Of a stretch of DNA of 64,000 bases, positions 1 to 64,000 are shown one piece after another. Within the stretch, counting starts at the first letter, position 1, and the number at the start of each line of letters is the position of its first letter. The DNA is from Streptomyces sp. B3I8 (GTDB taxonomy: Bacteria > Actinomycetota > Actinomycetes > Streptomycetales > Streptomycetaceae), in the NCBI RefSeq assembly GCF_030816915.1, contig NZ_JAUSYN010000002.1, forward strand, positions 2,989,501-3,053,500, read 5' to 3'. Under the pieces are notes generated by a model, which ran no database searches, was not told where the DNA came from, and worked only from the letters and a program-made list of their open reading frames with translations. A program made the translations under genes and the position numbers.

Positions 1-972
1 GTGCGCCCGCAGGGTCTCCTCGACCACGTCCGCCCAGTCCGCCCTGCCCTCGCGGACGTGCGCGCGCTGCTCCGGGTGGGCGCAGAGCGCGGCGACCGCG
101 TTGGTCACGAGGGTGCAGGTGGTCTCCTGCCCGGCGGCGATCATCAGGTAGAGGGTGCCGAGCAGTTCGGGCTCGGTGAGCCGGGCGGCCTGCGCTCCGG
201 AGGCTGCCGCTCCGTGCGCTTCCGCTCCGGGAGCCGTCGCCCCGGGGTCCTCCCCTCCGGGGGCCGTCGCCCCGGGGTCCCCCCTTCCGGGGGCCGCCGT
301 CTCGTCGTCGCGCACCGCGATGAGCGCGGAGGTGAGGTCGTCGCCCGGGCGGGCCCGTTTCTCGGCGACCAGTTCGGCGAGCATGCCGAACACCTCGTGC
401 TGTGCCGCCGCCATCTCCGTGCCGGACACGGCCGTGCCGAACACCAGGTCGAGCAGACCGCACAGCCGCTCGCGCGACTCCTCGGCGACCCCGAACAGCT
501 CGCAGATCACGTGCATCGGCAGCACGTTGGCGAACTCGGCCCGCAGGTCCACCTGTTGGCCGGCGGGCAGCTCGGCGAGCCGGTCCAGCAGCGCCTCGGT
601 GATCTCCTTGATCCGGGGCCGCATGGCCTGCGTACGGCGGGCGGTGAACGCGGCGGCGACCAGCCTGCGCAGCCGCGCGTGGTGCTCCCCGTAGGAGAAG
701 AGCATGTTCTCGTTGGCCACCCATGGATACAGCGGCCAGTCCTGGCCGACCTCCCCGGCCGCGAACGCGGGCCAGTGCCGTCGGCCGTCCTTGGACACAC
801 GGGGGTCCGTGAGCAACCGCTTGAGGTACTTCTGCCTGACGACCGCCCAGGCGGTGACCCCGCCGGGCAGCTCGACGAGCGCGGCGGGGCCCATGGCCCG
901 CAAGTGCGCGGCCTCCCCGGCCGGGTCACGTCCGGCGATGTCGAGGGCGTACGGGCAAACGTCCTGATCCAT
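1..972 (-). CDS. Cytochrome P450, C-terminal end beyond window
   Basis: Heme monooxygenase; 324 codons are visible and the gene runs off the left edge. The start ATG (972) gives [14 protein letters not shown], a usual bacterial P450 N-terminus. The I-helix oxygen-binding motif AAGQETT lies near residue 277 and the K-helix ExxR (EETLR) near residue 318; the heme-Cys loop would lie outside. An Ala/Pro/Gly-rich insertion with repeated GATAPG units sits near residues 228-255. It is downstream of, and on the same strand as, the receptor regulator, followed across the promoter by the acyl-CoA oxidase. P450 plus receptor plus oxidase is the gene set known for avenolide (cyp17, avaR1, aco in S. avermitilis) and seen beside the tylosin cluster. 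Inference: it hydroxylates an acyl precursor of a butenolide/butyrolactone signal. Family certain, substrate inferred. Confidence 0.9.
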
Positions 973-1190
973 CCGTGCACTCCGTTCGGTCGGGCAGGTC
1001 TGGCCTGTGACGTGGTGAGTGGCTACGAGGGCGGGGCGGGTGCGCGTGGCTGCCGGAGAGGTGGGCGAGGCGGAGGTGGGCGAGGCGGAGGTGGACGGGC
1101 GGGCGTCGACGCGAGCGAGGGGCTGCGGCCGGTTCGGGTCGGATCCCCGCCCGGACCCTGCCGATCGACCGGCCGCCCCCGGCCGACGGA

Positions 1191-2009
1191 TCAGCCGGGG
1201 GCGGTGGCCCCGGTGGCGTTCGTCCGGGGAACGGAACCCGCACCGGCGACCGCTCCCGCCGCCGCCCCCGACGTCCCTCCCGTTGCCGCCCCTGCCGTCC
1301 CTCCCGTTGCCTCCGCCGCCGCCGTCCCTCCTGCTGCCTCCGATTCCGCCTCGCGCCGGCGGAGTGCGGCCTCGTACACCTTCGGCCCGCGCTCGGCCGA
1401 GAAGTCGAGGCGGACGAGGACACCGGGCGCGGCGACGGCCGGCATCAGGTAGCGATAGAGGTCAGCGACGCGTTCCGGCAGGTCGGCGCGCTCGGTCATG
1501 ATCCGGGAGAGCACCTGCACGCCGGTGAACGCCCCGACGAAGAGCCGCGCCAGAGCGGCGACATCGACGTGCACCAGAATCTCGCCCCGGCGCTTGGCCT
1601 CCTCGAACACGGCCTGGTTGTGCTCGGTCCAGTCCTGCATCGGTACCCGGCGGTTGAGATGGTCCCTGGCCGAACCCTGGTCAACGGTCAGACGCACGCT
1701 GCCCTGGACGATGGGATCGCCGGTGCCGTTCTGCAGCAGATGGGCGAGCAACAGCGCCTCGTCCAGGGACTCCTGGAGCTTCAGGTCCTGCTCGGGCACC
1801 CGCGGCAGGGAGGAGACCTGCGCGGCCAGCACCTCCTGGGCCAGCGCCTGCTTGGACGGGAAATGGAAGTAGAGGGCTCCCTTGGTGACCCCCGACCGCC
1901 GCAGCACGTCGGAGATGGTCGCCGCCTCGTATCCGACCTCGTCGAACACCTCTGCCGCGGCGACCAGGATGGCCTGCCGCGTCCGGATGGCCCGTTCCTG
2001 CCGCGCCAC
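1191..2009 (-). CDS. avaR1: TetR-family gamma-butyrolactone/butenolide autoregulator receptor
   Basis: DNA-binding receptor that represses target promoters until it binds a small signalling lactone. The N-terminus [12 protein letters not shown] followed by [11 protein letters not shown] and [11 protein letters not shown] is the signature HTH of the ArpA/ScbR/AvaR class; the ligand domain follows to about residue 220, and an Ala/Gly/Thr-rich low-complexity tail fills the last 50 residues. The GTG at 2009 is preferred because it gives the family start and has a G-rich ribosome site; an in-frame GTG at 2015 would add two residues. It is divergent from the acyl-CoA oxidase and upstream of the P450. 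Palindromic sites between the divergent genes suggest control of itself and the oxidase. The assignment to the avenolide-receptor subtype rests on recognisable sequence and gene order; the class itself is secure. Confidence 0.9.
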
Positions 2010-2050
2010 ACGCACCCCGCCCCGTTTGTCTGTTCAACGATTCACGGACA

Positions 2051-2075
2051 GTAAAACCAGCCGCACGGTTTTTTC
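2051..2075. promoter_or_regulatory. Possible receptor operator near the receptor gene's own start
   Basis: Imperfect inverted repeat GTAAAACC ... GGTTTTTTC with an 8-base centre, 40-65 bases before the receptor start. It is AT-rich in a GC-rich genome, as autoregulatory elements are, but weaker than the site at 2202-2227. Confidence 0.5.
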
Positions 2076-2201
2076 AACCCTGCCGGGAGCCGTGAGTGAT
2101 GCCCCGGTTGCTCCCTGTTCTACACGCATGCACGCCTTCCCGTCCCTTGACGATCCTCGGATCTTCACGAACTGGGGTGGCATATGCCCGATGTGGGCCT
2201 T

Positions 2202-2227
2202 GATAAGAAAACCGGCCGGTCCTTATC
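2202..2227. promoter_or_regulatory. Autoregulatory element (ARE) palindrome before the acyl-CoA oxidase
   Basis: 26-base near-perfect palindrome with arms GATAAGAAAACCGG and CCGGTCCTTATC, ending 89 bases before the oxidase start. Length, AT-rich arms and the ACCGG/CCGGT core match operators bound by gamma-butyrolactone and avenolide receptors. The receptor encoded alongside is the obvious binder. Confidence 0.8.
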
Positions 2228-2316
2228 TTCATCATCTGGGTTCCGGATCGAAACATTCCGGCCCACTGCCCTCACAGCCGCTGCACACCAGGAGACCCAC
2301 CCCAGGGGGGAACCCG

Positions 2317-4395
2317 ATGACCGTCACGACGTCCGAGTCCTTATGGACGAAGGCATTCCACCGCGTCTCCCCACCCCCTGCGGGAAGACCGGAACCGGGA
2401 TCGCCGTCCACACCGGACGCCACGCGGGACACGGACGCCCCCGCCACCACGGAAACCACCGCGACCACGGAAGCGGCCATGGCCGCCGCCCGGGCGGACC
2501 TGACGCGCCTGCTCTTCGCGGGCCCCGACCACGACCGTACCCACGGCACCTGGCGGCGACTGGTCGGCGGCCCGGCCTTCACATACCGCCCCGGCCTCTC
2601 CCCCGCCGAGCGCGCCGCGCTGTCCTACGACCGCCTGCGCCTCCTCAACGACGCCCTGACCGCCGAGGACCCCGCCGCTCCCGCGCGGTTCGCGGCCGAT
2701 CCGCACCGGCTGGCGGCGCTGCACGAGTGGATCGGCCCGGTGGACGGCGGCCTGACGACACTGGCGAGCATCCACTACAACCTGTTCCTGGGCAGCCTCG
2801 TCGACCACGACCGTCGCGGGGAAGACCACGACCGCGGGGAAGACCACCGCGGCGACGACCGCGACCGCGAGGACGGTCACGGGCCCGCGGCGGCCGGGAA
2901 GGCCGGGACGCGGGATCTCTCCCCCTTCACCGCCATGCGCCGCATCGGCACGTTCCTGTGCACGGAGTTGGAGCACGGCAACGATGTCGCCGCGATGGAG
3001 ACCGTCGCCGTACTGGACCGCGAGCACGGCTGCTTCGACCTGCACACACCCACGCCGGGCGCGGCCAAGTTCATGCCGAACACCAGCCTGACCGGCGGCC
3101 CCAAGACGGCCGTCGTCGCCGCCCGGCTCTTCATCGACGGCGAGGACCAGGGCATCTTCCTCTTCCTCACCCCGCTCAGCGACGAGCACGGTCACCTGCC
3201 CGGCATCACGGTCCGACGCCTGCCCGAGCGCACCGGCACGCCCGTCGACCACTGCCTGACCTCCTTCGATCACGTACGGCTGCCGCGCGAGGCCCTGCTC
3301 CAGGGCGAGCACGGGCGGCTGACCCCCGACGGCTCGCTGACCAGCGCGCTCGGCAACCGGCGCAAGCGGTTCCTGCGCTCCATAGGCCGGGTCACGATGG
3401 GCAAGCTGTGCATGAGCGCGGGCACGCTGGGCATGGCCCGCGCGGCCCTCACCATCGCCGTCCGGCACGCGCACAGCCGCCGCATCGCAGGCCCGCGCGC
3501 GGGCGAACGCCTACCGGTCGCCGCCCACCGCAGCCACCACGGCCGACTGCTCGACGCCCTGGCGACGGCGTACGCGATGACGTTCCTGCACCGCACGGTG
3601 GTGGCCCGGTTCGCCGCACAACCCGACGCCGGCTCGCGGAACCGGGCGGAGCAGGAGGAGCGCGAGGAGATCGAGCGGCTCGCGGCGGTCGCGAAGGGCT
3701 GGATCACCTGGCAGGCCCGGGACATCGCCATCGAGTGCCGCGAACGCTGCGGCGCCCAGGGCCTGTTCCCGGCCAACGGCATCTCCGACCTGCCGGCCAA
3801 CATCGAGGGCGGCATCACGGCCGAGGGCGACAACCTGGTGATCTGGGTGAAGGCGGCGTCGGAGATGGTCTTCGGCCACCGCGTCCCGCTCCCGCCCGCC
3901 CGCACGGTCCCCGGCGACGTGGACGACCCGGCCTTCCTGCGCGACCTGCTGGTGCACGCCGAGTCGATCTGGCAGAAACGTGCCCGCACGGCCCTGCGCG
4001 AGGGCCCGTCGGGCGACCCGACGGGCCGCTGGAACGCCACGTCGACACCGGCGCTGGAGATGGTCGAGGCCCACGCCTGCCGCACGGCCGCCGACGCGTT
4101 CCTCGCCGCCGCCGACCGCGCCACGGACCCCACGGCCCGGACCCTCCTGCGGGCCCTGTGCCGGATCTTCCTCCTCCGCCGCCTGCGCGAGCACACCGGC
4201 GACCTGCTGGCCGAGGGCCTGCTCACCCCCGACCAGGTACGGGCCCTGCCGCGCGCCCTCGACACGGCCACCGCCGAGGCGGCTCCCCACCTGCCCACCC
4301 TCGCCGAGGCCTTCGACCTGCCCCCGGACCTGCTGGCCACGATCCCGCTCGCGAGCGGCGCCGGCATCACCCGCACCCTGGAGGAGCAGCCCTGA
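2317..4395 (+). CDS. aco: Acyl-CoA oxidase-like protein of autoregulator biosynthesis
   Basis: 692-residue flavoenzyme expected to introduce a double bond or oxidise an acyl-thioester chain. The acyl-CoA oxidase FAD/substrate region is clear: TELEHGNDVAAMETVAVLD near residue 213, PGAAKFMPN shortly after, and an RLFIDGEDQGIFLFLTPL-like strand near residue 268. The all-helical C-terminal domain is present, so length fits the oxidase family. The ATG at 2317 has a strong AGGGGGG ribosome site; upstream in-frame sequence is not needed. A charged insertion rich in DH/ED/RG repeats (about residues 164-200) looks like a species-specific loop. With the receptor and P450 this reproduces the aco-avaR1-cyp17 arrangement that makes and senses avenolide. 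The operator upstream implies repression by the receptor. The exact substrate cannot be read from sequence. Confidence 0.85.
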   Translation: MTVTTSESLWTKAFHRVSPPPAGRPEPGSPSTPDATRDTDAPATTETTATTEAAMAAARADLTRLLFAGPDHDRTHGTWRRLVGGPAFTYRPGLSPAERAALSYDRLRLLNDALTAEDPAAPARFAADPHRLAALHEWIGPVDGGLTTLASIHYNLFLGSLVDHDRRGEDHDRGEDHRGDDRDREDGHGPAAAGKAGTRDLSPFTAMRRIGTFLCTELEHGNDVAAMETVAVLDREHGCFDLHTPTPGAAKFMPNTSLTGGPKTAVVAARLFIDGEDQGIFLFLTPLSDEHGHLPGITVRRLPERTGTPVDHCLTSFDHVRLPREALLQGEHGRLTPDGSLTSALGNRRKRFLRSIGRVTMGKLCMSAGTLGMARAALTIAVRHAHSRRIAGPRAGERLPVAAHRSHHGRLLDALATAYAMTFLHRTVVARFAAQPDAGSRNRAEQEEREEIERLAAVAKGWITWQARDIAIECRERCGAQGLFPANGISDLPANIEGGITAEGDNLVIWVKAASEMVFGHRVPLPPARTVPGDVDDPAFLRDLLVHAESIWQKRARTALREGPSGDPTGRWNATSTPALEMVEAHACRTAADAFLAAADRATDPTARTLLRALCRIFLLRRLREHTGDLLAEGLLTPDQVRALPRALDTATAEAAPHLPTLAEAFDLPPDLLATIPLASGAGITRTLEEQP

Positions 4396-4690
4396 GGCAT
4401 CGGCGGCCCGCACACGGGAATGCCCGTGGTACGGCTGCGACGGCCGTACCACCGGCAACGGGCCCGCGGCAGGCGATCGCGCAGCCGCCCCGTCGGCCCC
4501 TCTCCCGTCCGGCCCCGCCCGCTCCTCCGGCGGCCCGGCGGAACCTGATCCGCCCGTCGGCGACACGGCGGTCGCGACGCCGGCGCCTGGCCGAGGCCAG
4601 TTGGATGAAGACGGACACGGCGACAGTGCCTACGGTGACGACCAGGATCAGGGCGTCCACGGTGGTCGCCCGGGTCACGGCGTACGTGGC

Positions 4691-5188
4691 CGCGCGCACC
4701 TGGCGTACGGCGGGGAACTGCGCCGCCGGGGACTCAACCGCGAGGCCCGCGGCTACCTGTCCGCCGCCCGCGACCGCTTCGAGGAGCTCGGCGCCCGCAC
4801 GTGGCAGGCCCGGGCGGCGGAACTCCGCGCCACCGGTATGACGCGCGTGGGCCGGGGCAGGGCGGGCACCGCCCTCACCCCCCAGGAGTCCGAGGTCGCG
4901 AGGCCGGCGGCGTCGGGACTGTCCAACCCGCAGATCGCCTCGCGCCTGTTCCTCTCCCCGCGCACCGTGTCCTCGCACCTGTACCGCGTCTTCCCCGAGC
5001 CGGGGATCGCCTCCCGCGCGGAACTCCGCGACGCCCTCGAGGGCCGCGAGGCCGGGGACACCGTCGCCTCCCCCCAGCCGGACCAGCCGCCGTCCGCGTG
5101 CCGCCGAAGCCGTGAGCTGCCCGGCGTAGCCACCCCGCTGCGAGCGACCCGCTGTAAGCGACCCACCCGGCGGTTGTCAGTCGGTTGA
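4691..5188 (+). pseudogene. LuxR (LAL-type) regulator, C-terminal remnant
   Basis: The reading frame from AHLAYGGELRRRG through RFEELGARTWQARAAELRATG to LTPQESEVARPAASGLSN, RLFLSPRTVSSHLYRVFP and SRAELRDAL is the end of a large ATP-binding LuxR regulator: the last TPR helix plus the HTH. Nothing of the AAA or TPR body remains upstream, so only about 125 of some 900 residues survive; the frame then runs on as non-homologous sequence to 5188. Just before it, about 4560-4690 on the minus strand, a stretch reading TTVDALILVVTVGTVAVSV resembles one membrane helix of another lost gene. The 4396-5400 interval therefore holds only debris. Confidence 0.7.
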
Positions 5189-5340
5189 CGGAGGCCGCCG
5201 GCGCGTCCGCCGGGCCATCGTGGAGACATCGCGGAGCGGCACGGCGACCGTCGACGCCGACCCGGTCGACGCCGCCCTCCTCACCGTCCGCCACCCCTGA
5301 CCGGCCACCGGGCCGTCCCTCTGCTCCGCACCCACGCGAA

Positions 5341-5380
5341 CACCCGGACACCCGGACACCCGGACACCCGGACACCCGGA
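5341..5380 (+). repeat. 8-base tandem repeat, five copies
   Basis: CACCCGGA repeated five times directly before the broken SDR gene. No function evident. Confidence 0.9.
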
Positions 5381-5400
5381 CCCGAAAGACAGGTGTCACC

Positions 5401-6005
5401 ATGACCGCGGATCGGCGCCCGGGACACCGACCGCGGCCGCGAGGCGGCGGACCGAATCGGCGCTTCCTTCGTCCAGTTGGACGTGACCGACGGCGTCTCG
5501 GCCAAGGCTGCCGTCGAGACACTGCGCGCCGAAGTCGGCCACCTGGACGTCCTGATCAACAACGCGGGGACCGCACCCGCCGACATGACGGCGGACCACA
5601 TACGCCACGTCTACGAGACCAACGTCTTCGGACTCGTCCGCGTCACCCGCGCCTTCCTCCCCCTGCTGCGCGCGTCGGCCGCCACCCCGTCCGTCGTCAA
5701 CGTCACCAGCGGGGTCGGCTCGTTCGCGCTCGTCCACGACCCCGAGCGCGTCGAGTCGCGCTACCCGCTCGCCGCCTACGGCTCCTCGATAAGCGCGGTC
5801 ACCATGCTGACCGTGCAGTACGCCCGGACGATCCCCGAGGTCCGCTTCAACGCGGTCGACCCCGGCCGGACGGCGACGGAGTTCACCGGCCGCGTCGGCC
5901 ACACTGTCGAGGAGGGCGCGGAGGCGGCGGTCCGCGTCGCCCCCCCTCTGCCCCGACACCCCCACCGGCACACTGACCGACCGCGAGGGCCCGCTGCCCT
6001 GGTGA
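5401..6005 (+). pseudogene. Short-chain dehydrogenase/reductase, N-terminally deleted and frameshifted
   Basis: An SDR body is readable from IGARDTDRGREAADRIG through LDVLINNAG, YETNVFGLVRVTRAFLPLL, VVNVTSGVGS and YGSSISAVTMLTVQYA (the Tyr-x-x-x-Lys position reads YGSSI, so the catalytic Lys is missing) to NAVDPGRTATEF. The TGxxxGIG cofactor loop is missing: in this frame a TGA at 5402-5404 lies just upstream, and the ATG at 5401 is in another frame, so a deletion removed about 40 residues. Near 5940 a run of seven C shifts the frame; restoring one base would end the protein TLTDREGPLPW at 6005. No active enzyme is expected. The run-length lesion could be a sequencing error, but the N-terminal deletion cannot. 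Confidence 0.75.
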
Positions 6006-6043
6006 CCCCGGCCGCCGGGCACAATCAACGCCACGACTCCGCT

Positions 6044-6079
6044 ACGACGTCCACGACGTCCACGACGTCCACGACGTCC
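6044..6079 (+). repeat. 9-base tandem repeat, four copies
   Basis: ACGACGTCC repeated four times, ending 23 bases before the methyltransferase start and next to its ribosome site (AAGGAAACGAG). Copy-number change could alter spacing to any promoter; no function shown. Confidence 0.9.
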
Positions 6080-6102
6080 ACGACCCAAGGAAACGAGCCC
6101 CC

Positions 6103-7165
6103 ATGAGCGGCAACGCACCGACACCGGACTCCCAGGACCCGCAGAGCCTCCAGGCCTTACAGGCGGCGCTGGGCGCCCGCGCCCGTCTGCGGCAGTGGGC
6201 GGAGAGCGCCCACCTGCTCGACCTGCTGCGCGCGGCCTCCGCCGAGGGATGGCTGGAGGCCCTGACCCGCCCCGTCACCGTCGAGGACCTCGCCGCCCTC
6301 GGCGGCGTCCCGGCCGAACGCGCCCGCCGGACGGTCGAGGTCCTCCTCGCCGCCGACGTGATCCGCGAGGCCGGGACCACTCCCCCCGCCTACACACTGA
6401 ACGGCGACTTCGCCGCCCTCCAGGCGGGCGCCTCCGGACTGGGAACGGACATCGCCCTCGACGCCGTCGCCGCCTCCCGCGACCGCGTCCGCACCGCGCT
6501 CTCGACGAGCGGCACGCCGTACGACTGGCAGGAGGACGCGCTGGTCGTCGCCCGCGACTGGGGCATGCTCCCCACGGACGCGTCACGCGCCCTGTTCGGC
6601 ATGGCCTACGCCGAACTGCCGGACTACCACGAGCGGCTGACCGGGGGCGGTCCCCTCCTGGACGTGGGCAGCGGCGTCGGCGGCGCCCTGCTCAGCACCC
6701 TGACGGCATACCCGGCCCTCCGCGCCGTCGCCGTCGAACGTGCCGCCGACGTCGCCGAGGAACTGCGCGACCGCGCGGAAGCCGCCGGCGTCGCCTCCCG
6801 CCTGGAGATACGCCGGACCGATGCCCGGCACTTCGAGGACGAGGCCGCCTACACCGTCTGTTACTGGGCCCAGGCCTTCTTCCCCCACGACGCCCGCGCG
6901 GCCACCCTCGCCGCCGTGCGGCGCGCCCTCACCCCCGGCGGCCTCCTCCTCGCCCAGGAACTGGCCCCGCCCCCGGACGACTCACCCTCCGCCCGCCTGA
7001 GCGCCGCCCTGGAGCGCCCTCGTGGCCGACAGCCGCGGCATCCCTCCGGTCGTGCGCGCGGAGTCCCTGGCCGAGGAATTCCAGACCGCCGGCTTCACCG
7101 ACGTCAAGGTGATCCCCACCCCCGTGGGCCGCCTGGTCCTGGCCCGCCGCGACACCACCCACTGA
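6103..7165 (+). pseudogene. SAM-dependent methyltransferase with one frameshift near its C-terminus
   Basis: Class I methyltransferase of the O-methyltransferase type with an N-terminal winged-helix dimerisation region (residues 1-110) and SAM-binding motif LLDVGSGVGGALL near residue 186, followed by RRTDARHFED and PGGLLLAQE. Up to about 7012 the frame is intact; then one extra base near 7013-7018 diverts the frame. In the adjacent frame the expected end follows at once: ALVADSRGIPPVVRAES, EFQTAGFTDVKVI, RLVLARRDTTH, stop at 7165. The uninterrupted frame would instead run to 7239 with arginine/proline-rich nonsense. Either a recent single-base lesion or a sequence error; the SAM core is complete. 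Only decayed genes flank it, so a pathway cannot be assigned. Confidence 0.75.
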
Positions 7166-7327
7166 CTCCCACCGCCACTGGGCCCGGCCGACCGGCCGCA
7201 ACATCCCCCGCACACCCCGCAGCCCACCCGCTACACTGACGGCGGCGAGCCCACCCTCACCGGTGACCCGCCACCCCGTCGACGGACATGTCGCCCCCAC
7301 CGCGCACACGCCCACCGACGGAACCCC

Positions 7328-7403
7328 GCCTTCGTAGCTCAGGGGATAGAGCACCGCTCTCCTAAAGCGGGTGTCGCAGGTTCGAATCCTGCCGGGGGCA
7401 CCA
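7328..7403 (+). tRNA. tRNA-Arg (anticodon CCT)
   Basis: Full cloverleaf: acceptor GCCTTCG pairing with CGGGGGC (with G-T pairs), D arm GCTCAGGGGATAGAGC, anticodon stem CCGCT/AGCGG with loop CTCCTAA (anticodon CCT, reading AGG), T arm GCAGG-TTCGAAT-CCTGC, discriminator A and encoded CCA. It serves as the integration site for the adjoining elements; its 3' half recurs at 8729 and, degraded, at 9710. Confidence 0.97.
7359..7401 (+). repeat. Attachment-site copy 1, within tRNA-Arg
   Basis: 43-base segment covering the anticodon loop to the 3' end of the tRNA; identical to 8729-8771. It is the intact, functional end of the integration site. Confidence 0.9.
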
Positions 7404-7408
7404 GCCAA

Positions 7409-7441
7409 AAGGCCCCGGACCGATCATGGTCCGGGGCCTTT
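7409..7441 (+). terminator. Terminator after tRNA-Arg
   Basis: Strong hairpin with arms AAGGCCCCGGACC and GGTCCGGGGCCTTT around GATCAT, six bases after the CCA end. Confidence 0.85.
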
Positions 7442-7481
7442 GACATCCACTTCTGACATCAACGCGGGCGGTCACCCGCGA

Positions 7482-7802
7482 TCAGGAGCGACCGGGGCGC
7501 CTCTTCCTGAGCAGCCGGTCCATATGGCTCATGGCCTCCCGCTGCGTGTCCTGCACGACGTGCGTGTACACGTCCATGGTGATGCTGATCTGCGAGTGCC
7601 CCAGGATCTCCATCACGACGCGGGGCGCGACCCCGGCGGCCGTCAGGAGCGTGGCCGTACCGTGCCGAGCATCGTGCAGCCGGATCACCCGGAGGCTGGC
7701 GAACTCGTCGATGAGTTGAGAGCCGTACGACCTCACGGCTGGCACTCTCGTCGTGCTGTCGGAGGGCGGCCCCCACGCGGGCGCCGGAGTTGTGAACCGC
7801 AT
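7482..7802 (-). pseudogene. Tyrosine recombinase (integrase), C-terminal stub
   Basis: 106 codons match the catalytic end of phage/AICE integrases: RLHDARHGTATLL (HxxR box), LGHSQISITMDVYTHV (second His and nucleophilic Tyr), and a basic tail. The first catalytic Arg, core-binding and arm-binding domains are gone, so it cannot recombine DNA. Its position about 80 bases from the tRNA and its orientation toward it are usual for elements of this type. Upstream sequence (7803-8058) holds no recognisable part of the missing 300 residues. Confidence 0.8.
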
Positions 7803-8058
7803 GGCGGGCGATCGGAGTTACCGTCAGCCATGCCGTGGGGCACCCGGACCCCAGGCAGGCGACCGCCGAGGAAGCGTCGCTACTCGGCGTCCAGAAAGCC
7901 GCGCTCGTGACGCACATCCGGCGAACTACTACAGCGACGCCGGGCGGCCCGTTGAGACAGCCGACATCGTGGTGCCCGCCGCTCACTGCGAGATCGTCTA
8001 TGAGATCCCGATCAGCCGTTGAGGAGACCGGAGGTAGTCACATGCCTGACGGCCGCTG

Positions 8059-8577
8059 CTACCTCAGGGCGCCATCGGGATCATCCAGGGCGGATCGTGC
8101 CAGTTCGCGGAAGTGACTCAAGCTCGGCCAAGAGGAGGGTACGTGCGGTGGCGGGTCGTCCCGTCTGCTTGGTTCCAGTCCTTGGCCTACGAGGGCGCTA
8201 CGCAGGATGAATCCGTACCTCCGTGCTACTGCTCTGGCTTCTGCGGCCACACTGTCAGGCCCCGCCAAAGCCACGGCACTTTCGGCCTTCGAAAGTGCCG
8301 ACATGAGGCGGCGAGCCTCGGCAGCCCGCTCCGGCAGGTCCGCCGGGGCCGAGTCCTCTGCCCGGGTAAGGGCGGATACCGCTGGAGCAAGTTCATCTGT
8401 CGCGTTCACGAACCGGACGTAGGCATCAGCGCGAGCCTGCCGCCGCCAGTGCTCGTGCTGCGAGCGGCGCTGAAGGTTCCCCGTGCTCCTCGCCGCGCGT
8501 ATGACCCCGAAGGCACCAAGCCCTGCTCCAACGACCGCCGCAGTGGCGGCGATTGACGCCGTTCCCCCTAGATTCAT
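8059..8577 (-). CDS. Small membrane-anchored hypothetical protein of the integrated element
   Basis: 172 residues, ATG start MNLGGTASIAAT. One N-terminal hydrophobic helix (about residues 6-26: AATAAVVGAGLGAFGVI) precedes a basic stretch and an Ala/Arg/Glu-rich, mainly helical body with coiled-coil character (AYVRFVNATDEL, LPERAAEARRLMSALSKAE). Similar short proteins with a single anchor and helical body are common cargo of Streptomyces integrated elements, with no known role. The frame has good codon bias and no competing frame. It lies between att copies 1 and 2. Confidence 0.65.
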   Translation of the reverse strand: MNLGGTASIAATAAVVGAGLGAFGVIRAARSTGNLQRRSQHEHWRRQARADAYVRFVNATDELAPAVSALTRAEDSAPADLPERAAEARRLMSALSKAESAVALAGPDSVAAEARAVARRYGFILRSALVGQGLEPSRRDDPPPHVPSSWPSLSHFRELARSALDDPDGALR

Positions 8578-8728
8578 TGGCCCATTATGCCAAGCGCTGA
8601 CACTGCGTCAGTGCTGGACTCTGACATCCACGGCTGACATCAACGAGGCCGGAAGGCGGCATACAGCAGCGCCCCTGGATGACCGTCGGACCAGCCGATG
8701 ACGGCACCAGGGGCGGGTGTAGATCGAA

Positions 8729-8771
8729 CTCCTAAAGCGGGTGTCGCAGGTTCGAATCCTGCCGGGGGCAC
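8729..8771 (+). repeat. Attachment-site copy 2
   Basis: Exact 43-base copy of the tRNA-Arg 3' part; it lacks a 5' half, so it is not a tRNA gene. Confidence 0.9.
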
Positions 8772-8777
8772 ACGGCA

Positions 8778-8818
8778 CAGGGCCGGTCCAAGGGGTTTGA
8801 TCCCTCGAACCGGCCCTG
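8778..8818 (+). terminator. Hairpin following att copy 2
   Basis: Imperfect hairpin with arms GCACAGGGCCGGT and ACCGGCCCTGCTGC around a loop containing a smaller GGGG/CCCT stem. It is placed after the tRNA-end copy much as the terminator after the true tRNA, so it may be the terminator of an earlier state of the locus. Confidence 0.55.
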
Positions 8819-8872
8819 CTGCGTGATCACATCCGCGCCCCGGTGTGCTCCCACCAGACCAGTGCTCTGCCG

Positions 8873-9340
8873 TCAGCCTTCGTGGGTCACCCTCGGGCGG
8901 GTGACCGGCACGACGGTGAGGAGATCGTCCAGCCCTTTGAAGTCGTCGGGGTTGGTGGTGAAGAGGGGAAGGCCTTCAACCACAGCGATGGCAGCGATCA
9001 TCAGGTCGGCCGCCCGGCGACGTGGCTTGCGGCCGGCGCTGACCACTGCGGCACAGATACGGCCGTAGATGCGGGCAGCTTCGGCATCGAAGGGGATGGG
9101 GGTCGAACTCGTTCTCGGCGCGTTGCAGGACGTCGAGCCTGCGGGCCGTTCCGCGTGTTCGTCGTAACCGCTCTGTTCGTCGTTGCGGCGGACCTCGTGC
9201 GGACCGGCGGACGACTCGGCCAGGGTGACAGCGGTGATCGCCATCTCGTCCGGTAGCTCCTCGGGGGTCACCCAGCGGCGCAGAATCATGTTGTCGGTGT
9301 CGAGGAGGCCCTGCTGATGCGTCGAACGATCAGCGGTCAT
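8873..9340 (-). CDS. vapC: VapC-like PIN-domain toxin with scrambled central segment
   Basis: 155 residues. PIN RNases of type II toxin-antitoxin systems cleave RNA using three or four acidic residues; seen here are GLLDTDNMIL (Asp 1) near residue 12, ITAVTLAESSAG (Glu) near 35, and RRRAADLMIAAIA (Asp) followed by LFTTNPDDFKGLD near 125-140. The ATG at 9340 overlaps the antitoxin's end by 11 bases, typical coupling. Between about residues 50 and 75 the frame reads EHAERPAGSTSCNAP, while the neighbouring frame reads ARRLDVLQRAENEFDP, the usual PIN sequence there. A missing G near 9154 and an extra C in the run near 9096 compensate each other. The protein stays open but is probably impaired unless these are sequence errors. 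Confidence 0.8.
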   Translation of the reverse strand: MTADRSTHQQGLLDTDNMILRRWVTPEELPDEMAITAVTLAESSAGPHEVRRNDEQSGYDEHAERPAGSTSCNAPRTSSTPIPFDAEAARIYGRICAAVVSAGRKPRRRAADLMIAAIAVVEGLPLFTTNPDDFKGLDDLLTVVPVTRPRVTHEG

Positions 9341-9599
9341 AAGGATCGTCCAGGTAGGTGTCGGCTGTCGCGTCCTGATCGGCACGGAACCTGTCGAGGT
9401 CGATGCCGGGGGCGCTCCTGGACATCGCGGCGAATTCCTGGCGGGAGACGAACCGGTGGCGTCGACGCAGCGGAACGAGTTGGCCGATCGGATGTCCGTC
9501 GCGGGTGACGGTGAGCGACTGACCGCCCTGTACGGCATCCATGATCTCCCGGGGCCGGCTGCGTAGATCCCGTTGGTTAATTTCGGGCTGAACGCCCAT
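9330..9599 (-). CDS. vapB: Phd/VapB-family antitoxin
   Basis: 89 residues from ATG 9599: MGVQPEINQRDLRSR, then PREIMDAVQGGQSLTVTRDGH and PIGQLVPLRRR, the YefM/Phd fold that binds operator DNA, followed by an acidic C-terminal helix (DLDRFRADQDATADTYLDD) that should wrap the toxin. The open frame extends further upstream but without homology; this start matches the family. The gene precedes and overlaps vapC, giving a canonical autoregulated operon. It lies between att copies 2 and 3. Confidence 0.85.
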   Translation of the reverse strand: MGVQPEINQRDLRSRPREIMDAVQGGQSLTVTRDGHPIGQLVPLRRRHRFVSRQEFAAMSRSAPGIDLDRFRADQDATADTYLDDPYDR

Positions 9600-9709
9600 A
9601 TCGACCGAGGTAGCACCGTGTGCTACCGGGTGACACAGGACGGCTGCCCGAGACTCACGCCCGCCGTCGCGCCAGTTGACGACAGCAGTCGGAGCGGGCT
9701 CGGATCGGA

Positions 9710-9751
9710 CTCCTGAAGCGGGTGACGCGAGTTCGGATCCTGCCGGGGTAC
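9710..9751 (+). repeat. Degenerate attachment-site copy 3
   Basis: CTCCTGAAGCGGGTGACGCG onward aligns along the whole 43-base att with about seven differences; the bases just upstream (GATCGGA versus GATCGAA before copy 2) match too. Read as the far boundary of the VapBC interval. Confidence 0.7.
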
Positions 9752-9798
9752 AACGCGTTACCGCCCTGTGCTGAGGTTTCTCCCCCCGTGGAGGGGTC

Positions 9799-10065
9799 CT
9801 ACTCGGCCTCGGACTCCTCGTCCGGGGCCGCTTGCATAAGCGGCCTGACCGCCCAGCTTTGGCGTCTCTTCTGATCAGAACCACACCCGGCACAGCTTCG
9901 GTCGAGATCCTTCACATCGTCGAGCTCGGGCTCCACTTCGGGCGCGGCGGTCTCGAGAACTCGAATGCGGTCAGGAACTCGTAGCGCCAGCGCGGGACAC
10001 CGTCGGACTCGTACGGAGTCGAGGCGCACTCCCGTGACTGTTCCTGACTGTCTGGCCGACCTCAT
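9799..10065 (-). CDS. Small hypothetical protein, translationally coupled
   Basis: 88 residues, no recognised family. It begins at an ATG that overlaps the stop of the upstream membrane-protein gene (ATGA), which is the main support for it being real. The N-terminal half is basic (VRLDSVRVRRCPALALRVPD), the middle acidic (ETAAPEVEPELDDVKDLD), with a CAGC pair near residue 59 and an acidic end. No membrane helix or signal peptide. Confidence 0.45.
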   Translation of the reverse strand: MRSARQSGTVTGVRLDSVRVRRCPALALRVPDRIRVLETAAPEVEPELDDVKDLDRSCAGCGSDQKRRQSWAVRPLMQAAPDEESEAE

Positions 10066-11309
10066 ACCGGGCCGAGTTGACAGTCAATGCGGCTGGTCAG
10101 CTCGGTGCGGCGGGCGCGCAGTTCGGCCGGGGCGCATGTGAGGGCGATCCGGTGGGCTTCGACCAAAGGGCCGAGCTCGGGTGGGGGCTCGACCACGCCG
10201 GAGAAGAGCGGCGCCAACCACGCGGCTGTCGGCGCCTGCGCCTCCGGCCCGTCCGGCGAGGCGACCGGGAGGGGCGGGAGGTGGCCGGCCTGTCCGTGGA
10301 CCATGCGGGCGGTGAGGATGGCAGCCTCCCAGACGCGCATGCTCTCCAGGCGCACTTGTGAGGCCAGTTCATCGCGCAGCGCACACAGGTCGCTCCACGC
10401 CCGCTCATGCTCACGCAGGGCATCCCCGACTCGTCGTACCAGCCAGGCATACGTCAGCCTGGCCCGCAGCAGGCCACGGCGGGCCTCGGCCGCGCTGTCC
10501 GCGTAGGGATTGTGGGCGACGACCTTCATGGCCACGGCCGTGATCGCGAGCATCAGCATCAGTACGGCGACCCATCCGGGCGCATAGCGGGCGCCCTCGA
10601 CCTCCTCCGTGCCCGTGTCACGGGCCCTCAGTGCCGCCCAGACGGTGACCGTGGACAACACCGCGGCCAGGTAGAGGGCCGGCAGGGCGAGCGAACCGAG
10701 CAAGGACAGCATCAGGCGGCGGTCGCGGAGGTCGTGCAGCCACTCGCGTACCCGGTGCAGCGGGTCCGCGATCGCGTGGCCGGACAGCATCAGGGCCAGG
10801 GCCAGCACGACACCGGGCAGGAAGGAGACCGTCTGCTCGGCCAGTGAGACCGTCTCCTCGCTGGTGGTGAGGTACTGGAAGACCCGCGTGAAGTACCACG
10901 CGTCGAACAGGGCCATGGCGGCGATGACCGGCCAGCGCAAGACCCGTATCCACAGGTGGCGGCGGCGCCGGTCGTGGGCGCCGTCCTCCGCGTGGCGGGA
11001 TTCGACTGCCTCGTGGGCCACTCGGGTCTTCCGGAGAGAGGCTGCGGCCTCGAAGCGAGCCAGCGACTGGACCGCCTCCTCGGTCCGGGCGTGCGCGTCG
11101 ATCGTACGGGCCCGGGCAGCGGCGAGTTGCTCACGGTTGTGGCCGACGAGCTCGGCTACCTCGCGGGCCGCACGCAGCAGCATCCGCATTTCACCGTTGT
11201 CCAGGTGTTCCGGTTCCCGTTCGGGACCGTGCTCCGCGCTTGCCACCAGGTGCCGGATGTCGCATCCACAGCCGTGGTGGCAGGGGATGCCGCGATGGGT
11301 CTGGGACAT
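10062..11309 (-). CDS. Multi-helix membrane protein with cytoplasmic coiled-coil regions
   Basis: 415 residues, no recognised family. After a Cys/His-containing N-terminus (HHGCGCD) comes a long amphipathic helix (about residues 35-105: REVAELVGHNREQLAAARAR), then four hydrophobic segments near residues 128-145, 165-185, 203-228 and 246-265 in pairs, and a C-terminal helical region with a second charged coiled coil and a Pro-rich linker. This layout suggests a membrane scaffold or sensor with both ends inside. It lies downstream of, and on the same strand as, the OmpA-domain lipoprotein (80-base gap) and overlaps the 88-residue gene by four bases. The three may form an operon of unknown purpose. 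Confidence 0.75.
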   Translation of the reverse strand: MSQTHRGIPCHHGCGCDIRHLVASAEHGPEREPEHLDNGEMRMLLRAAREVAELVGHNREQLAAARARTIDAHARTEEAVQSLARFEAAASLRKTRVAHEAVESRHAEDGAHDRRRRHLWIRVLRWPVIAAMALFDAWYFTRVFQYLTTSEETVSLAEQTVSFLPGVVLALALMLSGHAIADPLHRVREWLHDLRDRRLMLSLLGSLALPALYLAAVLSTVTVWAALRARDTGTEEVEGARYAPGWVAVLMLMLAITAVAMKVVAHNPYADSAAEARRGLLRARLTYAWLVRRVGDALREHERAWSDLCALRDELASQVRLESMRVWEAAILTARMVHGQAGHLPPLPVASPDGPEAQAPTAAWLAPLFSGVVEPPPELGPLVEAHRIALTCAPAELRARRTELTSRIDCQLGPV

Positions 11310-11389
11310 GGACGACGTCCTTTTCTGCGATCTTTACGCGATCTTTTTGTGATGTGTTTCGCGGCGGGCCGCGGGTGGAGTCGGGTCGG

Positions 11390-12661
11390 TCAGCGGCGCA
11401 CCGTCACGGTGATCTCCACACGGCGGTTGCACGCCATGGCCGCGAAGTCCGGTACACCGTCGTGGTACTCAGGGGCGCAGCTGGGCCGGTCGTCGGAGTA
11501 GCCACGGGCGGACGCCACCGCGATCCCACGTTCGGCGAGGGCGGTCCGGACGGCCCGCGCGCGGGCCTGCGAGAGCTGCCTGCCGTGCTGTTCGCTGCCG
11601 CGTGAGTCGGTGTGCCCGGAGACGGCGACCGAGACGGGATCGAGGTCGTCGATGCGCCGGGCGGCGTCGTCCAGCGCGCTGCGTGCCGACGGGGACAGCT
11701 CCGCGCTGTCGGTCGCGAACAGCACGGAGCCGGGCAGGGTGATCGTGGTGGTCCGCCCGGACTGCTGCTCCGCGACGGCCGGGAAGGTCACCTCCGGTTC
11801 CGTCTTGCCGGCCCGGGTGTTCTTTCCGGCCCGGCGGACCTGTGCCGCGGCGGCCACCTCGCAGGAGGAGGCGCCGGTCGCGTCGCACATCTCGCGCCAG
11901 AAGGCGGTCAGCCAGGCGGTCTGCGGAGAGGATGGCGCCTTGCCGTGGGCAGCGTGGCCGATGCCTACCAGGGTCACCTCGGTGCCTGTCAGGTCGGGCA
12001 GTTCGCCCGCCTTGCGACAGCGTGCCGCCGTCGCCTTGATCTCCGCCGTGCCATCGAACCCGGCGGAGCGCAGATCGGTGCAGCCGGTGTTCGTCAACCC
12101 GTCGGTCGCCACGACGATCCGTCGGCGGCCCCCTTTCGGGCCGAGCTGGTCGCCGGCCGCGGCGAGCGCGCCGAGCACATCGGACCGACGGGTGTCCGGC
12201 GCTTCGGCTGCCATCTGCCGCAGCCGTTGGCCCAGACAGGCGCTCCGGCCGTCGCGCCGGTCCTTCTTCAGCGTGCTGTTGCCCTTCACGGGCGTGACGG
12301 GCGCGCGGTCCACCGCCCAGGTGACGGTGGCCCTGGTGCCGTCGAAGCCGGCGGCGGACAGGGTGCCGCCCTCCAATGCCGAGGGCGAGAGGTCCGGAGC
12401 GGCCAGCGCGGTGGCCGCCAGGTCCGGTATCCGGTCGCCCAGCGGGGCGGCCCGGTCCGGCCGGACGGACGGGCTGCGGTCCAGGAGCACGACGGTTCGC
12501 GCCTGAGTGGTGTCCGCGCCGTCGGAGCCGCGGTCCAGCCAGGCGCAGGGTTTCGCTTCGGGCGTGTCGAACGCGCCGCAGCCGCTGCCCGCCAGCACGG
12601 CGGTCAGCGCCGACGCCCCTGCGAGGAGCCGGGTGAGGCGTGATCGGGTCAAGGGACTCAC
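11390..12661 (-). CDS. OmpA-domain lipoprotein with a von Willebrand-like region
   Basis: 423 residues. The GTG at 12661 follows a GGAG site and gives a signal peptide ending LAGSGC (Cys28), a probable lipoprotein anchor. Residues about 45-290 carry features of a vWA-like fold: TVVLLDRSPSVR (an incomplete metal-binding DxSxS), RRRIVVATDGLTN and EVTLVGIGHAAHG. Residues about 310-420 are an OmpA/MotB peptidoglycan-binding domain: SVLFATDSAELS, VSGHTDSRGSEQHGRQLSQARA and CNRRVEITV. In actinomycetes such domains tether a cell-surface protein to the wall. Position upstream of a coiled-coil membrane protein suggests a joint envelope role. Domain calls are secure for OmpA and moderate for vWA. Confidence 0.8.
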   Translation of the reverse strand: MSPLTRSRLTRLLAGASALTAVLAGSGCGAFDTPEAKPCAWLDRGSDGADTTQARTVVLLDRSPSVRPDRAAPLGDRIPDLAATALAAPDLSPSALEGGTLSAAGFDGTRATVTWAVDRAPVTPVKGNSTLKKDRRDGRSACLGQRLRQMAAEAPDTRRSDVLGALAAAGDQLGPKGGRRRIVVATDGLTNTGCTDLRSAGFDGTAEIKATAARCRKAGELPDLTGTEVTLVGIGHAAHGKAPSSPQTAWLTAFWREMCDATGASSCEVAAAAQVRRAGKNTRAGKTEPEVTFPAVAEQQSGRTTTITLPGSVLFATDSAELSPSARSALDDAARRIDDLDPVSVAVSGHTDSRGSEQHGRQLSQARARAVRTALAERGIAVASARGYSDDRPSCAPEYHDGVPDFAAMACNRRVEITVTVRR

Positions 12662-12762
12662 TGGGATCTCCAATACAGGCAAATGCACATTTGTGACTGT
12701 TCTGCGGCGGAAACAGGGGAGTTACTTGAGGTCCTCGTCCATTCCGTGCCAGGAGGTTCTCC

Positions 12763-13302
12763 GTGCACAGTGCCAACGCGTCCGCCGCTAACGACACCGC
12801 GGGAGAAGAGGGAGGTGCCGGTCTCCAGTCGGGGCTGACCGTTTACACGTCACTCCAGGCGTCGGCCCAGTTCGCCGACACCAAGGTGGGCATCCTCGGT
12901 GCCGTTCAAGCGGGGCTGATGGCCATGGCCGTACCGCAGGGCGGCGTGATGCGCGAGGCGTGGGAGAGGGGCGGCCCCGGCGCCTGGGCCACGGCGGTCC
13001 TGCTGTCGCTACAGGTGGCGACGTTCCTGCCCGCCGTGTACTGCGTGGTCCAGGCGCTCCGCCCCCGCTTGGGGCCGCCGCCCACCCCCAACAGGTTCAG
13101 TCTGCCGTTGCTGGCCGTTGCCGACGGCACCGCTCCGCCGGCGGACGAGGCCGGTGAACGCAAGGAGATCTGGCAACTGATCCCGGTGCTCGCCCAGGTG
13201 GTGATGACCAAGCACCGGTACATCGCCAGGGGTGTCGTCTGGACGGGGCTGATGGCAGTGACGGCCGGGCTGTCCTTCCTCACCCGTGCGCTGCCGGCCT
13301 GA
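12763..13302 (+). CDS. PycTM-like (DUF5706) transmembrane protein
   Basis: 179 residues; GTG start with an AGGAGG site seven bases upstream. The N-terminus carries the family mark QFADTKVGILGAVQAGLMAM (about residues 36-55) leading into helix 1; helix 2 is at about 75-98 and helix 3 at about 157-175, with a soluble stretch between. This matches the three-helix Pycsar effector, which in known systems is opened by cyclic CMP or UMP and disrupts the inner membrane during phage infection. No cyclase gene is directly beside it; the nearest cyclase-fold gene is 3 kb away in a convergent operon. It could be an orphan effector, part of a dispersed system, or a family member with another role. Family call good, function inferred. 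Confidence 0.75.
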   Translation: MHSANASAANDTAGEEGGAGLQSGLTVYTSLQASAQFADTKVGILGAVQAGLMAMAVPQGGVMREAWERGGPGAWATAVLLSLQVATFLPAVYCVVQALRPRLGPPPTPNRFSLPLLAVADGTAPPADEAGERKEIWQLIPVLAQVVMTKHRYIARGVVWTGLMAVTAGLSFLTRALPA

Positions 13303-13320
13303 TCCCCCCGCGCCATCGCC

Positions 13321-14202
13321 TCAGCCCCGGGCCGTCCTGGCCCGGGGCAGCGGCTCCGGGGGCTCGCGACCGGGTCCCAGTTCGCCCGGCAGTGGCAGCC
13401 CGAACAACCGCATGGCGTGGCCGAGTTGACGCTCGTTCGTGGCGACGAACTCGAAGAGGTCCTGCGCCTGGTACGCCTTCGACTGGCCCTCCAGGAGCTT
13501 GACGAACGTCTCGACCTGGTGCTGCCGCTGCCGGAACATCTCGCCGACCTCGGTGGCTGCCTTGTCCGGCTGCTCGGCCAGCAGCACCGCCCATGGCGTC
13601 AGCCAGGCAAGCGCGTCGTCGTTCTGCGACACTCCGGTCAGCCCGCCGGCGAGGAACGCCCGCCACTTCTCGGCGACCTCGCTCAGCAGCCGTACCTGGA
13701 GCGCCGACTTCGCGTACCGGTGCTCGATGTCCTGGAGTTCCAGAGCAGCCTTGCGCTGCTGTTCCAGTACTTCCGGCGCCGGCTGGAACTGGGCGACGGT
13801 GCGACAGTTCACCAGCCCGTTCTCGAAGCATTCTCCCTCCCTCAGGTGGTCGTTGACGGCGCGCTCGGCCTCCTCGGCACGGAACGGCTCGTAGCGGCGG
13901 GCGATGTCACGGATCCGCTCGGTGAGCCGTTCGGGCATGACCGCCTGGTAGCCGTCGAGGGCACGACCGAGCGTCTGCTCGTCGAGGCGCCCCTCGGCGC
14001 ACCAGTCGCAGCGGATCTCGACCTGGAAGCCGAAGCCGTCGCCCTTGGCAGGGGTTTCGAACCTGACGGTCGAGCTGCGATGCACCGACACGGTCTCCGG
14101 TACCTGGACCGCCACGGCTTCGAAGGGCGTGCTGTACACCGGCCGGCCGCCGAACATGCCTCGCAGCCAGGCGAACGGGCCACGACGCGTTGTGCTGGTC
14201 AC
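13321..14202 (-). CDS. Conserved hypothetical protein, third gene of the cyclase/NTPase operon
   Basis: 293 residues. The GTG start overlaps the NTPase stop (GTGA), so the two are translationally coupled. Residues about 15-75 (PVYSTPFEAVAVQVPETVSV, FETPAKGDGFGFQVEIRCDW) form a beta-rich module similar in layout to the start of SPFH/band-7 domains. Residues 75-230 are long helices with coiled-coil spacing (EQQRKAALELQDIEHRYAK); the last 60 residues are again helical. No membrane helix is apparent. The SPFH resemblance is my inference from pattern, not a firm homology. An inverted repeat at its 3' end (13324-13348) lies between this gene and the convergent PycTM-like gene and could terminate either. 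Confidence 0.75.
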   Translation of the reverse strand: MTSTTRRGPFAWLRGMFGGRPVYSTPFEAVAVQVPETVSVHRSSTVRFETPAKGDGFGFQVEIRCDWCAEGRLDEQTLGRALDGYQAVMPERLTERIRDIARRYEPFRAEEAERAVNDHLREGECFENGLVNCRTVAQFQPAPEVLEQQRKAALELQDIEHRYAKSALQVRLLSEVAEKWRAFLAGGLTGVSQNDDALAWLTPWAVLLAEQPDKAATEVGEMFRQRQHQVETFVKLLEGQSKAYQAQDLFEFVATNERQLGHAMRLFGLPLPGELGPGREPPEPLPRARTARG

Positions 14203-16325
14203 ATCGACCACCTCTCCTCCAGAAGTGACTTGACATGCAGGGCTGTGCTGCCGTCGGGGAGTTGGTGATCCCACAGCCGCAGGTGGAACAGCAGCCGCTC
14301 CCGCAGCCGGTCGCCCTCGGCGTCCGGCTCGGGCAACTCGGCGAAGAACCCGGCCACCAGCTCGTCGAGGCCCGGCTCGTCCCCGGCCCGCTCCACCCAC
14401 AGCCGCATGCAGTTCCAGCCACACTGTCGGTGTGCACGGCTGCTGCTGAGCAGGGTCCGCCGGCTCAGCAGCAGCAGATGCTCACGGGGCCCCGGCTCCT
14501 TGAGGAAGGCGGTGACCGCTCGCTCGCCCCGGAACCTGCTGAGCCCCTGGAAGCACTTCGCCGCATCGTCGCGCAGCCAGTGGCGTGACGACGTGGACCA
14601 CTGGGCCAGCCGTTCCAGCACCTGGGCCCGTGATCCGGCCGCGTAGATCTCCCGTACCGCGTCCCAGACGCTCCTCGTCCCCGTCCCGGCGATCCGCTCC
14701 AGACTGTTCAGTGCCTCCGCGGGGAACTGTGCGCCGATGCGCGTGCCGTACGCGACCTTGGCACACGCCTGGAAGTCACGGCGCTGGGACCAGCGCGACA
14801 GCAGGCGCTGAACGCGGGGGGCGAGCAGCGGATCGGTCACCGCCCGTTCCAGCGCCCAGGCCGCGGCGAACCGCCGTCGGTCGGCGTGCTCCCGTGCGGA
14901 CGCCCAGCGGACGAGCAGTTCCTCGCGCACGTAGGCCCAGTCGAAGGTGGCCAGCAGACCGACCGTCTGGGCGGCGGACACCTGGATGTCCTCCTCGCCC
15001 CGGACGACGAGGCCGTCCAGCCACTCCAGCAGGGGTCCACGCGCGCCGCTGTGGTCGTGCCACAGCACCTCCAGGACCGCCTCACCGAGACCGGGCTGGC
15101 TGACCCGCACCAGGCACTCCGGGTGCCTGGACCCGACCGGTTGCCCGGTCCGGTCGGTGAACTCCACGTCGGAGTGGTCGAGCCAGTCCCGTACGCTCTC
15201 CTCGAACAGCGGCATCGCCGGAGCCGAGGAGGGTGAGCGCACCCCGTGCAGCAGCTCGGCGAGCCGGTGGGACTCCCGGCTGACCCGGCTCAGCGTGGTC
15301 CCGTCGAGCACCACGCAGGCCAGCAGGAACGCGCGCGACCACATGGACGGCTGCTGCCTGTTGGCCCCGTCGGCCGCGTCTGTCCCCGGTGGTCCGAGGA
15401 GCCTCACCGCCTTGGCCCGCAGCTCGGCTCCCAGCCCCTGCACGATCTGGTCGACGTCGTCGCCGTCACGCACCCGCTGTGCCAGTTGGCCGGCCAGCCC
15501 AGCGACCTCGGCCATGGACCTGCGCCCGCGCAGGTCCTCCCGCAGGCCCTCGTGCTCCAGCAGTTTGCGGCAGTCCAGCGGCCGGTCGGCGAGCAGTACC
15601 GTCAGGTGCCGCTCCAGCACCTCGTACGGCATCCCGCTCGTCACCTCGTGCTCGACCACATGCCCGGTGAGACTTCCGACCGGCACGTGGTCGTCGACGA
15701 TGATCACCAGTGGGGAACGGCCGTACGTCGCTGCCCGCAGCCGTATGAGCAGCTGAGGGCGCAGTTCGTTCGCCCACTCCGTGCCGTCGCCTTCGATGAC
15801 ATGGCCCCGGCTCGGCTGAAGGCCCCCGTCGTCGGTGACCAGCCGACGCACGCCCGCCTGCGAGTCCAGGACGACGACGCCGGTGTCCATCGCCTGTCGC
15901 ACGGCGAGCAGTGCCATGGTGTAACGCCCGGAGCCGGGGGCCCCACGCAGCACCGCGACCCCGTGTTCGGTCAGGTGGTCGACCAGCGCGGTGTGTGTGG
16001 CCGGTGCGACGTACCGCTCGCGCAGCCGGTCAAGGTCGTCCTCCGGGACCCGGCCGTCGACAGGGTCGACGGCCGGAGTGCCGTAGTAGTTCTTGTAGAT
16101 CGTCCCGGCCGCGTCACCGCTGCCGAAGCCGACGGCTCTCGCCTCGACTCCCCCGTCCACGAGGGTGTGCGCCAGACCGCGTTCCCGCAACTGCCGGATG
16201 TGATCGGCCTGTTCGTCGGACGTCTCCATGCCGGCGGGTGTGGCTGCGGCCTCCTCCTCGTCGACGGACGGCTCAGCCGGAAGCGGGTCCATGTGTTCGT
16301 GCACGGGTTCGGTCTTGTCGTCCAT
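14199..16325 (-). CDS. STAND-like NTPase with N-terminal signalling motif
   Basis: 708 residues. After an acidic start, residues 67-82 read FGSGDAAGTIYKNYYG, almost the same as the last 16 residues of the upstream cyclase-fold protein. A P-loop follows (GAPGSGRYT, about 128-136) and a Walker B-like strand PLVIIVDDH near 206. The remaining 450 residues are helical and repeat-like without a named domain, fitting a sensor region of NLR-type signalling ATPases. The ATG at 16325 lies 13 bases after the cyclase stop and the gene overlaps the next by four bases: one operon. Known NLR-like systems with amyloid motifs carry the motif at the receptor N-terminus and the effector C-terminus, as here. NTPase call is good; role inferred. 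Confidence 0.8.
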   Translation of the reverse strand: MDDKTEPVHEHMDPLPAEPSVDEEEAAATPAGMETSDEQADHIRQLRERGLAHTLVDGGVEARAVGFGSGDAAGTIYKNYYGTPAVDPVDGRVPEDDLDRLRERYVAPATHTALVDHLTEHGVAVLRGAPGSGRYTMALLAVRQAMDTGVVVLDSQAGVRRLVTDDGGLQPSRGHVIEGDGTEWANELRPQLLIRLRAATYGRSPLVIIVDDHVPVGSLTGHVVEHEVTSGMPYEVLERHLTVLLADRPLDCRKLLEHEGLREDLRGRRSMAEVAGLAGQLAQRVRDGDDVDQIVQGLGAELRAKAVRLLGPPGTDAADGANRQQPSMWSRAFLLACVVLDGTTLSRVSRESHRLAELLHGVRSPSSAPAMPLFEESVRDWLDHSDVEFTDRTGQPVGSRHPECLVRVSQPGLGEAVLEVLWHDHSGARGPLLEWLDGLVVRGEEDIQVSAAQTVGLLATFDWAYVREELLVRWASAREHADRRRFAAAWALERAVTDPLLAPRVQRLLSRWSQRRDFQACAKVAYGTRIGAQFPAEALNSLERIAGTGTRSVWDAVREIYAAGSRAQVLERLAQWSTSSRHWLRDDAAKCFQGLSRFRGERAVTAFLKEPGPREHLLLLSRRTLLSSSRAHRQCGWNCMRLWVERAGDEPGLDELVAGFFAELPEPDAEGDRLRERLLFHLRLWDHQLPDGSTALHVKSLLEERWSM

Positions 16326-16338
16326 GTCTCACTCACCA

Positions 16339-17103
16339 TCACCCGTAGTACTTCTTGTGCATGGTCCTGGCCGCGTCGCCGCTGCCGAAGTGGAAGACGC
16401 CGCCCTTGTTCTTCTGCACCACGTTGGTGGGCGCGGGAGCCGCCGCCTCCTCCGTCTCCGGGTCGGCCACGAGCGGCTCCAGTTCCTCCCGGCCGTGCTC
16501 CGGTACGTGGATCCAGCCGTAGCCGCTGAACTCCTTCTGGTGAACGTGCACCCTGACGTACCGGCTCGGATCCAGTCCCTGGCCCTCGCCTCGAAGCCGG
16601 ACCACGTCCTGGTAGATCCGGTCGGAAACGATCACCGCGAGATCGGTCGAGCCGAGAGCCTCCAGCACGTGCTTCAGCTGGGGCGCGTTGAGATAGCGCG
16701 CGACGGAGACGGGGGCGGGCCCGCTGTGGCCGAGAGCGGCTGTGCGGGCCACTCCGAAGTCGATGGCGAGCCGGAGCCTCATCCGCTCCTCTTCGGCGCG
16801 GTTGGCGTTGCGCTCGCCGAGCCGGACGGCCAGGTTCCGTACGAAGCTGCCGAGTACCAGAGGTTCCTGAGTTCCGAGCGGCAGCACGGCGAATTCCTGA
16901 TCGCCCTGCGGTTGGCGTTCCCAGGCCGTGCGGTCCAGGCCGCTGAGTACCGCCGCCTCTTCCAGCACTCGCACCAGGTCGGTTTGGAAGGCCTCCTGGC
17001 TCGGGGTGTCGAGGCGGCTGTACTTCTCCACGTCGGCAGCCATGCACAGATGCCGCGTGATGATTTCCCGTGAATGCGATTGCGATGTCATGGACTCAGT
17101 CAC
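16339..17103 (-). CDS. Class III nucleotide cyclase-fold protein with C-terminal signalling motif
   Basis: 254 residues. The cyclase-homology fold shows LCMAADVEKYSRL (first metal Asp, residue 24) and QGDQEFAVLP (second metal Asp, residue 68), with RLRLAIDFGVA and APVSVARYLNAPQLKHVL later. In that last segment an Arg aligns with the transition-state Arg, but the usual Asn is Ser, so catalysis is uncertain. The C-terminus (about 215-254) is a flexible linker followed by FGSGDAARTMHKKYYG, matched in the downstream NTPase. An alternative ATG at 17091 would give MTSQSHSREIITRH. First gene of the three-gene operon; a Crp/Fnr regulator gene lies 110 bases upstream on the same strand. It may make a cyclic nucleotide or act as a switched-off cyclase fold used as effector. 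Confidence 0.8.
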   Translation of the reverse strand: MTESMTSQSHSREIITRHLCMAADVEKYSRLDTPSQEAFQTDLVRVLEEAAVLSGLDRTAWERQPQGDQEFAVLPLGTQEPLVLGSFVRNLAVRLGERNANRAEEERMRLRLAIDFGVARTAALGHSGPAPVSVARYLNAPQLKHVLEALGSTDLAVIVSDRIYQDVVRLRGEGQGLDPSRYVRVHVHQKEFSGYGWIHVPEHGREELEPLVADPETEEAAAPAPTNVVQKNKGGVFHFGSGDAARTMHKKYYG

Positions 17104-17215
17104 CCGTCTGCCGTGGTCGAACGAGGTCGGGCGTCAACTGTGCGCCCGGAGACGGGGAACACCGAGTGGGTCGTAGAAATACGGTTTTCGGCAGGCGGGG
17201 CAGGCGACACCCCTG

Positions 17216-17935
17216 TTACGGGACGGCTGCGGGCAGCCGGGCGACTGCCCGCAGCCGGAGCAGGTCGAGGACAGTGGTGCGGCGGTAGCCGGTGGTGATG
17301 AGGTCGTCCCTGCGCAGTTCGGCGAGCGCCTTGTGGATGGTGACCTCCGCCGAGCCGGCGAGCGCGGCCAGTTCCGGCTGGGTGAGGTCGACCCCTATGA
17401 CCAGCCCGCGGGGCACCGGATGACCGTACGAGGTCGCCAGTTCGGCGAGCACGCGGGCAAGCCGTACCTTGACCGGATATCCCCCGAACTCCACTCGCCG
17501 TTGGTTCGACCAGCGCAGCCGCTGCACGACGATCCGGTTGACCGCGCGCGCCGCCTCGGGGTGGAGTTCGAGGAACGCCCGAAGGTCGGACTCTCGGACG
17601 ATACTGGCGACGACCTCTCCGCAGGCGGTGACCGTGGCCGACCTCGGCGCACCGTCGTCCATGGCGGCCATCTCGCCGACTATGTCCCCTCCGACGCGGA
17701 TGGCGAGCAACGACTCGTGGCCGTTGTCCAAGCGAGCGGTGACCTTGACGAATCCGGAGCGCAGAAGAATCACATGGTTGGAGAAGTCGCCCTCGCGGAG
17801 CAGGATGTCCTCGGGCAGGTAGCGGCAGCGGGTACCGATCCGGAGCAGCTCGATACGGACGGGTTCCGACAGGCCACCGAGGAAGCTGCGGGCGGGCCAC
17901 CCTTCGAGGCCCTGGGATGGAAACTGCGGCGTCAA
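17216..17935 (-). CDS. Crp/Fnr-family transcription regulator
   Basis: 239 residues. A cyclic-nucleotide-binding beta barrel fills about residues 20-140 (LLRIGTRCRYLPEDILLREGD, VGGDIVGEMAAMDDGAPRSA with the FGE-like GEMA and a following RSA, as in cNMP binders), then a dimer helix and winged helix (VDLTQPELAALAGSAEVTIHKALAELR). The TTG at 17935 is chosen because GGAGAGGAG lies five bases before it and the frame upstream shows no homology. The barrel retains the E...RSA signature, so it may sense cAMP-like ligands. Its place directly upstream of a cyclase-fold gene suggests a functional link. Confidence 0.85.
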   Translation of the reverse strand: MTPQFPSQGLEGWPARSFLGGLSEPVRIELLRIGTRCRYLPEDILLREGDFSNHVILLRSGFVKVTARLDNGHESLLAIRVGGDIVGEMAAMDDGAPRSATVTACGEVVASIVRESDLRAFLELHPEAARAVNRIVVQRLRWSNQRRVEFGGYPVKVRLARVLAELATSYGHPVPRGLVIGVDLTQPELAALAGSAEVTIHKALAELRRDDLITTGYRRTTVLDLLRLRAVARLPAAVP

Positions 17936-18189
17936 GGGCGCTCCTCTCCTTCTCCGCACCACTTTGATCTGCTTCTGATCCGTGCGAATCAGCTGTTCCA
18001 GAGAAGCAGTTGACAGGGGACCGGGACAGAGTGTGCGGAGGGTCCACTTGATGCGCCGGGCGCGCATCAGGGGCGCACGCCAGGACGATGAGCGCCTATG
18101 CAGCAGCCTCGACTGCTGCGCCGATGGCGGCGGACGGGGAAGTGGTACCAGTACGTCGCCACGAGCCGGTACGCCAGGACGTAGGCGTC

Positions 18190-18360
18190 CGCCGCCATGC
18201 CCGCGGGCCTGCCCGCAGAACAGCACCAGTGCGCGCGGAGCCGTGCGTTGCTCCCCTTCGAAACCCTCGAACCACCTGACGCCCTCGTCCGCAGGTCTCA
18301 GCCCCTGTGCGAGTTCGTTGAGGATCACCTCGTGTGCGTACGGCACAGGCTTCCACTCCC
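18190..18360 (-). pseudogene. DUF5958-like fragment
   Basis: The minus strand reads VILNELAQGLRPADEGVRWF, EGFEGEQRTAPRALVLFCGQ, the start of a small Streptomyces family (DUF5958). The rest of that protein does not follow in any frame, so this is a truncated remnant. The family name is from memory of its N-terminal signature and is only moderately certain. Confidence 0.45.
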
Positions 18361-18862
18361 GCGGTCCGGACCGACGGTACGCGCACGGTACCCCGCAGGC
18401 AGCACGGTTTTCCGCGCCCTGACGGCGCAGCCACCTGACGCAAGCAGGCCTCTCCGGGGCGAAGCCGCGCGGCAGGCCTTCCGGGAGGCCCGCGTTCCAC
18501 GAGTGCGTGTCCCGCTGAGTGACAGCGCGGACGAACAGCGGCAGACAAGCACAGATTCCAGTGGGCCGTTCCACCAGGTGAGAGCCGGATCAGCCCAAGG
18601 TCATGCGCCCGCCCAGGTCGCCTCTGGACGAAAGGTTTCAAAGTTCAAGGGTCCGCGACGGCGGCGGCGCAATGCTCGCTCCGCGAGTCCGGTACCTCGC
18701 TTGGTCAGGTCTGGGTGGGCATGAAGCCGCTGCGGGTGGTGCCCGAGGACAGCAGGGCGGGCCAGTCGAGTGTCTCGGGCAGGTGGTCGAGACACAGGAC
18801 GACCGCTCCGCCGGCTTGCTCGGCATCCACGCAACAGTCGCCCATGTCCCTCGGTGCCCCGA

Positions 18863-18898
18863 GGGCGCGACGGTGCTCGTGGTCGAATCACGTGGATG
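18863..18898 (+). repeat. 36-base repeat, decayed copy of NfeD-like coding sequence
   Basis: Identical over 36 bases to 19370-19405, inside the intact NfeD-like gene, and in the frame that reads GATVLVVESRG. The flanks differ, so a small duplication (or remnant of a paralogue) lies 0.5 kb upstream of the gene. Confidence 0.85.
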
Positions 18899-19226
18899 GG
18901 CATGCGTTCCCGGGACTGCCCAGGTGAGGAACACAGCCAGGAAGATGAGAATGATCAGAGCATGTGCACCCCAAGGCGCCGGAGCCTTCGGTGTCCGAGA
19001 ACATCGACCAGTCTGGCGGGCGGACGTTCGAGCGGGGCGTCCGTCTCTCCGGGTGCCTCGTCACCGCCGGGGCGGCTGTCGACGGGTGGGGAGTCGGGGT
19101 GCCGTGGCGCGTCGTGGGAAGTGGGTGCGGTCCGGTGGTGCAGACCGGGGGCTCCTGGGCGTTGGGTCCCGGGCGGACTGGGGCTATCGTCGGGATCAGA
19201 GGGCCAGGCGAGGAGGACCGCCGGTG

Positions 19227-19478
19227 ATGCCGCAGGACGAGGCCGTGATCGGCTGCACGGGGAAGGTACTCATCGGAACTCGCGGTTCCGCGGGCCCCGG
19301 CGAGATCCTGGTGCGGGTAAGAGGGGGTTCCGAGACGTTCCTGGCCTGGTCGGAGAGCCCCTTGTCCGCGGGCGCGACGGTGCTCGTGGTCGAATCACGT
19401 GGATGCCGCGAGGTGGGCGTCATCGAGTGGGTGGATCCATTGGACGCGCTCGGCGAGAGAACCGCCGACGCCGGCTGA
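19227..19478 (+). CDS. NfeD-like small protein, partner of flotillin
   Basis: 83 residues (MPQDEAVIGCTGKVLIGTRG, SAGPGEILVRVRGGSETFLA, SPLSAGATVLVVESRGCREV), an OB-fold resembling the soluble C-terminal domain of NfeD proteins; the usual membrane part is absent. GAGGAGGA lies nine bases before the ATG; a GTG one codon earlier is also possible. It ends 11 bases before the flotillin gene, the standard NfeD-flotillin pairing, in which the small protein is thought to help assemble flotillin membrane domains. Confidence 0.85.
   Translation: MPQDEAVIGCTGKVLIGTRGSAGPGEILVRVRGGSETFLAWSESPLSAGATVLVVESRGCREVGVIEWVDPLDALGERTADAG
19370..19405 (+). repeat. 36-base repeat, copy inside the NfeD-like gene
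   Basis: Partner of 18863-18898. Confidence 0.85.
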
Positions 19479-19489
19479 GGAGTACAGGC

Positions 19490-20680
19490 ATGTTCGGTTA
19501 CCGCGTCCCCGCACCCGACGAGGCGATGTTGATCTCGGGCGGCAGGCGGGGACTGGGGGGCGCGCCGTTCCGAGTGGTGACAGGGCACGGGAAGTTCGTG
19601 CTTCCGGTCTTCCGGAAGGTCAGGTTCCTCACCCTGTCGATGTGCGAGTCCGAGGTCACCGAGACGTGTGTGACCAAGCAGGGCATCGCGTTGCACGTCC
19701 GCGCGGTCATCGCCTTCAAGGTCGGCAACGACCACGAAAGCATCATCAACGCGGGTCAGCGCTTCCTGTCCGACCAGGATCAGATGTCGGTGCTCACCGG
19801 CCGGATCTTCGCCGGGCATCTGCGGGCCATCATCGGTTCGATGACGGTCGAGGAGATCGTCACCGAGCGGCAGAAGCTCGCCGCGGAGGTCCTGGACACC
19901 TCCAAGACGGAGATGGCGAAGATCGGCCTGACCGTCGACTCCCTCCAGATCCAGTCGATCGACGACGGTGACACCGGCTACATCGACGCGATGTCGGCCC
20001 CGCACAAGGCCGCCATCCAGCGGCAGGCCCAGATCGCCCAGGCACAGGCCACCCAGGCCGCGGCCCAGGCGGAGCAGGCGGCGGCCCGTGAGCAGGCCGA
20101 GTACGCCCGGCAGACCGCCATCGTCCAGGCCGAGTACTCGGCCGAGGTGGACCGTGCCCAGGCGCAGGCCGCGCAGGCCGGACCGCTGGCGCAGGCACAC
20201 GCCCAGCAGGAGGTGCTCGCCGTCCAGACGGAGCTGGCGCAGCGTCAGGCGCGTTTGCGGCAGCAGCAGTTGGTGGCCGAGGTCGTCAAGCCCGCCGAGG
20301 CCGAGGCCGAGCGGGTCAGGATACTCGCGGCCGCCGAGGCGCAGCGGATGAAGATCCAGGCGGAGGCGGCGGCCTCGTACGACCGGGTCGCGCTCGACCG
20401 GATGCTGATCGACCAGCTCCCGCAGATCGTCAAGGAGGCCGCCGGTGGCCTCGCCGGCGCCAACGTCAATGTCCTCAACGGCGCGGACGGCCTCGGTGAG
20501 ATCGCCGCCGGCCTGGTGTCCCAGGGCCTGACGATCCTCGACTCGGTCCGGCAGAACCTGAGCGGCCAGGATGCCGACGGCCACCGCCCCGGCTCCGGGG
20601 AGGGCGAGGACAGCGGCCTGCGCCAGCTGCCCTTCGGCAAGGAGCGGGCACCGAGGGACGGTCGGGTGGACGTCGACTAG
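19490..20680 (+). CDS. Flotillin-family SPFH protein
   Basis: 396 residues. An SPFH/band-7 domain occupies about residues 15-180 (EAMLISGGRRG, VVTGHGKFVLPVFRKV, TKQGIALHVRAVIAFKVGND, GHLRAIIGSMTVEEIVTERQ). A long flotillin coiled coil follows, rich in Ala/Gln/Glu repeats (AQAQATQAAAQAEQAAARE, VEVVKPAEAE-like segments), then IKEAAGG-type end and an acidic tail. Flotillins assemble detergent-resistant membrane domains and scaffold envelope and stress complexes. Start ATG follows GAGGAG by seven bases. Cotranscribed with the NfeD-like gene. Confidence 0.95.
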   Translation: MFGYRVPAPDEAMLISGGRRGLGGAPFRVVTGHGKFVLPVFRKVRFLTLSMCESEVTETCVTKQGIALHVRAVIAFKVGNDHESIINAGQRFLSDQDQMSVLTGRIFAGHLRAIIGSMTVEEIVTERQKLAAEVLDTSKTEMAKIGLTVDSLQIQSIDDGDTGYIDAMSAPHKAAIQRQAQIAQAQATQAAAQAEQAAAREQAEYARQTAIVQAEYSAEVDRAQAQAAQAGPLAQAHAQQEVLAVQTELAQRQARLRQQQLVAEVVKPAEAEAERVRILAAAEAQRMKIQAEAAASYDRVALDRMLIDQLPQIVKEAAGGLAGANVNVLNGADGLGEIAAGLVSQGLTILDSVRQNLSGQDADGHRPGSGEGEDSGLRQLPFGKERAPRDGRVDVD

Positions 20681-20877
20681 GGCCGGTCTCCAGGAGCGGT
20701 GAACAGGCTTTCGTGTGCGGAGGAGGGCGTCGGCGCTCGGCGCTCACTGTTTGTCGCTCACTGTTTGTCGCCGCTGCCCGGGTTCTGCCGGGGCACGAAG
20801 GGAAGGGCAGGCTCAGGAGGGGTTTCCTCCGGGGCCGGCCCTTCGCCGTGTTCGGGGTCGTGCCACACGCGGGCCAT

Positions 20878-20963
20878 CACACCCGGCCCCTCGCACCCGG
20901 CCCATCCACGCGCAGGCCGTCACACCCGGCCCCTCGCACCCGGCCCATCCACGCGCAGGCCGT
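20878..20963 (+). repeat. 43-base tandem repeat, two exact copies
   Basis: Unit starts CACACCCGGCCCCTCGCACC and itself contains an internal ACCCGGCCC duplication. Copies 20878-20920 and 20921-20963 abut the stop codon of the ABC permease gene. The rest of 20681-20877 holds nothing recognisable. Confidence 0.9.
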
Positions 20964-21712
20964 CACACGCGGGCCAGCACCACCGCCCGGGACCGTGAGA
21001 GGACCACCCCGGCCAGCGCCAGCCCCCAGCACACCAGCACCAGGACAGGGCGCAGCACGGGCGCGTCCCCGCCGCCCGGTGTGACGAGGGTGGCGAGTTG
21101 GTCGAGGGAGCGGGTGGGGAGGAAGTCGGCGGCGTGGCGCAGGCCGGCGGGGAAGTCGTCGAGGGGGAACCACAGGCCGCCGAGCATGGCGAGCGGGAAG
21201 AAGACGCCCAGGCTGATGTACTGGGCCGACTCGCCGACCGCGACGAGTCCCACGGCCAGGCCGGCCAGGACGAAGACGAGGCTGGCGCCCCAGATGACGC
21301 CGAGTGCGGCGAGCCAGTCGGCGGCCGGCATGGAGACGTCGTTGGCGAAGGCACCGAGGGCGAAGACGACCACGGCCGCGGGCAGCGTGGCCAGCCAGGC
21401 GGTGAGTGCCTTCGCGCCGAGGTAGGCGGCGCCGGAGAGCGGGGTGAGCAGCACCTGGCGGGCCCAGCCTTCGCCGCGCTCCGTGCCGAGGCGGATGCCC
21501 GCGCCGTTGAGTGCGCCGAAGAACGCGCCGGACACCGACATGGAGAGCATGTAGTCGCGGGCGAAGAGCGGGCTCTCGGAGAGGGTGTCCTGGGCGACCA
21601 TCGTGAACATGACGTAGAAGCCCGCGGAGAACAGTACGGAGAAGGTCAGGAAGTAGGCGCTGCGGACGAGGCAGAGGGTGTCCAGCTTGGCGTAGCGCAG
21701 CATGTCAGTCAT
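20963..21712 (-). CDS. ABC-2 type exporter permease of the RiPP cluster
   Basis: 249 residues with six predicted membrane helices (for example YFLTFSVLFSAGFYVMFTMV, TLPAAVVVFALGAFANDV, SLVFVLAGLAVGLVAVGESA, PVLVLVCWGLALAGVVL) and the ABC-2 pattern FFPLAMLGGLWFPLDDFP. The start ATG (21712) overlaps the ATPase gene's stop by eight bases, giving MTDMLRYAKLD; earlier in-frame sequence is inside the ATPase gene. Together they form a drug/peptide exporter, divergent from the modified-peptide genes, analogous to SagGHI in the streptolysin S cluster: export of product, self-protection, or both. Confidence 0.9.
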   Translation of the reverse strand: MTDMLRYAKLDTLCLVRSAYFLTFSVLFSAGFYVMFTMVAQDTLSESPLFARDYMLSMSVSGAFFGALNGAGIRLGTERGEGWARQVLLTPLSGAAYLGAKALTAWLATLPAAVVVFALGAFANDVSMPAADWLAALGVIWGASLVFVLAGLAVGLVAVGESAQYISLGVFFPLAMLGGLWFPLDDFPAGLRHAADFLPTRSLDQLATLVTPGGGDAPVLRPVLVLVCWGLALAGVVLSRSRAVVLARV

Positions 21713-22742
21713 TTCCGTCGCCTCCTTCGCCCGGAACGGCCCCATGTCCGCCCGCCCCGTGTCCGCCGGCTCCCTGACTGTCCGGGTGGCCCCCGTCCCC
21801 CTGCGCCTGGCCCTCGTCGACGCTGAGGAGCTCGCTGAGCGCGTCCTCCAGGGAGGCGGAGGTGATGGCGACGTCCCGCAGTACGACGTCGTCCCGGTCG
21901 CCGCCGATCTTCGCGTAGAGCGCGGCGAGTGTGGCGTCGCTGTCGGCGGTGGTCACCGTACGGGTGGGGCCGTCCTCCTCGACCGCGCGCACCCCGGGCA
22001 GGCCGCGCAGCATGCCGTCGGCGAGCGGTTCGGCCGTGCGGAAGGAGATGCGGCTCTCGGTGAAGGAGGACCGCAGTTGGGCGACCGTGCCGTCGGCGAC
22101 GACCTTCCCGGCCCGTAACACCACGACGCGGTCGGCGAACTGCTCGGCCTCGTGGAGGTAGTGGGTGGTGAACAGGACCGTGGCGCCGTCCTCGACACGC
22201 TCGTTGAGCACCTGCCAGAAGCGGGCCCGGGCCGACACGTCGAGAGCGACCGTCGGTTCGTCGAGGAAGAGCAGGCGGGGCAGTCCGGCGAGGGCGAGGG
22301 CCAGTTTCAGGCGTTGGCGCTCTCCTCCGGAGAGCTGTGTCACCTGTCGTGTGCGTAAGTCCCGCAGGCCGGTCTCCGCGAGCACCTGGGCGCTGGTGCG
22401 GCGGCCGTACAAGTCGGTGACCAGGGATATGAGTTCGCCGACCCGGGCGCCTCGCATCAGACCCGTCTCCTGGAGCATCGCGCCGAGTTCTCCGGCCGCG
22501 AGTGCCGGTTCGGGCCGGCCGCCGAGCACCTCGACGGTGCCGCTCTCGGGCTTGAGCAGACCGAGCAGGACGTAGGTCAGTGTGGTCTTGCCCGCGCCGT
22601 TGGCGCCGAGCAGCGCCACGCGTTCGCCCCGTCGCACCTGAAGGCTCACCCCCGACAGCACACGCACCCGTGTGCCGCCGCGTCGCCGCACGACGTCCAC
22701 ATCCCGAATGCGCACCAGGAGCTGGGCATCCGCTGCGATCAT
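21705..22742 (-). CDS. ABC exporter ATPase of the RiPP cluster
   Basis: 345 residues. Walker A GANGAGKTT (about 46-54), Q-loop LQETGLMRG, signature LSGGERQRLKLALALAG (about 137) and Walker B RLLFLDEPTVALD (about 159) are intact, with the H-loop in TTHYLHEAEQ. The C-terminal extension (residues 235-345) resembles the DrrA-type domain and ends in a Gly/His-rich tail (GAGGHGAGGHGAVPGEGG). Overlaps the permease gene; both are transcribed away from the precursor gene across a 273-base promoter region. Confidence 0.92.
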   Translation of the reverse strand: MIAADAQLLVRIRDVDVVRRRGGTRVRVLSGVSLQVRRGERVALLGANGAGKTTLTYVLLGLLKPESGTVEVLGGRPEPALAAGELGAMLQETGLMRGARVGELISLVTDLYGRRTSAQVLAETGLRDLRTRQVTQLSGGERQRLKLALALAGLPRLLFLDEPTVALDVSARARFWQVLNERVEDGATVLFTTHYLHEAEQFADRVVVLRAGKVVADGTVAQLRSSFTESRISFRTAEPLADGMLRGLPGVRAVEEDGPTRTVTTADSDATLAALYAKIGGDRDDVVLRDVAITSASLEDALSELLSVDEGQAQGDGGHPDSQGAGGHGAGGHGAVPGEGGDGND

Positions 22743-22910
22743 CTCGCCTCATTCCGGCCGCTTGTGAGCTGCGTCACCCTAGCATGGGATCTTCGCCGGA
22801 AACAGCCCTCCCGCCTTTCGCTCACGCCCCTTTCTCCTGCCTTTTTTGTCATCGCTCGGGAATGACATATGTAACCGGCAACCGGTGACACTTCTCGCAA
22901 ATATCGCACA

Positions 22911-22940
22911 TTGACATTCCGGTAAGGGCGTTCGGATACT
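22911..22940 (+). promoter_or_regulatory. Promoter of the RiPP precursor gene
   Basis: TTGACA (22911-22916), 18-base spacer, GATACT (22935-22940): a near-consensus vegetative promoter in an unusually AT-rich stretch. Predicted transcription start near 22947 leaves a leader of about 70 bases. An ACCGGCAACCGGT element at 22874-22886 just upstream could be a regulator site. Confidence 0.65.
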
Positions 22941-23015
22941 TGCCCCCATTGGGCGGGTCGTTCAACATTCCGCCCGAATCCGTCGACCGATGTGAAGTCA
23001 GGGGGTGAAATTGAC

Positions 23016-23186
23016 ATGAAGATCGAGAGTGTGATCGTCGTCGAGCACCGTAGTTCCGCGCTTCAGCCGGGGCTCGTCATGGGCACCGACAGCGGTGCGT
23101 TCGGCGTCGTCGTGCCCGGTGCCTCGTCCTGCTGCGCCGGCTGTACGTCGTCGTCCTGCGGTGCGGTGGTGCGTCCCACCGCCTGA
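23016..23186 (+). CDS. Precursor peptide of a thiazole/oxazole-modified RiPP
   Basis: 56 residues. Leader MKIESVIVVEHRSSALQPGL continues to GVVVPGA; the core that follows is SSCCAGCTSSSCGAVVRPTA (residues 37-56), with ten Cys/Ser/Thr in a 12-residue run, the substrate type of YcaO cyclodehydratases. The VVPGA junction before a Cys/Ser run resembles the VAPGG junction of streptolysin S precursors. ATG chosen from the GGGGGTG site five to ten bases upstream; an in-frame ATG at 22992 has none. First gene of the cluster with its own promoter; 72 bases separate it from the VOC gene, giving room for read-through control. Final product and cleavage site are inferred. Confidence 0.85.
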   Translation: MKIESVIVVEHRSSALQPGLVMGTDSGAFGVVVPGASSCCAGCTSSSCGAVVRPTA

Positions 23187-23258
23187 TCGACGGGGTGCCG
23201 GGCCGTTCACGCCCGGCACCTCCAGGAGCCCGGCCGACCCGGCCCACGGAGGAGAGAG

Positions 23259-23822
23259 ATGATTCCCAAGCCCGTCATCATCAATGTGCCGGTCGACGAC
23301 GTGGACGCCGGAACGGAGTTCTACGAACATTTCCTCGGGCTGCGTCTCGCACGGTCGCTCTCGCCCGAGCAGATATCTTTCCACGCCCCCGTGTCGAGCG
23401 ACGGAATCCTGCTCACCGTCAATAAGCGGAATTTCCCGGGCGAGGGCGTGACCGTGATGTTCGCCGTCGAGGATCTCGACCGGGCACTCGACGAATGGAA
23501 GGCGACGGGCGGCACCGTCGTGGCCGGCCCCTACGATCTCCCGCTCCCCAAACGGATCCGCGCGGAGTTCCGTGATCAATTCCGCGACAGTCCTTTCTAC
23601 CGGGGTGAGGCGGGCGACTCCATGGGCCGCGGCGCCAGCCTCCACGACCCCGAGGGGAACCGCCTCGGCATCGTCGAGTTCAGCGAGTGGGCCCATGCGA
23701 CGTTCGCCCTCGGCGCCTACGCGAAGCCGGTCACCGCCGAGCAGCTGGCCGACCAGTCCATCGCGCTGTCGCGACGCGTGCCCGCCACCACCCAGATGTT
23801 CGACGACCCGTCGGACGGCTGA
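23259..23822 (+). CDS. VOC-superfamily (glyoxalase/dioxygenase fold) protein
   Basis: 187 residues, ATG after a GGAGGAGAG site. Two beta-alpha-beta-beta-beta modules are visible: VIINVPVDDVDAGTEFYEHF and VMFAVEDLDRALDEWKATGG, ending DPEGNRLGIVEFSE. Members act as metal-dependent lyases, dioxygenases or antibiotic-binding resistance proteins. Glu and His ligand positions are not clearly complete, so it may bind rather than transform. Location between precursor and dehydrogenase genes suggests tailoring of, or immunity to, the modified peptide. Confidence 0.8.
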   Translation: MIPKPVIINVPVDDVDAGTEFYEHFLGLRLARSLSPEQISFHAPVSSDGILLTVNKRNFPGEGVTVMFAVEDLDRALDEWKATGGTVVAGPYDLPLPKRIRAEFRDQFRDSPFYRGEAGDSMGRGASLHDPEGNRLGIVEFSEWAHATFALGAYAKPVTAEQLADQSIALSRRVPATTQMFDDPSDG

Positions 23823-23851
23823 GGTCACCGAGGCTCAGGGAGGGCCGCAGC

Positions 23852-24778
23852 ATGCAACAGGACTCCGGGTTCGACGAGTTCAGCGTCGGCATCAACGCCT
23901 ACCGCGTCATGGCGCCCGAGGCACGGGCCGTGGGCGTGCGCACCCACCAGCTCCGGTTCGACAACCTCGGGGCCGAGACGGCGGGCGGCGTGAGCAGCAG
24001 GGTCGCCGAGGACTTCCTCACGGCCAGCCGGCTGCGGGCCCCCGACCGGGAGGGTGTGCTGTCCGCGTCGGACTACTTCGGCGACACGATGGTGACGACG
24101 CTCGCCCAGCTCGACGACGACCCGGTACCCCCGCACCAGCGGGTCGAGCTGCCCGCCTCGGTGCCCGCGACGATGGAACTCGGCGAGGCCCTGATGCGGC
24201 GCCGCAGCGTCCGGGGCTACAGCGGCGACCCCCTCTCCTCGGCGGAGTTGGCGACGGTGCTGCGTCTCGCCGACGGGGTGACGGCGGAGGCCGACATAGA
24301 ACTGCTGCGCGGCGGCCGGGAGACGTACCGCTTCCGTACGGCACCGAGTGGCGGCGGCCTCTTCCCGGTGGCCCTCCAGGTGGTGGCGCTCGACGTGACG
24401 GGCCTGGACGTGGGCGTGTACCGCTACCAGCCCGTGCGAGACGTGCTGGTGCGGGAGGGCGGCCAGGCGGTCGTCGACCGGGTGCTCGACGCCTTCGTGA
24501 CCCCCGGCACGGCCATCTCGTTCGACACCGCCGCGGCGCTGGTCGTCATGGTCGCCAGCCCCTGGCGGAGCATGCGCAAGTACGGACCCCGGGGCCTGCG
24601 GTTCGTGCTGCACGAGACGGGGTGCATCACGCAGAACACGCATCTGGCGGTGACGTCCCTCGGCCTCGCCTCCACGGACTGCGCGAGCTTCGTGGACGAC
24701 CGGCTGCACGCCGCGCTCGGCCTGGACGGGGTGCTGCAGGCGGCCGTGCACGCGGTGGTGCTGGGGAGGCTGGAGTGA
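23852..24778 (+). CDS. SagB-like FMN-dependent azoline dehydrogenase
   Basis: 308 residues. The nitroreductase-fold region shows ALMRRRSVRGYSGDPLS (about 110-125, FMN phosphate contact), RTAPSGGGLFPVALQVVAL and the C-terminal VLHETGCITQNTHLAVTSLGL. SagB/McbC enzymes oxidise thiazolines and oxazolines to aromatic azoles after cyclodehydration. The N-terminal 95 residues are the partner-binding helical part common in SagB. Stop overlaps the next gene's start (GTGA). Confidence 0.9.
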   Translation: MQQDSGFDEFSVGINAYRVMAPEARAVGVRTHQLRFDNLGAETAGGVSSRVAEDFLTASRLRAPDREGVLSASDYFGDTMVTTLAQLDDDPVPPHQRVELPASVPATMELGEALMRRRSVRGYSGDPLSSAELATVLRLADGVTAEADIELLRGGRETYRFRTAPSGGGLFPVALQVVALDVTGLDVGVYRYQPVRDVLVREGGQAVVDRVLDAFVTPGTAISFDTAAALVVMVASPWRSMRKYGPRGLRFVLHETGCITQNTHLAVTSLGLASTDCASFVDDRLHAALGLDGVLQAAVHAVVLGRLE

Positions 24779-26088
24779 GCACCTCCCCGCAGCCGCCCGA
24801 GGCGACGGTGGCCACCCGCCGGGAACGGGACCGGGAACGGGGCCGGGACAGGGAACGGGACCGGGACCTTCTCGTCTACGTCCACATCCCCTTCTGCCGC
24901 TCGAAGTGTCACTTCTGCGACTGGGTCACAGAGATCCCCACCTCCGAGCTGCTGCTCACCGAGACGGACCAGCCGCGCCGGCGCTACGTCGACGCCCTGT
25001 GCCACGAGATCACCGAACGCGGCACCCGGCTGACCGAGGCGGGATACCGCCCCACGATCCTCTACTGGGGTGGCGGCACGGCCTCCATCCTCTCCCTCGA
25101 CGAGATCGCACGCGTCGGCGCGGCCCTGCACCGGGCGTTCCCCGCCCTGGGCGGCGACCTGCTGGAATCGACGATCGAGTGCAGCCCGGAGACCCTGGAG
25201 CCCGAGAAACTCGCGGCCTTCCGCGAGATCGGCTTCCGGCGGCTGAGCAGCGGCGTGCAGTCCTTCGACGACGCACGGCTGCGCACGCTCGGCCGCAGCC
25301 ATGACGCCCGCCAGGCCCGCACCATCGTCCAGCAGGCGCGGGACGCCGGGTTCGAGGACATCAGCATCGACCTGATCTGCGGCTTCCCCGGGCAGCCCAG
25401 TGCCGAGACGCGGGAGGCCGTACGGGTCGCCCTCGACCTGCCCCTCACCCACGTCGCGCTCTACCCCTACCGGCCCGCGCACGGCACCGTGATGCGCCGC
25501 CAGCTCGGGCGCGGCAACCGCCGTCTCGACCGCCACGAGCAGAAGCGCGGCTACGCGGAGGGGGCCGAGCTGCTGACCGGGGCGGGCTTCGAGGAGTACG
25601 CGATGAGCCACTTCGGCACCGGCGGCCTGCGGTGCCACAGCGATCTCGCCTACTTCCAGCTGCGCTGCGACTGGGCGGGGTTCGGATCGGGGGCGACGTC
25701 CGTGCTCGGCGGCCGCTATCTCGCGCACGGCCGCGGCCGGCTCCTGGACTACAACCGTGACCCGCTCGCCTTCGACGAGGACTACGACCTCGGCTCGGCC
25801 GCCATCGCGCCCCGCATGCTCTACCAGTCCCTGACGACGTACGAGGGCGCGCGGCGCGAGTGGTGGGAGCGGCGCACCGGGCAGCCCTTCGACGACGTGA
25901 CGGGGCAACGGGCCTGCCGCACCCTCCTGGACTTCTTCGGCTCCGTCACCGCGGTGACACGCGACGACGACGGGCTCCGGCTGCCCCGCGCGGACATCGC
26001 CGACGCGTTCATCGAACTGCAGTACCTGAACTCGCCCCAGCAGGGGCGTACCGACCTGTCGGTGACAGCCGCCACGCTCATGGGCTGA
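24775..26088 (+). CDS. HemN-like class C radical SAM enzyme
   Basis: 437 residues. Cys41-x3-Cys45-x2-Cys48 in CRSKCHFC binds the 4Fe-4S cluster; YWGGGTASIL, ECSPETLE, RLSSGVQSFDD and DLICGFPGQ are the HemN/HemW core, with a C-terminal HemN-type domain. Class C methylases of this fold methylate thiazoles or deliver aryl methyl groups in thiopeptides and polyazole peptides (for example TbtI). In a RiPP operon that role is more likely than heme metabolism. An arginine/glutamate repeat near residues 18-30 (RERDRERGRDRERDRD) precedes the barrel. GTG start overlaps the sagB-like stop. Confidence 0.85.
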   Translation: MSTSPQPPEATVATRRERDRERGRDRERDRDLLVYVHIPFCRSKCHFCDWVTEIPTSELLLTETDQPRRRYVDALCHEITERGTRLTEAGYRPTILYWGGGTASILSLDEIARVGAALHRAFPALGGDLLESTIECSPETLEPEKLAAFREIGFRRLSSGVQSFDDARLRTLGRSHDARQARTIVQQARDAGFEDISIDLICGFPGQPSAETREAVRVALDLPLTHVALYPYRPAHGTVMRRQLGRGNRRLDRHEQKRGYAEGAELLTGAGFEEYAMSHFGTGGLRCHSDLAYFQLRCDWAGFGSGATSVLGGRYLAHGRGRLLDYNRDPLAFDEDYDLGSAAIAPRMLYQSLTTYEGARREWWERRTGQPFDDVTGQRACRTLLDFFGSVTAVTRDDDGLRLPRADIADAFIELQYLNSPQQGRTDLSVTAATLMG

Positions 26089-26109
26089 CCCGAACGAGAG
26101 GAGACGTCC

Positions 26110-27228
26110 GTGTCCACGCGACGCACCAGCCGCACCGTGCGCATCAAGTCCGTCTATTCCGTGGTACCGCACGACCAGAACACGGTCGAGCTGCGCTCGG
26201 GTGTGTGGAGCCCGCAGTCGATCACGCTCGTCGACCACAGTGGCGGGGGCCGTCTCAGCACACTTGTCATGGGACTCGACGGCACCAGGGACCGGGCGCA
26301 GCTCGCCAAGGAGGCGGGAGTCACCCGCACCGAACTGGAAGCACTCATCGACCACCTTGACCAGTTGGCGGTCCTGGAGCACGGTCCCTCCACGGCGCTC
26401 GACGCGTTCCTGGACCGAATGGCGAGCGGGCGGGTCGAGCGGGCCGCCTTCCGGCACGTGCGGATGCTCGGCGATGGGCCCGCGGCAGCCCAGGTGTCGC
26501 AACTGCTCGGCGCGCACGAGGAGTTGTCGGTGAGCGGGCCGGACCAGGAGGACCGCCTGGTCGCGCTGCTGGACGACTGTCCGCTGGACCTGCTGGAGGA
26601 CGGCCTGGCCTTCGAGCGGTTCGTGGAGAATTTCGAGGACTGGCGGGGCTGTCTGCTCGTCCATGTCGCCGACACCGTCCACCCGCTGCGCCTGGCCGTG
26701 CTCAACCGCGTCGCCCTGGCGCTGGACACACCCTGGATCCAGGCGGCCGTCGACGGGCCGCTGCTGCTGGTCGGCCCGACGTTCGTGCCCGACAGCACGG
26801 CCTGCTTCACCTGCTTCGAGACCCGTGTGGTGATGAACCTCCGCGAGGGCGCCGCCTACCAGCGCTACAAGCAGGCACTCGCCGGCGCCCGGACGAACGG
26901 ACACGCGGCGAACGGACACACGGCGAACGGACACACCGCGGAAGGACATACCGCGGAAGGGCATTCCACGGAGGGACGGACAGCGGACGACGGCTGTGCC
27001 GGGGTCCTGTCCTCGCTCCTCGCCTCGCACGCCGCGCTCGAAGCCGTGAACATGGCGGTCACCGGCACGACCAGCACGGTCGGCAAGGTGCTCGGGATCT
27101 ACCTCCCGTCGATGGAGATGGTCTACTCGGACGTGCTCAGGCTGCCGGGCTGCCCGTCGTGCGGCACCGTGCCCGAACGGGACGGCACGGAGATCTACTT
27201 CGACGTCAGGCGGTGGATCGATGCCTGA
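26110..27228 (+). CDS. E1-like cyclodehydratase partner, leader-peptide binder
   Basis: 372 residues; GTG start after GAGGAGA. The N-terminal 85 residues fit a RiPP recognition element (winged helix, LVMGLDGTRDRAQLAKEAG, LEALIDHLDQLAVLEHG). An E1/ThiF-type domain follows with zinc Cys pairs CFTC (about 231) and CPSC (about 347). These proteins hold the leader and deliver the core to YcaO (SagC role). Between the Cys pairs is a 33-residue insertion of NGHTA/EGHTA-type repeats (about 263-295), encoded by near-perfect 15-base DNA repeats. Stop overlaps the YcaO start. Confidence 0.88.
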   Translation: MSTRRTSRTVRIKSVYSVVPHDQNTVELRSGVWSPQSITLVDHSGGGRLSTLVMGLDGTRDRAQLAKEAGVTRTELEALIDHLDQLAVLEHGPSTALDAFLDRMASGRVERAAFRHVRMLGDGPAAAQVSQLLGAHEELSVSGPDQEDRLVALLDDCPLDLLEDGLAFERFVENFEDWRGCLLVHVADTVHPLRLAVLNRVALALDTPWIQAAVDGPLLLVGPTFVPDSTACFTCFETRVVMNLREGAAYQRYKQALAGARTNGHAANGHTANGHTAEGHTAEGHSTEGRTADDGCAGVLSSLLASHAALEAVNMAVTGTTSTVGKVLGIYLPSMEMVYSDVLRLPGCPSCGTVPERDGTEIYFDVRRWIDA

Positions 27229-28579
27229 GCTGCGCACCGCGTCGGGGCTGCGCGTGGTCGAGCCGCCCGACGTCCAGACCGCCCGGCTGCGCCGCCGGAT
27301 GCACTCGCCGCTCTGCGGGCTCATGCCCCAGCTCGGCTTCCTCTCCCGGCCCCGGTACGCCCCGCGCCTGCTGGTCTCGGGGGGCGACCTCACCGGCGTC
27401 CACGTCCTGCGCGACCAGCCCCGCCCCAAGCTGGGCAGCTACCACATCGGCGGGTACGGGGTGCGCCCCTACGAGTCGCACATCCGCACCCTGGGCGAGG
27501 TGGTGGAACGGTACGCCGGCTACGTCGCGGCGGTCAGCGGCGCGTATCCCGTCCGGTTCGCCACCGAGGCGGAACTCGGCGACGACGCACCGCACTTCCC
27601 CCTCGGCACCTACGTCCCCTTCACCGACGAACAGCTGGCGGGTCCCGGCTTCCCCTTCCGGCGCCCGGGGCCCGGGGACCGGTTCGGCTGGAGCCGCTTC
27701 ACCCGCCTGCGCGACGGCCGGCCGACCTGGCTGCCGGCGCAACTGACCACCGTCGGCTACGTGGTGCGGGACCGCGAGGGCGAGCCGTGGGTGCAGCCCG
27801 CCGTCACCACCGGCACGGCCGCGCACACCGACCCGGACCGGGCCGCGCTCGGCGCGCTCCAGGAGATGGTGCAGATCGACGCCGCGGTGGGCCACTGGTA
27901 CGGCGCCACCCGGTCGGTGCGCATCGCGCCGGGCCGGCGTACCGCCGCACTCCTGCGGCTGGTGGCCCGCCACTGTCATCCCCTGGGCGGGCAGCCGGAG
28001 TTCCATCTGCTGCCCAGCGCCGACCTGCCCGGCTTCACCGTCGCCTGCCTGTTGCGCGAACCGGGCGGCCAGGTGCCCGCCGTCGTCGTGGGCCTGGGCA
28101 TCGACGACCGGCTGGAGGCGGCGATGTACAAGTCGTTCCTGGAGGGCGTGGGCGTGCGCGCCCTCGCCACGTGGACGAGCGTGCAGGAGCGGGTGTCCGG
28201 CGCGGGCCCCGGCGAGGAGGCCATCTTCGACCTGGAGAGCAACGTCGTCCTGGCCGCCTCCCCGCAGGGCGCCCGGGTCGTCGAGGAACGCTACGGGGAC
28301 TGTGCGGAGACCGGCGCCGACGACCTCCCGCCGGACGCCGAGGACCGCGGTGCCGCACACTCCGTGCGCCGTCTCGTCTCGGCCTTCCACGACACCGGCA
28401 AACGCCTGTACGCCGGGGACCTGACCACCGTGGACGCGGCGGCGCTCGGCTTCGTCGTGGCCCGCTTCTGGAGCCCCGACCTGCTCACCCTGCCGCTGCC
28501 GAGCGCGCCGACGGCGGCCCACCCCCGGTTCGCGGCCTACGGAGGGTTCCGGCGGCATGTCCCCCATCCCTTCCCCTGA
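27221..28579 (+). CDS. YcaO cyclodehydratase (SagD type)
   Basis: 452 residues. YcaO enzymes use ATP to phosphorylate the peptide backbone and close Cys/Ser/Thr into azolines. Recognisable parts are GGYGVRPYESHIRTLGEVVERYAGY (ATP/Mg Glu residues), ALQEMVQIDAAVGHWYG (second Glu set, near residue 215) and DLTTVDAAALGFVVARFWSPDL, ending HPFP, the proline-rich C-terminus needed for activity in standalone YcaO proteins. The ATG overlaps the E1-like gene by eight bases; the 3' end overlaps the first CPBP gene by 23. Confidence 0.93.
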   Translation: MPELRTASGLRVVEPPDVQTARLRRRMHSPLCGLMPQLGFLSRPRYAPRLLVSGGDLTGVHVLRDQPRPKLGSYHIGGYGVRPYESHIRTLGEVVERYAGYVAAVSGAYPVRFATEAELGDDAPHFPLGTYVPFTDEQLAGPGFPFRRPGPGDRFGWSRFTRLRDGRPTWLPAQLTTVGYVVRDREGEPWVQPAVTTGTAAHTDPDRAALGALQEMVQIDAAVGHWYGATRSVRIAPGRRTAALLRLVARHCHPLGGQPEFHLLPSADLPGFTVACLLREPGGQVPAVVVGLGIDDRLEAAMYKSFLEGVGVRALATWTSVQERVSGAGPGEEAIFDLESNVVLAASPQGARVVEERYGDCAETGADDLPPDAEDRGAAHSVRRLVSAFHDTGKRLYAGDLTTVDAAALGFVVARFWSPDLLTLPLPSAPTAAHPRFAAYGGFRRHVPHPFP

Positions 28580-29420
28580 CCTCCTCCCCCTCGTCCCCGC
28601 CGACACGCGGCCCCTCCTCACGGCGACGGTGGTGGTCCTCGGCCTGGCGTCGATGACCGTCGCCGCCCACCTCCACACCCGCTGGTCCGGGCTGCGGCGG
28701 GTGCCGATGCTGGCCCTGCACGCCTGCGTCTGCACGCTCACCGTCGCGGGCGGCGGGGCGCTGCTCGGCACCGGGGTGCTGCGACCGGTCGGCGGTGCCT
28801 GGGTGCCGGGGCTCGGCTCCCCCGCCTCCGGGCTGCTCGCGGGGCTGCTGCTCGGCCCGCTCGTCGGGTACGCGGCCACCCGCGCCGACCGGTCGCTCAC
28901 CCGGTGGTGGGGGCGAAGGACCGGGCACACGGTGCGCGACGACCGGTCGGTGACGCTGCGCTCCGGGCAGGCCAGGCCGGCCGGGGTCGCCGTGTCCGCC
29001 TCGACCACCCGGCGCACCGGGCTGATCGAGGCCCGCAACAACTTCGCGCCGACCTCGGCCGACCTGCGCGTCCGCCTGTCCCTGCTGCTCACCGTCGCGG
29101 TGGCCGAGGAACTGGTGTACCGGGGCGTCCTGACGGGGCTCGCCCTGCGCGCCGGACCGGCGGTCGCGGTGGTGGGGGCGCTGCTCGGGGTACAGCTCGT
29201 CTTCGCCGTGTCCCATGTGTTCTTCGGCTGGGGGCAGGTGCTGTCCAAGCTGCCCCTCGCGGGGCTGTGCGCCGGCGCCGTGCTCGTGACCGGGACGGTG
29301 CTGCCCGCCGTCGTCGGCCACGCCCTGTTCAACCTGTGGGTCTGGCGCTACCACCGGGCCCGCCCCAGCGCGGCCGGACGGGTCCGGACCGGCGCCCCGG
29401 TGTGGGGTGCGGCCCGGTGA
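28557..29420 (+). CDS. CPBP-family intramembrane metalloprotease 1 (SagE-like)
   Basis: 287 residues, about seven membrane helices. The three motifs are complete: EELVYRG (about 183-189), FAVSH (about 216-220) and HALFN (about 258). CPBP (Abi) proteases cleave in membranes; in streptolysin S-type clusters SagE is the presumed leader peptidase or immunity protein. Start inside the YcaO gene and stop overlapping the next start (GTGA) make it part of the coupled operon. Confidence 0.9.
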   Translation: MSPIPSPDLLPLVPADTRPLLTATVVVLGLASMTVAAHLHTRWSGLRRVPMLALHACVCTLTVAGGGALLGTGVLRPVGGAWVPGLGSPASGLLAGLLLGPLVGYAATRADRSLTRWWGRRTGHTVRDDRSVTLRSGQARPAGVAVSASTTRRTGLIEARNNFAPTSADLRVRLSLLLTVAVAEELVYRGVLTGLALRAGPAVAVVGALLGVQLVFAVSHVFFGWGQVLSKLPLAGLCAGAVLVTGTVLPAVVGHALFNLWVWRYHRARPSAAGRVRTGAPVWGAAR

Positions 29421-30358
29421 GTACGGCGGGGCGTGTGCTGACGCTGGCCGCCGTGGTCGTCGTCTACTACTGGTTCGGCAAAACCCTGCTGTTCCGCGGC
29501 GCGCGCCGGCTTGCTGCGGTGACGCGTATCGGCCCGTCCCACTGGGGCACCGCGCAGCGGGCCGACGTGTTCGAGCTGGCCGCGGCGGGCTCCAGCCATG
29601 TCGTCGTGGTGGCCCTGCTGCTCGCTGTGACGGGCATCGGCCCCGGCATGCTGGTGAGCGGCCTCGCCGACCCCGGCCTCCTCGCCCTGGGTGTCCTGCT
29701 CGGCGTGGGGGAACTGGCGCTCGGGTCGCTGCTGTGCCGGGCGTTGATCGAACTGAGCCTGGCGCGCCGGACCCGGGCGCGGAGGCGGCCGCGCCCGGAC
29801 CGGGGGGTGGCGGGTGCGGCGAGCCCGGGCGTGACCGGCCCGCCGGTCCGCGGCATGCCGCCGGGCCCGAGGGCGCGCGGCACGGTGGGCCCGGGGGACC
29901 GGGGCGCACTGGGCCCGGTCCGCGCGCTCGCCCCGCCCCGTCCCGCCCGCCGTCCACGCGCCGTCGCGGACCCCGCGGACCAGGGGCAGAGCCTGCGCTC
30001 CTGGCTGGGACGCTCGCGCGGCGGCTGGATCCGCCACCATCTCACCTCCCTCAAGGTCCTGCCCCTGTGGGCGGCCCTCGGCCTGACCGGCGTCCAGGTC
30101 GCCTCCGAGGAACTGGTCTTCCGTGGCGTCGCCCTGACCTGGCTGCGCGAGGCGGGCCCGGTCGTGGCGCTCACCACGTCCATCGTCCTGTTCGTCCTCA
30201 TGCAGGCCTTCTTCATGTCGTCCTGGCAGGGGGCGATGTTCCCCGTGGTGGGCGGCGTGGTGATGGGTGTCGTGCACGGCCTGGTGTTCTGGACGACGCC
30301 CTTCGTCGCGCCGCTGGTCGTGGCGCACGTCGTGTTCTTCGTCTTCGCCGTCATCTAG
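29417..30358 (+). CDS. CPBP-family membrane protein 2, altered active site
   Basis: 313 residues; GTG start overlaps the first protease gene's stop. EELVFRG is intact (about 231-237), but the second motif reads FVLMQ instead of FxxxH and the last reads HVVFF without the usual Asn. With one zinc-binding His lost it may be inactive, a regulator, or an immunity-type pseudoprotease. A long Arg/Pro/Gly-rich linker (about residues 118-200) separates the N-terminal helices from the protease-like part, unlike the first copy. Confidence 0.85.
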   Translation: MSTAGRVLTLAAVVVVYYWFGKTLLFRGARRLAAVTRIGPSHWGTAQRADVFELAAAGSSHVVVVALLLAVTGIGPGMLVSGLADPGLLALGVLLGVGELALGSLLCRALIELSLARRTRARRRPRPDRGVAGAASPGVTGPPVRGMPPGPRARGTVGPGDRGALGPVRALAPPRPARRPRAVADPADQGQSLRSWLGRSRGGWIRHHLTSLKVLPLWAALGLTGVQVASEELVFRGVALTWLREAGPVVALTTSIVLFVLMQAFFMSSWQGAMFPVVGGVVMGVVHGLVFWTTPFVAPLVVAHVVFFVFAVI

Positions 30359-30485
30359 CCGCCGTACAGGTCCTCGCCGTCGTCCACGTCCTCGCCGTCG
30401 TCCAGCCGCCGTCCACGTCCTCGCCGTCGTCCAGCCGCCGTCCACGTCTTCGCCGCGGTCCAGCCGCCGTCCAGCCGTCGTCTAG
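30359..30485 (+). repeat. Imperfect tandem repeats between protease and monooxygenase genes
   Basis: Repeated blocks of CCGCCGTCCACGTCCTCGCC and CGTCGTCCAG, about 17-40 bases apart, fill the gap after the second CPBP gene. Expanded GC repeat; could form structured RNA within the operon transcript. No function shown. Confidence 0.8.
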
Positions 30486-30508
30486 AGCGAGAAGAGGTCG
30501 CTTACGTC

Positions 30509-31588
30509 ATGGAGCACGGTCTGTCGTTCCTCCCCGATGCCGAGCACTCCACGCTGCCCGCACCGGAGTACTTCCGCATGGCCCTCGACCTCAGCCGGTA
30601 CGCCGACCAGGCCGGACTCAGCCATGTGAAGATCACCGAGCACTATCTGCGCCCGTACGGCGGCTACTGCCCGAGCCCGCTCGCCTTCCTGTCGGCCGTC
30701 GCGGCGGTCACGACGCGGGTGCGGCTCATGACCGGCTGCGTGCTGCCGGTCTTCCACCATCCCCTCGCGCTCGCCTCCGAGGCGGCGATGGTGGACGCGC
30801 TCAGCGACGGCCGCCTCGATGTCGGCTTCGCCCGGGCCTATCTCCCCTACGAGTTCGAGGCGTTCGGCGTCCCCATGGACGGCAGCCGGGAGCGGTTCGT
30901 GGCGACGGTGGACGCCGTGCGCCGGCTGTGGACCGAGGAGAAGACCACCGTCGACACCCCGTTCTTCCGGTTCACCGAGGCGACGACGCTGCCCCGCCCA
31001 GTGCAGGATCCGCACCCGCCCACCTGGATCGCGGCCGTCCGGTCCCGCTCCAGCTTCGCCTGGGCGGGCGAGCAGGGCCATGGGCTCCTGGTGACCCCGG
31101 CGCTCACCGCGCTGGAGGAGATGGCGGATCACATCGCCGTGTACCGCGAGAGCTTCGAGCTCAGCGGGCACACCACGCACGGCGGACACCGCACGTCACG
31201 GGGCCGCGTACTGGCCAGCCTCCCGCTGTACGTCGGCACGGACGACCGTGCGGCGTACGCGGCGGCGGACCCGCTGCTCGCCCACTACCTGCGGGTCTGG
31301 GCCGAGTCGACGGACGCGTGGACCAGCACGGTCAGCACCGACTACCGCGGATACACCGGCATGAGCCGGGCCATCCGCGCGATGACCCCCGAGTCGTTCC
31401 GCACCCTCGGTGGCGCCGTGGTGGGCGGCCCCGGCCGGGTGGCCGACCGTATCCACGCCATCGCCGAGGTTCTGGGCGTGGACGGCTTCCTCTGGCAGGT
31501 CGACTTCGGCGCGGTCGACGGTGCGCGGGCCCGCGCGAGCGTGGAGCTCTTCTGCGCCGACGTCCTGCCGCGCCTGGACCTCTCCTAG
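30509..31588 (+). CDS. Luciferase-like (LLM) flavin-dependent monooxygenase
   Basis: 359 residues; ATG after GAGAAGAGG. A bacterial luciferase TIM barrel: LDLSRYADQAGLSHVKITEH, MTGCVLPVFHHPLALASEAAMV, LDVGFARAYLPYEFEAFG, TWIAAVRSRSSFAWAGEQGH and VGGPGRVADRIH. It resembles the natural-product LLM group found with NRPS and RiPP clusters, acting with reduced FMN (or F420). Probably hydroxylates or oxidises the modified peptide. Separated from the coupled operon by 150 bases of repeats but same strand. Confidence 0.88.
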   Translation: MEHGLSFLPDAEHSTLPAPEYFRMALDLSRYADQAGLSHVKITEHYLRPYGGYCPSPLAFLSAVAAVTTRVRLMTGCVLPVFHHPLALASEAAMVDALSDGRLDVGFARAYLPYEFEAFGVPMDGSRERFVATVDAVRRLWTEEKTTVDTPFFRFTEATTLPRPVQDPHPPTWIAAVRSRSSFAWAGEQGHGLLVTPALTALEEMADHIAVYRESFELSGHTTHGGHRTSRGRVLASLPLYVGTDDRAAYAAADPLLAHYLRVWAESTDAWTSTVSTDYRGYTGMSRAIRAMTPESFRTLGGAVVGGPGRVADRIHAIAEVLGVDGFLWQVDFGAVDGARARASVELFCADVLPRLDLS

Positions 31589-31684
31589 CGACAGTCGCCC
31601 GGCCCGGACGACTCCGCGCACCGACGTCCACACGGCCGCGCGCGCACCGCGGGACTGGCGCGAACACGACGGGTCGACGGCCCA

Positions 31685-31845
31685 AGGGCCGTCCCGTGAT
31701 CCCCGGTGGATCAGCGCGCGGCGTCGGTGCGGTGCATCGCAAGGCGGAGGGGCGTCCGCGTACTGGATGTATGCGGACGTCCCGACAACGCGGCGAGGTG
31801 CCGTAGCTGTCCTCGCGCGCCCGCCGGGGATCACGGGACAGCCCT
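31685..31845. mobile_element. MITE-like element 1
   Basis: 161 bases with 25-base terminal inverted repeats, 23 of 25 identical (AGGGCCGTCCCGTGATCCCC at left, AGGGCTGTCCCGTGATCCCC at right). No coding capacity; an internal GCGTCCGC/GCGGACG stem is present. Non-autonomous transposon derivative; similar GGGCTGTCCCGT ends occur near 48760. Confidence 0.75.
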
Positions 31846-31846
31846 C

Positions 31847-31973
31847 AGGGCCTGCCGTTTGGATCAGCTCGCAGACGCGGGGCCTGGCACGCACATCTGC
31901 GGCGTTGTCGTCACTCACCGGCGCTGGAGCGGCGCCGTCGGCCCCCTGCGACCTGATCCAAACGACAGACCCT
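31847..31973. mobile_element. MITE-like element 2
   Basis: 127 bases with 27-base inverted ends, 24 of 27 matching (AGGGCCTGCCGTTTGGATCA and AGGGTCTGTCGTTTGGATCA), a different family from element 1, which it abuts with one base between. Its right end supplies part of the stop codon of the LuxR regulator gene. Confidence 0.75.
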
Positions 31974-32610
31974 AGATCCAGCCCCGCCGCTCGGCCTCCT
32001 CGGCCGCCTCGTGACGGTTGCGGGCGCCGGTCTTGTTGATGGCACGCGACAGGTAGTTGCGTACGGTGCCCGGAGACAGCGAGACGGTGGCCGCGATGTC
32101 GGCCACCGTCGTACAGTCCCGGGACACCCGCAGGATGTCGCCCTCTCTCAGCGTCAGCGGACATCGCTCGGCGAGCAGGGCCTGCACGGACAGTTCCGGG
32201 TCGAGGACGCGCTCCCCGGCCACCACCCGCAGCATGACCTCGCGCAGCTCCGCGACGGACACGCTCTTCGTGACGAAGCCGCTGGTTCCCGCGGCCACCG
32301 CCCTGCGCAACCGCGCCACGTCCCCCGCCGTGGTCAGGACGACGCTGTGCACACGAGGGCACTGCCGGCGCAGTTCCGCGACCGTCCCGAGCGCGTCCTC
32401 GCTCCGTTCCAGGTCCACCAGCACCACGTCGGGACCGAGCCGGGCGGTCTCGCGCACCGCGTCCTTCCTGGTCCCGGCGGCGCCCAGAAGGCGCAGGCCG
32501 GAGGTGTGCTGGAGCAGATGGACGAAGGCCCGGCGGTCGAGGTCGTCGATTTCGGCCACCAGGACGGTGATCTCGCGCCGGACGGTTCTGAGCACATCGC
32601 CGCTCTCCAC
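31972..32610 (-). CDS. LuxR-type response regulator
   Basis: 212 residues. Receiver domain at about 10-125 with acidic pair (AEIDD), phospho-acceptor Asp in VVLVDLE near residue 60, Thr in SVVLTTAG and Lys in FVTKS. HTH at 145-205: TLREGDILRVSRDCTTVADI, LSPGTVRNYLSRAINKTGA. No sensor kinase neighbours it. The GTG at 32610 has GGAGG six bases upstream; the GTG before it is too close. The stop codon lies in the end of MITE-like element 2, so the last residues may have been altered by insertion. Convergent with the RiPP genes and possibly their regulator. Confidence 0.88.
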   Translation of the reverse strand: MESGDVLRTVRREITVLVAEIDDLDRRAFVHLLQHTSGLRLLGAAGTRKDAVRETARLGPDVVLVDLERSEDALGTVAELRRQCPRVHSVVLTTAGDVARLRRAVAAGTSGFVTKSVSVAELREVMLRVVAGERVLDPELSVQALLAERCPLTLREGDILRVSRDCTTVADIAATVSLSPGTVRNYLSRAINKTGARNRHEAAEEAERRGWI

Positions 32611-32847
32611 CACGTGCCTCCCCCGTTCCCTCCATCTCAGATTGCCACGATCCCGGACACGCCCATGGGAATCCAGCCACTCGGAATCCGCCACTCCCGC
32701 CCCACACACCTCAACCTCACTGCCGCGTTCCCGCCCCTCGCCCGCGGCCGAGCTCGGGGAGGCGGTGCCGGGCGCCTGAGCACCCGCCCCGCGCGGGCCG
32801 CACGACCGTGCGCCCTGCGGTCTGCACTTCCCTACGGTCCTGCTCCC

Positions 32848-34452
32848 TCACTGCCGGCCGAGCGCGCGGGAGACTCCGGCCGTGACCGTGGTGGCCAGGA
32901 TCCAGCCGGCCGCGATCAGCGCGTACGCCAGCCATTGCCCGGCGCCGCGCGGCGCGAACGCGCTCTCCTGGCCGAAGGTGATGATCGGCACCAGCAGATC
33001 GAGCGTGTAGAAGACGGCGTTGAAGTCCGGGGCCTTGCCTGCCTCGAGCGGCTCAGGCGTGTACAGATGGAAGTAGAACGCGCCGCAGACGAGCGCGGCC
33101 AGCAGCCACGAGGCCGCGCGGAGCGGCCGGTATCCGTATCCGACGACCGCGTCCTGGACGTGGCCCCAGGCGCGGACGTGCGGGGCCGAGACGGCGCGGC
33201 GACGGCGCAGTCTGGCAAGGAGCACCGTGCGCGCCTCGTCCTCGTGCCCGAGCCTTCGGTAGGCCGCCGCCAACTGCTCGTACGGCTGCGGGAGGTAGCC
33301 GTCGCCGGTGCGTTCGATCCAGCGGATCCGTTCGGCGGCCGGCAGGGGAAGCGCGAGGGCGTCGTACGTGGCACCGCTCAGCCGGAGGTCGTCGGGCCAG
33401 GTGTCCGGGTTGTCGTACAGCGTTCCCAGCCGGGCGTCGCGGGCGTCCACCACGCCGTCGACCGGCCCGCGGGTGCGCAGGTCGGTCGCCCGGGCCTGCA
33501 CCGCGCGCAGGGACAGGGCGGTCTCCCCGGCGTGGGAGAGGCCGGCGTCGCGGAAGCTGAGCTCCGTGCCCACGCGGGTGCCGTCGAGCGTGATGCCGCC
33601 GTCGACGGTGAGGCCTCGGCCGAGGTCGACGTTGCGGCCGACCGTGACGTCGACCGCCTCCAGCGCGATGTCGCCGTGATTGCTCAGCCGGGCGCCGCAG
33701 AAGCCGACGGCCGCCATGACCGTGGCTCCGGAGAGAATGATCCGCCCTTCGGCGCGGAAGCCCGGGTGGCACGTGAAGTCCCCGGCGACCCGGATGTGGT
33801 AGGCGTCCAGGGCGTGCGCGCCGGGGTTGCTCAGTGACGCGCCCTCCAGGTCGAACTCACCGTCGACGGACGCGCCGGACAGCCGGAAGCGCCCCTCGGT
33901 GGTCAGGCCGGTGCACAGCGCGTCGCCCCCCACCTCGGCGCGAACGGCGGATATCGCCTCGCCGCCGGGCGAACCGACGGCGGTGCCGCGCAGGTCCAGA
34001 TCACCGTTGACGCGGATGCGGTCGAGCACGAGGGGCCCGGTGACACGGCAGCGGGAGAGCACCAGCCCTGCGTCGATCTCGGCCGTGTCGGCGACGAGGC
34101 CGGGCATCTCGCAGCCGGTCAGGACCACCTCGCGGATCCGCGCACCCCGCAGCGAGGGAGGCTCGTCGAAGCGGCAGTCGGCCAGGAGGACGGGTACGGC
34201 GATCTCGGTGAAGCCCAGGTCGAGCCGGCCGGTGATGTGCGCACCGGTCAGACGCAGCGCGGGGCGGTCACCCGGCTCGGGGTCACCGCCCGCGCCGAGC
34301 AGCAGCGCCGCGACGACGCGCGCCCGGACCGTCGTTCCCGCCGTGCCCGCCCCCTCCGCCGCGTCCGGGGGGTCCCAAAACTCGACGGGGCGTCCTTGCG
34401 GGACGGCGTCCCACAACCGGCGCTCCGGGGCGCTGAGTTCGTCGGGGTGCAT
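32848..34452 (-). CDS. Pentapeptide-like repeat membrane protein
   Basis: 534 residues. After a helical start, residues about 85-340 form repeated beta-helix turns (LRLTGAHITGRLDLGFTEIA, GRFRLSGASVDGEFDLEGAS, GRIILSGATVMAAVGFCGAR). A helical region (EQLAAAYRRLGHEDEARTVL) follows, then two membrane helices at the C-terminus (ASWLLAALVCGAFYFHLY and WLAYALIAAGWILATTVTAG). Homologues are common in Streptomyces, often labelled membrane-associated oxidoreductase, but no redox motif is visible. ATG at 34452 (MHPDELSAPERRLWD) has AGGA nine bases upstream. Role unknown. Confidence 0.8.
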   Translation of the reverse strand: MHPDELSAPERRLWDAVPQGRPVEFWDPPDAAEGAGTAGTTVRARVVAALLLGAGGDPEPGDRPALRLTGAHITGRLDLGFTEIAVPVLLADCRFDEPPSLRGARIREVVLTGCEMPGLVADTAEIDAGLVLSRCRVTGPLVLDRIRVNGDLDLRGTAVGSPGGEAISAVRAEVGGDALCTGLTTEGRFRLSGASVDGEFDLEGASLSNPGAHALDAYHIRVAGDFTCHPGFRAEGRIILSGATVMAAVGFCGARLSNHGDIALEAVDVTVGRNVDLGRGLTVDGGITLDGTRVGTELSFRDAGLSHAGETALSLRAVQARATDLRTRGPVDGVVDARDARLGTLYDNPDTWPDDLRLSGATYDALALPLPAAERIRWIERTGDGYLPQPYEQLAAAYRRLGHEDEARTVLLARLRRRRAVSAPHVRAWGHVQDAVVGYGYRPLRAASWLLAALVCGAFYFHLYTPEPLEAGKAPDFNAVFYTLDLLVPIITFGQESAFAPRGAGQWLAYALIAAGWILATTVTAGVSRALGRQ

Positions 34453-34924
34453 GGTCCATGATCCTGCTGGTGACGGAGCGTGCCGGGCAAGGTCTTTCCG
34501 CATGCCGGGGTGCGCCCTCCCCGTCCGCACATGCTCCCGCCCTCCCCCGTCCGCTTCCGCGTCCGCGCATGGTCCCGTTCTCACCCACGGTCGGCGTCCG
34601 TGGCTCGGGTCGGTGCGGGCCGCGGCGGTGGACCTCCGTGTCCTCATTATCTGCAGGCGCGGAGTGAGAATTGCGCGAAACGCCTGCACAGCTTTTCTGC
34701 GGCAAAAAGCGAAGCGAAATCGTTCACTCCGCACGGAGCGCCCCGACGTGCTACTGTCCTTCTCAGTTGCAGTTGTGGTTCCCGAATTTCCGGGCGCTTC
34801 CCGGTCGGCTTCACGCCGCCGGAAGTTCTCGTGTATCACCGGTCATTTCCGGGCGGGCTGATCATCACGGCGACGCGGGGTCCGCGCAGTGCGGATTCCG
34901 ACGCACCCCCCGAAGGAGATCGAC
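34453..34924. other. Intergenic region holding the cold-shock gene leader
   Basis: 472 bases between divergent genes. The stretch 34660-34900 is relatively AT-rich (GCGAAATCGTTCAC and similar) and should hold the cold-shock promoter and a structured leader of 100 bases or more, as in other csp genes. No reading frame is convincing. Confidence 0.5.
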
Positions 34925-35128
34925 ATGGCTACCGGTACCGTGAAGTGGTTCAACTCGGAAAAGGGCTTCGGCTTCATCGAGCAGGACGGTGGCGGCGCTG
35001 ACGTGTTCGCCCACTACTCGAACATCGCCGCCCAGGGCTTCCGCGAGCTACTCGAGGGCCAGAAGGTCAGCTTCGACATCGCGCAGGGCCAGAAGGGCCC
35101 GACGGCGGAGAACATCGTTCCCGCGTAA
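34925..35128 (+). CDS. cspA: Cold-shock protein (CspA family)
   Basis: 67 residues: [20 protein letters not shown] with RNP1 (KGFGFI) and RNP2 (VFAHY) motifs, an OB-fold single-strand nucleic acid chaperone of the abundant Streptomyces 7-kDa type. AAGGAGAT lies seven bases upstream. A strong terminator follows; the DEAD-box helicase gene begins 270 bases on, a frequent cold-adaptation pairing. Confidence 0.98.
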
Positions 35129-35149
35129 GGCCTGCACGTCACGCACGTA

Positions 35150-35197
35150 GCTGGGGCCCGCATCCCTTGGGGTGCGGGCCCCAGCTGCTTTTTTTCC
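35150..35197 (+). terminator. Terminator of the cold-shock gene
   Basis: Hairpin with 15-base arms GCTGGGGCCCGCATC / GGTGCGGGCCCCAGC (one mismatch region at the loop) followed by TGCTTTTTTT; a classical intrinsic terminator, notable in this genus for its T run. Confidence 0.95.
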
Positions 35198-35399
35198 GTG
35201 AGGATCGCGGCGGGCGCCCCAGTGCCGTGTCGCCCCGCCCCCTCGCGTCGAGAATTTCAGCACCTCAGCAGCTGAGCCCGCGCGTATTTCCCCGCCGGCC
35301 AGATTCGCATTCGCGTTCCACCGGTCTGTATCGCGATTCACCGTGCCGCTTTTCGCTGCGGGAATTCCTTGATACGTGCCGCATCGAGGAAGGTTCCGC

Positions 35400-36902
35400 A
35401 TGAACCGTACGCGCCAGACCAACCACTTCTCCCGCACCACCCGGAACGGCGGCGCTTCCTCCGGGAAGAACGGCGGCCGGTTCGGTGGCTCGTTCTCCGG
35501 CCGCTCGGGCGGTGCGGCCCGTTCCGGTGGTCACGGCCGCCGCGCCGCCGCGCCCGGTGGCGAGTTCGCCCTTCCCGAGACGCTCACCCCGGCGCTGCCC
35601 GCCGTGGAACAGTTCGCCGATCTCGACATGCCGGCGGAGCTGCTGGCCGAGCTCGGCCACCACGGCGTGACCGTGCCGTTCCCGATCCAGGGCGCGACGC
35701 TGCCGAACTCCCTCGCCGGCCGTGACGTCCTCGGCCGGGGGCGCACCGGTTCCGGCAAGACCCTCGCGTTCGGGCTGGCCCTGCTGGCCCGTACGGCCGG
35801 GCGGCGCGCCGAACCCCGGCAGCCGCTCGGACTGGTCCTCGTACCGACCCGTGAGCTGGCGCAGCAGGTCACCGAGGCGCTCACGCCGTACGCCCGTGCC
35901 GTGAAGCTGCGCCTGGCCACGGTGGTGGGCGGGGTGTCGATCGGCGGGCAACTGCGCGCGCTGCGCGGCGGTGCCGAGGTCGTCGTCGCGACCCCGGGGC
36001 GTCTGAAGGACCTCATCGACCGCGGCGGCTGCGTCCTGGACCAGGTGTCCGTCACCGTCCTCGACGAGGCGGACCAGATGGCCGACATGGGCTTCATGCC
36101 GCAGGTGACCGCGCTGCTCGACCAGGTCGACCCGCAGGGGCAGCGCATGCTGTTCTCCGCCACGCTCGACCGCAACGTCGACGCCCTGGTGCGCCGGTAC
36201 CTGCACGATCCGGTCGTGCACTCCGTCGACCCCTCGGCCGGCGCGGTCACGACGATGGAGCACCACGTCCTGCACGTCCGCGGCGCCGACAAGCACGCGG
36301 CGACCACGCAGATCGCCGCGCGCGACGGCCGCGTGATCATGTTCCTGGACACCAAGCACGCCGTCGACCGTCTCACCGCGCATCTCCTCGACAACGGGGT
36401 CCGGGCCGCCGCCCTGCACGGGGGGAAGTCGCAGCCGCAGCGCACCCGGACGCTGGCGCAGTTCAGGACCGGGCACGTCGGCGTCCTGGTGGCGACCAAC
36501 GTCGCGGCGCGCGGCATCCACGTCGACAGCCTCGACCTCGTCGTCAACGTCGATCCGCCGGCCGACCACAAGGACTACCTCCACCGCGGCGGCCGGACCG
36601 CCCGCGCCGGGGAGTCGGGCAGCGTCGTGACGCTGGTCACGCCGGACCAGCGCCGCGCCATGACCCGCCTCATGGCGGCGGCCGGCATCGTCCCGCTGAC
36701 GACGGAGGTCCACACGGGCGGAGAGGCCCTGCACCGCATCACCGGCGCCCAGGCCCCGTCCGGCATCCCCGTCGTCATCGCGGCGCCGGTCGTCGAGCGT
36801 CCCCGGCGCAGCCCCGCCGCGCGCGGCCGGCGCCGTCCGGTGCCCGCGGCCCGGCGCGCCCGCGAGCAGCAGCGGCCCGCCACAGGGGCCGCGGCCTCCT
36901 AG
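35400..36902 (+). CDS. DEAD-box RNA helicase
   Basis: 500 residues. A Ser/Gly/Arg-rich N-terminus (60 residues) precedes the core: GRGRTGSGKT (motif I variant), PTRELAQQ, VATPGRL, VLDEADQM, FSAT, VATNVAARGIH and HRGGRTARAG (motif VI, with Gly for the usual Ile). The basic C-terminus (RRPVPAARRAREQQRPA) likely binds RNA. Unwinds structured RNA; pairing with the cold-shock gene suggests ribosome or mRNA remodelling in the cold. ATG follows GAGGAAGG. Confidence 0.95.
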   Translation: MNRTRQTNHFSRTTRNGGASSGKNGGRFGGSFSGRSGGAARSGGHGRRAAAPGGEFALPETLTPALPAVEQFADLDMPAELLAELGHHGVTVPFPIQGATLPNSLAGRDVLGRGRTGSGKTLAFGLALLARTAGRRAEPRQPLGLVLVPTRELAQQVTEALTPYARAVKLRLATVVGGVSIGGQLRALRGGAEVVVATPGRLKDLIDRGGCVLDQVSVTVLDEADQMADMGFMPQVTALLDQVDPQGQRMLFSATLDRNVDALVRRYLHDPVVHSVDPSAGAVTTMEHHVLHVRGADKHAATTQIAARDGRVIMFLDTKHAVDRLTAHLLDNGVRAAALHGGKSQPQRTRTLAQFRTGHVGVLVATNVAARGIHVDSLDLVVNVDPPADHKDYLHRGGRTARAGESGSVVTLVTPDQRRAMTRLMAAAGIVPLTTEVHTGGEALHRITGAQAPSGIPVVIAAPVVERPRRSPAARGRRRPVPAARRAREQQRPATGAAAS

Positions 36903-36906
36903 GGCT

Positions 36907-36932
36907 GGTCCAGGCCCGGCCGGGCCTGGACC
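36907..36932 (+). terminator. Terminator after the helicase gene
   Basis: Perfect 26-base palindrome with arms GGTCCAGGCCCGG and CCGGGCCTGGACC, five bases after the stop; no T run. Confidence 0.7.
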
Positions 36933-37080
36933 TGTCACCGCGTCGGCCCGCACGGATCCTGCGTCGGCCCGCACGGATCCGGCACCGATCCGCACGCGGA
37001 TCCGCCGCTCGTCGCCAATCATCGCCGCATGCTCATCGCTCGCCGGCGTTCATCGCCGGTCATCGCCGCAGGAGGCACCT

Positions 37081-37395
37081 TTGACGTTGACCGAGACACA
37101 CCCCCGCCGCGCCGGCGCCGACACCATGGCGGCACCCGGACCCCAGGTCTGGGACGACATGACGGTCGAGGTGGCGCTGTCCGTGATGGCCGCCGCCCGT
37201 ACGCCTCACCTCGTGATCTGCGACGCGGACGGCCGGCGGACCGGACTGGTCACCCTGGCCCGGCTCACCGCCGTGCGGAACGGTTCCGGCTACACGGACC
37301 GGGTCCGTCTGCGTGACATCGCCGACGGCCACGGCACGGTGGCCGAGGCCGGGCATGCGGTGCGGCACCGCCGGGTCGGCGCCCTGTCCCGCTGA
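37081..37395 (+). CDS. Single CBS-type domain protein
   Basis: 104 residues. TTG start with AGGAGG six bases upstream. Body VWDDMTVEVALSVMAAARTP, HLVICDADGRRTGLVTLARL and RLRDIADGHGTVAEAGHAV fits a CBS (adenosyl-ligand) domain, shortened relative to paired forms. Streptomyces carries many such small proteins, often next to cold-shock or stress genes. A hairpin terminator follows. Confidence 0.75.
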   Translation: MTLTETHPRRAGADTMAAPGPQVWDDMTVEVALSVMAAARTPHLVICDADGRRTGLVTLARLTAVRNGSGYTDRVRLRDIADGHGTVAEAGHAVRHRRVGALSR

Positions 37396-37423
37396 CGCGC
37401 GTCAGCGGGGGGTACGCAAAGGA

Positions 37424-37457
37424 GTGGCCGGTCCGGGCGGAGCCGCGGACCGGCCAC
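37424..37457 (+). terminator. Hairpin between convergent genes
   Basis: Arms GTGGCCGGTCCG and CGGACCGGCCAC around a 10-base loop; probably terminates the CBS gene and perhaps the convergent hypothetical gene. Confidence 0.75.
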
Positions 37458-37517
37458 TGGGCCGTCGGTGGGACAGGTGTTCTTCGGGGAACGGGTCGGC
37501 GGGCGGACCGGTGCGGG

Positions 37518-37877
37518 TCAGTGGTCGGAGTAGCTGAAGTCGCCCACCGTCCAGGCGCTGACGTCCTCGATCGCGACGCGGTACATCCCGCCCGTCTCCG
37601 GGATCCCCATCGTGCCCTGGAGGATCCGGGCCATGTGGAAGTGCAGGTGGGTGGGCGGTCCGTCCCGCTTCGTATCGGTGTCGAAGACGGCGGCGAACTC
37701 GTTCAGCTGGGCGGATCCCGTCAGCACCTCCGCCACCCGCTGCCGCCACACGGCTTCGGGAGCCAGGCGCCCCGTGAGGACGGCACCGCCGGTGACCACG
37801 GTCAGGGACATCCGGCTGCTCTGCCCCGTTTCCACGAGGGCGGCGATGCCAGTGATCAGCTCGTCAGGCTTCGGCAT
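37518..37877 (-). CDS. Small conserved hypothetical protein
   Basis: 119 residues, start MPKPDELITGIAALVETGQS. Alternating strands (RMSLTVVTGGAVLTGRLAPE, GGMYRVAIEDVSAWTVGDFS) around a helical region suggest a small alpha/beta fold. The arrangement recalls GvpU-type gas-vesicle accessory proteins, but no gas-vesicle genes are here, so the name is not used. Upstream is a 9-base repeat tract. Confidence 0.7.
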   Translation of the reverse strand: MPKPDELITGIAALVETGQSSRMSLTVVTGGAVLTGRLAPEAVWRQRVAEVLTGSAQLNEFAAVFDTDTKRDGPPTHLHFHMARILQGTMGIPETGGMYRVAIEDVSAWTVGDFSYSDH

Positions 37878-37980
37878 GAGACCGCATTCTATGTACTGGC
37901 CCGACCGGGCGGGTCGGGAGAGGGTCCTCCCGGCCGGATATACCGAGATGGACAGGACCGACGGGACCGACAGGACCGGC

Positions 37981-38034
37981 GGGATCGGCGGGATCGGCGG
38001 GATCGGCGGGATCGGCGGGATCGGCGGGATCGGC
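37981..38034 (+). repeat. 9-base tandem repeat, six copies
   Basis: GGGATCGGC six times in a row, with degenerate copies on both sides (GGGACCGAC, GGGTCGGCC), between the hypothetical gene and the MerR gene. Confidence 0.95.
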
Positions 38035-38094
38035 AGGTTGACGGGATCGGCGGGTCGGCCGGACCGACGAACATGCGGCATGCCGGGGACACGG

Positions 38095-38433
38095 TCAGGC
38101 GTCCGCCTTGCGGCTGGAGCCGGCGTCGCCGCGGCGCAGCTCGTCGTTGATGCGCCGGGCCTCTTCGAGCTGGTCCTCCAGGATGATGATGCGGCAGGCC
38201 GCCTCGATGGAGGTGCCCTGGTCCACCATCTCCCGGGCGCGGGCCGCGATGCGCAGTTGATAGCGGGAGTAACGGCGGTGGCCGCCCTCGGAGCGCAGCG
38301 GCGTGATCAGGCGGGCTTCGCCGAGTGCGCGCAGGAAGGCGGGCGTGGTGCCGAGCATCTCGGCCGCCCGGCCCATGGTGTAGGCGGGGTAGTCGTCGTC
38401 GTCGATTCTGTCGAGCGGATTGTCTGCGGTCAT
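38095..38433 (-). CDS. MerR-family regulator
   Basis: 112 residues. Winged HTH AYTMGRAAEMLGTTPAFLRA, LGEARLITPLRSEGGHRRYS, then a coiled coil (ACRIIILEDQLEEARRINDE). No C-terminal ligand domain, so it resembles the small MerR/BldC-like regulators of Streptomyces rather than metal sensors. ATG 38433 chosen by homology; GAGGTGCAG is upstream. A perfect 32-base palindrome sits 28 bases before the start. Confidence 0.9.
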   Translation of the reverse strand: MTADNPLDRIDDDDYPAYTMGRAAEMLGTTPAFLRALGEARLITPLRSEGGHRRYSRYQLRIAARAREMVDQGTSIEAACRIIILEDQLEEARRINDELRRGDAGSSRKADA

Positions 38434-38461
38434 CTGCACCTCTGATCGGATAACGCGTCGA

Positions 38462-38493
38462 GGGGCCTTGGTGCCGTACGGCACCAAGGCCCC
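38462..38493. promoter_or_regulatory. Perfect 32-base palindrome upstream of the MerR gene
   Basis: Self-complementary throughout, arms GGGGCCTTGGTGCCGT and its complement. Could be an operator for a dimeric regulator (the MerR product is a candidate) or, in RNA, a hairpin in the leader. No T run follows on either strand. Confidence 0.7.
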
Positions 38494-39131
38494 GAGGGAT
38501 TTGTAACACCATCGACCGGCCTACTGCGAAACCGGCCCTCTGTTTCCGCACGTGCCCCCGGGAGAGGGCCCGTCGTGCGGGGATCGCGGATGCGTGACCG
38601 TGTGACCACCTTCCGTTCCGGGGCCTGCGGTACCCGGGCCAGCCTTTCCCGCCCGGGCGATCCTGATGGCGTTCGCCTCCTTGTCTCTTTCTTGCTTCCT
38701 TGCGATGCACTTCTCGGCCACTGCGGATGCTGCGTACTGTCGGCGGCCCTGGAATGACCGCCGGGCCCGGCAGCCAGCAACGGGACCACGACCGACCTCG
38801 GCCCCGCGACTCCACTGCCGTGCCACATTTCCATCCGCATGCGGGCAGTTCGTGTCTGCCGCGCCTTGTGGACTTCTTGGCTACGACGGAAACAATAACT
38901 CCGACGCTGCCGCATGTCTACATCAGCCACGACAGGTATTCGCCGCCCCGGGTGAAAGGTTCCTGCCGTCGGTGCCGGGCTCGCGCGGCCCCCGCCCTCG
39001 TTTCCGGGCCCCGCCTCGACTGCGTGGAGGGATCGGTCCCGCGGGCGCGTACGGCCGCCTGGACGGGTCGGCCGGTTCGAGGCCGCCGGGCGGGTTTGGG
39101 TCCGCGGGGCCGTACGCGGGAGGATCGTGGC
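38494..39131. other. Intergenic region upstream of the SARP gene
   Basis: About 640 bases with no supported gene. Open frames have weak codon bias; one plus-strand frame from 38666 begins with a signal-peptide-like stretch but has no homology or ribosome site. The AT-rich stretch near 38880-38930 may hold the regulator's promoter. Confidence 0.5.
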
Positions 39132-42100
39132 GTGCGCGGGGATGAGCGGGTACGGGTGCGGGTGGTGCTCCTCGGCGAGTTCGAGGTCCGGTGCGGTGAC
39201 ACCGTCGTGGACGTCTCCGGCGCCCGGCTCCGCGGGCTGCTCACCCGGCTGGCGCTGGCCGGGGGACGGTCGGTCGAGGCGGATGTGCTGGTCGACGCGC
39301 TGTGGGGGCGGGAACTGCCGGCCGACCCGGCCAACGCCCTCCAGTCGCTGGTGTCCCGGCTGCGCCGGCTGCTGGAAGGGGGCGGGGGCCGGGGCGGGAT
39401 CGTCCTGCGGTCCGAGAGCGGTTACCGCCTCGGCGTCGCACCGGACGACGTCGACGTCCTGCGGTTCGAGCGGCTGGCCGCGCGCGGCCGCGACCGCCTC
39501 CGGGCCGGCGACCCCGGTGCGGCGGCGGAGGCGCTGGGCGAGGCGGTCGCGCTGTACGGCGAACCGTCGGTGATCGCCGCGGTCGCCCCCGCGGTCGCGA
39601 CGCGGCTGGAACGTGTCGCGCGGGAGGCGGGCGCGGACCTGGCCGAGGCCGAGCTGGCTCTCGGCCGTGCCGACGACGCCGTCGCCCTGCTGACCGCACT
39701 GCTCGCCGCACACCCCATGGACGAGCGGCCCGCCGCCCTCCAGATGGACGCCCTCGCCGCGCAGGGGCGCCAGGCCGACGCCCTCGCCGTGTACGAACGC
39801 GTCCGCGAGAGTCTCGCCGAGCACCTCGGCGCCGACCCCGGCACCGCCCTGCGCGAACGCCACCTGCGGCTGCTGCGCACACGGATACCGCGGGACGCGT
39901 CGGACGCGGCACACCCGTCAAAAGCCCCGGACGCCTCGCGCTCAGGTCCCGCCGTCGACCCGGAACCCGGCCCCGCGACCAGCGGTGGCCGCGTCGGCGG
40001 CGGGGATCTGCCCGCCGCGCTGACCAGCTTCGTCGGGCGCGAGGACGATCTCGCCCGGGTGGACGCCCTGTTCCGGGCCGGGCGTCTGGTGACCGTCGTC
40101 GGGCCGGGCGGGGCCGGGAAGACGCGGCTCGCCGTGGAGGCGGGGCGCCGGCACGCGTACCGGGACGGCACCTGGCTGGTCGACCTGGCCGCGGTCACCG
40201 AACCCGCCAAGGTCGGCGCGGCCGTGCTCACCGCGATCGGCCTGCGCGGCGCCGCGCTCTTCGAGGCGCCCGGGGGCCGGCTCCGCGCGGGCACCGACGA
40301 CCTCGACGAACTCGACGTCCTCGTCGACCGGCTCGGCGGCCGGGAGAGCCTGCTGCTGGTCGACAACTGCGAGCACCTCGTCGACGCCGTCGCCCGTCTG
40401 CTCGCCGCGCTGCTGCCGCGCTGCCCCGGGCTGCGGGTACTGGCCACCAGCCGCGAACCGCTGGCCATCGACGGCGAGGCCCTGGTCCCGCTCGGCCCGC
40501 TCCCGCTGCCGGACGCCGAGGACGGGCTCGACGACGTCCGGCGCAGCGCGTCGGTGCGGCTGTTCGCCGAGCGGGCCGCGGCCGTACGCCCCGGGTTCGC
40601 CGTCGACGAGAGCACGCGCGACGACGTCGTACGGCTGGTGCGCGGACTGGACGGCATGCCGCTCGCGCTGGAGCTGGCCGCGGCCCGGCTGCGCACCCTG
40701 TCGCCGGCCGAGCTGGCCGCCGGGCTGTCCGACCGGTTCCGGCTGCTGGCCACGGGCAGCCGGGCCGCGCCACCGCGCCACCGCACGCTGCGCGCGGTCA
40801 TCGCCTGGAGCTGGGACCTGCTCGACGAGGCCGAGCGCACCGTCGCCGAACGCGTCTGTGTCCTGCCCGGTGGCGTGACGGCGGAGTCGGCCGCCGCGCT
40901 CTGCGCCGGCACGCCGGTGGTCGCGGACGACATTCCCGAGCTGCTCGCCGCCCTGACGGACAAGTCGCTGCTGCACCGGGCGTCCGGCACCGGCCGCCAC
41001 CGGATGCTGGAGACGCTGCGCGAGTACGGGACCGAGCGGCTCGCCGGGCGGGGCACGCTCGGTGCCGTCCGGGATCTCGCCGCGCGGTACCTCGCCGGTC
41101 TGGTCGCGCGCGAGGAGCCGTTGCTGCGCGGTCGCGGCCAGCTCGACGCGCTGCGCGTGCTGCGCGGCGAGTACGACAACGCGCTCGCCGCGCTGCGTCA
41201 TCTGTGCGACAGCGGCGACTCCGCGGCGGCCGTCGCGCTCGCGATGGATCTCTCCTGGTACTGGCACATCCTCGGCCGGCACGCCGACGCGGCGTACTGG
41301 CAGGAACGGGCGCTGTCCCTGCCCGTCACCGGGCAAAGGGCGACGGACGCGGGTGGGCCGGACGCGGGAGGGCCGGACCGGGCCGTCGCCGAGGCCGTCC
41401 TCCTGCTCAACCGGATCAACGCCCGTTCGCCGCTCGGTGCGGAGGCGCTCGCCGGGCACGAGACCGCCCTGCGCGACCTCGCCGACCGGCTGCTCGCCCA
41501 GCCGTCGCTGCCGGGGTTCGCCGGTGTGCTCGCCGCGATCACGCTGCACTTCCTGCGGGAGCACGAGGCCTCCCTCGCGCTGGTGCGACGGCTCGCCGAC
41601 GGGCCCGACGTGTGGCTGTCCGGTCTCGCGCACATGTTCCGGGCCTCGTTCGCCGAGAACGGGGGCGATCTCGACCAGGTCCGCGTCGACGTGGCCGCCG
41701 CGCTCGACGCCTTCGGGCGGGTCGGCGACCGCTGGGGGCTGGCCGCCACGCTGCCGATGCGCGCGCTGCTGCGGCAGTACGACGGCGATCTCGACGGCGC
41801 GCTGGCGGATCTGTCCGAAGCACGGGCCCAGGCGGCCGATTTCGGCTCGCTGAGCCTGGCCGACGAGGTGTTCCTCGACGTCCGCTGGATCGACCTGCTG
41901 GCACGCCGCGGCGAGACCGGCCGGGCGCGGGTGCTGCTCGACGCGCTCCACGAGCGGGTGACACGGACGGCGTCGGCGGAACTGGCCGTCGTCGTGGCCG
42001 CGTTGGAGGCCGGGCTGTGGCTGCGGCTGGGCGACACCGAGCGGGCGGCGGCGCGGCTCGACGCGGCGGAGGGGAAGGCGGGTGTCGGGGTGCCGGCCGG

Positions 42101-42485
42101 TGGCCGGCACGGCCGGGCCCTCGCGGGATCGGTCCGGGCCCGGCTGTGTCTGCGGCGGGGCGACGCCGAGGGGGCGGGGGCAGCGCTGGGGCGGGCGTAC
42201 GCGGCGGCCGTGTCCAGCCGTGACCTGCCGGTGCTGGCGACGGTCGCCGTGACGGGGGCGGAGTGGGCGGTGGCGCGCGGGGCGTACCGGGAGGCGGCGG
42301 TGCGGCTGGGGGCGGCGGCACGGCTGCGGGGAGTGGAGGACCGGAGCGACCCGCAGGTCCTGGCGGTCACCGCGCGGGCGCGCGCCGCGCTGGGCGAGGA
42401 CGCGTTCGCCATGGCGTACGGGGAGGGGCGGGGGCTGGACGGTGCGGAGGCGATGCGCCGGGCCGATCCGGCGGGGTCGGGGTGA
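39132..42485 (+). CDS. AfsR/SARP-type regulator with NB-ARC and TPR domains
   Basis: 1117 residues. N-terminal OmpR-like HTH (VLLGEFEVRCGDTVVDVSGA, LQSLVSRLRRLL), bacterial activator domain to about 250 (LLAAHPMDERPAALQMDALA), an NB-ARC ATPase with P-loop VVGPGGAGKTRLAVEAG near 322 and LLLVDNCEHLVDAV, GLDGMPLALELAAARL later, then TPR-like helices to the end. Such large SARPs activate secondary metabolism. The GTG at 39132 has GGGAGGA upstream; frames extending further are spurious. Neighbours give no clear target cluster. Confidence 0.93.
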   Translation: MRGDERVRVRVVLLGEFEVRCGDTVVDVSGARLRGLLTRLALAGGRSVEADVLVDALWGRELPADPANALQSLVSRLRRLLEGGGGRGGIVLRSESGYRLGVAPDDVDVLRFERLAARGRDRLRAGDPGAAAEALGEAVALYGEPSVIAAVAPAVATRLERVAREAGADLAEAELALGRADDAVALLTALLAAHPMDERPAALQMDALAAQGRQADALAVYERVRESLAEHLGADPGTALRERHLRLLRTRIPRDASDAAHPSKAPDASRSGPAVDPEPGPATSGGRVGGGDLPAALTSFVGREDDLARVDALFRAGRLVTVVGPGGAGKTRLAVEAGRRHAYRDGTWLVDLAAVTEPAKVGAAVLTAIGLRGAALFEAPGGRLRAGTDDLDELDVLVDRLGGRESLLLVDNCEHLVDAVARLLAALLPRCPGLRVLATSREPLAIDGEALVPLGPLPLPDAEDGLDDVRRSASVRLFAERAAAVRPGFAVDESTRDDVVRLVRGLDGMPLALELAAARLRTLSPAELAAGLSDRFRLLATGSRAAPPRHRTLRAVIAWSWDLLDEAERTVAERVCVLPGGVTAESAAALCAGTPVVADDIPELLAALTDKSLLHRASGTGRHRMLETLREYGTERLAGRGTLGAVRDLAARYLAGLVAREEPLLRGRGQLDALRVLRGEYDNALAALRHLCDSGDSAAAVALAMDLSWYWHILGRHADAAYWQERALSLPVTGQRATDAGGPDAGGPDRAVAEAVLLLNRINARSPLGAEALAGHETALRDLADRLLAQPSLPGFAGVLAAITLHFLREHEASLALVRRLADGPDVWLSGLAHMFRASFAENGGDLDQVRVDVAAALDAFGRVGDRWGLAATLPMRALLRQYDGDLDGALADLSEARAQAADFGSLSLADEVFLDVRWIDLLARRGETGRARVLLDALHERVTRTASAELAVVVAALEAGLWLRLGDTERAAARLDAAEGKAGVGVPAGGRHGRALAGSVRARLCLRRGDAEGAGAALGRAYAAAVSSRDLPVLATVAVTGAEWAVARGAYREAAVRLGAAARLRGVEDRSDPQVLAVTARARAALGEDAFAMAYGEGRGLDGAEAMRRADPAGSG

Positions 42486-42540
42486 GGAGGGCGGGCGGCA
42501 CCCCACGCACCGCCCCCGTCACCCCTGCCAGCGGTCTGTG

Positions 42541-43899
42541 CTACTCCGCCGCGTGGGAGCGGAACATGTCGAGGTCGAACGCCTCCGCCAGCGCGCCGCT
42601 GCCCGCGTCGTTGGGGTGGATGTGGTCGCCGGAGTCGAACGCGGGGCGCAGCCGGGTGGGGTCCGACGGGTCGCGGACGGCCGCGTCGGTGTCCGCCACG
42701 GCGTCGAACTCGCCACTGCCGCGGATCCACCGGTTGACGTCCTGGCGTATCCGCTCGCTCTCCTGCGAGAAGACGAACGTGCCGCCGAACGGCGTCAGGG
42801 TGCAGCCGATGGCGCGCAGGCCGTGCAGGTGCGCGCGGCCGATCAGCATGCGGTGGCCGGCGATGACGTCCTGCGCGGTCACCCGCTCGCTCTCCGGCAT
42901 GCCCGGCATGAAGCCGAAGCAGATGTCGTTGTCCCCCTCCGCCACCACCACCCAGCGCACCCCGGGGCGGGCCAGCACGTCACGGTCGAAGCGGGCCAGC
43001 GCGCTCGCGCCGAACCCGTCGGCCTCGCGCAGGACGCGGTTGCCGGCGATGCCCGCGTTGACCACCGCGCGCGGCGGCAGGTCCGGCCGGGCCGCGAGCC
43101 TGCGGGCCAGTACCGAGGGCCACGGCAGGTCCGCGCCGGGCGTGGTGCCGGCGCCGTCGGCGAGGGAGTCGCCGAGGACGACGACGGCCGCGGCGCCGGT
43201 CGGGGCGAGCACGTCGATGCCGGTGAGCCAGAGGTAGGACCGGAACCCGGTGGCGTCCCGCAGGTCCCGCGCGTCGCACTGGTCGCCCGGCGCGAGCCAC
43301 GCCGGGCGAAGCCCGAGTTCGTGTGCCGTCGGGGTGACGTCCTGGTCGGGGACGTGGAGCGAGACGACCAGGTCGGTCCCGGCGGCCACCTCGAACGGGA
43401 CGGGGTCGCTGTGCAGTTGGGCGCCGGTCGGCAGGAAGACCTCCTCGCGCCCGCCGAAGGTCAGCGTCCGGGTGCTGACGGACCGGATCGCCGCGCCGCC
43501 GTCGTGCAGCGCGATCCGCGCGGCGGCGACGCGCACCGGCGCGTGGCCGAAGGAGTTCGACAGTGCGACCCGTACGGCCGTTCCGCCGACGGTGACGCGG
43601 GCGACCATGCGGACTGTGCCCGCGCCGATCTTCGTGGGCGCGGCCGCCGGCTCCTCCTCGGCGCCGGTTTCCCCGACACCGGTCTCCTCGGCCGGGGTGT
43701 CGTCCGCCGGGTCGCCGTCCGACGGTAAGTCCGGGTTCTGCTCCGGCAGTTGCGGCCCGCCCCCGGGCTCGGCGGGGCGCGCCACTTGCTGTGCCGTACC
43801 CCAGGCGGCGACCCAGGTACCCGGCGCCGACTCGCGGTGTTGACGCGCGTCGTGCTCACTGTGCGCTTGGTACTCACTGTGCTCTTGGTGCTCTGTCAC
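42541..43899 (-). CDS. SGNH/GDSL hydrolase
   Basis: 452 residues. Catalytic blocks: VVVLGDSLADG (Ser near 246), NAGIAGNRVL (Gly/Asn), EGDNDI, and DHIHPND (Asp/His near 426). An N-terminal beta-rich region (residues 90-230) resembles the jelly-roll module of esterases of this type; residues 45-90 are an acidic low-complexity insert (PAEETGVGETGAEEEP). The N-terminus (EHQEHSEYQAHSEHDARQH) lacks a signal peptide. Esterase or lipase; substrate unknown. Confidence 0.88.
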   Translation of the reverse strand: MTEHQEHSEYQAHSEHDARQHRESAPGTWVAAWGTAQQVARPAEPGGGPQLPEQNPDLPSDGDPADDTPAEETGVGETGAEEEPAAAPTKIGAGTVRMVARVTVGGTAVRVALSNSFGHAPVRVAAARIALHDGGAAIRSVSTRTLTFGGREEVFLPTGAQLHSDPVPFEVAAGTDLVVSLHVPDQDVTPTAHELGLRPAWLAPGDQCDARDLRDATGFRSYLWLTGIDVLAPTGAAAVVVLGDSLADGAGTTPGADLPWPSVLARRLAARPDLPPRAVVNAGIAGNRVLREADGFGASALARFDRDVLARPGVRWVVVAEGDNDICFGFMPGMPESERVTAQDVIAGHRMLIGRAHLHGLRAIGCTLTPFGGTFVFSQESERIRQDVNRWIRGSGEFDAVADTDAAVRDPSDPTRLRPAFDSGDHIHPNDAGSGALAEAFDLDMFRSHAAE

Positions 43900-43954
43900 G
43901 GGTTCACCCTTCCTGTGCGGGCGCGCGTACGAGGCCGTGTTCCACGTCGCTGTC

Positions 43955-45424
43955 TCAGAGCCGACACGCGAGCGCCTCGTCGAGCGAGGTCTCCGACGCG
44001 TCCGTCCACGCGACGCAGCCGTCGGGGCGGACGAGCAGTGCCGGACCCTCCTTGACGTGCGCGAGGTGGACGCCGGGCGGGAGCGGCCGCGGGGAGGGCG
44101 AGACGAGCAGGCCGCCGCCCTCCTCCATCAGCGTGTAGAGGTACTCGACGGTGCCGTCGGCCAGCGTGAGGAGGCGGTCCGCGACGAGGGTGCCGACGAG
44201 CGGGTCGGCGTCTGCGAGGTCGTACCGGATGCCGACGCCGGACAGCATCTCGCCGATGTGGCGGTTGCCCTCGGGGAGTCGGATCAGGTCGCTGACGATG
44301 GTGCGGAGCGCGTCGGTGAGCGGGTCGGGGCGTACGAGCGCGATCTGCGCGCGGGTGTTCTCCAGGACGCGGGCGCCGACGGGGTGGCGCTCGGCGGTGT
44401 AGGAGTCGAGGAGGTCCTCGCGGCCCGCCACGGCGGCGGCGAGCTTCCATCCGAGGTTGGCGGCGTCGACCAGCCCGAGGTTGAGGCCCTGGCCGCCGAA
44501 GGGCGAGTGGACGTGCGCGGCGTCGCCGGCGAGGAGGACGCGGCCGTCGCGGTAGGTGGACGCCTGGCGGGCGTGGTCGGTCCAGCGGGTGGCCTTCTCC
44601 ATCGACACGATCCGGACGTCCGTGCCGCTGACCCGCTGGATCGCCGCCTCGACCTCGTCCTGGGTGAGGGGCGCGTCCCGGTCGGCCGGCGGGCCGTCGA
44701 ACTCCGCCGTGAAGACGCGTCCGGGGATGGCGGTGATCAGGCCGCGCGGGGTGCGCTGCCAGCCCGGGGTGAGCTTCTCGGGCGCGTCGAACTCGACGGC
44801 GGCCTGGTAGCCGGTGAGCGTCGGGTCCGTGCCGGGGAAGGCGAAGCCGGCCAGCTTGCGGACGGTGCTGCGGCCGCCGTCGCAGCCGACGACGTACGAG
44901 GCGCGCAGCGGGCCCGCACTGGTCCCCACGGTGACGCCGGCGTCGTCCTGGGCGAGCTCCCGCACCGTGACGCCGCGGCGGATCTCGATGCCGAGTTCGG
45001 CCGCGCGGGCCGTCAGGATCCGTTCGAGCGCGTCCTGCGGCACCATGCGGCTGTGGCGGTCCGGTTCGCGCTGGAGGTCCTGGTCGATCACGAACAGCGC
45101 GGCGAAGTGACCGCCCGGCTTGCGCACCCGACCCGGACGGGCGCGGGCCGCCTTCGCCGCCGGCAGTGGCACCTCGGCCTTGTCGAGCGCCGGTCCGAGG
45201 CCACGCCGCTCGAGCGCCTCGACCGCCACGGCGCCGATCGCGGCCGCCTTGATGCCGACGTCGGGCTCGGCGAGCCGCTCCAGCACGACCGGCCGCACAC
45301 CGGCGGTGTGCAACTCGATCGCGAGGAAGAGCCCGACCGGACCGGCGCCGACGATGACGACGTCGTCGTCCGTCTCCTGGACGTCCCCTGCGTCATGCGG
45401 GCCGTGCGCTGCGGAAGTGTTCAT
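43955..45424 (-). CDS. FAD-dependent aromatic monooxygenase (PheA/TetX-type)
   Basis: 489 residues. FAD/NADPH motifs: VVIVGAGPVGLFLAIELHTA (about 22-41), the DG motif YVVGCDGGRSTVRK (about 178) and VLLAGDAAHVHSPFGGQGLN (about 300), with a thioredoxin-like C-terminal part. Hydroxylates phenolic compounds, polyketides or antibiotics such as rifampicin or tetracycline in homologues. Single-gene unit; promoter region 45425-45650 holds nothing else recognisable. The ATG at 45424 matches the family start. Confidence 0.9.
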   Translation of the reverse strand: MNTSAAHGPHDAGDVQETDDDVVIVGAGPVGLFLAIELHTAGVRPVVLERLAEPDVGIKAAAIGAVAVEALERRGLGPALDKAEVPLPAAKAARARPGRVRKPGGHFAALFVIDQDLQREPDRHSRMVPQDALERILTARAAELGIEIRRGVTVRELAQDDAGVTVGTSAGPLRASYVVGCDGGRSTVRKLAGFAFPGTDPTLTGYQAAVEFDAPEKLTPGWQRTPRGLITAIPGRVFTAEFDGPPADRDAPLTQDEVEAAIQRVSGTDVRIVSMEKATRWTDHARQASTYRDGRVLLAGDAAHVHSPFGGQGLNLGLVDAANLGWKLAAAVAGREDLLDSYTAERHPVGARVLENTRAQIALVRPDPLTDALRTIVSDLIRLPEGNRHIGEMLSGVGIRYDLADADPLVGTLVADRLLTLADGTVEYLYTLMEEGGGLLVSPSPRPLPPGVHLAHVKEGPALLVRPDGCVAWTDASETSLDEALACRL

Positions 45425-45650
45425 CGTTCTGGTGTCTCCGTCCGTCCTGGTTCCCCCGTGCCGAGGCCCGTCCGGGCCCCGCCCTCGATGCACAGACTGC
45501 GGGGGGCCACTGGCGCCGTCCGCACACACGGCTGTCACGGGACTGTCGTGCGGACCACGATCGACGGCACCGGCAGGTTCACCGGTAGCTTGCGGGGAGG
45601 ACGGCGGCGGGGACAGGGCCGCACGGACAGGCGTGGGGGAACCGCCGGAT

Positions 45651-46016
45651 TCAGACCCCGCCCGGCGGGGCCTGCCCGTCCGGTCCGTCCGTCGTGAGGG
45701 GGCCGCCGGAGGCGCGCCAGTCGATGAGGCCGTGGCTCATGTTGACCGCGTCGAAACCGTTCTCCACGAGGAGGTTCGCCGCGCCGGCGGAGCGCAGGCC
45801 GCCGGTGCAGAAGGTGATGAGCAGCCGGTCCTCCGGCAACTCCAGGAATCGCAGGGGGAGTTGTTCGAGCGGCATGTGGACGGCACCGGGGATGTGCACC
45901 CGGTTCCACTCGAACGCGCGGCGGACGTCCACGACGAGCGCGCCCTCCGCGACGAGCCGGACCGCCTCGGCGGCGGTGATCGCGGGCGGCCGGCGGAAGT
46001 AATGGCGAAGGCTCAT
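45651..46016 (-). CDS. Rhodanese-like sulfurtransferase
   Basis: 121 residues. VVDVRRAFEWNRVHIPGAVH and the active loop ITFCTGGLRSAGAANLL (Cys near 69) followed by VNMSHGLIDWRASGGPL. Moves sulfane sulfur or senses persulfides. Downstream of the MarR gene, same strand, across 129 bases with repeat-type operator sequence. Confidence 0.92.
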   Translation of the reverse strand: MSLRHYFRRPPAITAAEAVRLVAEGALVVDVRRAFEWNRVHIPGAVHMPLEQLPLRFLELPEDRLLITFCTGGLRSAGAANLLVENGFDAVNMSHGLIDWRASGGPLTTDGPDGQAPPGGV

Positions 46017-46070
46017 GAGCGGGCCGCCGGGGCAGGGAGGAAGCGCGACCGGGATGCCAGGACGGGTTCA

Positions 46071-46138
46071 GTGACCTTCATGACCTTCATGACCTTCGTA
46101 AGCGTCATCAGCTTCATGACCTTCAGGCTACCTGAAGG
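46071..46138. promoter_or_regulatory. Repeat-rich operator region before the rhodanese gene
   Basis: Three TGACCTTCA-type units in tandem (46072-46098), another at 46116-46124, and a perfect inverted repeat CCTTCAGG-CTA-CCTGAAGG (46120-46138). The palindrome fits a MarR-dimer site, eight bases after the MarR stop. Likely control point for the rhodanese gene by the neighbouring MarR protein. Confidence 0.65.
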
Positions 46139-46145
46139 TTGTCGC

Positions 46146-46598
46146 TCATCCCCGAGCGGCCCGGCCCCCCGACACCTCCCGCACCACATACGCACGCAGC
46201 GCCTCCGTCAGCTCCGGATGCCGCTCGGCGAACTCCCCGTCCAGGCGGGCCACCGCCTCCGCGGCCCGGGCCAGCAGCATCTCCCCGGCGGCCGTGACCC
46301 GCAGGGTGGACGCCGCCCCGGCGTGCGCGGTCCCGTCGTCGACCAGCCCGGCCCCGACCAGCCCCGCCACCGCGGAGTGCGCGCTCTGCACGGTGATCCG
46401 TGACCGGCGGGCGAGCTCGCTGAACGAGATGCCCGGAGTCCCCCGGACGTGCCCCAGCAGCCCGTACTTCCGGACGGTCAGCCCGAGCGGCTTGAGCGCC
46501 CGCGCGCACGCGTCCTCCCACACCCTTCCCACCGTGAGCAGCGCGACGGTGGGGCTGAAGGGGGGCGCGGGCGGTGCCGGAGAGGGTGGTGTGGGCAT
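46146..46598 (-). CDS. MarR-family regulator
   Basis: 150 residues. Winged HTH: KYGLLGHVRGTPGISFSELA, RRSRITVQSAHSAVAGLVGA, wing THAGAASTLRVTAAG, dimer helices at both ends. No Cys in the HTH, so redox sensing is not indicated. The ATG at 46598 gives MPTPPSPAPPAPPF; start uncertain because the Pro-rich stretch is not conserved in type. Divergent from the zinc-ribbon gene. Confidence 0.88.
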   Translation of the reverse strand: MPTPPSPAPPAPPFSPTVALLTVGRVWEDACARALKPLGLTVRKYGLLGHVRGTPGISFSELARRSRITVQSAHSAVAGLVGAGLVDDGTAHAGAASTLRVTAAGEMLLARAAEAVARLDGEFAERHPELTEALRAYVVREVSGGRAARG

Positions 46599-46683
46599 GG
46601 AGGGCAGGTTATCGGCCGATGTCACCGGGGCCGCGTACTCTGTACGGCGCAATGGGGGTGTCGAACGGGGAAAGGCCTGCGGC

Positions 46684-46989
46684 GTGATCATTTTTGGCAC
46701 CAGGGGATACCTGTACCAGCTCGCGATACTGACGCTGCTGTGCGGGCGGTGCGGCAATCCCGCCGCGCACACGCTGCGCAAGCGCGTCACGAAGTTCACG
46801 CTGTTCTTCGTCCCGCTGTTCCCCGTCTCGGTGAAGTACGCGACACAGTGCACCTTCTGCGGTGCCGAGCAGAAGATCATCAAGGAGCAGGCCGATCAAC
46901 TCCTGGCCCAGGCCGCGTCCGGCCAGGCCGCCGCGCAGCAGCCGTACGGTCAGCCGCAGCCGCCCCAGCAGCAGCCGTACCAGTCCTGA
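46684..46989 (+). CDS. Zinc-ribbon membrane-associated protein
   Basis: 101 residues, GTG start after GGAAAGG. IIFGTRGYLYQLAILTLLCG with Cys pairs CGRC and CTFC forms a zinc ribbon around a hydrophobic segment (KFTLFFVPLFPVSVKYATQC); Gln/Pro-rich tail (QPYGQPQPPQQQPYQS). A conserved actinobacterial small family of unknown role. Confidence 0.85.
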   Translation: MIIFGTRGYLYQLAILTLLCGRCGNPAAHTLRKRVTKFTLFFVPLFPVSVKYATQCTFCGAEQKIIKEQADQLLAQAASGQAAAQQPYGQPQPPQQQPYQS

Positions 46990-47046
46990 ACCGGGCCGAA
47001 CCGGCCCCGGGCCCGCCCGGCCGCCCGGCCGCCGCCAGGCCCGCCG

Positions 47047-47310
47047 TCACCGCGAGCGAGGCCGCCGCCAGGGCGTCATCGCCGTGGCCGGGGACGACAG
47101 TTGGGCGAGGGTACCGGCCGCCGCCGCGCTGAGGCCCTGCGGCGTCGGCATGCCGGCCGAGTGCAGGCCGAGGGCGTGGCCGGTGGGATCCGGCGGGGTC
47201 AGAGCCATCGGACGTTCCTGCTGGAGCAGGCTCGCGCCGAAGCCGACGGAAGCCAGGGCCGCGCACGCCACCGCGACCGGCACCGGGGGGTGCAGCGCGA
47301 ACCCGCAGCG
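47047..47310 (-). pseudogene. MFS transporter, remnant of the C-terminal half
   Basis: PVAVACAALASVGFGASLLQ, QERPMALTPPDPTGHALGLH and SSPATAMTP are typical of helices 9-11 of drug-efflux MFS proteins. It starts abruptly and ends after a frame change, about 88 of some 400 residues. Divergent from the ArsR remnant, the usual regulator-transporter pair. Confidence 0.7.
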
Positions 47311-47329
47311 GATCGCGTGGGTGTCGTGG

Positions 47330-47724
47330 GAGGAACCGGAGCGGTACGCCCTCGTCCACCCGTGCGCCGGGGCGCCGGGGCGCCGGCCGACCCCGTCGGG
47401 CCGGCCGTGCCCGAGGGGCTCGGCACGCTGCTCGGGACCCCGCGGGCCCGGGTGCTCGTCCTGCTCGACTCCCCGCTGAGCACGAGCCGGCTCGTCGCGC
47501 TGACGGGACAGGGGCCCGGCTCGGTCGGCCGGCACCTGCGGGTGCCGCGGGACGCGCGGCTGGTGGAGCGGCGGCGGGCGGGGCGATCGGTGCTGTACGG
47601 GCGGACGGGGGCGGGGGAGGTACTGGTCGCCGCACAGCGGGCGGCGAGCGCCGACCGGGACGGGGCCGGGGCGCGGAAGGGAACCGGGGGCTCGGGACGC
47701 GATCGGTCACCGGCAGGGAGTTAG
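47330..47724 (+). pseudogene. ArsR-type regulator remnant
   Basis: EPERYALVHPCAGA occurs in one frame and, after a shift near 47400, LGTLLGTPRARVLVLLDSPL, STSRLVALTGQ, LVERRRAGRSVLYGRTGAGE in another: the winged HTH at the end of DUF5937/ArsR regulators. The first 200 residues are gone. Lies divergent to the MFS remnant; together they mark one deletion. Confidence 0.7.
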
Positions 47725-47734
47725 CATCCGAGGC

Positions 47735-48256
47735 ATGACCACCGTAGAGAATTCCGGGTCCCCCACGTCCTCCTCCGTCCTCGATGTCGAGATCGGCGCC
47801 CTGCAAGGTGGCTCCGCCGATCTGTCGCAGTACGCCGGCCGGGCCGTCCTCGTCGTGAACGTCGCCTCCAAGTGCGGGCTGACGCCGCAGTACGAGGGCC
47901 TCGAGCGGCTGCAGGAGCGGTATGCCGAGCGGGGGTTCACCGTGCTGGGCGTGCCCTGCAACCAGTTCCTCGGGCAGGAGCCCGGCAGCGCGGAGGAGAT
48001 CGCCGAGTTCTGCTCCGCGACGTACGGGGTGACCTTCCCGATGACCGAGAAGGTCGAGGTGAACGGGGAGGGACGGCACCCCCTGTACGCGCGCCTGACC
48101 GAGGTCGCGGACGCGGAGGGCCACACCGGCGACATCCGCTGGAACTTCGAGAAGTTCCTGGTGGGGAAGGACGGGGCGGTCGTCGCCCGGTTCGCCCCGC
48201 AGACCGAGCCGGAGTCGGCGGAGGTCGTGTCCGCGGTGGAGGGGGCCCTGGGGTAG
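47735..48256 (+). CDS. Glutathione peroxidase-family thiol peroxidase
   Basis: 173 residues. VVNVASKCGLTPQYEGLERL (peroxidatic Cys near 47), GVPCNQFLGQEP (resolving Cys and Gln) and RWNFEKFLVGKDG (Trp-Asn). A Cys-type Gpx, which in bacteria usually works with thioredoxin or mycothiol-linked systems to reduce peroxides. Confidence 0.96.
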   Translation: MTTVENSGSPTSSSVLDVEIGALQGGSADLSQYAGRAVLVVNVASKCGLTPQYEGLERLQERYAERGFTVLGVPCNQFLGQEPGSAEEIAEFCSATYGVTFPMTEKVEVNGEGRHPLYARLTEVADAEGHTGDIRWNFEKFLVGKDGAVVARFAPQTEPESAEVVSAVEGALG

Positions 48257-48839
48257 GTTCCCGCGCCCCTTGCCGACAGGTACGGCAACGTGCCCCCGAC
48301 TGTGCCGTACCCACGAACGGTTGGGGGCCTTGCCGCCCTCGCGCCCTGTGGCGCCCAGTGCGCGGCAGGCCATGCCCCCGAACCGGTCGCACGGTCGCGG
48401 GGGTTCTTGCGTCACGCCGTGCTGACGTCCCCTCAAGGAGGGTTCGGGGCAGGTTCGTCGGATCGAAGAGGTGGCGCTCACCGTGTCCACGCGTATCCGG
48501 CTCACGCTGGAACACCTGGAGAAACTCGGCACACACGAGAACCTGCGGACGCGTTTTTCCGCAGCGAGCGACGCGAACAGCCATGAACATGCCGCCGTCC
48601 CCCTACTTCCACAGGTGCAGCAGGGGGCGGGTCATGGCCGACCGGTCTCGCCAGACGGTGCGTGACGAGCGCCTCGTCGAAGCGGAAGGCGGGCAGCGAC
48701 ACCGGAACCCAGGAACTCGGTGCACACCGCAGACGAATCAGCGACTCAGGACGCCAAGGGCTGTCCCGTCCCTTCGCCCGGGTGGACGACGGGCAGAGCA
48801 CGTGACAGCCCGCAGAGCCAGGATGCTGCGGGACAGCAC
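48257..48839. other. Intergenic region without a supported gene
   Basis: 583 bases. Short GGGCTGTCCCGT and GGGACAGC motifs in both orientations (48760-48840) resemble transposon ends like those at 31685. A minus-strand stretch near 48640-48700 reads SLPAFRFDEALVTHRLARP, perhaps a fragment of a lost gene; not identified. Confidence 0.45.
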
Positions 48840-50789
48840 TCAGGGGCGCAGCTCCTCCGGGCACGGGGTGCCTCGGGGGAGCTGGTACGGGGCGCCCAGG
48901 CGGTAGACGCCGGGCTTCGGGGCGAGGAGTTCGGTCCACTTGTCGCCGGAGGCGTCCTCCTCCGTCTCCGTCAGGCAGCCGTTGACGTTGTCGAACGTCT
49001 TCGGCTCGCCCTCCGCGCGGTGCTTGGAGCGTGAGGTCTCCTGCGGCGGCTTGACGCCCTTGCCGTCCGCGTCGACCAGGCCCAGCCACGGCGAGTACGG
49101 GATGCGGATCAGGACCCGGCCCGCCTCCTTCACCTCGATCGTCAGCTCGCCCTGTTCCGCACGGTCCACCACGGCCGGCGGATCGGCGAGCGGCATCGGG
49201 TCGGTCACGGTGAACAGCTGCCAGTTGGTGTCGCCCCACACCTGCTTCAGATAGGGCATTCCGCGCTGCACGAGCTGCCGCTCCCGCTCCCCGCCGTCAC
49301 CGTCCGGCTCGTCCTTGGGGACGACGACGAAGTGGACGGCCCAGCGGCGCAGCCACTCGTGGTAGTTGGCCGAGTTGAGGGTGTCGTCGTAGAAGAGCGG
49401 GTTGCGCTCCATGTCGGCCTGGCGGTTCCAGCCGCGCGCGAGGTTGACGTACGGCGCCAGCGCGGACGCCTCCCGGTGCGAGGCGGCCGGGACGACCTCG
49501 ACGCGGCCCTTGTCGGCACCGGCCTTCTGGAGCTCGTTCACCAGCGGCGCCAGCTCGCGTGCCCAGGATGCCGCGGGGGTGGTGTGCACGACGTCGTCGA
49601 CCGATTTGAAGCCGATCCACGTCGCGAAGCCCGCGCAGGCCACGACGATCGCGTACCACTTGCGGCTGCGCGGCACGGCGAACGGCAGCGCGGCCAGCAG
49701 CACGGCGCCGCCGAACAGCATCGCGAGCCGCGTGATGTTCGAGCCGATCTGCGAGCTGATCAGCCAGACCAGCAGGATCGAGATGCCGTACACCGCCGAC
49801 GTGATCCGTACCGTCTTCCACTCCTTCGGCACCAGCGCGTAGACCAGCGCCGAGTACAGCAACGGCAGGATCACCGAGCCGACCGACATCGGCTGGGTGC
49901 CGGAGAAGGGGAACAGCCACGCCGACAGCGCCACCACCGCGGCCGGCGCCAGTCCCAGCGCCCAGGCGCCCGGCCGGCGCTTCTGCAGGAACAGCGCGAC
50001 CGCCACCAGGCCGACGAACAGTCCGGCCACCGGCGAGGCCATGGTCGCCAGTGCGGCGAGCGGGGCGGCGCACAGCGCCTTCGCCCACCGCTTGTAGCGC
50101 CAGCGGTACGGCCAGCAGAAGACCACGGCGGTCGCGCCCAGGCCGAACAGCGTGCCGAGGCCGAACGTCACCCGGCCCGAGGCCGCGTTGCACAGCAGCG
50201 CGAAGACGCCCGCAAGCGCGGGTCCCAGCGGGTCACGGACCGAGCGGCTGCGGATCAGCATCATGGTCAGCAGCCCGGCGGAGAGCGTTCCCGCGATCAT
50301 CATGGTGGTACGGACGCCGAGCACGGACATCAGATACGGCGAGACGACGCTGTACGACACCGGGTGCATGCCGCCGTACCAGGCGAGGTTGTACGCCGAG
50401 TCGGGATGCCGGCCGACGAACTCGGCCCACGCGTCCTGCGCGGCGAGGTCGCCGCCGCTGTTCGCGAAGGTGAAGAACCAGACGAGGTGCAGCACCCCGG
50501 AGAGCACGGTGACGGCCAGCACGGGGCGCTGCCGGAAGACCCGGGTGAACGGGGCGAGGGCGTCGCCGAGGCGCCCGCCGCGGGGGTTGTCGCGAGGACG
50601 GTCGCGGGGGCCGTCGGCCGGCCCCTCGGCCGATCCGGTGCTCGACCTCTCGGTGGACCCGGCGGCCGGCTCCTCGGTGGACCCGACGGCCGGTCCGTCG
50701 GTGGGCCCGTTCGTGGGCAGCGCTATTCGCCGGGTCGGCTCGCTTCCCGGACGGGAGTCGTCGGCATGTGTCGGCTCCGCTGCGGCCAC
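48840..50789 (-). CDS. Large multi-span membrane protein (MFS-annotated type in Streptomyces)
   Basis: 649 residues. An acidic Ser/Thr/Gly/Pro-rich cytoplasmic N-terminus (about 75 residues of GPTDGPAVGSTEEPAAGSTE-type repeats) is followed by about 11 membrane helices (VLAVTVLSGVLHLVWFFTFA, GLFVGLVAVALFLQ, LLVWLISSQIG) and a soluble C-terminal domain from about 415 containing YVNLARGWNRQADMERNPLF and a beta-rich end. The layout resembles GT-C glycosyltransferases more than transporters; a conserved acidic pair after helix 1 is not certain. GTG start with GGGGAGTG upstream. Precedes the DD-carboxypeptidase on the same strand order, hinting at an envelope role. Confidence 0.75.
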   Translation of the reverse strand: MAAAEPTHADDSRPGSEPTRRIALPTNGPTDGPAVGSTEEPAAGSTERSSTGSAEGPADGPRDRPRDNPRGGRLGDALAPFTRVFRQRPVLAVTVLSGVLHLVWFFTFANSGGDLAAQDAWAEFVGRHPDSAYNLAWYGGMHPVSYSVVSPYLMSVLGVRTTMMIAGTLSAGLLTMMLIRSRSVRDPLGPALAGVFALLCNAASGRVTFGLGTLFGLGATAVVFCWPYRWRYKRWAKALCAAPLAALATMASPVAGLFVGLVAVALFLQKRRPGAWALGLAPAAVVALSAWLFPFSGTQPMSVGSVILPLLYSALVYALVPKEWKTVRITSAVYGISILLVWLISSQIGSNITRLAMLFGGAVLLAALPFAVPRSRKWYAIVVACAGFATWIGFKSVDDVVHTTPAASWARELAPLVNELQKAGADKGRVEVVPAASHREASALAPYVNLARGWNRQADMERNPLFYDDTLNSANYHEWLRRWAVHFVVVPKDEPDGDGGERERQLVQRGMPYLKQVWGDTNWQLFTVTDPMPLADPPAVVDRAEQGELTIEVKEAGRVLIRIPYSPWLGLVDADGKGVKPPQETSRSKHRAEGEPKTFDNVNGCLTETEEDASGDKWTELLAPKPGVYRLGAPYQLPRGTPCPEELRP

Positions 50790-51062
50790 GTCAAGGCACT
50801 CCCCGTGTCCCGTCTTCCTGTGTTTCGTTCCGTCGGGCCCCGCCGCCCGTCCACTCCCCCGGTCTCGCGACGCTAGCACGCACGGCCCCCGCCGCCTCCA
50901 TCGGACGGGACCCCGCACCCCCGCCCGGGACGGGAGCGGGGCCTCGGAGAAGCCGTCGCGCCACCCTCCGTGACACACGTCTTCCCCGCCTCCGTCCGCA
51001 CCACACGGCGGTGGCCCGGGGGACGGGAGCGGGGAAGAACGGTGCGACGACGGGTCTGGCGA

Positions 51063-53519
51063 TCAGCCCACGCGCGTCAGCTTCGAGGTGAAGCCGGGCT
51101 CCGCGAGGTCCTGCTGGAGGGTGACCGGCACCTTCACCGCGCTGCCCGTGCCGTCACCGACCGTGAGCGAGCCGACCTTGGCGCCGGCCTTCGCGGTGTG
51201 CGGCAGCTCGTCCGCGGCGAACTTCAGCTTCACGGTGAGCCCCGCCCAGCCGACCGCCTTGACGTCCTTGGTGATCTCCACGGGCGTCCGGCCGCCGAGA
51301 CCGTCGTCGACGGCTCCGACGACGGTGCCCTTCTTCAGGATCGTCGCCGACTCCAGCGAGCCCTGCGCCGCCCTGATCAGCTTGTCGCTCGCGTCGAGCG
51401 CACCGCTGAGGATGGTGTTGTCCGAGCCGCCCGGCCCCTGGCCCAGCACCGCGCCGACGATCGTGCGGGTCTCGCCGCCGACCTTCTTGACCGCCGCGAA
51501 GACCAGGTTGCCGCCCGCGGCCGTGGTGGTGCCGGTCTTGATGCCGACGACGCCGTTGTAGCCGACCAGGCGGTTCCAGTTGCTGTGCTTGTCGCCCTTG
51601 TAGTCGGTGTACTCCATCATCGCCGCGATCTGCCGGAAGGAGCTGTCCTTCATCGCGGCCTTGGCCAGCTTGACCTGGTCCACGGCGGTGCTGACGGTCG
51701 TCTTCTCCAGGCCCGAGGGGTCGGTGTACGTCGTGTTCGTCATGCCGAGCTGCTTGGCGGTGGTGTTCATCTTCGCGACGAACGCCTTCTCCGAACCGGC
51801 GTCCCAGCGGGCCACCAGCCGGGCCACGTTGTTCGCCGAGGCGATGAGGAGGGCCTGCAGGGCCTCCTTCTCGGTGATCGTGTCACCGGCGTGCACCTTG
51901 ACCGTCGACTCGCCGTCCGCGGTCGCCTGGTCCTCGGCCGTCTGGTCCACCTTGATCTTCTCGCCCTCGCCGCCCTTGAGCGGGTGGCTCTTGAGGATGA
52001 GGTAGGACGTCATGACCTTGGTGACGCTGGCGATCGGGACCGGCTTCTGCTCGCCCGAGGACCCGTACGAGCCGATGCCCAGGACGTCCAGCGCGGCCTG
52101 GCCCTCGGACGGCCAGGGAATGTCCGTCGCGCTGCCCTTGAAGGCATAGCCGGACTGGGCGGTGAGGTCCAGCGCGGGGTCGGGAAGCGGGCGCAGGCTC
52201 TGTGCGACCGCGAAGACGATCGCGAGGAGGACGACCACCGGCGTCCAGATCTTGATCCGCCGCACGAACGTGCGCGTCGGGGTCTCCGCGGGCGGCGGGG
52301 TGTTGGTCAGCTCGGCGAGCAGGTCGAGCGGGGGCTTCGGCGGCAGCGGCTGCTGGGTGGTGCGCTCGGGGCCGACCCGCGGGAGCGAGGCGGTCGGGGC
52401 GGCGGGCGGGACGGGGGTGGCGGCCGCCTTGGCGTCCTTGGCGCCCTTGGCGGCTCCGGCTCCCTTGGTGTCCGTCCGGCCCGCGGACGCCGTGGGCGTC
52501 GGGCGCGGCTTGCCGGCCTCCGGGTCGTCGGGCGACTTGAGCGGGACGAATCTGCTCGTGCGCTCGGCCTTCCGCTCCTCGGAGTCGGAGTCGGAGTCGG
52601 TGGCGGCAGCAGCGGCTTCGGAGTCCTTGGGTCTCCGCAGGGAGGTGGTCTTGGTGTCCTTGCGGTACGCCTCGTCCGCGGACCCGTCCTTGCCGGCTCC
52701 GTCCTTGCCGGAGCCGTCCTTGCCGGAGCCGTCCTTACCGGCTCCGGTGTCCCGGCGCTTCAGCGTGGCGGTGGGCCGGTCCACTGCGGGCCGCGGCGCC
52801 TTGAAGACGGCGGTGGCCTGATCGACGGCGGGCTTCGGGGCGTCCTTGCCGGTGGCGCCGGTGGCGCCGGTCGCGTCGGTGGCGTCGGTCGCGCCGCTTC
52901 CATCGGCCTCGCCGGTCTTGTCAGCCTTGCCGGTCTTGTCGGCGCCCTCGTCCGCGGTGCCCGGCTCCGACGCCGGCTTCGGTGCGGCCTTCGGTTCCGG
53001 CTGCTCGGTCTTCGGCCGCAGCTTCGGCTCGGGCTCCGCGGGGACCGCGTCCGCCGGCTCGGCCGCCCCGTCCTCCGCCGCGCCATCGACTTCGCCGTCA
53101 CCGTCGGCCTCGGCGTCCCCGTTCGCGCTCCGCACCCACGACGCGACCGCGGCCTTGCGGTCCTCCTCGTCGGTCCCCTCGGGCTTCCGGGCCCCGCCGG
53201 AGCCCTCAGAGCCGCCACCTGACGCCCCGGAGGCCCCCGACGCCCCATCGGCACCGTCAGCCCCGTCGGCGCCCTCCGTGTCGCCGTCCGCCGCGCCGGA
53301 GGGCCGTACGGCCTCCTTGAGCGCGCGTGTCGAGAACACCGCTGTCGCCTGGTCGACCCGCACCCGCTCGCGGGCCACCGTCAGACGGGGATCGGCCGGA
53401 GCGGCAGCCGCCCCGGATTCCGACGGCCGGGCCGGGCCCGGAACCGCCGACCCACTCCCCGACGTCGACTCCTTCGACGACTCGTGCTGCTTCGACCTGT
53501 CGGGGGACTCGCCCGCCAC
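51063..53519 (-). CDS. Membrane-anchored D-alanyl-D-alanine carboxypeptidase
   Basis: 818 residues. The catalytic domain has SxxK (ASVTKVM, near 497), SxN (SANNVARL, near 563) and KTG (GIKTGTTTAAGG, near 658), the PBP5-type penicillin-binding set that trims peptidoglycan stem peptides. One membrane helix lies near 422-440 (IKIWTPVVVLLAIVFAVAQS). The first 400 residues are a cytoplasmic disordered region with repeats: GADGAD/GASGAS, TDATDATGATGATG and GKDGSGKDGSGKDGAGKDGS, plus three copies of VDQATAVF/VDRPTATL. GTG 53519 is chosen for its AGGAGG site. Tail architecture suggests binding partners or phosphorylation. Confidence 0.92.
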   Translation of the reverse strand: MAGESPDRSKQHESSKESTSGSGSAVPGPARPSESGAAAAPADPRLTVARERVRVDQATAVFSTRALKEAVRPSGAADGDTEGADGADGADGASGASGASGGGSEGSGGARKPEGTDEEDRKAAVASWVRSANGDAEADGDGEVDGAAEDGAAEPADAVPAEPEPKLRPKTEQPEPKAAPKPASEPGTADEGADKTGKADKTGEADGSGATDATDATGATGATGKDAPKPAVDQATAVFKAPRPAVDRPTATLKRRDTGAGKDGSGKDGSGKDGAGKDGSADEAYRKDTKTTSLRRPKDSEAAAAATDSDSDSEERKAERTSRFVPLKSPDDPEAGKPRPTPTASAGRTDTKGAGAAKGAKDAKAAATPVPPAAPTASLPRVGPERTTQQPLPPKPPLDLLAELTNTPPPAETPTRTFVRRIKIWTPVVVLLAIVFAVAQSLRPLPDPALDLTAQSGYAFKGSATDIPWPSEGQAALDVLGIGSYGSSGEQKPVPIASVTKVMTSYLILKSHPLKGGEGEKIKVDQTAEDQATADGESTVKVHAGDTITEKEALQALLIASANNVARLVARWDAGSEKAFVAKMNTTAKQLGMTNTTYTDPSGLEKTTVSTAVDQVKLAKAAMKDSSFRQIAAMMEYTDYKGDKHSNWNRLVGYNGVVGIKTGTTTAAGGNLVFAAVKKVGGETRTIVGAVLGQGPGGSDNTILSGALDASDKLIRAAQGSLESATILKKGTVVGAVDDGLGGRTPVEITKDVKAVGWAGLTVKLKFAADELPHTAKAGAKVGSLTVGDGTGSAVKVPVTLQQDLAEPGFTSKLTRVG

Positions 53520-53753
53520 CGATGCCTCCTCCATCGCGCACACTCATCCGTGCGCCCTGACCCGAACCCGAACCGTGAACCGCCGCCCGGACACCACTGT
53601 CCGAACCATGTACCAGTGTCCTGTGTGGGGGCTTGCCCCCTGGTGTAGACGAGAACGACATACCTACTGGTTCCACTACGAAGTGGTCACGCACCCTCGA
53701 CAGACCAATGTGAGAGGGGTCACCCTGTCATTCATCCACGCGGGGAGGCATGG

Positions 53754-54503
53754 ATGGGCAGGAGCCGCAGAACACTTCCGGAGGAGCTTCTGTTGCTCGC
53801 ACTGGACCCGGCCACGGGTACCACTGCGCAGCCGCAGTCGCTCGACCTGGGTCTGGCCGGAGCGCAGCTAGTGGAGCTGGCGCTGGCCGGACGGATAGCC
53901 CCGGACGGGGATCGTATCGCCGTGGTGGTACCACGGCCGACAGGAGATCCGACTCTGGACTGCGCGTTGGAGTTGCTGCGAAGGCGCGGCGCTCCGGTAC
54001 GCGCGGTCCATTGGATAGGCGGGCCCCGGCTGGGGCTGCGTCAGACGTATCTCTCGCACCTGGAGCGGTGCGGCATGGTGCATGCCGTGGCGGGCCAGAT
54101 GTGCGGGGTGCTGCCGACGACGCGCTACCAGGCGACGGACAACGAGATCAGCCGGGAGATCAGGGCCCGGCTGGACTCGGCGATCCGCACCGGCGTACCG
54201 CCGGACCCGCGGACCGCGGCGCTCGCCGCGCTGGCCCACGCGGTCGGTCTCGGCAAGCACCTGTACCCGGGCAACGAGGGACGCTCGTCGCGTTCCCGGC
54301 TGCGGGACCTGATCCGGCACGACCCGATGGGCGGACTCGTGGCGCACGCCGTGATGGACGTCCAGAACGGGGCCGCCGGACAGCCACGCCGGGGCCAGCC
54401 GAACGGGCGGCCGGCCGGTGGTCCCGCCGGACCGGCGGAGCCCGCGCGCGGGGTACCTATGCAGCCGCACCGCGGCTCCATGGAACGCGTGGTGGCGCAC
54501 TGA
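53754..54503 (+). CDS. GPP34 (GOLPH3/Vps74-type) phosphoprotein family
   Basis: 249 residues; ATG after GGGGAGG. TLPEELLLLALDPATG, LDLGLAGAQLVELALAGRIA and GLGKHLYPGNEGRSSRSRL with HDPMGGLVAHAV are standard GPP34 segments. Eukaryotic relatives bind PI4P; the many Streptomyces copies have unknown roles, perhaps membrane lipid binding. Pro/Gly-rich tail. Confidence 0.93.
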   Translation: MGRSRRTLPEELLLLALDPATGTTAQPQSLDLGLAGAQLVELALAGRIAPDGDRIAVVVPRPTGDPTLDCALELLRRRGAPVRAVHWIGGPRLGLRQTYLSHLERCGMVHAVAGQMCGVLPTTRYQATDNEISREIRARLDSAIRTGVPPDPRTAALAALAHAVGLGKHLYPGNEGRSSRSRLRDLIRHDPMGGLVAHAVMDVQNGAAGQPRRGQPNGRPAGGPAGPAEPARGVPMQPHRGSMERVVAH

Positions 54504-54540
54504 CACGGACACCCGACACGCCACCGCGCGCGGCACACGG

Positions 54541-54633
54541 CCCGGAGGCCACACGACCTCAGGCCGCATGACCCGGAGGCCACACGACCTCAGGCCGCAT
54601 GACCCGGAGGCCACACGACCTCAGGCCACATGA
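54541..54633 (+). repeat. 31-base tandem repeat, three copies
   Basis: Unit CCCGGAGGCCACACGACCTC plus AGGCCGCATGA; copies at 54541, 54572 and 54603, the last diverging at its end. Confidence 0.92.
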
Positions 54634-54987
54634 CACATGGCCCACGGGGCCGTAGGGCATGTCCGGACCGCCTTCTCGCGGTCCCCACAACCCGACCCGT
54701 TCGGGAGCCGCGGCCCCGTGCGAGGGCGGCACGGCCGTACGTCGCCGGACCCGTCCACGTCCGGAGAAGCGTCACGACCTCGCCGCCCCCGCGCGGGCAC
54801 GCACGGGTCTCGTGGGCGCGCACGGGTCTCGCGGACCCGCGCGCCCACCCGGGCGTGTGGGGTCCCGAACTGGCGTGTACGTGCCGCACATCCACCGTTT
54901 GCCAGCGGTGATGAGCACCTTGGTGGCAATCTGCTCAACAGCAGATACGCATAGTCAGCCTTGCAGGCAGCCGGAGGTGCACGTCCC
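54634..54987. other. Intergenic region before the HTH gene
   Basis: GC-rich, with short CGCACGGGTCTCG duplications (54806-54835) and no supported gene. The segment 54890-54960 is lower in GC (CAGCAGATACGCATAG) and likely carries the HTH gene's promoter. Confidence 0.5.
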
Positions 54988-55857
54988 GTGGCGTCCAATG
55001 TCAATCCCACCGTCCGGCGGCGCCGGCTGGGCCAGGAGCTGCGCCGGCTCCGCGAGTTGAAGGGCATGACGGCCGAGGAGGTGGCCGAGCGGCTGCTGGT
55101 CTCGCAGTCGAAGATCAGCCGTCTGGAGAACGGACGGCGCAGCATCAGCCAGCGCGACGTGCGGGATCTGTGCGGGGTGTACGAGGTCGAGGACGTCCGT
55201 ATCGTCGACTCGCTGATGCAGATGGCCAAGGACTCCCGCCAGCAGGGCTGGTGGCACTCCTTCGGCGACATCCCGTACAGCGTCTACATCGGCCTGGAGA
55301 CGGACGCGGCCTCGCTGCGCATCTACGATCCCCAGGTCGTCCCCGGACTGCTGCAGACCCGCCCGTACGCCGAGGCGCTGATCGCGGGCGCGCTGCCCGA
55401 GACCGCGCAGGCGGACATCGACAAGCGGGTGCGGGTGCGGATGCGCAGGCAGGAACGAATCTCCGCGCCGGAGAACCCGTTGCGCCTGTGGACCGTGCTC
55501 GACGAGGCCGCGCTGCACCGGGTGGTCGGCAGCCGGCTGGTGATGCGGGAGCAGCTGGAGCATCTGGTCGAGCAGTCCCGACTTCCGCACGTCACCGTGC
55601 AGGTGATCCCCTTCGAGATGGGCGCGCACCCCGGTCTCAACGGGCAGTACGCGATCCTGGAGTTCCCGGACACGGCCGACTCCAGCGTCGTCTACATCGA
55701 GGGCGTCACGAGCGACCTGTACCTGGAGAAGGCCGCGGACGTGCAGAAGTACAGCGTCATGTACGAGCATCTGCGGGCGCAGGCGCTGAACGTGGAGCAG
55801 TCCCGTGAGGTCATCTCGAAGATCGCCAAGCGGTACGCGCAGGAGTACTCGGACTGA
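54988..55857 (+). CDS. Scr1-family HTH regulator (WhiJ-like)
   Basis: 289 residues. XRE HTH at about 13-70 (LGQELRRLRELKGMTAEEVA, SQSKISRLENGRRSISQ), then a Scr1/DUF5753 sensor domain (LRIYDPQVVPGLLQTRPYAE, VTVQVIPFEMGAHPGLNGQY). Streptomyces carries dozens, each near a DUF397 gene, acting in development and antibiotic control (WhiJ, AbaA loci). GTG start after GGAGGTG; the longer frame lacks a site. Confidence 0.95.
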   Translation: MASNVNPTVRRRRLGQELRRLRELKGMTAEEVAERLLVSQSKISRLENGRRSISQRDVRDLCGVYEVEDVRIVDSLMQMAKDSRQQGWWHSFGDIPYSVYIGLETDAASLRIYDPQVVPGLLQTRPYAEALIAGALPETAQADIDKRVRVRMRRQERISAPENPLRLWTVLDEAALHRVVGSRLVMREQLEHLVEQSRLPHVTVQVIPFEMGAHPGLNGQYAILEFPDTADSSVVYIEGVTSDLYLEKAADVQKYSVMYEHLRAQALNVEQSREVISKIAKRYAQEYSD

Positions 55858-56106
55858 GGCGTCCTTCCGGGACGCGGGGCGAGAAACGGCGGCACGGTAC
55901 ACCCTGGGTGGCTCCAGCGGAAGTCTCTCTGGAATATGCCACCCGGTCGAGTGAACGATCGCTCCGCCCGCCGAGCGTGACGAGTAGCGTCGATCACGCC
56001 AATGGAACAGCAATGTTGGCGTGAACCGCGCCATGGGCCCGCGAGGCGGCCCCGCGGCGCGGTGACAGCACACCACGACCGGCCGAACAGCAGTAGCGGA
56101 GCGAAC

Positions 56107-56316
56107 ATGGCAATTCAGCAAGGCGCCACCGAGACCTGGACCAAGTCCACGTACTCCACGGGAAACGGTGCGTGCGTCGAGGTCAAGTCCCCGGTCCCGG
56201 CGGCAATGGCCGTACGGGACTCCAAGGTTCCCCAGGGTCCCGCCCTGGCCTTCCCGGCGGACGCGTGGAACGCCTTCGTGGCGGAGGTGGGCCGGCGCAC
56301 ACCGGACTTCGGCTGA
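56107..56316 (+). CDS. DUF397 protein, partner of the HTH regulator
   Basis: 69 residues: TWTKSTYSTGNGACVEVKSP, MAVRDSKVPQGPALAFPADA, WNAFVAEV, the full DUF397 pattern. In WhiJ-type loci the small protein is thought to antagonise or cooperate with the HTH protein. The 250-base gap contains a lower-GC stretch that may hold its own promoter. Confidence 0.95.
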   Translation: MAIQQGATETWTKSTYSTGNGACVEVKSPVPAAMAVRDSKVPQGPALAFPADAWNAFVAEVGRRTPDFG

Positions 56317-56428
56317 GCGCACCTCACCGACGTCGGCTTCGTCTTTTTCAGGCACCGACGCACCAACGCACCAGCACCACCGCTGACGCCCTCTCGACTG
56401 GCCGCCGTCCCAGCCGAGGGGGCTTTCC

Positions 56429-56487
56429 CCTGCCCGGCGCCCTGCCCGGCGCCCCGCCCGGCATCCCGCCCGGCATCCCGCCCGGCG
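56429..56487 (+). repeat. 12-base tandem repeat
   Basis: CCTGCCCGGCGC-type units, about five copies alternating GCGC and GCAT endings, after the DUF397 gene. Confidence 0.85.
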
Positions 56488-56505
56488 GACGTCCGCCGGG
56501 CTCCG

Positions 56506-57621
56506 TCACGCCCGGGGGTAGCGGGCGAGCCAGCCCGGTGCCGCGTCCGTCGGGGTGTGCAGGGAGGGGCCCTGGGTCATCTCCATCGCGAAGTCGTCGG
56601 CCAGGACGAGCATCGTCGCCCGCCCCTCCAGCTCCGCCAGCCACGCCGGTGGCAGTGCCGTCTCCCCGTACAGCGCCCCCAGCATGCCGCCCACCAGGGC
56701 CCCGGCCACCCCCGAAGCGCCCCCGTGACTCACCGCGAGACGCAGGCCGTGCCGTACGTCCTCCCCCACCAGCGCGCAGTACACCGCCGCCGACAGCACC
56801 CGCTCCGCCGACCCCCCGTCCGCCAGCTCCGCCACCCGCCCCGACGACGGCAACCCCTGCCGCACCGCCCCCAGCGCCCGCTTCAACGCCTCCGCCACCG
56901 GCGCCTGCCCCGGCCGTGCCGACAGCAGGTGCAGCGCCCGCCGCACCCCCGCGTCCACGTCCTCGCCGCGCGCCAGCGCGTGCACGACGACGGCGTACGC
57001 GCCCGCCGCGAGGTACGCCGTGGGGTGTCCGTGGGTCTGGGTGGCGCACTCCAGGGCGAGTTGCAGCACCAGTTGCGGCTCCCACCCGACCAGCAGTCCG
57101 AACGGCGCCGACCTGGCCACCGCCTCGGGGCCGGCGGCCGCGGGGTTCTTGGGCGCGGCCGGGGTGCCCATCACGTCGTCGCCGAGGCCGAGCAGGCAGG
57201 CACGGGTCGGGGCGCGGCGCGCGTACAGCCACTCCTCGCGCGCCAGCCAGCCGTCCTCCGTGCGCCGCTCGTCCGGGCCCCAGTCGTGCTGGGTGGCCGC
57301 CCAGCGGCGGTACGCGCGGTGCAGGTCCGTCGGCGGGTGCCAGGCGCCGGTGTCCCGGCGGACCTGGGCGCGGATGAGCCCGTCCACGGTGAACAGGGTG
57401 AGCTGGGTGAGGTGCGAGACGGTGCCGCGCCGGCCGTGGTGGACGGCGAGCTCGGCGGGGCCCTGGGCGCCGTACTCCTCGCGGACGCGGTCCGCGGACA
57501 GGGCGTCGAGCGGGGTGCCCAGCGCGTCGCCGAGGGCGACGCCGAGCAGCGTTCCCCGTACCCGGCTGCGGAAGTCCTGCTGCTCGGTACGGCCCCAGAC
57601 GGCACCGGCTGTCGCCCCCAC
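56506..57621 (-). CDS. ADP-ribosylglycohydrolase-family protein lacking metal ligands
   Basis: 371 residues with the all-helical fold: GTLLGVALGDALGTPLDALS, LTLFTVDGLIRAQVRRDTGA, RSAPFGLLVGWEPQL, GVAGALVGGMLGALYGETAL. Active relatives have a DD(T)Q box and a GDxDT box that bind two Mg ions. Here these read VSHLTQLTLFT and SHGGASGVAG, with no acidic residue at the ligand positions. The fold is kept and the codon bias is normal, so this looks like a maintained pseudoenzyme rather than decay. Perhaps it binds ADP-ribosylated or nucleotide ligands. Confidence 0.85.
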   Translation of the reverse strand: MGATAGAVWGRTEQQDFRSRVRGTLLGVALGDALGTPLDALSADRVREEYGAQGPAELAVHHGRRGTVSHLTQLTLFTVDGLIRAQVRRDTGAWHPPTDLHRAYRRWAATQHDWGPDERRTEDGWLAREEWLYARRAPTRACLLGLGDDVMGTPAAPKNPAAAGPEAVARSAPFGLLVGWEPQLVLQLALECATQTHGHPTAYLAAGAYAVVVHALARGEDVDAGVRRALHLLSARPGQAPVAEALKRALGAVRQGLPSSGRVAELADGGSAERVLSAAVYCALVGEDVRHGLRLAVSHGGASGVAGALVGGMLGALYGETALPPAWLAELEGRATMLVLADDFAMEMTQGPSLHTPTDAAPGWLARYPRA

Positions 57622-57726
57622 TCAGGCCTCCTCACGGCCGCCGCCCGCATGCCCGACGTCCGGCACTGTAATCGAACGCGGACGCTGCGCTTCGGCACAC
57701 CGGTGGGCCTGCGCCACACCCCCACA

Positions 57727-58050
57727 TCACGGGGGTGGGGCGCCGGGGACGCGCCGCCGAGATCGGCGGAGGCGGGGCAGGAGGACGAGGCGAACGGCAC
57801 AGACCAGCGCCGGGAGCAGGGCGGCGCCACGAGTGGCGGCGGTCGTGCCCATGGTCAGGCCCACGGCGCCCGCCAGGCCGTAGAAGCACGTGAGTGCCGT
57901 GCCCACGGCCGTGCCCACGGCCGGAAGCCGACGCCGCGCGGAGGCGACGTCCGGGGTCGGAACCACGACGGGGAGCCTCCTTCCGGTGAGAGACGAGCGG
58001 ATGTCGGTGGCGGGGGCCTGCTCGGCAGGGCCGGCCCCCACCACCGGCAT
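57727..58050 (-). CDS. Small hypothetical membrane protein
   Basis: 107 residues. Two hydrophobic helices (VGTALTCFYGLAGAVGLTMG and ALLPALVCAVRLVLLP) between basic ends; no family recognised. The GC-rich context makes it less certain; support comes from the membrane pattern and from lying 25 bases after the amidohydrolase gene on the same strand. Confidence 0.4.
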   Translation of the reverse strand: MPVVGAGPAEQAPATDIRSSLTGRRLPVVVPTPDVASARRRLPAVGTAVGTALTCFYGLAGAVGLTMGTTAATRGAALLPALVCAVRLVLLPRLRRSRRRVPGAPPP

Positions 58051-58075
58051 ACGGGGGCTGTGTACGCGGGCGGCG

Positions 58076-59041
58076 TCAGCGCGGGGCGGCGGCGAGGCGT
58101 TCCGCGAGGCGGGGCAGGATGCGGAGCGCGTTGTCGCTCCCGACGCGTCGTGCGGCGTCGGCGCCGAGCAGGCGCGTCAGGTCGTGTTCGCCGGTCCGCG
58201 TGTGGTCGAACAGCTTGTCGGCGTAGATCCAGTCGGTGCCGAAGAGCATGCGGTCGGTGCCCACGGCGTCGACCAGCGTGTTGATCTGGACCTGGGAGTC
58301 GGCCACCGCCACGTCGTAGTAGACGGAGCGCAGGTACTCCGGGATGGGGCGGCGGACCAGTTCGCGGTACGCCTGGACGACCCGGGGGGCCGCGGCGAAC
58401 CGGTGGCCGAGGTAGGGGACGGTGCCCCCGCCGTGCGACAGGATCCAGTTGATGCGGGGGTAGCGGTCCAGCACGCCGTGGAACACGAGCGTCATGAAGA
58501 CCCGCGTGGTGTCGAAGACGTACTCGCCGATCCAGTGCTGCCAGGGCAGGTCGGGCGTCTGCTTCGGTTCCACCGGGTGCAGCAGGACGGTGGCGCCCCG
58601 CTTGTCGAGCGCGTCGTACACCGCTTCCCACTTCGGGTCGCCCACGTAGGTCCCGTCGACCTGGGACACCAGGTACACCCCGTCCAGGCCCAGGTCGTCG
58701 TAGATGTGGTCCAGCTCGGCCAGGGCGGAGTCCACGCCCGGCAGCGGCACCGCGCCGAACACACCGAAGCGCCGCGGGTACTGCCGGACGACGTCGGCAC
58801 CGATGTCGTTGACGTTCCTCGCCAGTTCGTCGGCCTCCCGCTGGTCGCCGAAGTAGACCCCGGTCTCGGCCAGGCAGGACAGCACGCCGACGTCGATCCC
58901 CCAGTCGTCCATGAAGCGCAGGTGGGCGGCCGGGGTCCACGGGTCGAGGTCGACTCCGCCGGTCCAGTTGATGTCGTGCCGGACCAGGGTCTCGATGTAG
59001 GGCTCCGGCAGGAAGTGCGTGTGTACGTCGATCTTGGGCAT
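58076..59041 (-). CDS. Amidohydrolase (ACMSD-type decarboxylase family)
   Basis: 321 residues. Metal sites: DVHTHFLPEP (His7, His9), LLHPVEPK (near 157), ILSHGGGTVPYLGHRF (near 200) and LFGTDWIYADK (Asp near 269). Members decarboxylate or hydrolyse aromatic acids such as aminocarboxymuconate semialdehyde or gamma-resorcylate. Divergent from a TetR gene with palindromic operators between, so expression is probably substrate-induced. Confidence 0.93.
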   Translation of the reverse strand: MPKIDVHTHFLPEPYIETLVRHDINWTGGVDLDPWTPAAHLRFMDDWGIDVGVLSCLAETGVYFGDQREADELARNVNDIGADVVRQYPRRFGVFGAVPLPGVDSALAELDHIYDDLGLDGVYLVSQVDGTYVGDPKWEAVYDALDKRGATVLLHPVEPKQTPDLPWQHWIGEYVFDTTRVFMTLVFHGVLDRYPRINWILSHGGGTVPYLGHRFAAAPRVVQAYRELVRRPIPEYLRSVYYDVAVADSQVQINTLVDAVGTDRMLFGTDWIYADKLFDHTRTGEHDLTRLLGADAARRVGSDNALRILPRLAERLAAAPR

Positions 59042-59054
59042 GGGCCGCCTTCCA

Positions 59055-59135
59055 TTTTTTGGATCGATCTACCCAAAAAAGCTAGCACCAGATTTCTGGG
59101 TAGGCAACACCAGAAAAATCGGTAGGCTGTCCCCG
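59055..59135. promoter_or_regulatory. TetR operator region
   Basis: AT-rich gap between divergent genes with three related palindromic elements: TTTTTTGG ... CCCAAAAAA (59055-59080), CCAGATTTCTGG (59088-59099), and TACCCA ... TGGGTA spanning 59070-59102, plus ACCAGAAAAATCGGT at 59109-59123. Overlapping sites suit a TetR protein controlling both genes. Confidence 0.75.
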
Positions 59136-59146
59136 AAGGAGGCGAC

Positions 59147-59764
59147 GTGTCTGCAAGTTGGACGGCGAAGGGAACCGCCACCCGGTCCCGCATCATCGAC
59201 GCGGCCGCGCAGCTGATCCATGAGCGCGGCATCGCATCGGTGGGCATCAACGACGTACGGGCGGCCAGCTCGACCAGCCACGGCCAGATCGCCCACTACT
59301 TCCCCGGCGGGCGGGCCGAGTTGCTGAGAGCGGTCGTGGAGCGCCAGACGCGGCGGGCCCTGGACGACCAGGGCCCGGCGCTGCGGGCGCTGGACTCCTG
59401 GGAGTCCTGGCAGCGGTGGCGGGATCACCTGCTCGCGGTGCACACGGCCCGCGGCGCGGCCGGAGGGTGCCCCCTGGGCTCGCTCGTGCCGCAGCTGGCG
59501 GAGAACGACCCGGCCGCGGCGCGGCTGATGGAGGCCGGATTCGACACCTGGGCCGCCGCCTTCGAACGGGGGATCGCCACCATGCGCGACAACGGGGACC
59601 TGGCGGCCGGCACGGACGCGCGGCAGCTCGCGGCCACCGTCCTGTCCCTCGTGCAAGGGGGCCTGGTCCTCATGCAGGCGTCCCGGTCGGTCGCGCGACT
59701 GGAACAGGCCCTGGACTCCGTGCTGCGCCTGCTGCACGCGCACTCGCGCGGTGCCGGTGCGTGA
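59147..59764 (+). CDS. TetR-family regulator
   Basis: 205 residues; GTG after AAGGAGG. HTH RSRIIDAAAQLIHERGIASV, GINDVRAASSTSHGQIAHYF and a ligand domain of the AcrR/YcdC-like type with GCPLGSLVPQLAENDP. Controls itself and most likely the amidohydrolase. Confidence 0.92.
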   Translation: MSASWTAKGTATRSRIIDAAAQLIHERGIASVGINDVRAASSTSHGQIAHYFPGGRAELLRAVVERQTRRALDDQGPALRALDSWESWQRWRDHLLAVHTARGAAGGCPLGSLVPQLAENDPAAARLMEAGFDTWAAAFERGIATMRDNGDLAAGTDARQLAATVLSLVQGGLVLMQASRSVARLEQALDSVLRLLHAHSRGAGA

Positions 59765-59773
59765 GACCCGCCC

Positions 59774-59807
59774 GGTGTGAGCCTGCCGCCCTCGGCAGGC
59801 TCACACC
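59774..59807. terminator. Bidirectional terminator
   Basis: Hairpin with perfect 15-base arms GGTGTGAGCCTGCCG and CGGCAGGCTCACACC and a four-base loop between the convergent TetR and FO synthase genes. Confidence 0.88.
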
Positions 59808-59812
59808 CCCTC

Positions 59813-62419
59813 TCAGGTGTGTGACAGGCCCTGGTCCAGTACCGGCAGCAGCTGTGGCAGGTGGCCGTCCGAGGTGGCGGCCGCCTGTTGCCGTTCCTGG
59901 GGGACCTCGCCGTACAGGGTGGTGCGTGGCCTGGCCGGGCGGCCGGCCGCTTCCGCGACGGCGGTCAGGTCGCGGACGGATTTGTAGGAGCCGTAGGAGG
60001 AGCCCGCCATGCGCGAGATGGTCTCTTCCATCAGGGTGCCGCCGAGGTCGTTGGCGCCGGAGCGGAGCATTTCGGCGGCGCCCTGGGTGCCGAGCTTGAC
60101 CCAGCTGGTCTGGATGTGGGGGATGTGCGGGTGCAGGAGGAGGCGGGCCATGGCGGTGACGGCCCGGTTGTCCCGCATCGTCGGGCCGGGGCGGGCGATC
60201 CCGGCCAGGTAGACGGGGGCGTTGGTGTGGATGAAGGGCAGGGTGACGAACTCCGTGAAGCCGCCGGTGCGTTGCTGGATGCCGGCCAGGGTGCGGAGGT
60301 GGCCGAGCCAGTGCCGGGGCTGGTCCACGTGGCCGTACATCATCGTCGAGCTCGAGCGGATGCCCAGCTCGTGCGCCGTGGTGATCACCTCGATCCAGGT
60401 CGCCGTGGGCAGCTTGCCCTTGGTGAGGATCCAGCGGACCTCGTCGTCGAGGATCTCGGCGGCCGTGCCGGGGATCGAGTCCAGGCCGGCCTCCTTGGCG
60501 GCGGTCAGCCACTCGCGGATCGAGAGGCCGGTACGGGTCGCGCCGTTGACGACCTCCATCGGGGAGAAGGCGTGCACATGCATGCCGGGAACGCGTTCCT
60601 TGACGGCCCGCGCGATGTCGAAGTACGCGGTGCCGGGCAGGTCGGGGTGGATGCCGCCCTGCATGCAGACCTCCACCGCGCCCACCTCCCAGGCCTGTTG
60701 TGCGCGGTCGGCGACCTGGTCCAGGGAGAGGGTGTAGGCGTCGGCGTCGGTGCGGCGCTGGGCGAAGGCGCAGAAACGGCAGCCGGTGTAGCAGACGTTG
60801 GTGAAGTTGATGTTGCGGGTGACGATGTAGGTGACGTCGTCCCCGACGGCCGCGCGGCGCACGTCGTCCGCGATGCGGGTGAGGGCGTCGAGGGCCGGGC
60901 CGTCGGCGTGGAGCAGGGCGAGGGCCTCGTCGTCGGTCAGCCGGGTCGGGTCGTCGGCAGCCGTGGCGAGGGCGGCCCGCACATCGGTGTCGAGGCGCTC
61001 GGGGGCCATGCCGGGGGCGGCGGCCTCGCGCAGGGCGCCCCAGTCGCCGTAGACCTCGTCGAAGTCGTCGCGGCGGTCGGCGGTGCGGCCTTCGGTGTCG
61101 ATGGTGCGGTGCAGATCGGTCCGGCCGGAGGAGGTGAACGCCTCCTCGGGCTCCTGCCAGGGCAGTCCGCGCGGCAGGGCGTCCTCGCGGGCGAGCCCGG
61201 TCTCCGGGTCGGCGAGGGCGGCCACGTGCGGGCGCAGCCGGGGGTCGAGCCAGGGTTCGCCCCGGCGCACGAACTCCGGGTAGACGCAGAGGCGTTCCCG
61301 CAGGGTGAACCCGGCGGCGGCGGACCGCTCGCGCAGCAGGTCGATGGCCGGCCAGGGGCGTTCGGGGTTGACGTGGTCGACGGTGAGCGGGGAGACGCCG
61401 CCCCAGTCGTCGATGCCGGCCGCGATGAGCCGTTCGTACTCGTCGTCGACGAGGTTGGGCGGGGCCTGGAGGCAGGCTGAGGGGCCCATGAGGTGCCGGG
61501 CGACGGCGACCGTGGCGACGAGTTCGTCCAGTTCCGCGTCCGGCATGCCGCGCATCGCGGTGTCGGGCTTGGCACGGAAGTTCTGGATGATCAGCTCCTG
61601 CACGCCGTGGTAGGCGCGGGCGACGCGGCGCAGCGCGAACAGCGACTCGGCGCGCTCCTCGTGGGTCTCCCCGATGCCGATGAGCAGCCCGGAGGTGAAG
61701 GGCACGGAGGAGCGTCCGGCGTCCTCAAGGACCCGCAGGCGGACGGCGGGTTCCTTGTCGGGGGAGCCGTGGTGGGGGCCGCCGGGTTCGGACCACAGGC
61801 GGGTGGCGGTGGTCTCCAGCATCATGCCCATCGAGGGCGCGACCGGCTTGAGCCGCTGGAAGTCGGTCCAGCTCAGCACGCCCGGGTTGAGGTGCGGGAG
61901 GAGCCCGGTCTCCTCCAGGATGCGGACGGAGATGGCGCGGACGTAGGCGAGGGTGTCGTCGTAGCCGTGCGCGTCGAGCCATTCGCGGGCCTCGGGCCAG
62001 CGGTCCTCGGGCTTGTCGCCGAGGGTGATCAAAGCCTCCTTGCACCCGAGCGCCGCCCCCTTGCGGGCGATGTCCAGCACCTCGTCGGGCGACATGAACA
62101 TCCCGTGCCCGGCCCGGCGCAGCTTGCCCGGGACGGTGACGAAGGTGCAGTAGTGGCACTTGTCCCGGCAGAGCCGGGTGAGCGGGATGAAGACGCTCTT
62201 GGAGTACGTGATGACACCGGGCCGGCCGGCGGCCTCGAGCCCCGCGTCGCGCACGCGTCCGGCGGAGGCGACGAGGTCGTCGAGCGCGGCGCCGCGCGCC
62301 CGCAGCAGCACGGCCGCCTCGTCGACGTCGAGCGCGACGCCGTCCCGGGCGCGTTTGAGGGCGCGACGCATGGAGTTCTCGGTGGGGTGTCCGGTCCCGG
62401 AGGTCGCGGAAGTCGTCAT
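59813..62419 (-). CDS. fbiC: FO synthase, two-domain (CofG-CofH)
   Basis: 868 residues. Two radical SAM halves: N-terminal CofG-type with CRDKCHYC (near 82) and C-terminal CofH-type with CYTGCRFC (near 543). Together they join tyrosine and 5-amino-6-ribitylaminouracil to form FO, the deazaflavin of coenzyme F420. Fused forms are normal for actinobacteria. Stands alone; the rest of the F420 pathway is not in the window. ATG 62419 ([20 protein letters not shown]) fits the family. Confidence 0.97.
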
Positions 62420-62597
62420 CCTCCGAGCATACGGAGGGGGTGATCAGCGAGAACGGCGGCGGAGGGGGCGGACGCGGCGGGGCGGGGGCCGTCGGCACCC
62501 AGGGGGATGCGGCTGCTCGGCGTCTTCGGGATGCCGAGTGGAGGCGCGCACGAGAGGCACTGTGCGACGTGCTTCGTCCTGGAACACCGATGAATCC

Positions 62598-62669
62598 ATG
62601 CTGACGGCAGAGGCCTTCCGGGGCTCTTGATCGATGCTGACGGCAGAGGCCTCCCGGGGCTCTTGATCG
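62598..62669 (+). repeat. 36-base tandem repeat, two copies
   Basis: Unit ATGCTGACGGCAGAGGCCTT onward, 35 of 36 identical. The surrounding gap (62420-62758) holds nothing else recognisable. Confidence 0.92.
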
Positions 62670-62758
62670 TCACAACACCATGAGCACAGGCTGCCTCGCC
62701 CATGCCCCGGCACCCCCACAAGCACCTGCCGCCCGTCGGATCACGCAGTTCGCGAAGG

Positions 62759-63683
62759 TCATGAGAGCTTCGCGCCCTCTCGAGAGCGCGTGTGTGCCCA
62801 CAGCCACTTCTGGGTCAGCAGGGTCAGGGTGCCGGCGACCACGATCCCCAGGAGATTCAGCAGCAGCTGATACGTCGAGCCGGCCGTCTGGCCGGTGTCG
62901 CCGTAGCTCAGGGCGACGGCGGCGTTCGCGGCGGCGGGGACCGTGGTGACCGAGATGGCGACGCCCACCAGGACGCCGGACTTGGCCGAGGTCAGGGACA
63001 GCGTGCCCGCGATACCGGCCAGGACGGCCACCACGAAGGAGAAGGCGTCCGGGGCGTACACGAACCCGGTGTTGGGCCGGTCGCTCTCCAGCGCTGCCTC
63101 GCTGATCAGCCCGAGGGCGTCCATCAGCAGGCTGAAGCCGACCGTCAGTGCCATCGCGGCGGCGAAGCCAGCGAGCAGGGCGACCAGGGAGCGTACGGCG
63201 AGGCGCGGGGCGCGCCGTACGATCGCGGTCGACAGCCCCGCCAGCGGACCGAACTCCGGGCCTACCGCCATCGCGCCGACGATCAGGATGGCGTTGTCCA
63301 GGACGACACCGCAGGCCGCGATCATCGTCGCCAGGGTCAGGAAGGCGACGTAGGTGGCCGACAGCGTCGACTCCTCGTGGGTGGCGTCGCTCAGTTGCTC
63401 CCACAGCACCGCGTCCGCGCCCTCGCCCGGCGCGTCCTTCTCGGCCTCGTCGGCCCGCCGGGACAACGACAGGTCGATGGACCCCACGGCGATCGAACCG
63501 ACCTCGTCGAGCCCCATCTCCCGTAGGGAGCCGATGAGTTCGTCACCGGCCTCGCGTGCCACGTCGCACATCACGACGTCCCCGGCCGGATCGCGGGCGA
63601 CGCCCGGGAGCACCACGAGGTGTGTGGTGCCGACGGTTTCCCCGATCACCCGGACCACGTTCTCGGTCCACCCCGCCGGGGTG

Positions 63684-63703
<20 letters not shown>
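62759..63703 (-). CDS. DUF389 membrane protein
   Basis: 314 residues. A soluble N-terminal part (MLHLRLITPAGWTENVVRVI) and six to seven helices with ILIVGAMAVGPEFGPLAGLS, the DUF389 signature (usually xxSPLMGPI), and a last helix LLLNLLGIVVAGTLTLLTQK. Transport or stress-related, function unknown. ATG 63703 chosen by family; longer frames run into repeats. Confidence 0.92.

Positions 63704-64000
<297 letters not shown>

What the first reader, a model, noticed from the sequence alone, without database searches (positions are those of the whole stretch)
13321..17103. Operon linking a cyclase-fold protein and an NTPase through a shared 16-residue motif
The cyclase-fold protein ends in FGSGDAARTMHKKYYG (residues 239-254) and the next gene's NTPase carries FGSGDAAGTIYKNYYG at residues 67-82, before its P-loop: 12 of 16 positions identical. 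Effector with motif at the C-terminus and NLR-like ATPase with the same motif at the N-terminus is the layout of amyloid-templated signalling pairs in fungi and bacteria. Here the effector would be a class III cyclase fold, so sensing could switch on nucleotide second-messenger synthesis. The third, GTGA-coupled protein completes a three-gene unit. Motif identity and gene order are seen; templating and function are inferred.
Basis: partly seen in the sequence, partly recalled or inferred. Interest (0 to 1): 0.9.

Follow-up and report, generated by a model that had tools for sequence, protein, structure and literature searches.

The report
Cyclase and sensor sharing matched tags
A soil bacterium carries an enzyme that probably makes a small alarm molecule and, beside it, a sensor-like protein bearing the same short tag; many relatives keep their own, differently spelled but matching tags, which suggests that the sensor switches on the enzyme through the tag.

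Summary
In detail: the class III cyclase-fold protein (16339-17103, -) ends in FGSGDAARTMHKKYYG, and the next gene's NTPase (14199-16325, -) carries FGSGDAAGTIYKNYYG at residues 67-82. It is not chance or strain-specific. In 199 genomes of the genus, full-length matches occur only at a cyclase C-terminus and the adjacent NTPase N-terminus (3 genomes, two of them in the model). Other subfamilies carry different tails that tend to match their own downstream protein: 27 cluster representatives, observed 1333 vs permuted 845 (sd 40), 0 of 100,000; second set 1337 vs 789 (sd 39), 0 of 100,000; seven controls z -2.0 to 1.6.

Both recur (66 and 39 of 75 loci).

Best reading: an NLR-like NTPase recruits or templates cyclase tails, assembling active cyclase; the cyclic nucleotide drives PycTM and Crp. 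Homotypic coupling is well supported; amyloid nature, product and defence role are inferred. It is a new variant joining two known kinds, bacterial amyloid signalling pairs and Pycsar; no listed paper in my searches showed the combination.

The parts
16339..17103 (-). Class III nucleotidyl cyclase-fold protein, 254 aa, with disordered C-terminal tail
16342..16389 (-). Motif copy 1: FGSGDAARTMHKKYYG, the last 16 residues of the cyclase
14199..16325 (-). NLR-like NTPase, 708 aa: disordered N-terminus 1-88, AAA/STAND-like NTPase about 90-310, HEAT-like repeats about 410-708
   Evidence: AlphaFold model mean pLDDT 76.9, pTM 0.60; nSTAND3 E 4e-4 below cut-off; AAA+ and HEAT-type folds by VIA
16080..16127 (-). 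Motif copy 2: FGSGDAAGTIYKNYYG, NTPase residues 67-82
15918..15944 (-). Walker A of the NTPase (GAPGSGRYT, residues 128-136), Arg in place of Lys
   Evidence: R134 invariant in 32 of 32 aligned relatives
13321..14202 (-). Third gene, 293 aa, start coupled to the NTPase stop; function unknown (weak Band 7/SPFH hint in 2 of 26 relatives)
   Evidence: homologue within 5 kb of the cyclase in 40 of 75 loci; Pfam on A6
17216..17917 (-). Crp-family regulator (cNMP-binding domain plus HTH_Crp); start uncertain, the ORF opens at 18574
   Evidence: PF00027 E 7e-17, PF13545 E 1e-12; neighbour in 66 of 75 loci
12763..13302 (+). PycTM-like membrane protein (Pycsar effector family), 179 aa, convergent with the operon
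   Evidence: PADLOC PycTM E 4.7e-7, Pfam PF18967 E 0.039 below cut-off; 30 of 33 aligned relatives, the window included, hit PF18967 at E 0.05 or better, best 3e-23
11390..12688 (-). OmpA-domain protein kept next to the unit in the close relatives; membership doubtful
   Evidence: PF00691 E 2e-13; present in L002-L006; elsewhere among the loci searched only in L157 (distant) and L175, which is L005 again

Best explanation
The NTPase is a sensor and the cyclase its effector, coupled by a homotypic short motif. On sensing a trigger (unknown, perhaps phage), the NTPase oligomerises and presents its N-terminal motifs. These recruit, and probably template in amyloid fashion, the matching C-terminal tails of the cyclase. 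Class III cyclases need two protomers to form an active site, so gathering the tails assembles active dimers and starts cyclic-nucleotide synthesis. The messenger is read by the PycTM-like membrane protein (membrane damage or growth arrest) and by the Crp-type regulator (transcription). Shown: motif identity, its conservation, its restriction to these two places, matched co-variation in many other motif families, fold, catalytic Asp and Arg, gene neighbourhood. Inferred: sensing, oligomerisation, templating, product, target of the messenger, defence role.
For: Own tail against own NTPase N-terminus: 27 cluster representatives, observed 1333, permuted 845 (sd 40), 0 of 100,000 permutations as high; own partner ranks first against foreign clusters in 24 of 42 loci, and in 14 of 27 when only representatives compete. 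Second set, from the class-wide search: 26 representatives, observed 1337, permuted 789 (sd 39), 0 of 100,000; rank 1 in 22 of 33, and in 11 of the 18 tested loci outside the genus. Seven controls (NTPase middle and end, +2 gene, two parts of the -1 gene, cyclase N-terminus, reversed tail): z from -2.0 to 1.6. Motif sequences differ between loci but match within a locus, e.g. L013 NVNNGQANMGDNGTI and NVNHGFANQGDNGTI, L156 GGASHRADGHGIVNAPGRDQ and GGASHRATDGGTVNAAGRDQ. Some pairs have a core that I recall as RHIM/BASS3-like in both partners (QVVQAGTVNGG and QVVSADSIIGG in L165; also L162, L181, L185). Both motif regions are predicted disordered. PycTM over Pfam's cut-off lies within 6 kb of a family cyclase in 15 of 30 cases, about 0.06 expected by a rough estimate. 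Crp-type gene near 66 of 75 and 32 of 40 cyclases.
Against: I found no fibril, activity or infection data. 18 of 42 and 11 of 33 loci do not rank their own partner first, and at least two first ranks (L067, L078) come from low-complexity linkers. 19 of 61 and 7 of 40 cyclase loci had no suitable downstream gene or tail in the test; a search of whole loci found a clear match in only some of those. The usual catalytic Asn of class III cyclases is Val132 here, and Asn in only 14 of 38. Walker A has Arg, so hydrolysis is doubtful. The window's PycTM-like protein is below Pfam's cut-off and its cyclase does not match PADLOC's PycC. Identical codons exceed expectation (263 of 365 against 205, sd 8.4), so in some loci one copy was probably copied from the other.
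Confidence: 0.58

Rival explanations
1. The motif is a shared docking tag: both proteins bind the same third protein (for instance the third gene's product) or each other as a simple, soluble pair, without amyloid or templating.
For: The third gene recurs (40 of 75 loci). The window motif is charged and glycine-rich, and Pfam's RHIM model was not hit even by the RHIM-like pairs.
Against: Matching tails also occur where no homologue of the third gene was found (e.g. L105, L165, L185). Many unrelated motif sequences match within pairs, which homotypic contact explains more simply than co-evolution of two proteins with a third.
Confidence: 0.27
2. The cyclase is catalytically weak or dead and acts as a nucleotide-binding regulator of the NTPase; the Crp and PycTM genes answer another signal.
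For: Val132 replaces the usual Asn; Kaur et al. 2020 (PMC7159879, passages) report inactive cNMP cyclase domains in related conflict systems.
Against: Both metal Asp (D24, D68) and R136 are invariant in 38 of 38 and K190 is kept in 35 of 38.
Confidence: 0.15
3. The system is real and works as described, but serves development or stress signalling in filamentous actinomycetes rather than phage defence (not exclusive of the best explanation's mechanism).
For: Linked to a transcription factor in 66 of 75 loci; only 5 of 72,556 plasmid records hold even a distant relative of the cyclase; of four window proteins scanned against PADLOC only the PycTM-like one gave a good hit.
Against: Patchy distribution (full motif in 3 of 199 genomes of the genus), diversifying motifs and a Pycsar-type effector are typical of conflict systems (established knowledge).
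Confidence: 0.3
4. The similarity is a trace of local DNA duplication or gene conversion without function.
For: More identical codons than codon usage predicts (263 of 365, expected 205, sd 8.4), extreme in L094 (24 of 25) and L098 (16 of 16).
Against: Motif core near invariant in 39 cyclases and strongly conserved in the NTPases while flanking linkers vary; the same rule recurs with many different motifs.
Confidence: 0.04

Closest known systems
Bacterial amyloid signalling sequences (BASS 1-10) linking NLRs to BELL-domain effectors (Dyrka et al. 2020, not held; known here from passages of PMC7889193, PMC8086366, PMC12261475, PMC9815663)
   Same: Short motif shared by an effector C-terminus and the N-terminus of an NLR-like protein encoded by adjacent genes; actinobacterial; many motif families.
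   Different: Effector is a class III cyclase, not BELL, CHAT or TIR; the unit also holds a Crp regulator, a third gene and PycTM. The word cyclase occurs 0 times in the main texts of the four papers. Membership in BASS 1-10 could not be tested.
Pycsar (PycC cyclase with PycTM or PycTIR; PMC11224242, start of abstract and passages)
   Same: Class III cyclase with conserved metal Asp next to a PycTM-family membrane protein.
   Different: PADLOC's PycC model does not match the window protein (1 of 38 relatives, E 0.0085); an NTPase with a matched motif and a Crp regulator are added; the published system is described as a cyclase plus a receptor protein. Nucleotide specificity unknown.
EAD principle and iSTAND2 conflict systems with cNMP cyclases (Kaur et al. 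2020 PMC7159879; Kaur et al. 2021 PMC8195603; passages)
   Same: cNMP cyclases coupled to STAND modules by homotypic adaptors also found at the STAND N-terminus.
   Different: Their adaptors are small domains, 9 of 12 alpha-helical, in other gene sets such as MoxR-vWA systems; here a disordered motif of about 16-25 residues.
Class III adenylyl/guanylyl cyclases (Ma1120, Rv1264 and others)
   Same: Fold; metal Asp, Arg and Lys.
   Different: The Lys that is mutated in the Ma1120 specificity mutant aligns with Gln here (Q 16, E 11, A 9 of 38); usual Asn absent.

Membership tests
BASS amyloid signalling pair | Similar short motif at effector C-terminus and NLR N-terminus of adjacent genes | tested here: met
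   family-wide
BASS amyloid signalling pair | Effector is BELL (or CHAT, TIR) | tested here: not met
   class III cyclase fold
BASS amyloid signalling pair | Motif matches a BASS 1-10 profile | not testable with these tools
   profiles not held; Pfam gave no RHIM match in 10 proteins of RHIM-like pairs
BASS amyloid signalling pair | Peptides form fibrils and cross-seed | not testable with these tools
   bench experiment
Pycsar | Class III cyclase fold with two metal Asp | tested here: met
Pycsar | Cyclase matches PycC profile | tested here: not met
   PADLOC PycC: window no match, 1 of 38 relatives at E 0.0085; fold match to uridylate cyclase 8jsz (E 2e-6, rank 35) is no better than to other class III cyclases
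Pycsar | Adjacent PycTM or PycTIR effector | tested here: met
   PADLOC PycTM E 4.7e-7 in the window, though under Pfam's cut-off; 30 of 33 relatives hit PF18967 at E 0.05 or better; 15 of 30 above-cut-off PycTM within 6 kb of a family cyclase
Pycsar | Makes cCMP or cUMP | not testable with these tools
   needs an enzyme assay
STAND/NLR NTPase | STAND-type NTPase domain followed by repeats | tested here: inconclusive
   nSTAND3 below cut-off in the window, matched at E 0.01 or better by 15 of 32 relatives, HEAT-type repeats by a few; AAA+ and HEAT folds by VIA; weak Foldseek matches to AVAST5 (E 0.004) and a STAND protein (E 0.009)
STAND/NLR NTPase | Walker A Lys | tested here: not met
   Arg134 in 32 of 32 aligned; some other partners have Lys (e.g. 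L067, L101, L104)
Active class III cyclase | Transition-state Asn and Arg | tested here: inconclusive
   Arg136 in 38 of 38; Asn replaced by Val in the window, Asn in 14 of 38

The most novel reading that the evidence does not exclude
Amyloid-type templating is a general activation switch for nucleotidyl cyclases in actinomycetes: NLR-like NTPases carry dozens of diversified, locus-specific motifs, each matched to its own cyclase tail, so that one templating event starts a soluble second-messenger alarm read by both a Pycsar-type membrane effector and a Crp transcription factor. This would join the amyloid-signalosome and cyclic-nucleotide branches of immunity and supply an activation step for PycC-like cyclases.
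Probability: 0.35. Interest if true: 0.92.

Novelty: new variant of a known kind. Interest (0 to 1): 0.8.

Why it matters
How Pycsar-type cyclases are switched on is, to my knowledge (recalled, not searched in full), open. A matched tag between an NLR-like NTPase and the cyclase offers a concrete, testable answer, with an amplifying output (an enzyme making many messenger molecules) that the bacterial amyloid pairs in the passages I read are not described as having. The large set of diversified matched pairs is also a natural experiment in motif specificity.

Tried and rejected
Rejected: chance or strain-specific motif; three-gene unit; similarity as a property of whole proteins or composition (controls). 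Considered: gene conversion as sole cause; codon identity is in excess, so copying probably happened in some loci, but conservation across orthologues argues against a functionless trace. Led nowhere: function of the third gene (nothing convincing); Pfam RHIM on RHIM-like pairs (none); Pfam on 38 cyclases (one implausible match); nucleotide specificity (no clear class). VIA listed no chain named STAND among its 50 rows, which excludes nothing.

Second matched-pair test: one search was a faulty first run: the profile covered the tails, so 30 of 40 loci were dropped; its 8 representatives gave observed 298, permuted 214 (sd 21), 100 of 100,000 as high. One search repeats it with the domain-only profile, with trimmed starts and 260 instead of 300 residues of the downstream ORF; it is the one used, and its settings were thus changed. 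The second set is not fully independent: L175 is identical to L005, and some motif families occur in both sets. 7 of 40 loci were dropped and 19 of 61 for lack of a tail or downstream gene. In one search, L057 is the same DNA as L007, so 75 loci are 74 distinct ones.

Literature: ten searches. No row that was listed showed this combination. Several listed only 20 of many papers (20 of 853, 5,366, 57 and 15,303); the narrow ones gave 1 paper for Pycsar with amyloid and 0 for Pycsar, cyclase, NTPase and Streptomyces. Most subscription journals are missing, and three papers I asked for by DOI, meant to be the founding BASS and Pycsar papers and one on nucleotide-centric systems, are not held.
Full report
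Observation. The cyclase-fold protein (254 aa) ends with the motif; in the 708-aa NTPase it lies at residues 67-82, 45 residues before Walker A. Twelve of 16 residues and 41 of 48 nucleotides agree, and a regex over six frames found no third copy in the window.

Conservation. The homologue search returned 187 cyclases, 120 of them listed; P0001-P0039 (orthologues) all end in a recognisable form of the motif and the 81 others listed do not. Of 41 NTPases, 38 show it clearly, two in diverged form, one is a piece lacking the N-terminus. In the 39 orthologous cyclases G-x-G-D is invariant, while the preceding linker block averages 0.62 conservation; in 39 NTPases the motif block averages 0.82 against 0.55 before and 0.67 after. 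A profile of the motif over 199 genomes of the genus gave six full matches, in three genomes, each in a cyclase and in its neighbour NTPase, and otherwise only partial matches with E of 0.025 or worse. Two of the three genomes are in the model and the third is a close orthologue of L003; the result that counts is that nothing else matched.

A general rule. Other subfamilies of the same cyclase have different tails. I took 61 cyclase loci (from and the window) and asked whether each tail (last 50 residues) resembles the N-terminus (first 230) of its own downstream gene more than those of other loci. 42 loci had a tail and a same-strand downstream gene of at least 500 aa; they fall into 27 tail clusters. 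One representative per cluster: summed score 1333, permuted mean 845, sd 40, none of 100,000 permutations as high. The own partner ranked first against foreign clusters in 24 of 42. Two of the first ranks (L067, L078) rest on low-complexity linkers. Seven controls (middle and end of the NTPase, the +2 gene, start and end of the -1 gene, the cyclase's N-terminus, the reversed tail) gave z between -2.0 and 1.6. A second set of 40 loci from a class-wide search, 24 of them from outside the genus, gave 33 usable loci and 26 clusters: 1337 against 789, sd 39, none of 100,000; first rank in 22 of 33, and in 11 of the 18 usable loci outside the genus. One of the 40 (L175) is the same DNA as L005. A scan of 19 whole loci, mostly without a clear partner, gave a clear match for L009 (an ORF directly downstream) and L069 (about 3 kb off, other strand), weaker ones for L010 and L061, and nothing convincing for others such as L080, L084 and L100.

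Some matched pairs have a core that I recall as RHIM/BASS3-like in both partners (L162, L165, L181, L185). Pfam's RHIM model did not score them, so this stays a resemblance.

Origin of the match. Where both partners have the same residue, the codon is identical in 263 of 365 cases against 205 expected from codon usage (sd 8.4; 25 pairs). Copying or gene conversion between neighbours thus contributed in some loci, strongly in L094 and L098. With the conservation above I read this as a way in which matched pairs arise, not as a sign of no function.

Neighbourhood. Directly upstream on the same strand is a Crp-type protein with cNMP-binding (E 7e-17) and HTH_Crp (E 1e-12) domains. Convergent with the third gene, 18 bp away, is a PycTM-like protein (PADLOC E 4.7e-7; Pfam E 0.039, below cut-off). 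With iterated profiles, within 5 kb of the cyclase: Crp-type in 66 of 75 loci, PycTM-like in 39, third gene in 40 (L057 repeats L007); in the second set 32, 16 and 22 of 40. Of 33 PycTM-like proteins, 30 hit PF18967 at E 0.05 or better, best 3e-23. By Pfam's own model, of 30 above-cut-off PycTM genes in 41 genomes of the genus, 15 lie within 6 kb of a cyclase of this family, against about 0.06 expected by a rough estimate. All five close orthologous loci (L002-L006) keep cyclase, NTPase, third gene and convergent PycTM (in L003 the PycTM-like gene is broken). The third gene has no assignable family.

Mechanism. Class III cyclases form their active sites at a dimer interface (established; [quoted passage not shown]). 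Gathering cyclase tails on an activated NTPase would therefore be a sufficient switch. The messenger would be read by the two neighbouring proteins. The matched tag and its co-variation are shown; recruitment is a strong inference; amyloid templating is a weaker one, by analogy with BASS and RHIM; product and biological role are open.

Literature. A review of BASS names BELL, CHAT and TIR effectors (PMC7889193, passages), and the word cyclase does not occur in the main texts of the four BASS-related papers I looked into (passages). Kaur et al. 2020 and 2021 (passages) describe cNMP cyclases coupled to STAND-like modules by small effector-associated domains, and a CRP-like regulator near some of their systems; this is the closest conceptual precedent. 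Pycsar is described as a cyclase plus a receptor. Ten searches listed no paper with this combination, several of them showing only the first 20 of many; papers asked for as the founding BASS and Pycsar work are not held.

Verdict. A real, widespread and diversified arrangement. It works like a bacterial amyloid signalling pair and like Pycsar but, by the tested features, is not simply a member of either: effector type and PycC profile not met. New variant of a known kind.

Noticed in passing
window 15918-15944 and relatives: Walker A Lys is replaced by Arg in 32 of 32 aligned NTPases of this kind, unusual where the rest of the P-loop is kept.
   Followed up: partly
window 11390-12688 (-): OmpA-domain protein kept beside the unit in all five close orthologous loci, possibly a further member or shared synteny.
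   Followed up: partly
window 18770-20680 (+): Band 7 (SPFH) protein with a weak Flotillin match a little beyond the Crp-type gene; among the loci searched found again only distantly in L106.
   Followed up: partly
window about 18200-18335 (-): The long ORF ahead of the Crp-type gene has a short match to DUF5958 (E 3e-4, below cut-off), perhaps a gene remnant.
   Followed up: no
L003 13599-15498: The PycTM-like gene is split over several reading frames in this relative, so it is dispensable there or the assembly has an error.
   Followed up: no
L094, L098, L115: The two motif copies share nearly all codons (24 of 25, 16 of 16, 18 of 20 identical residues), as if one was copied from the other recently.
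   Followed up: partly
L008 and P0042, P0043, P0045-P0049: A cyclase subgroup of about 360 aa has an extra C-terminal part whose relatives occur in separate open frames of about 140-290 codons in many genomes of the genus.
   Followed up: no
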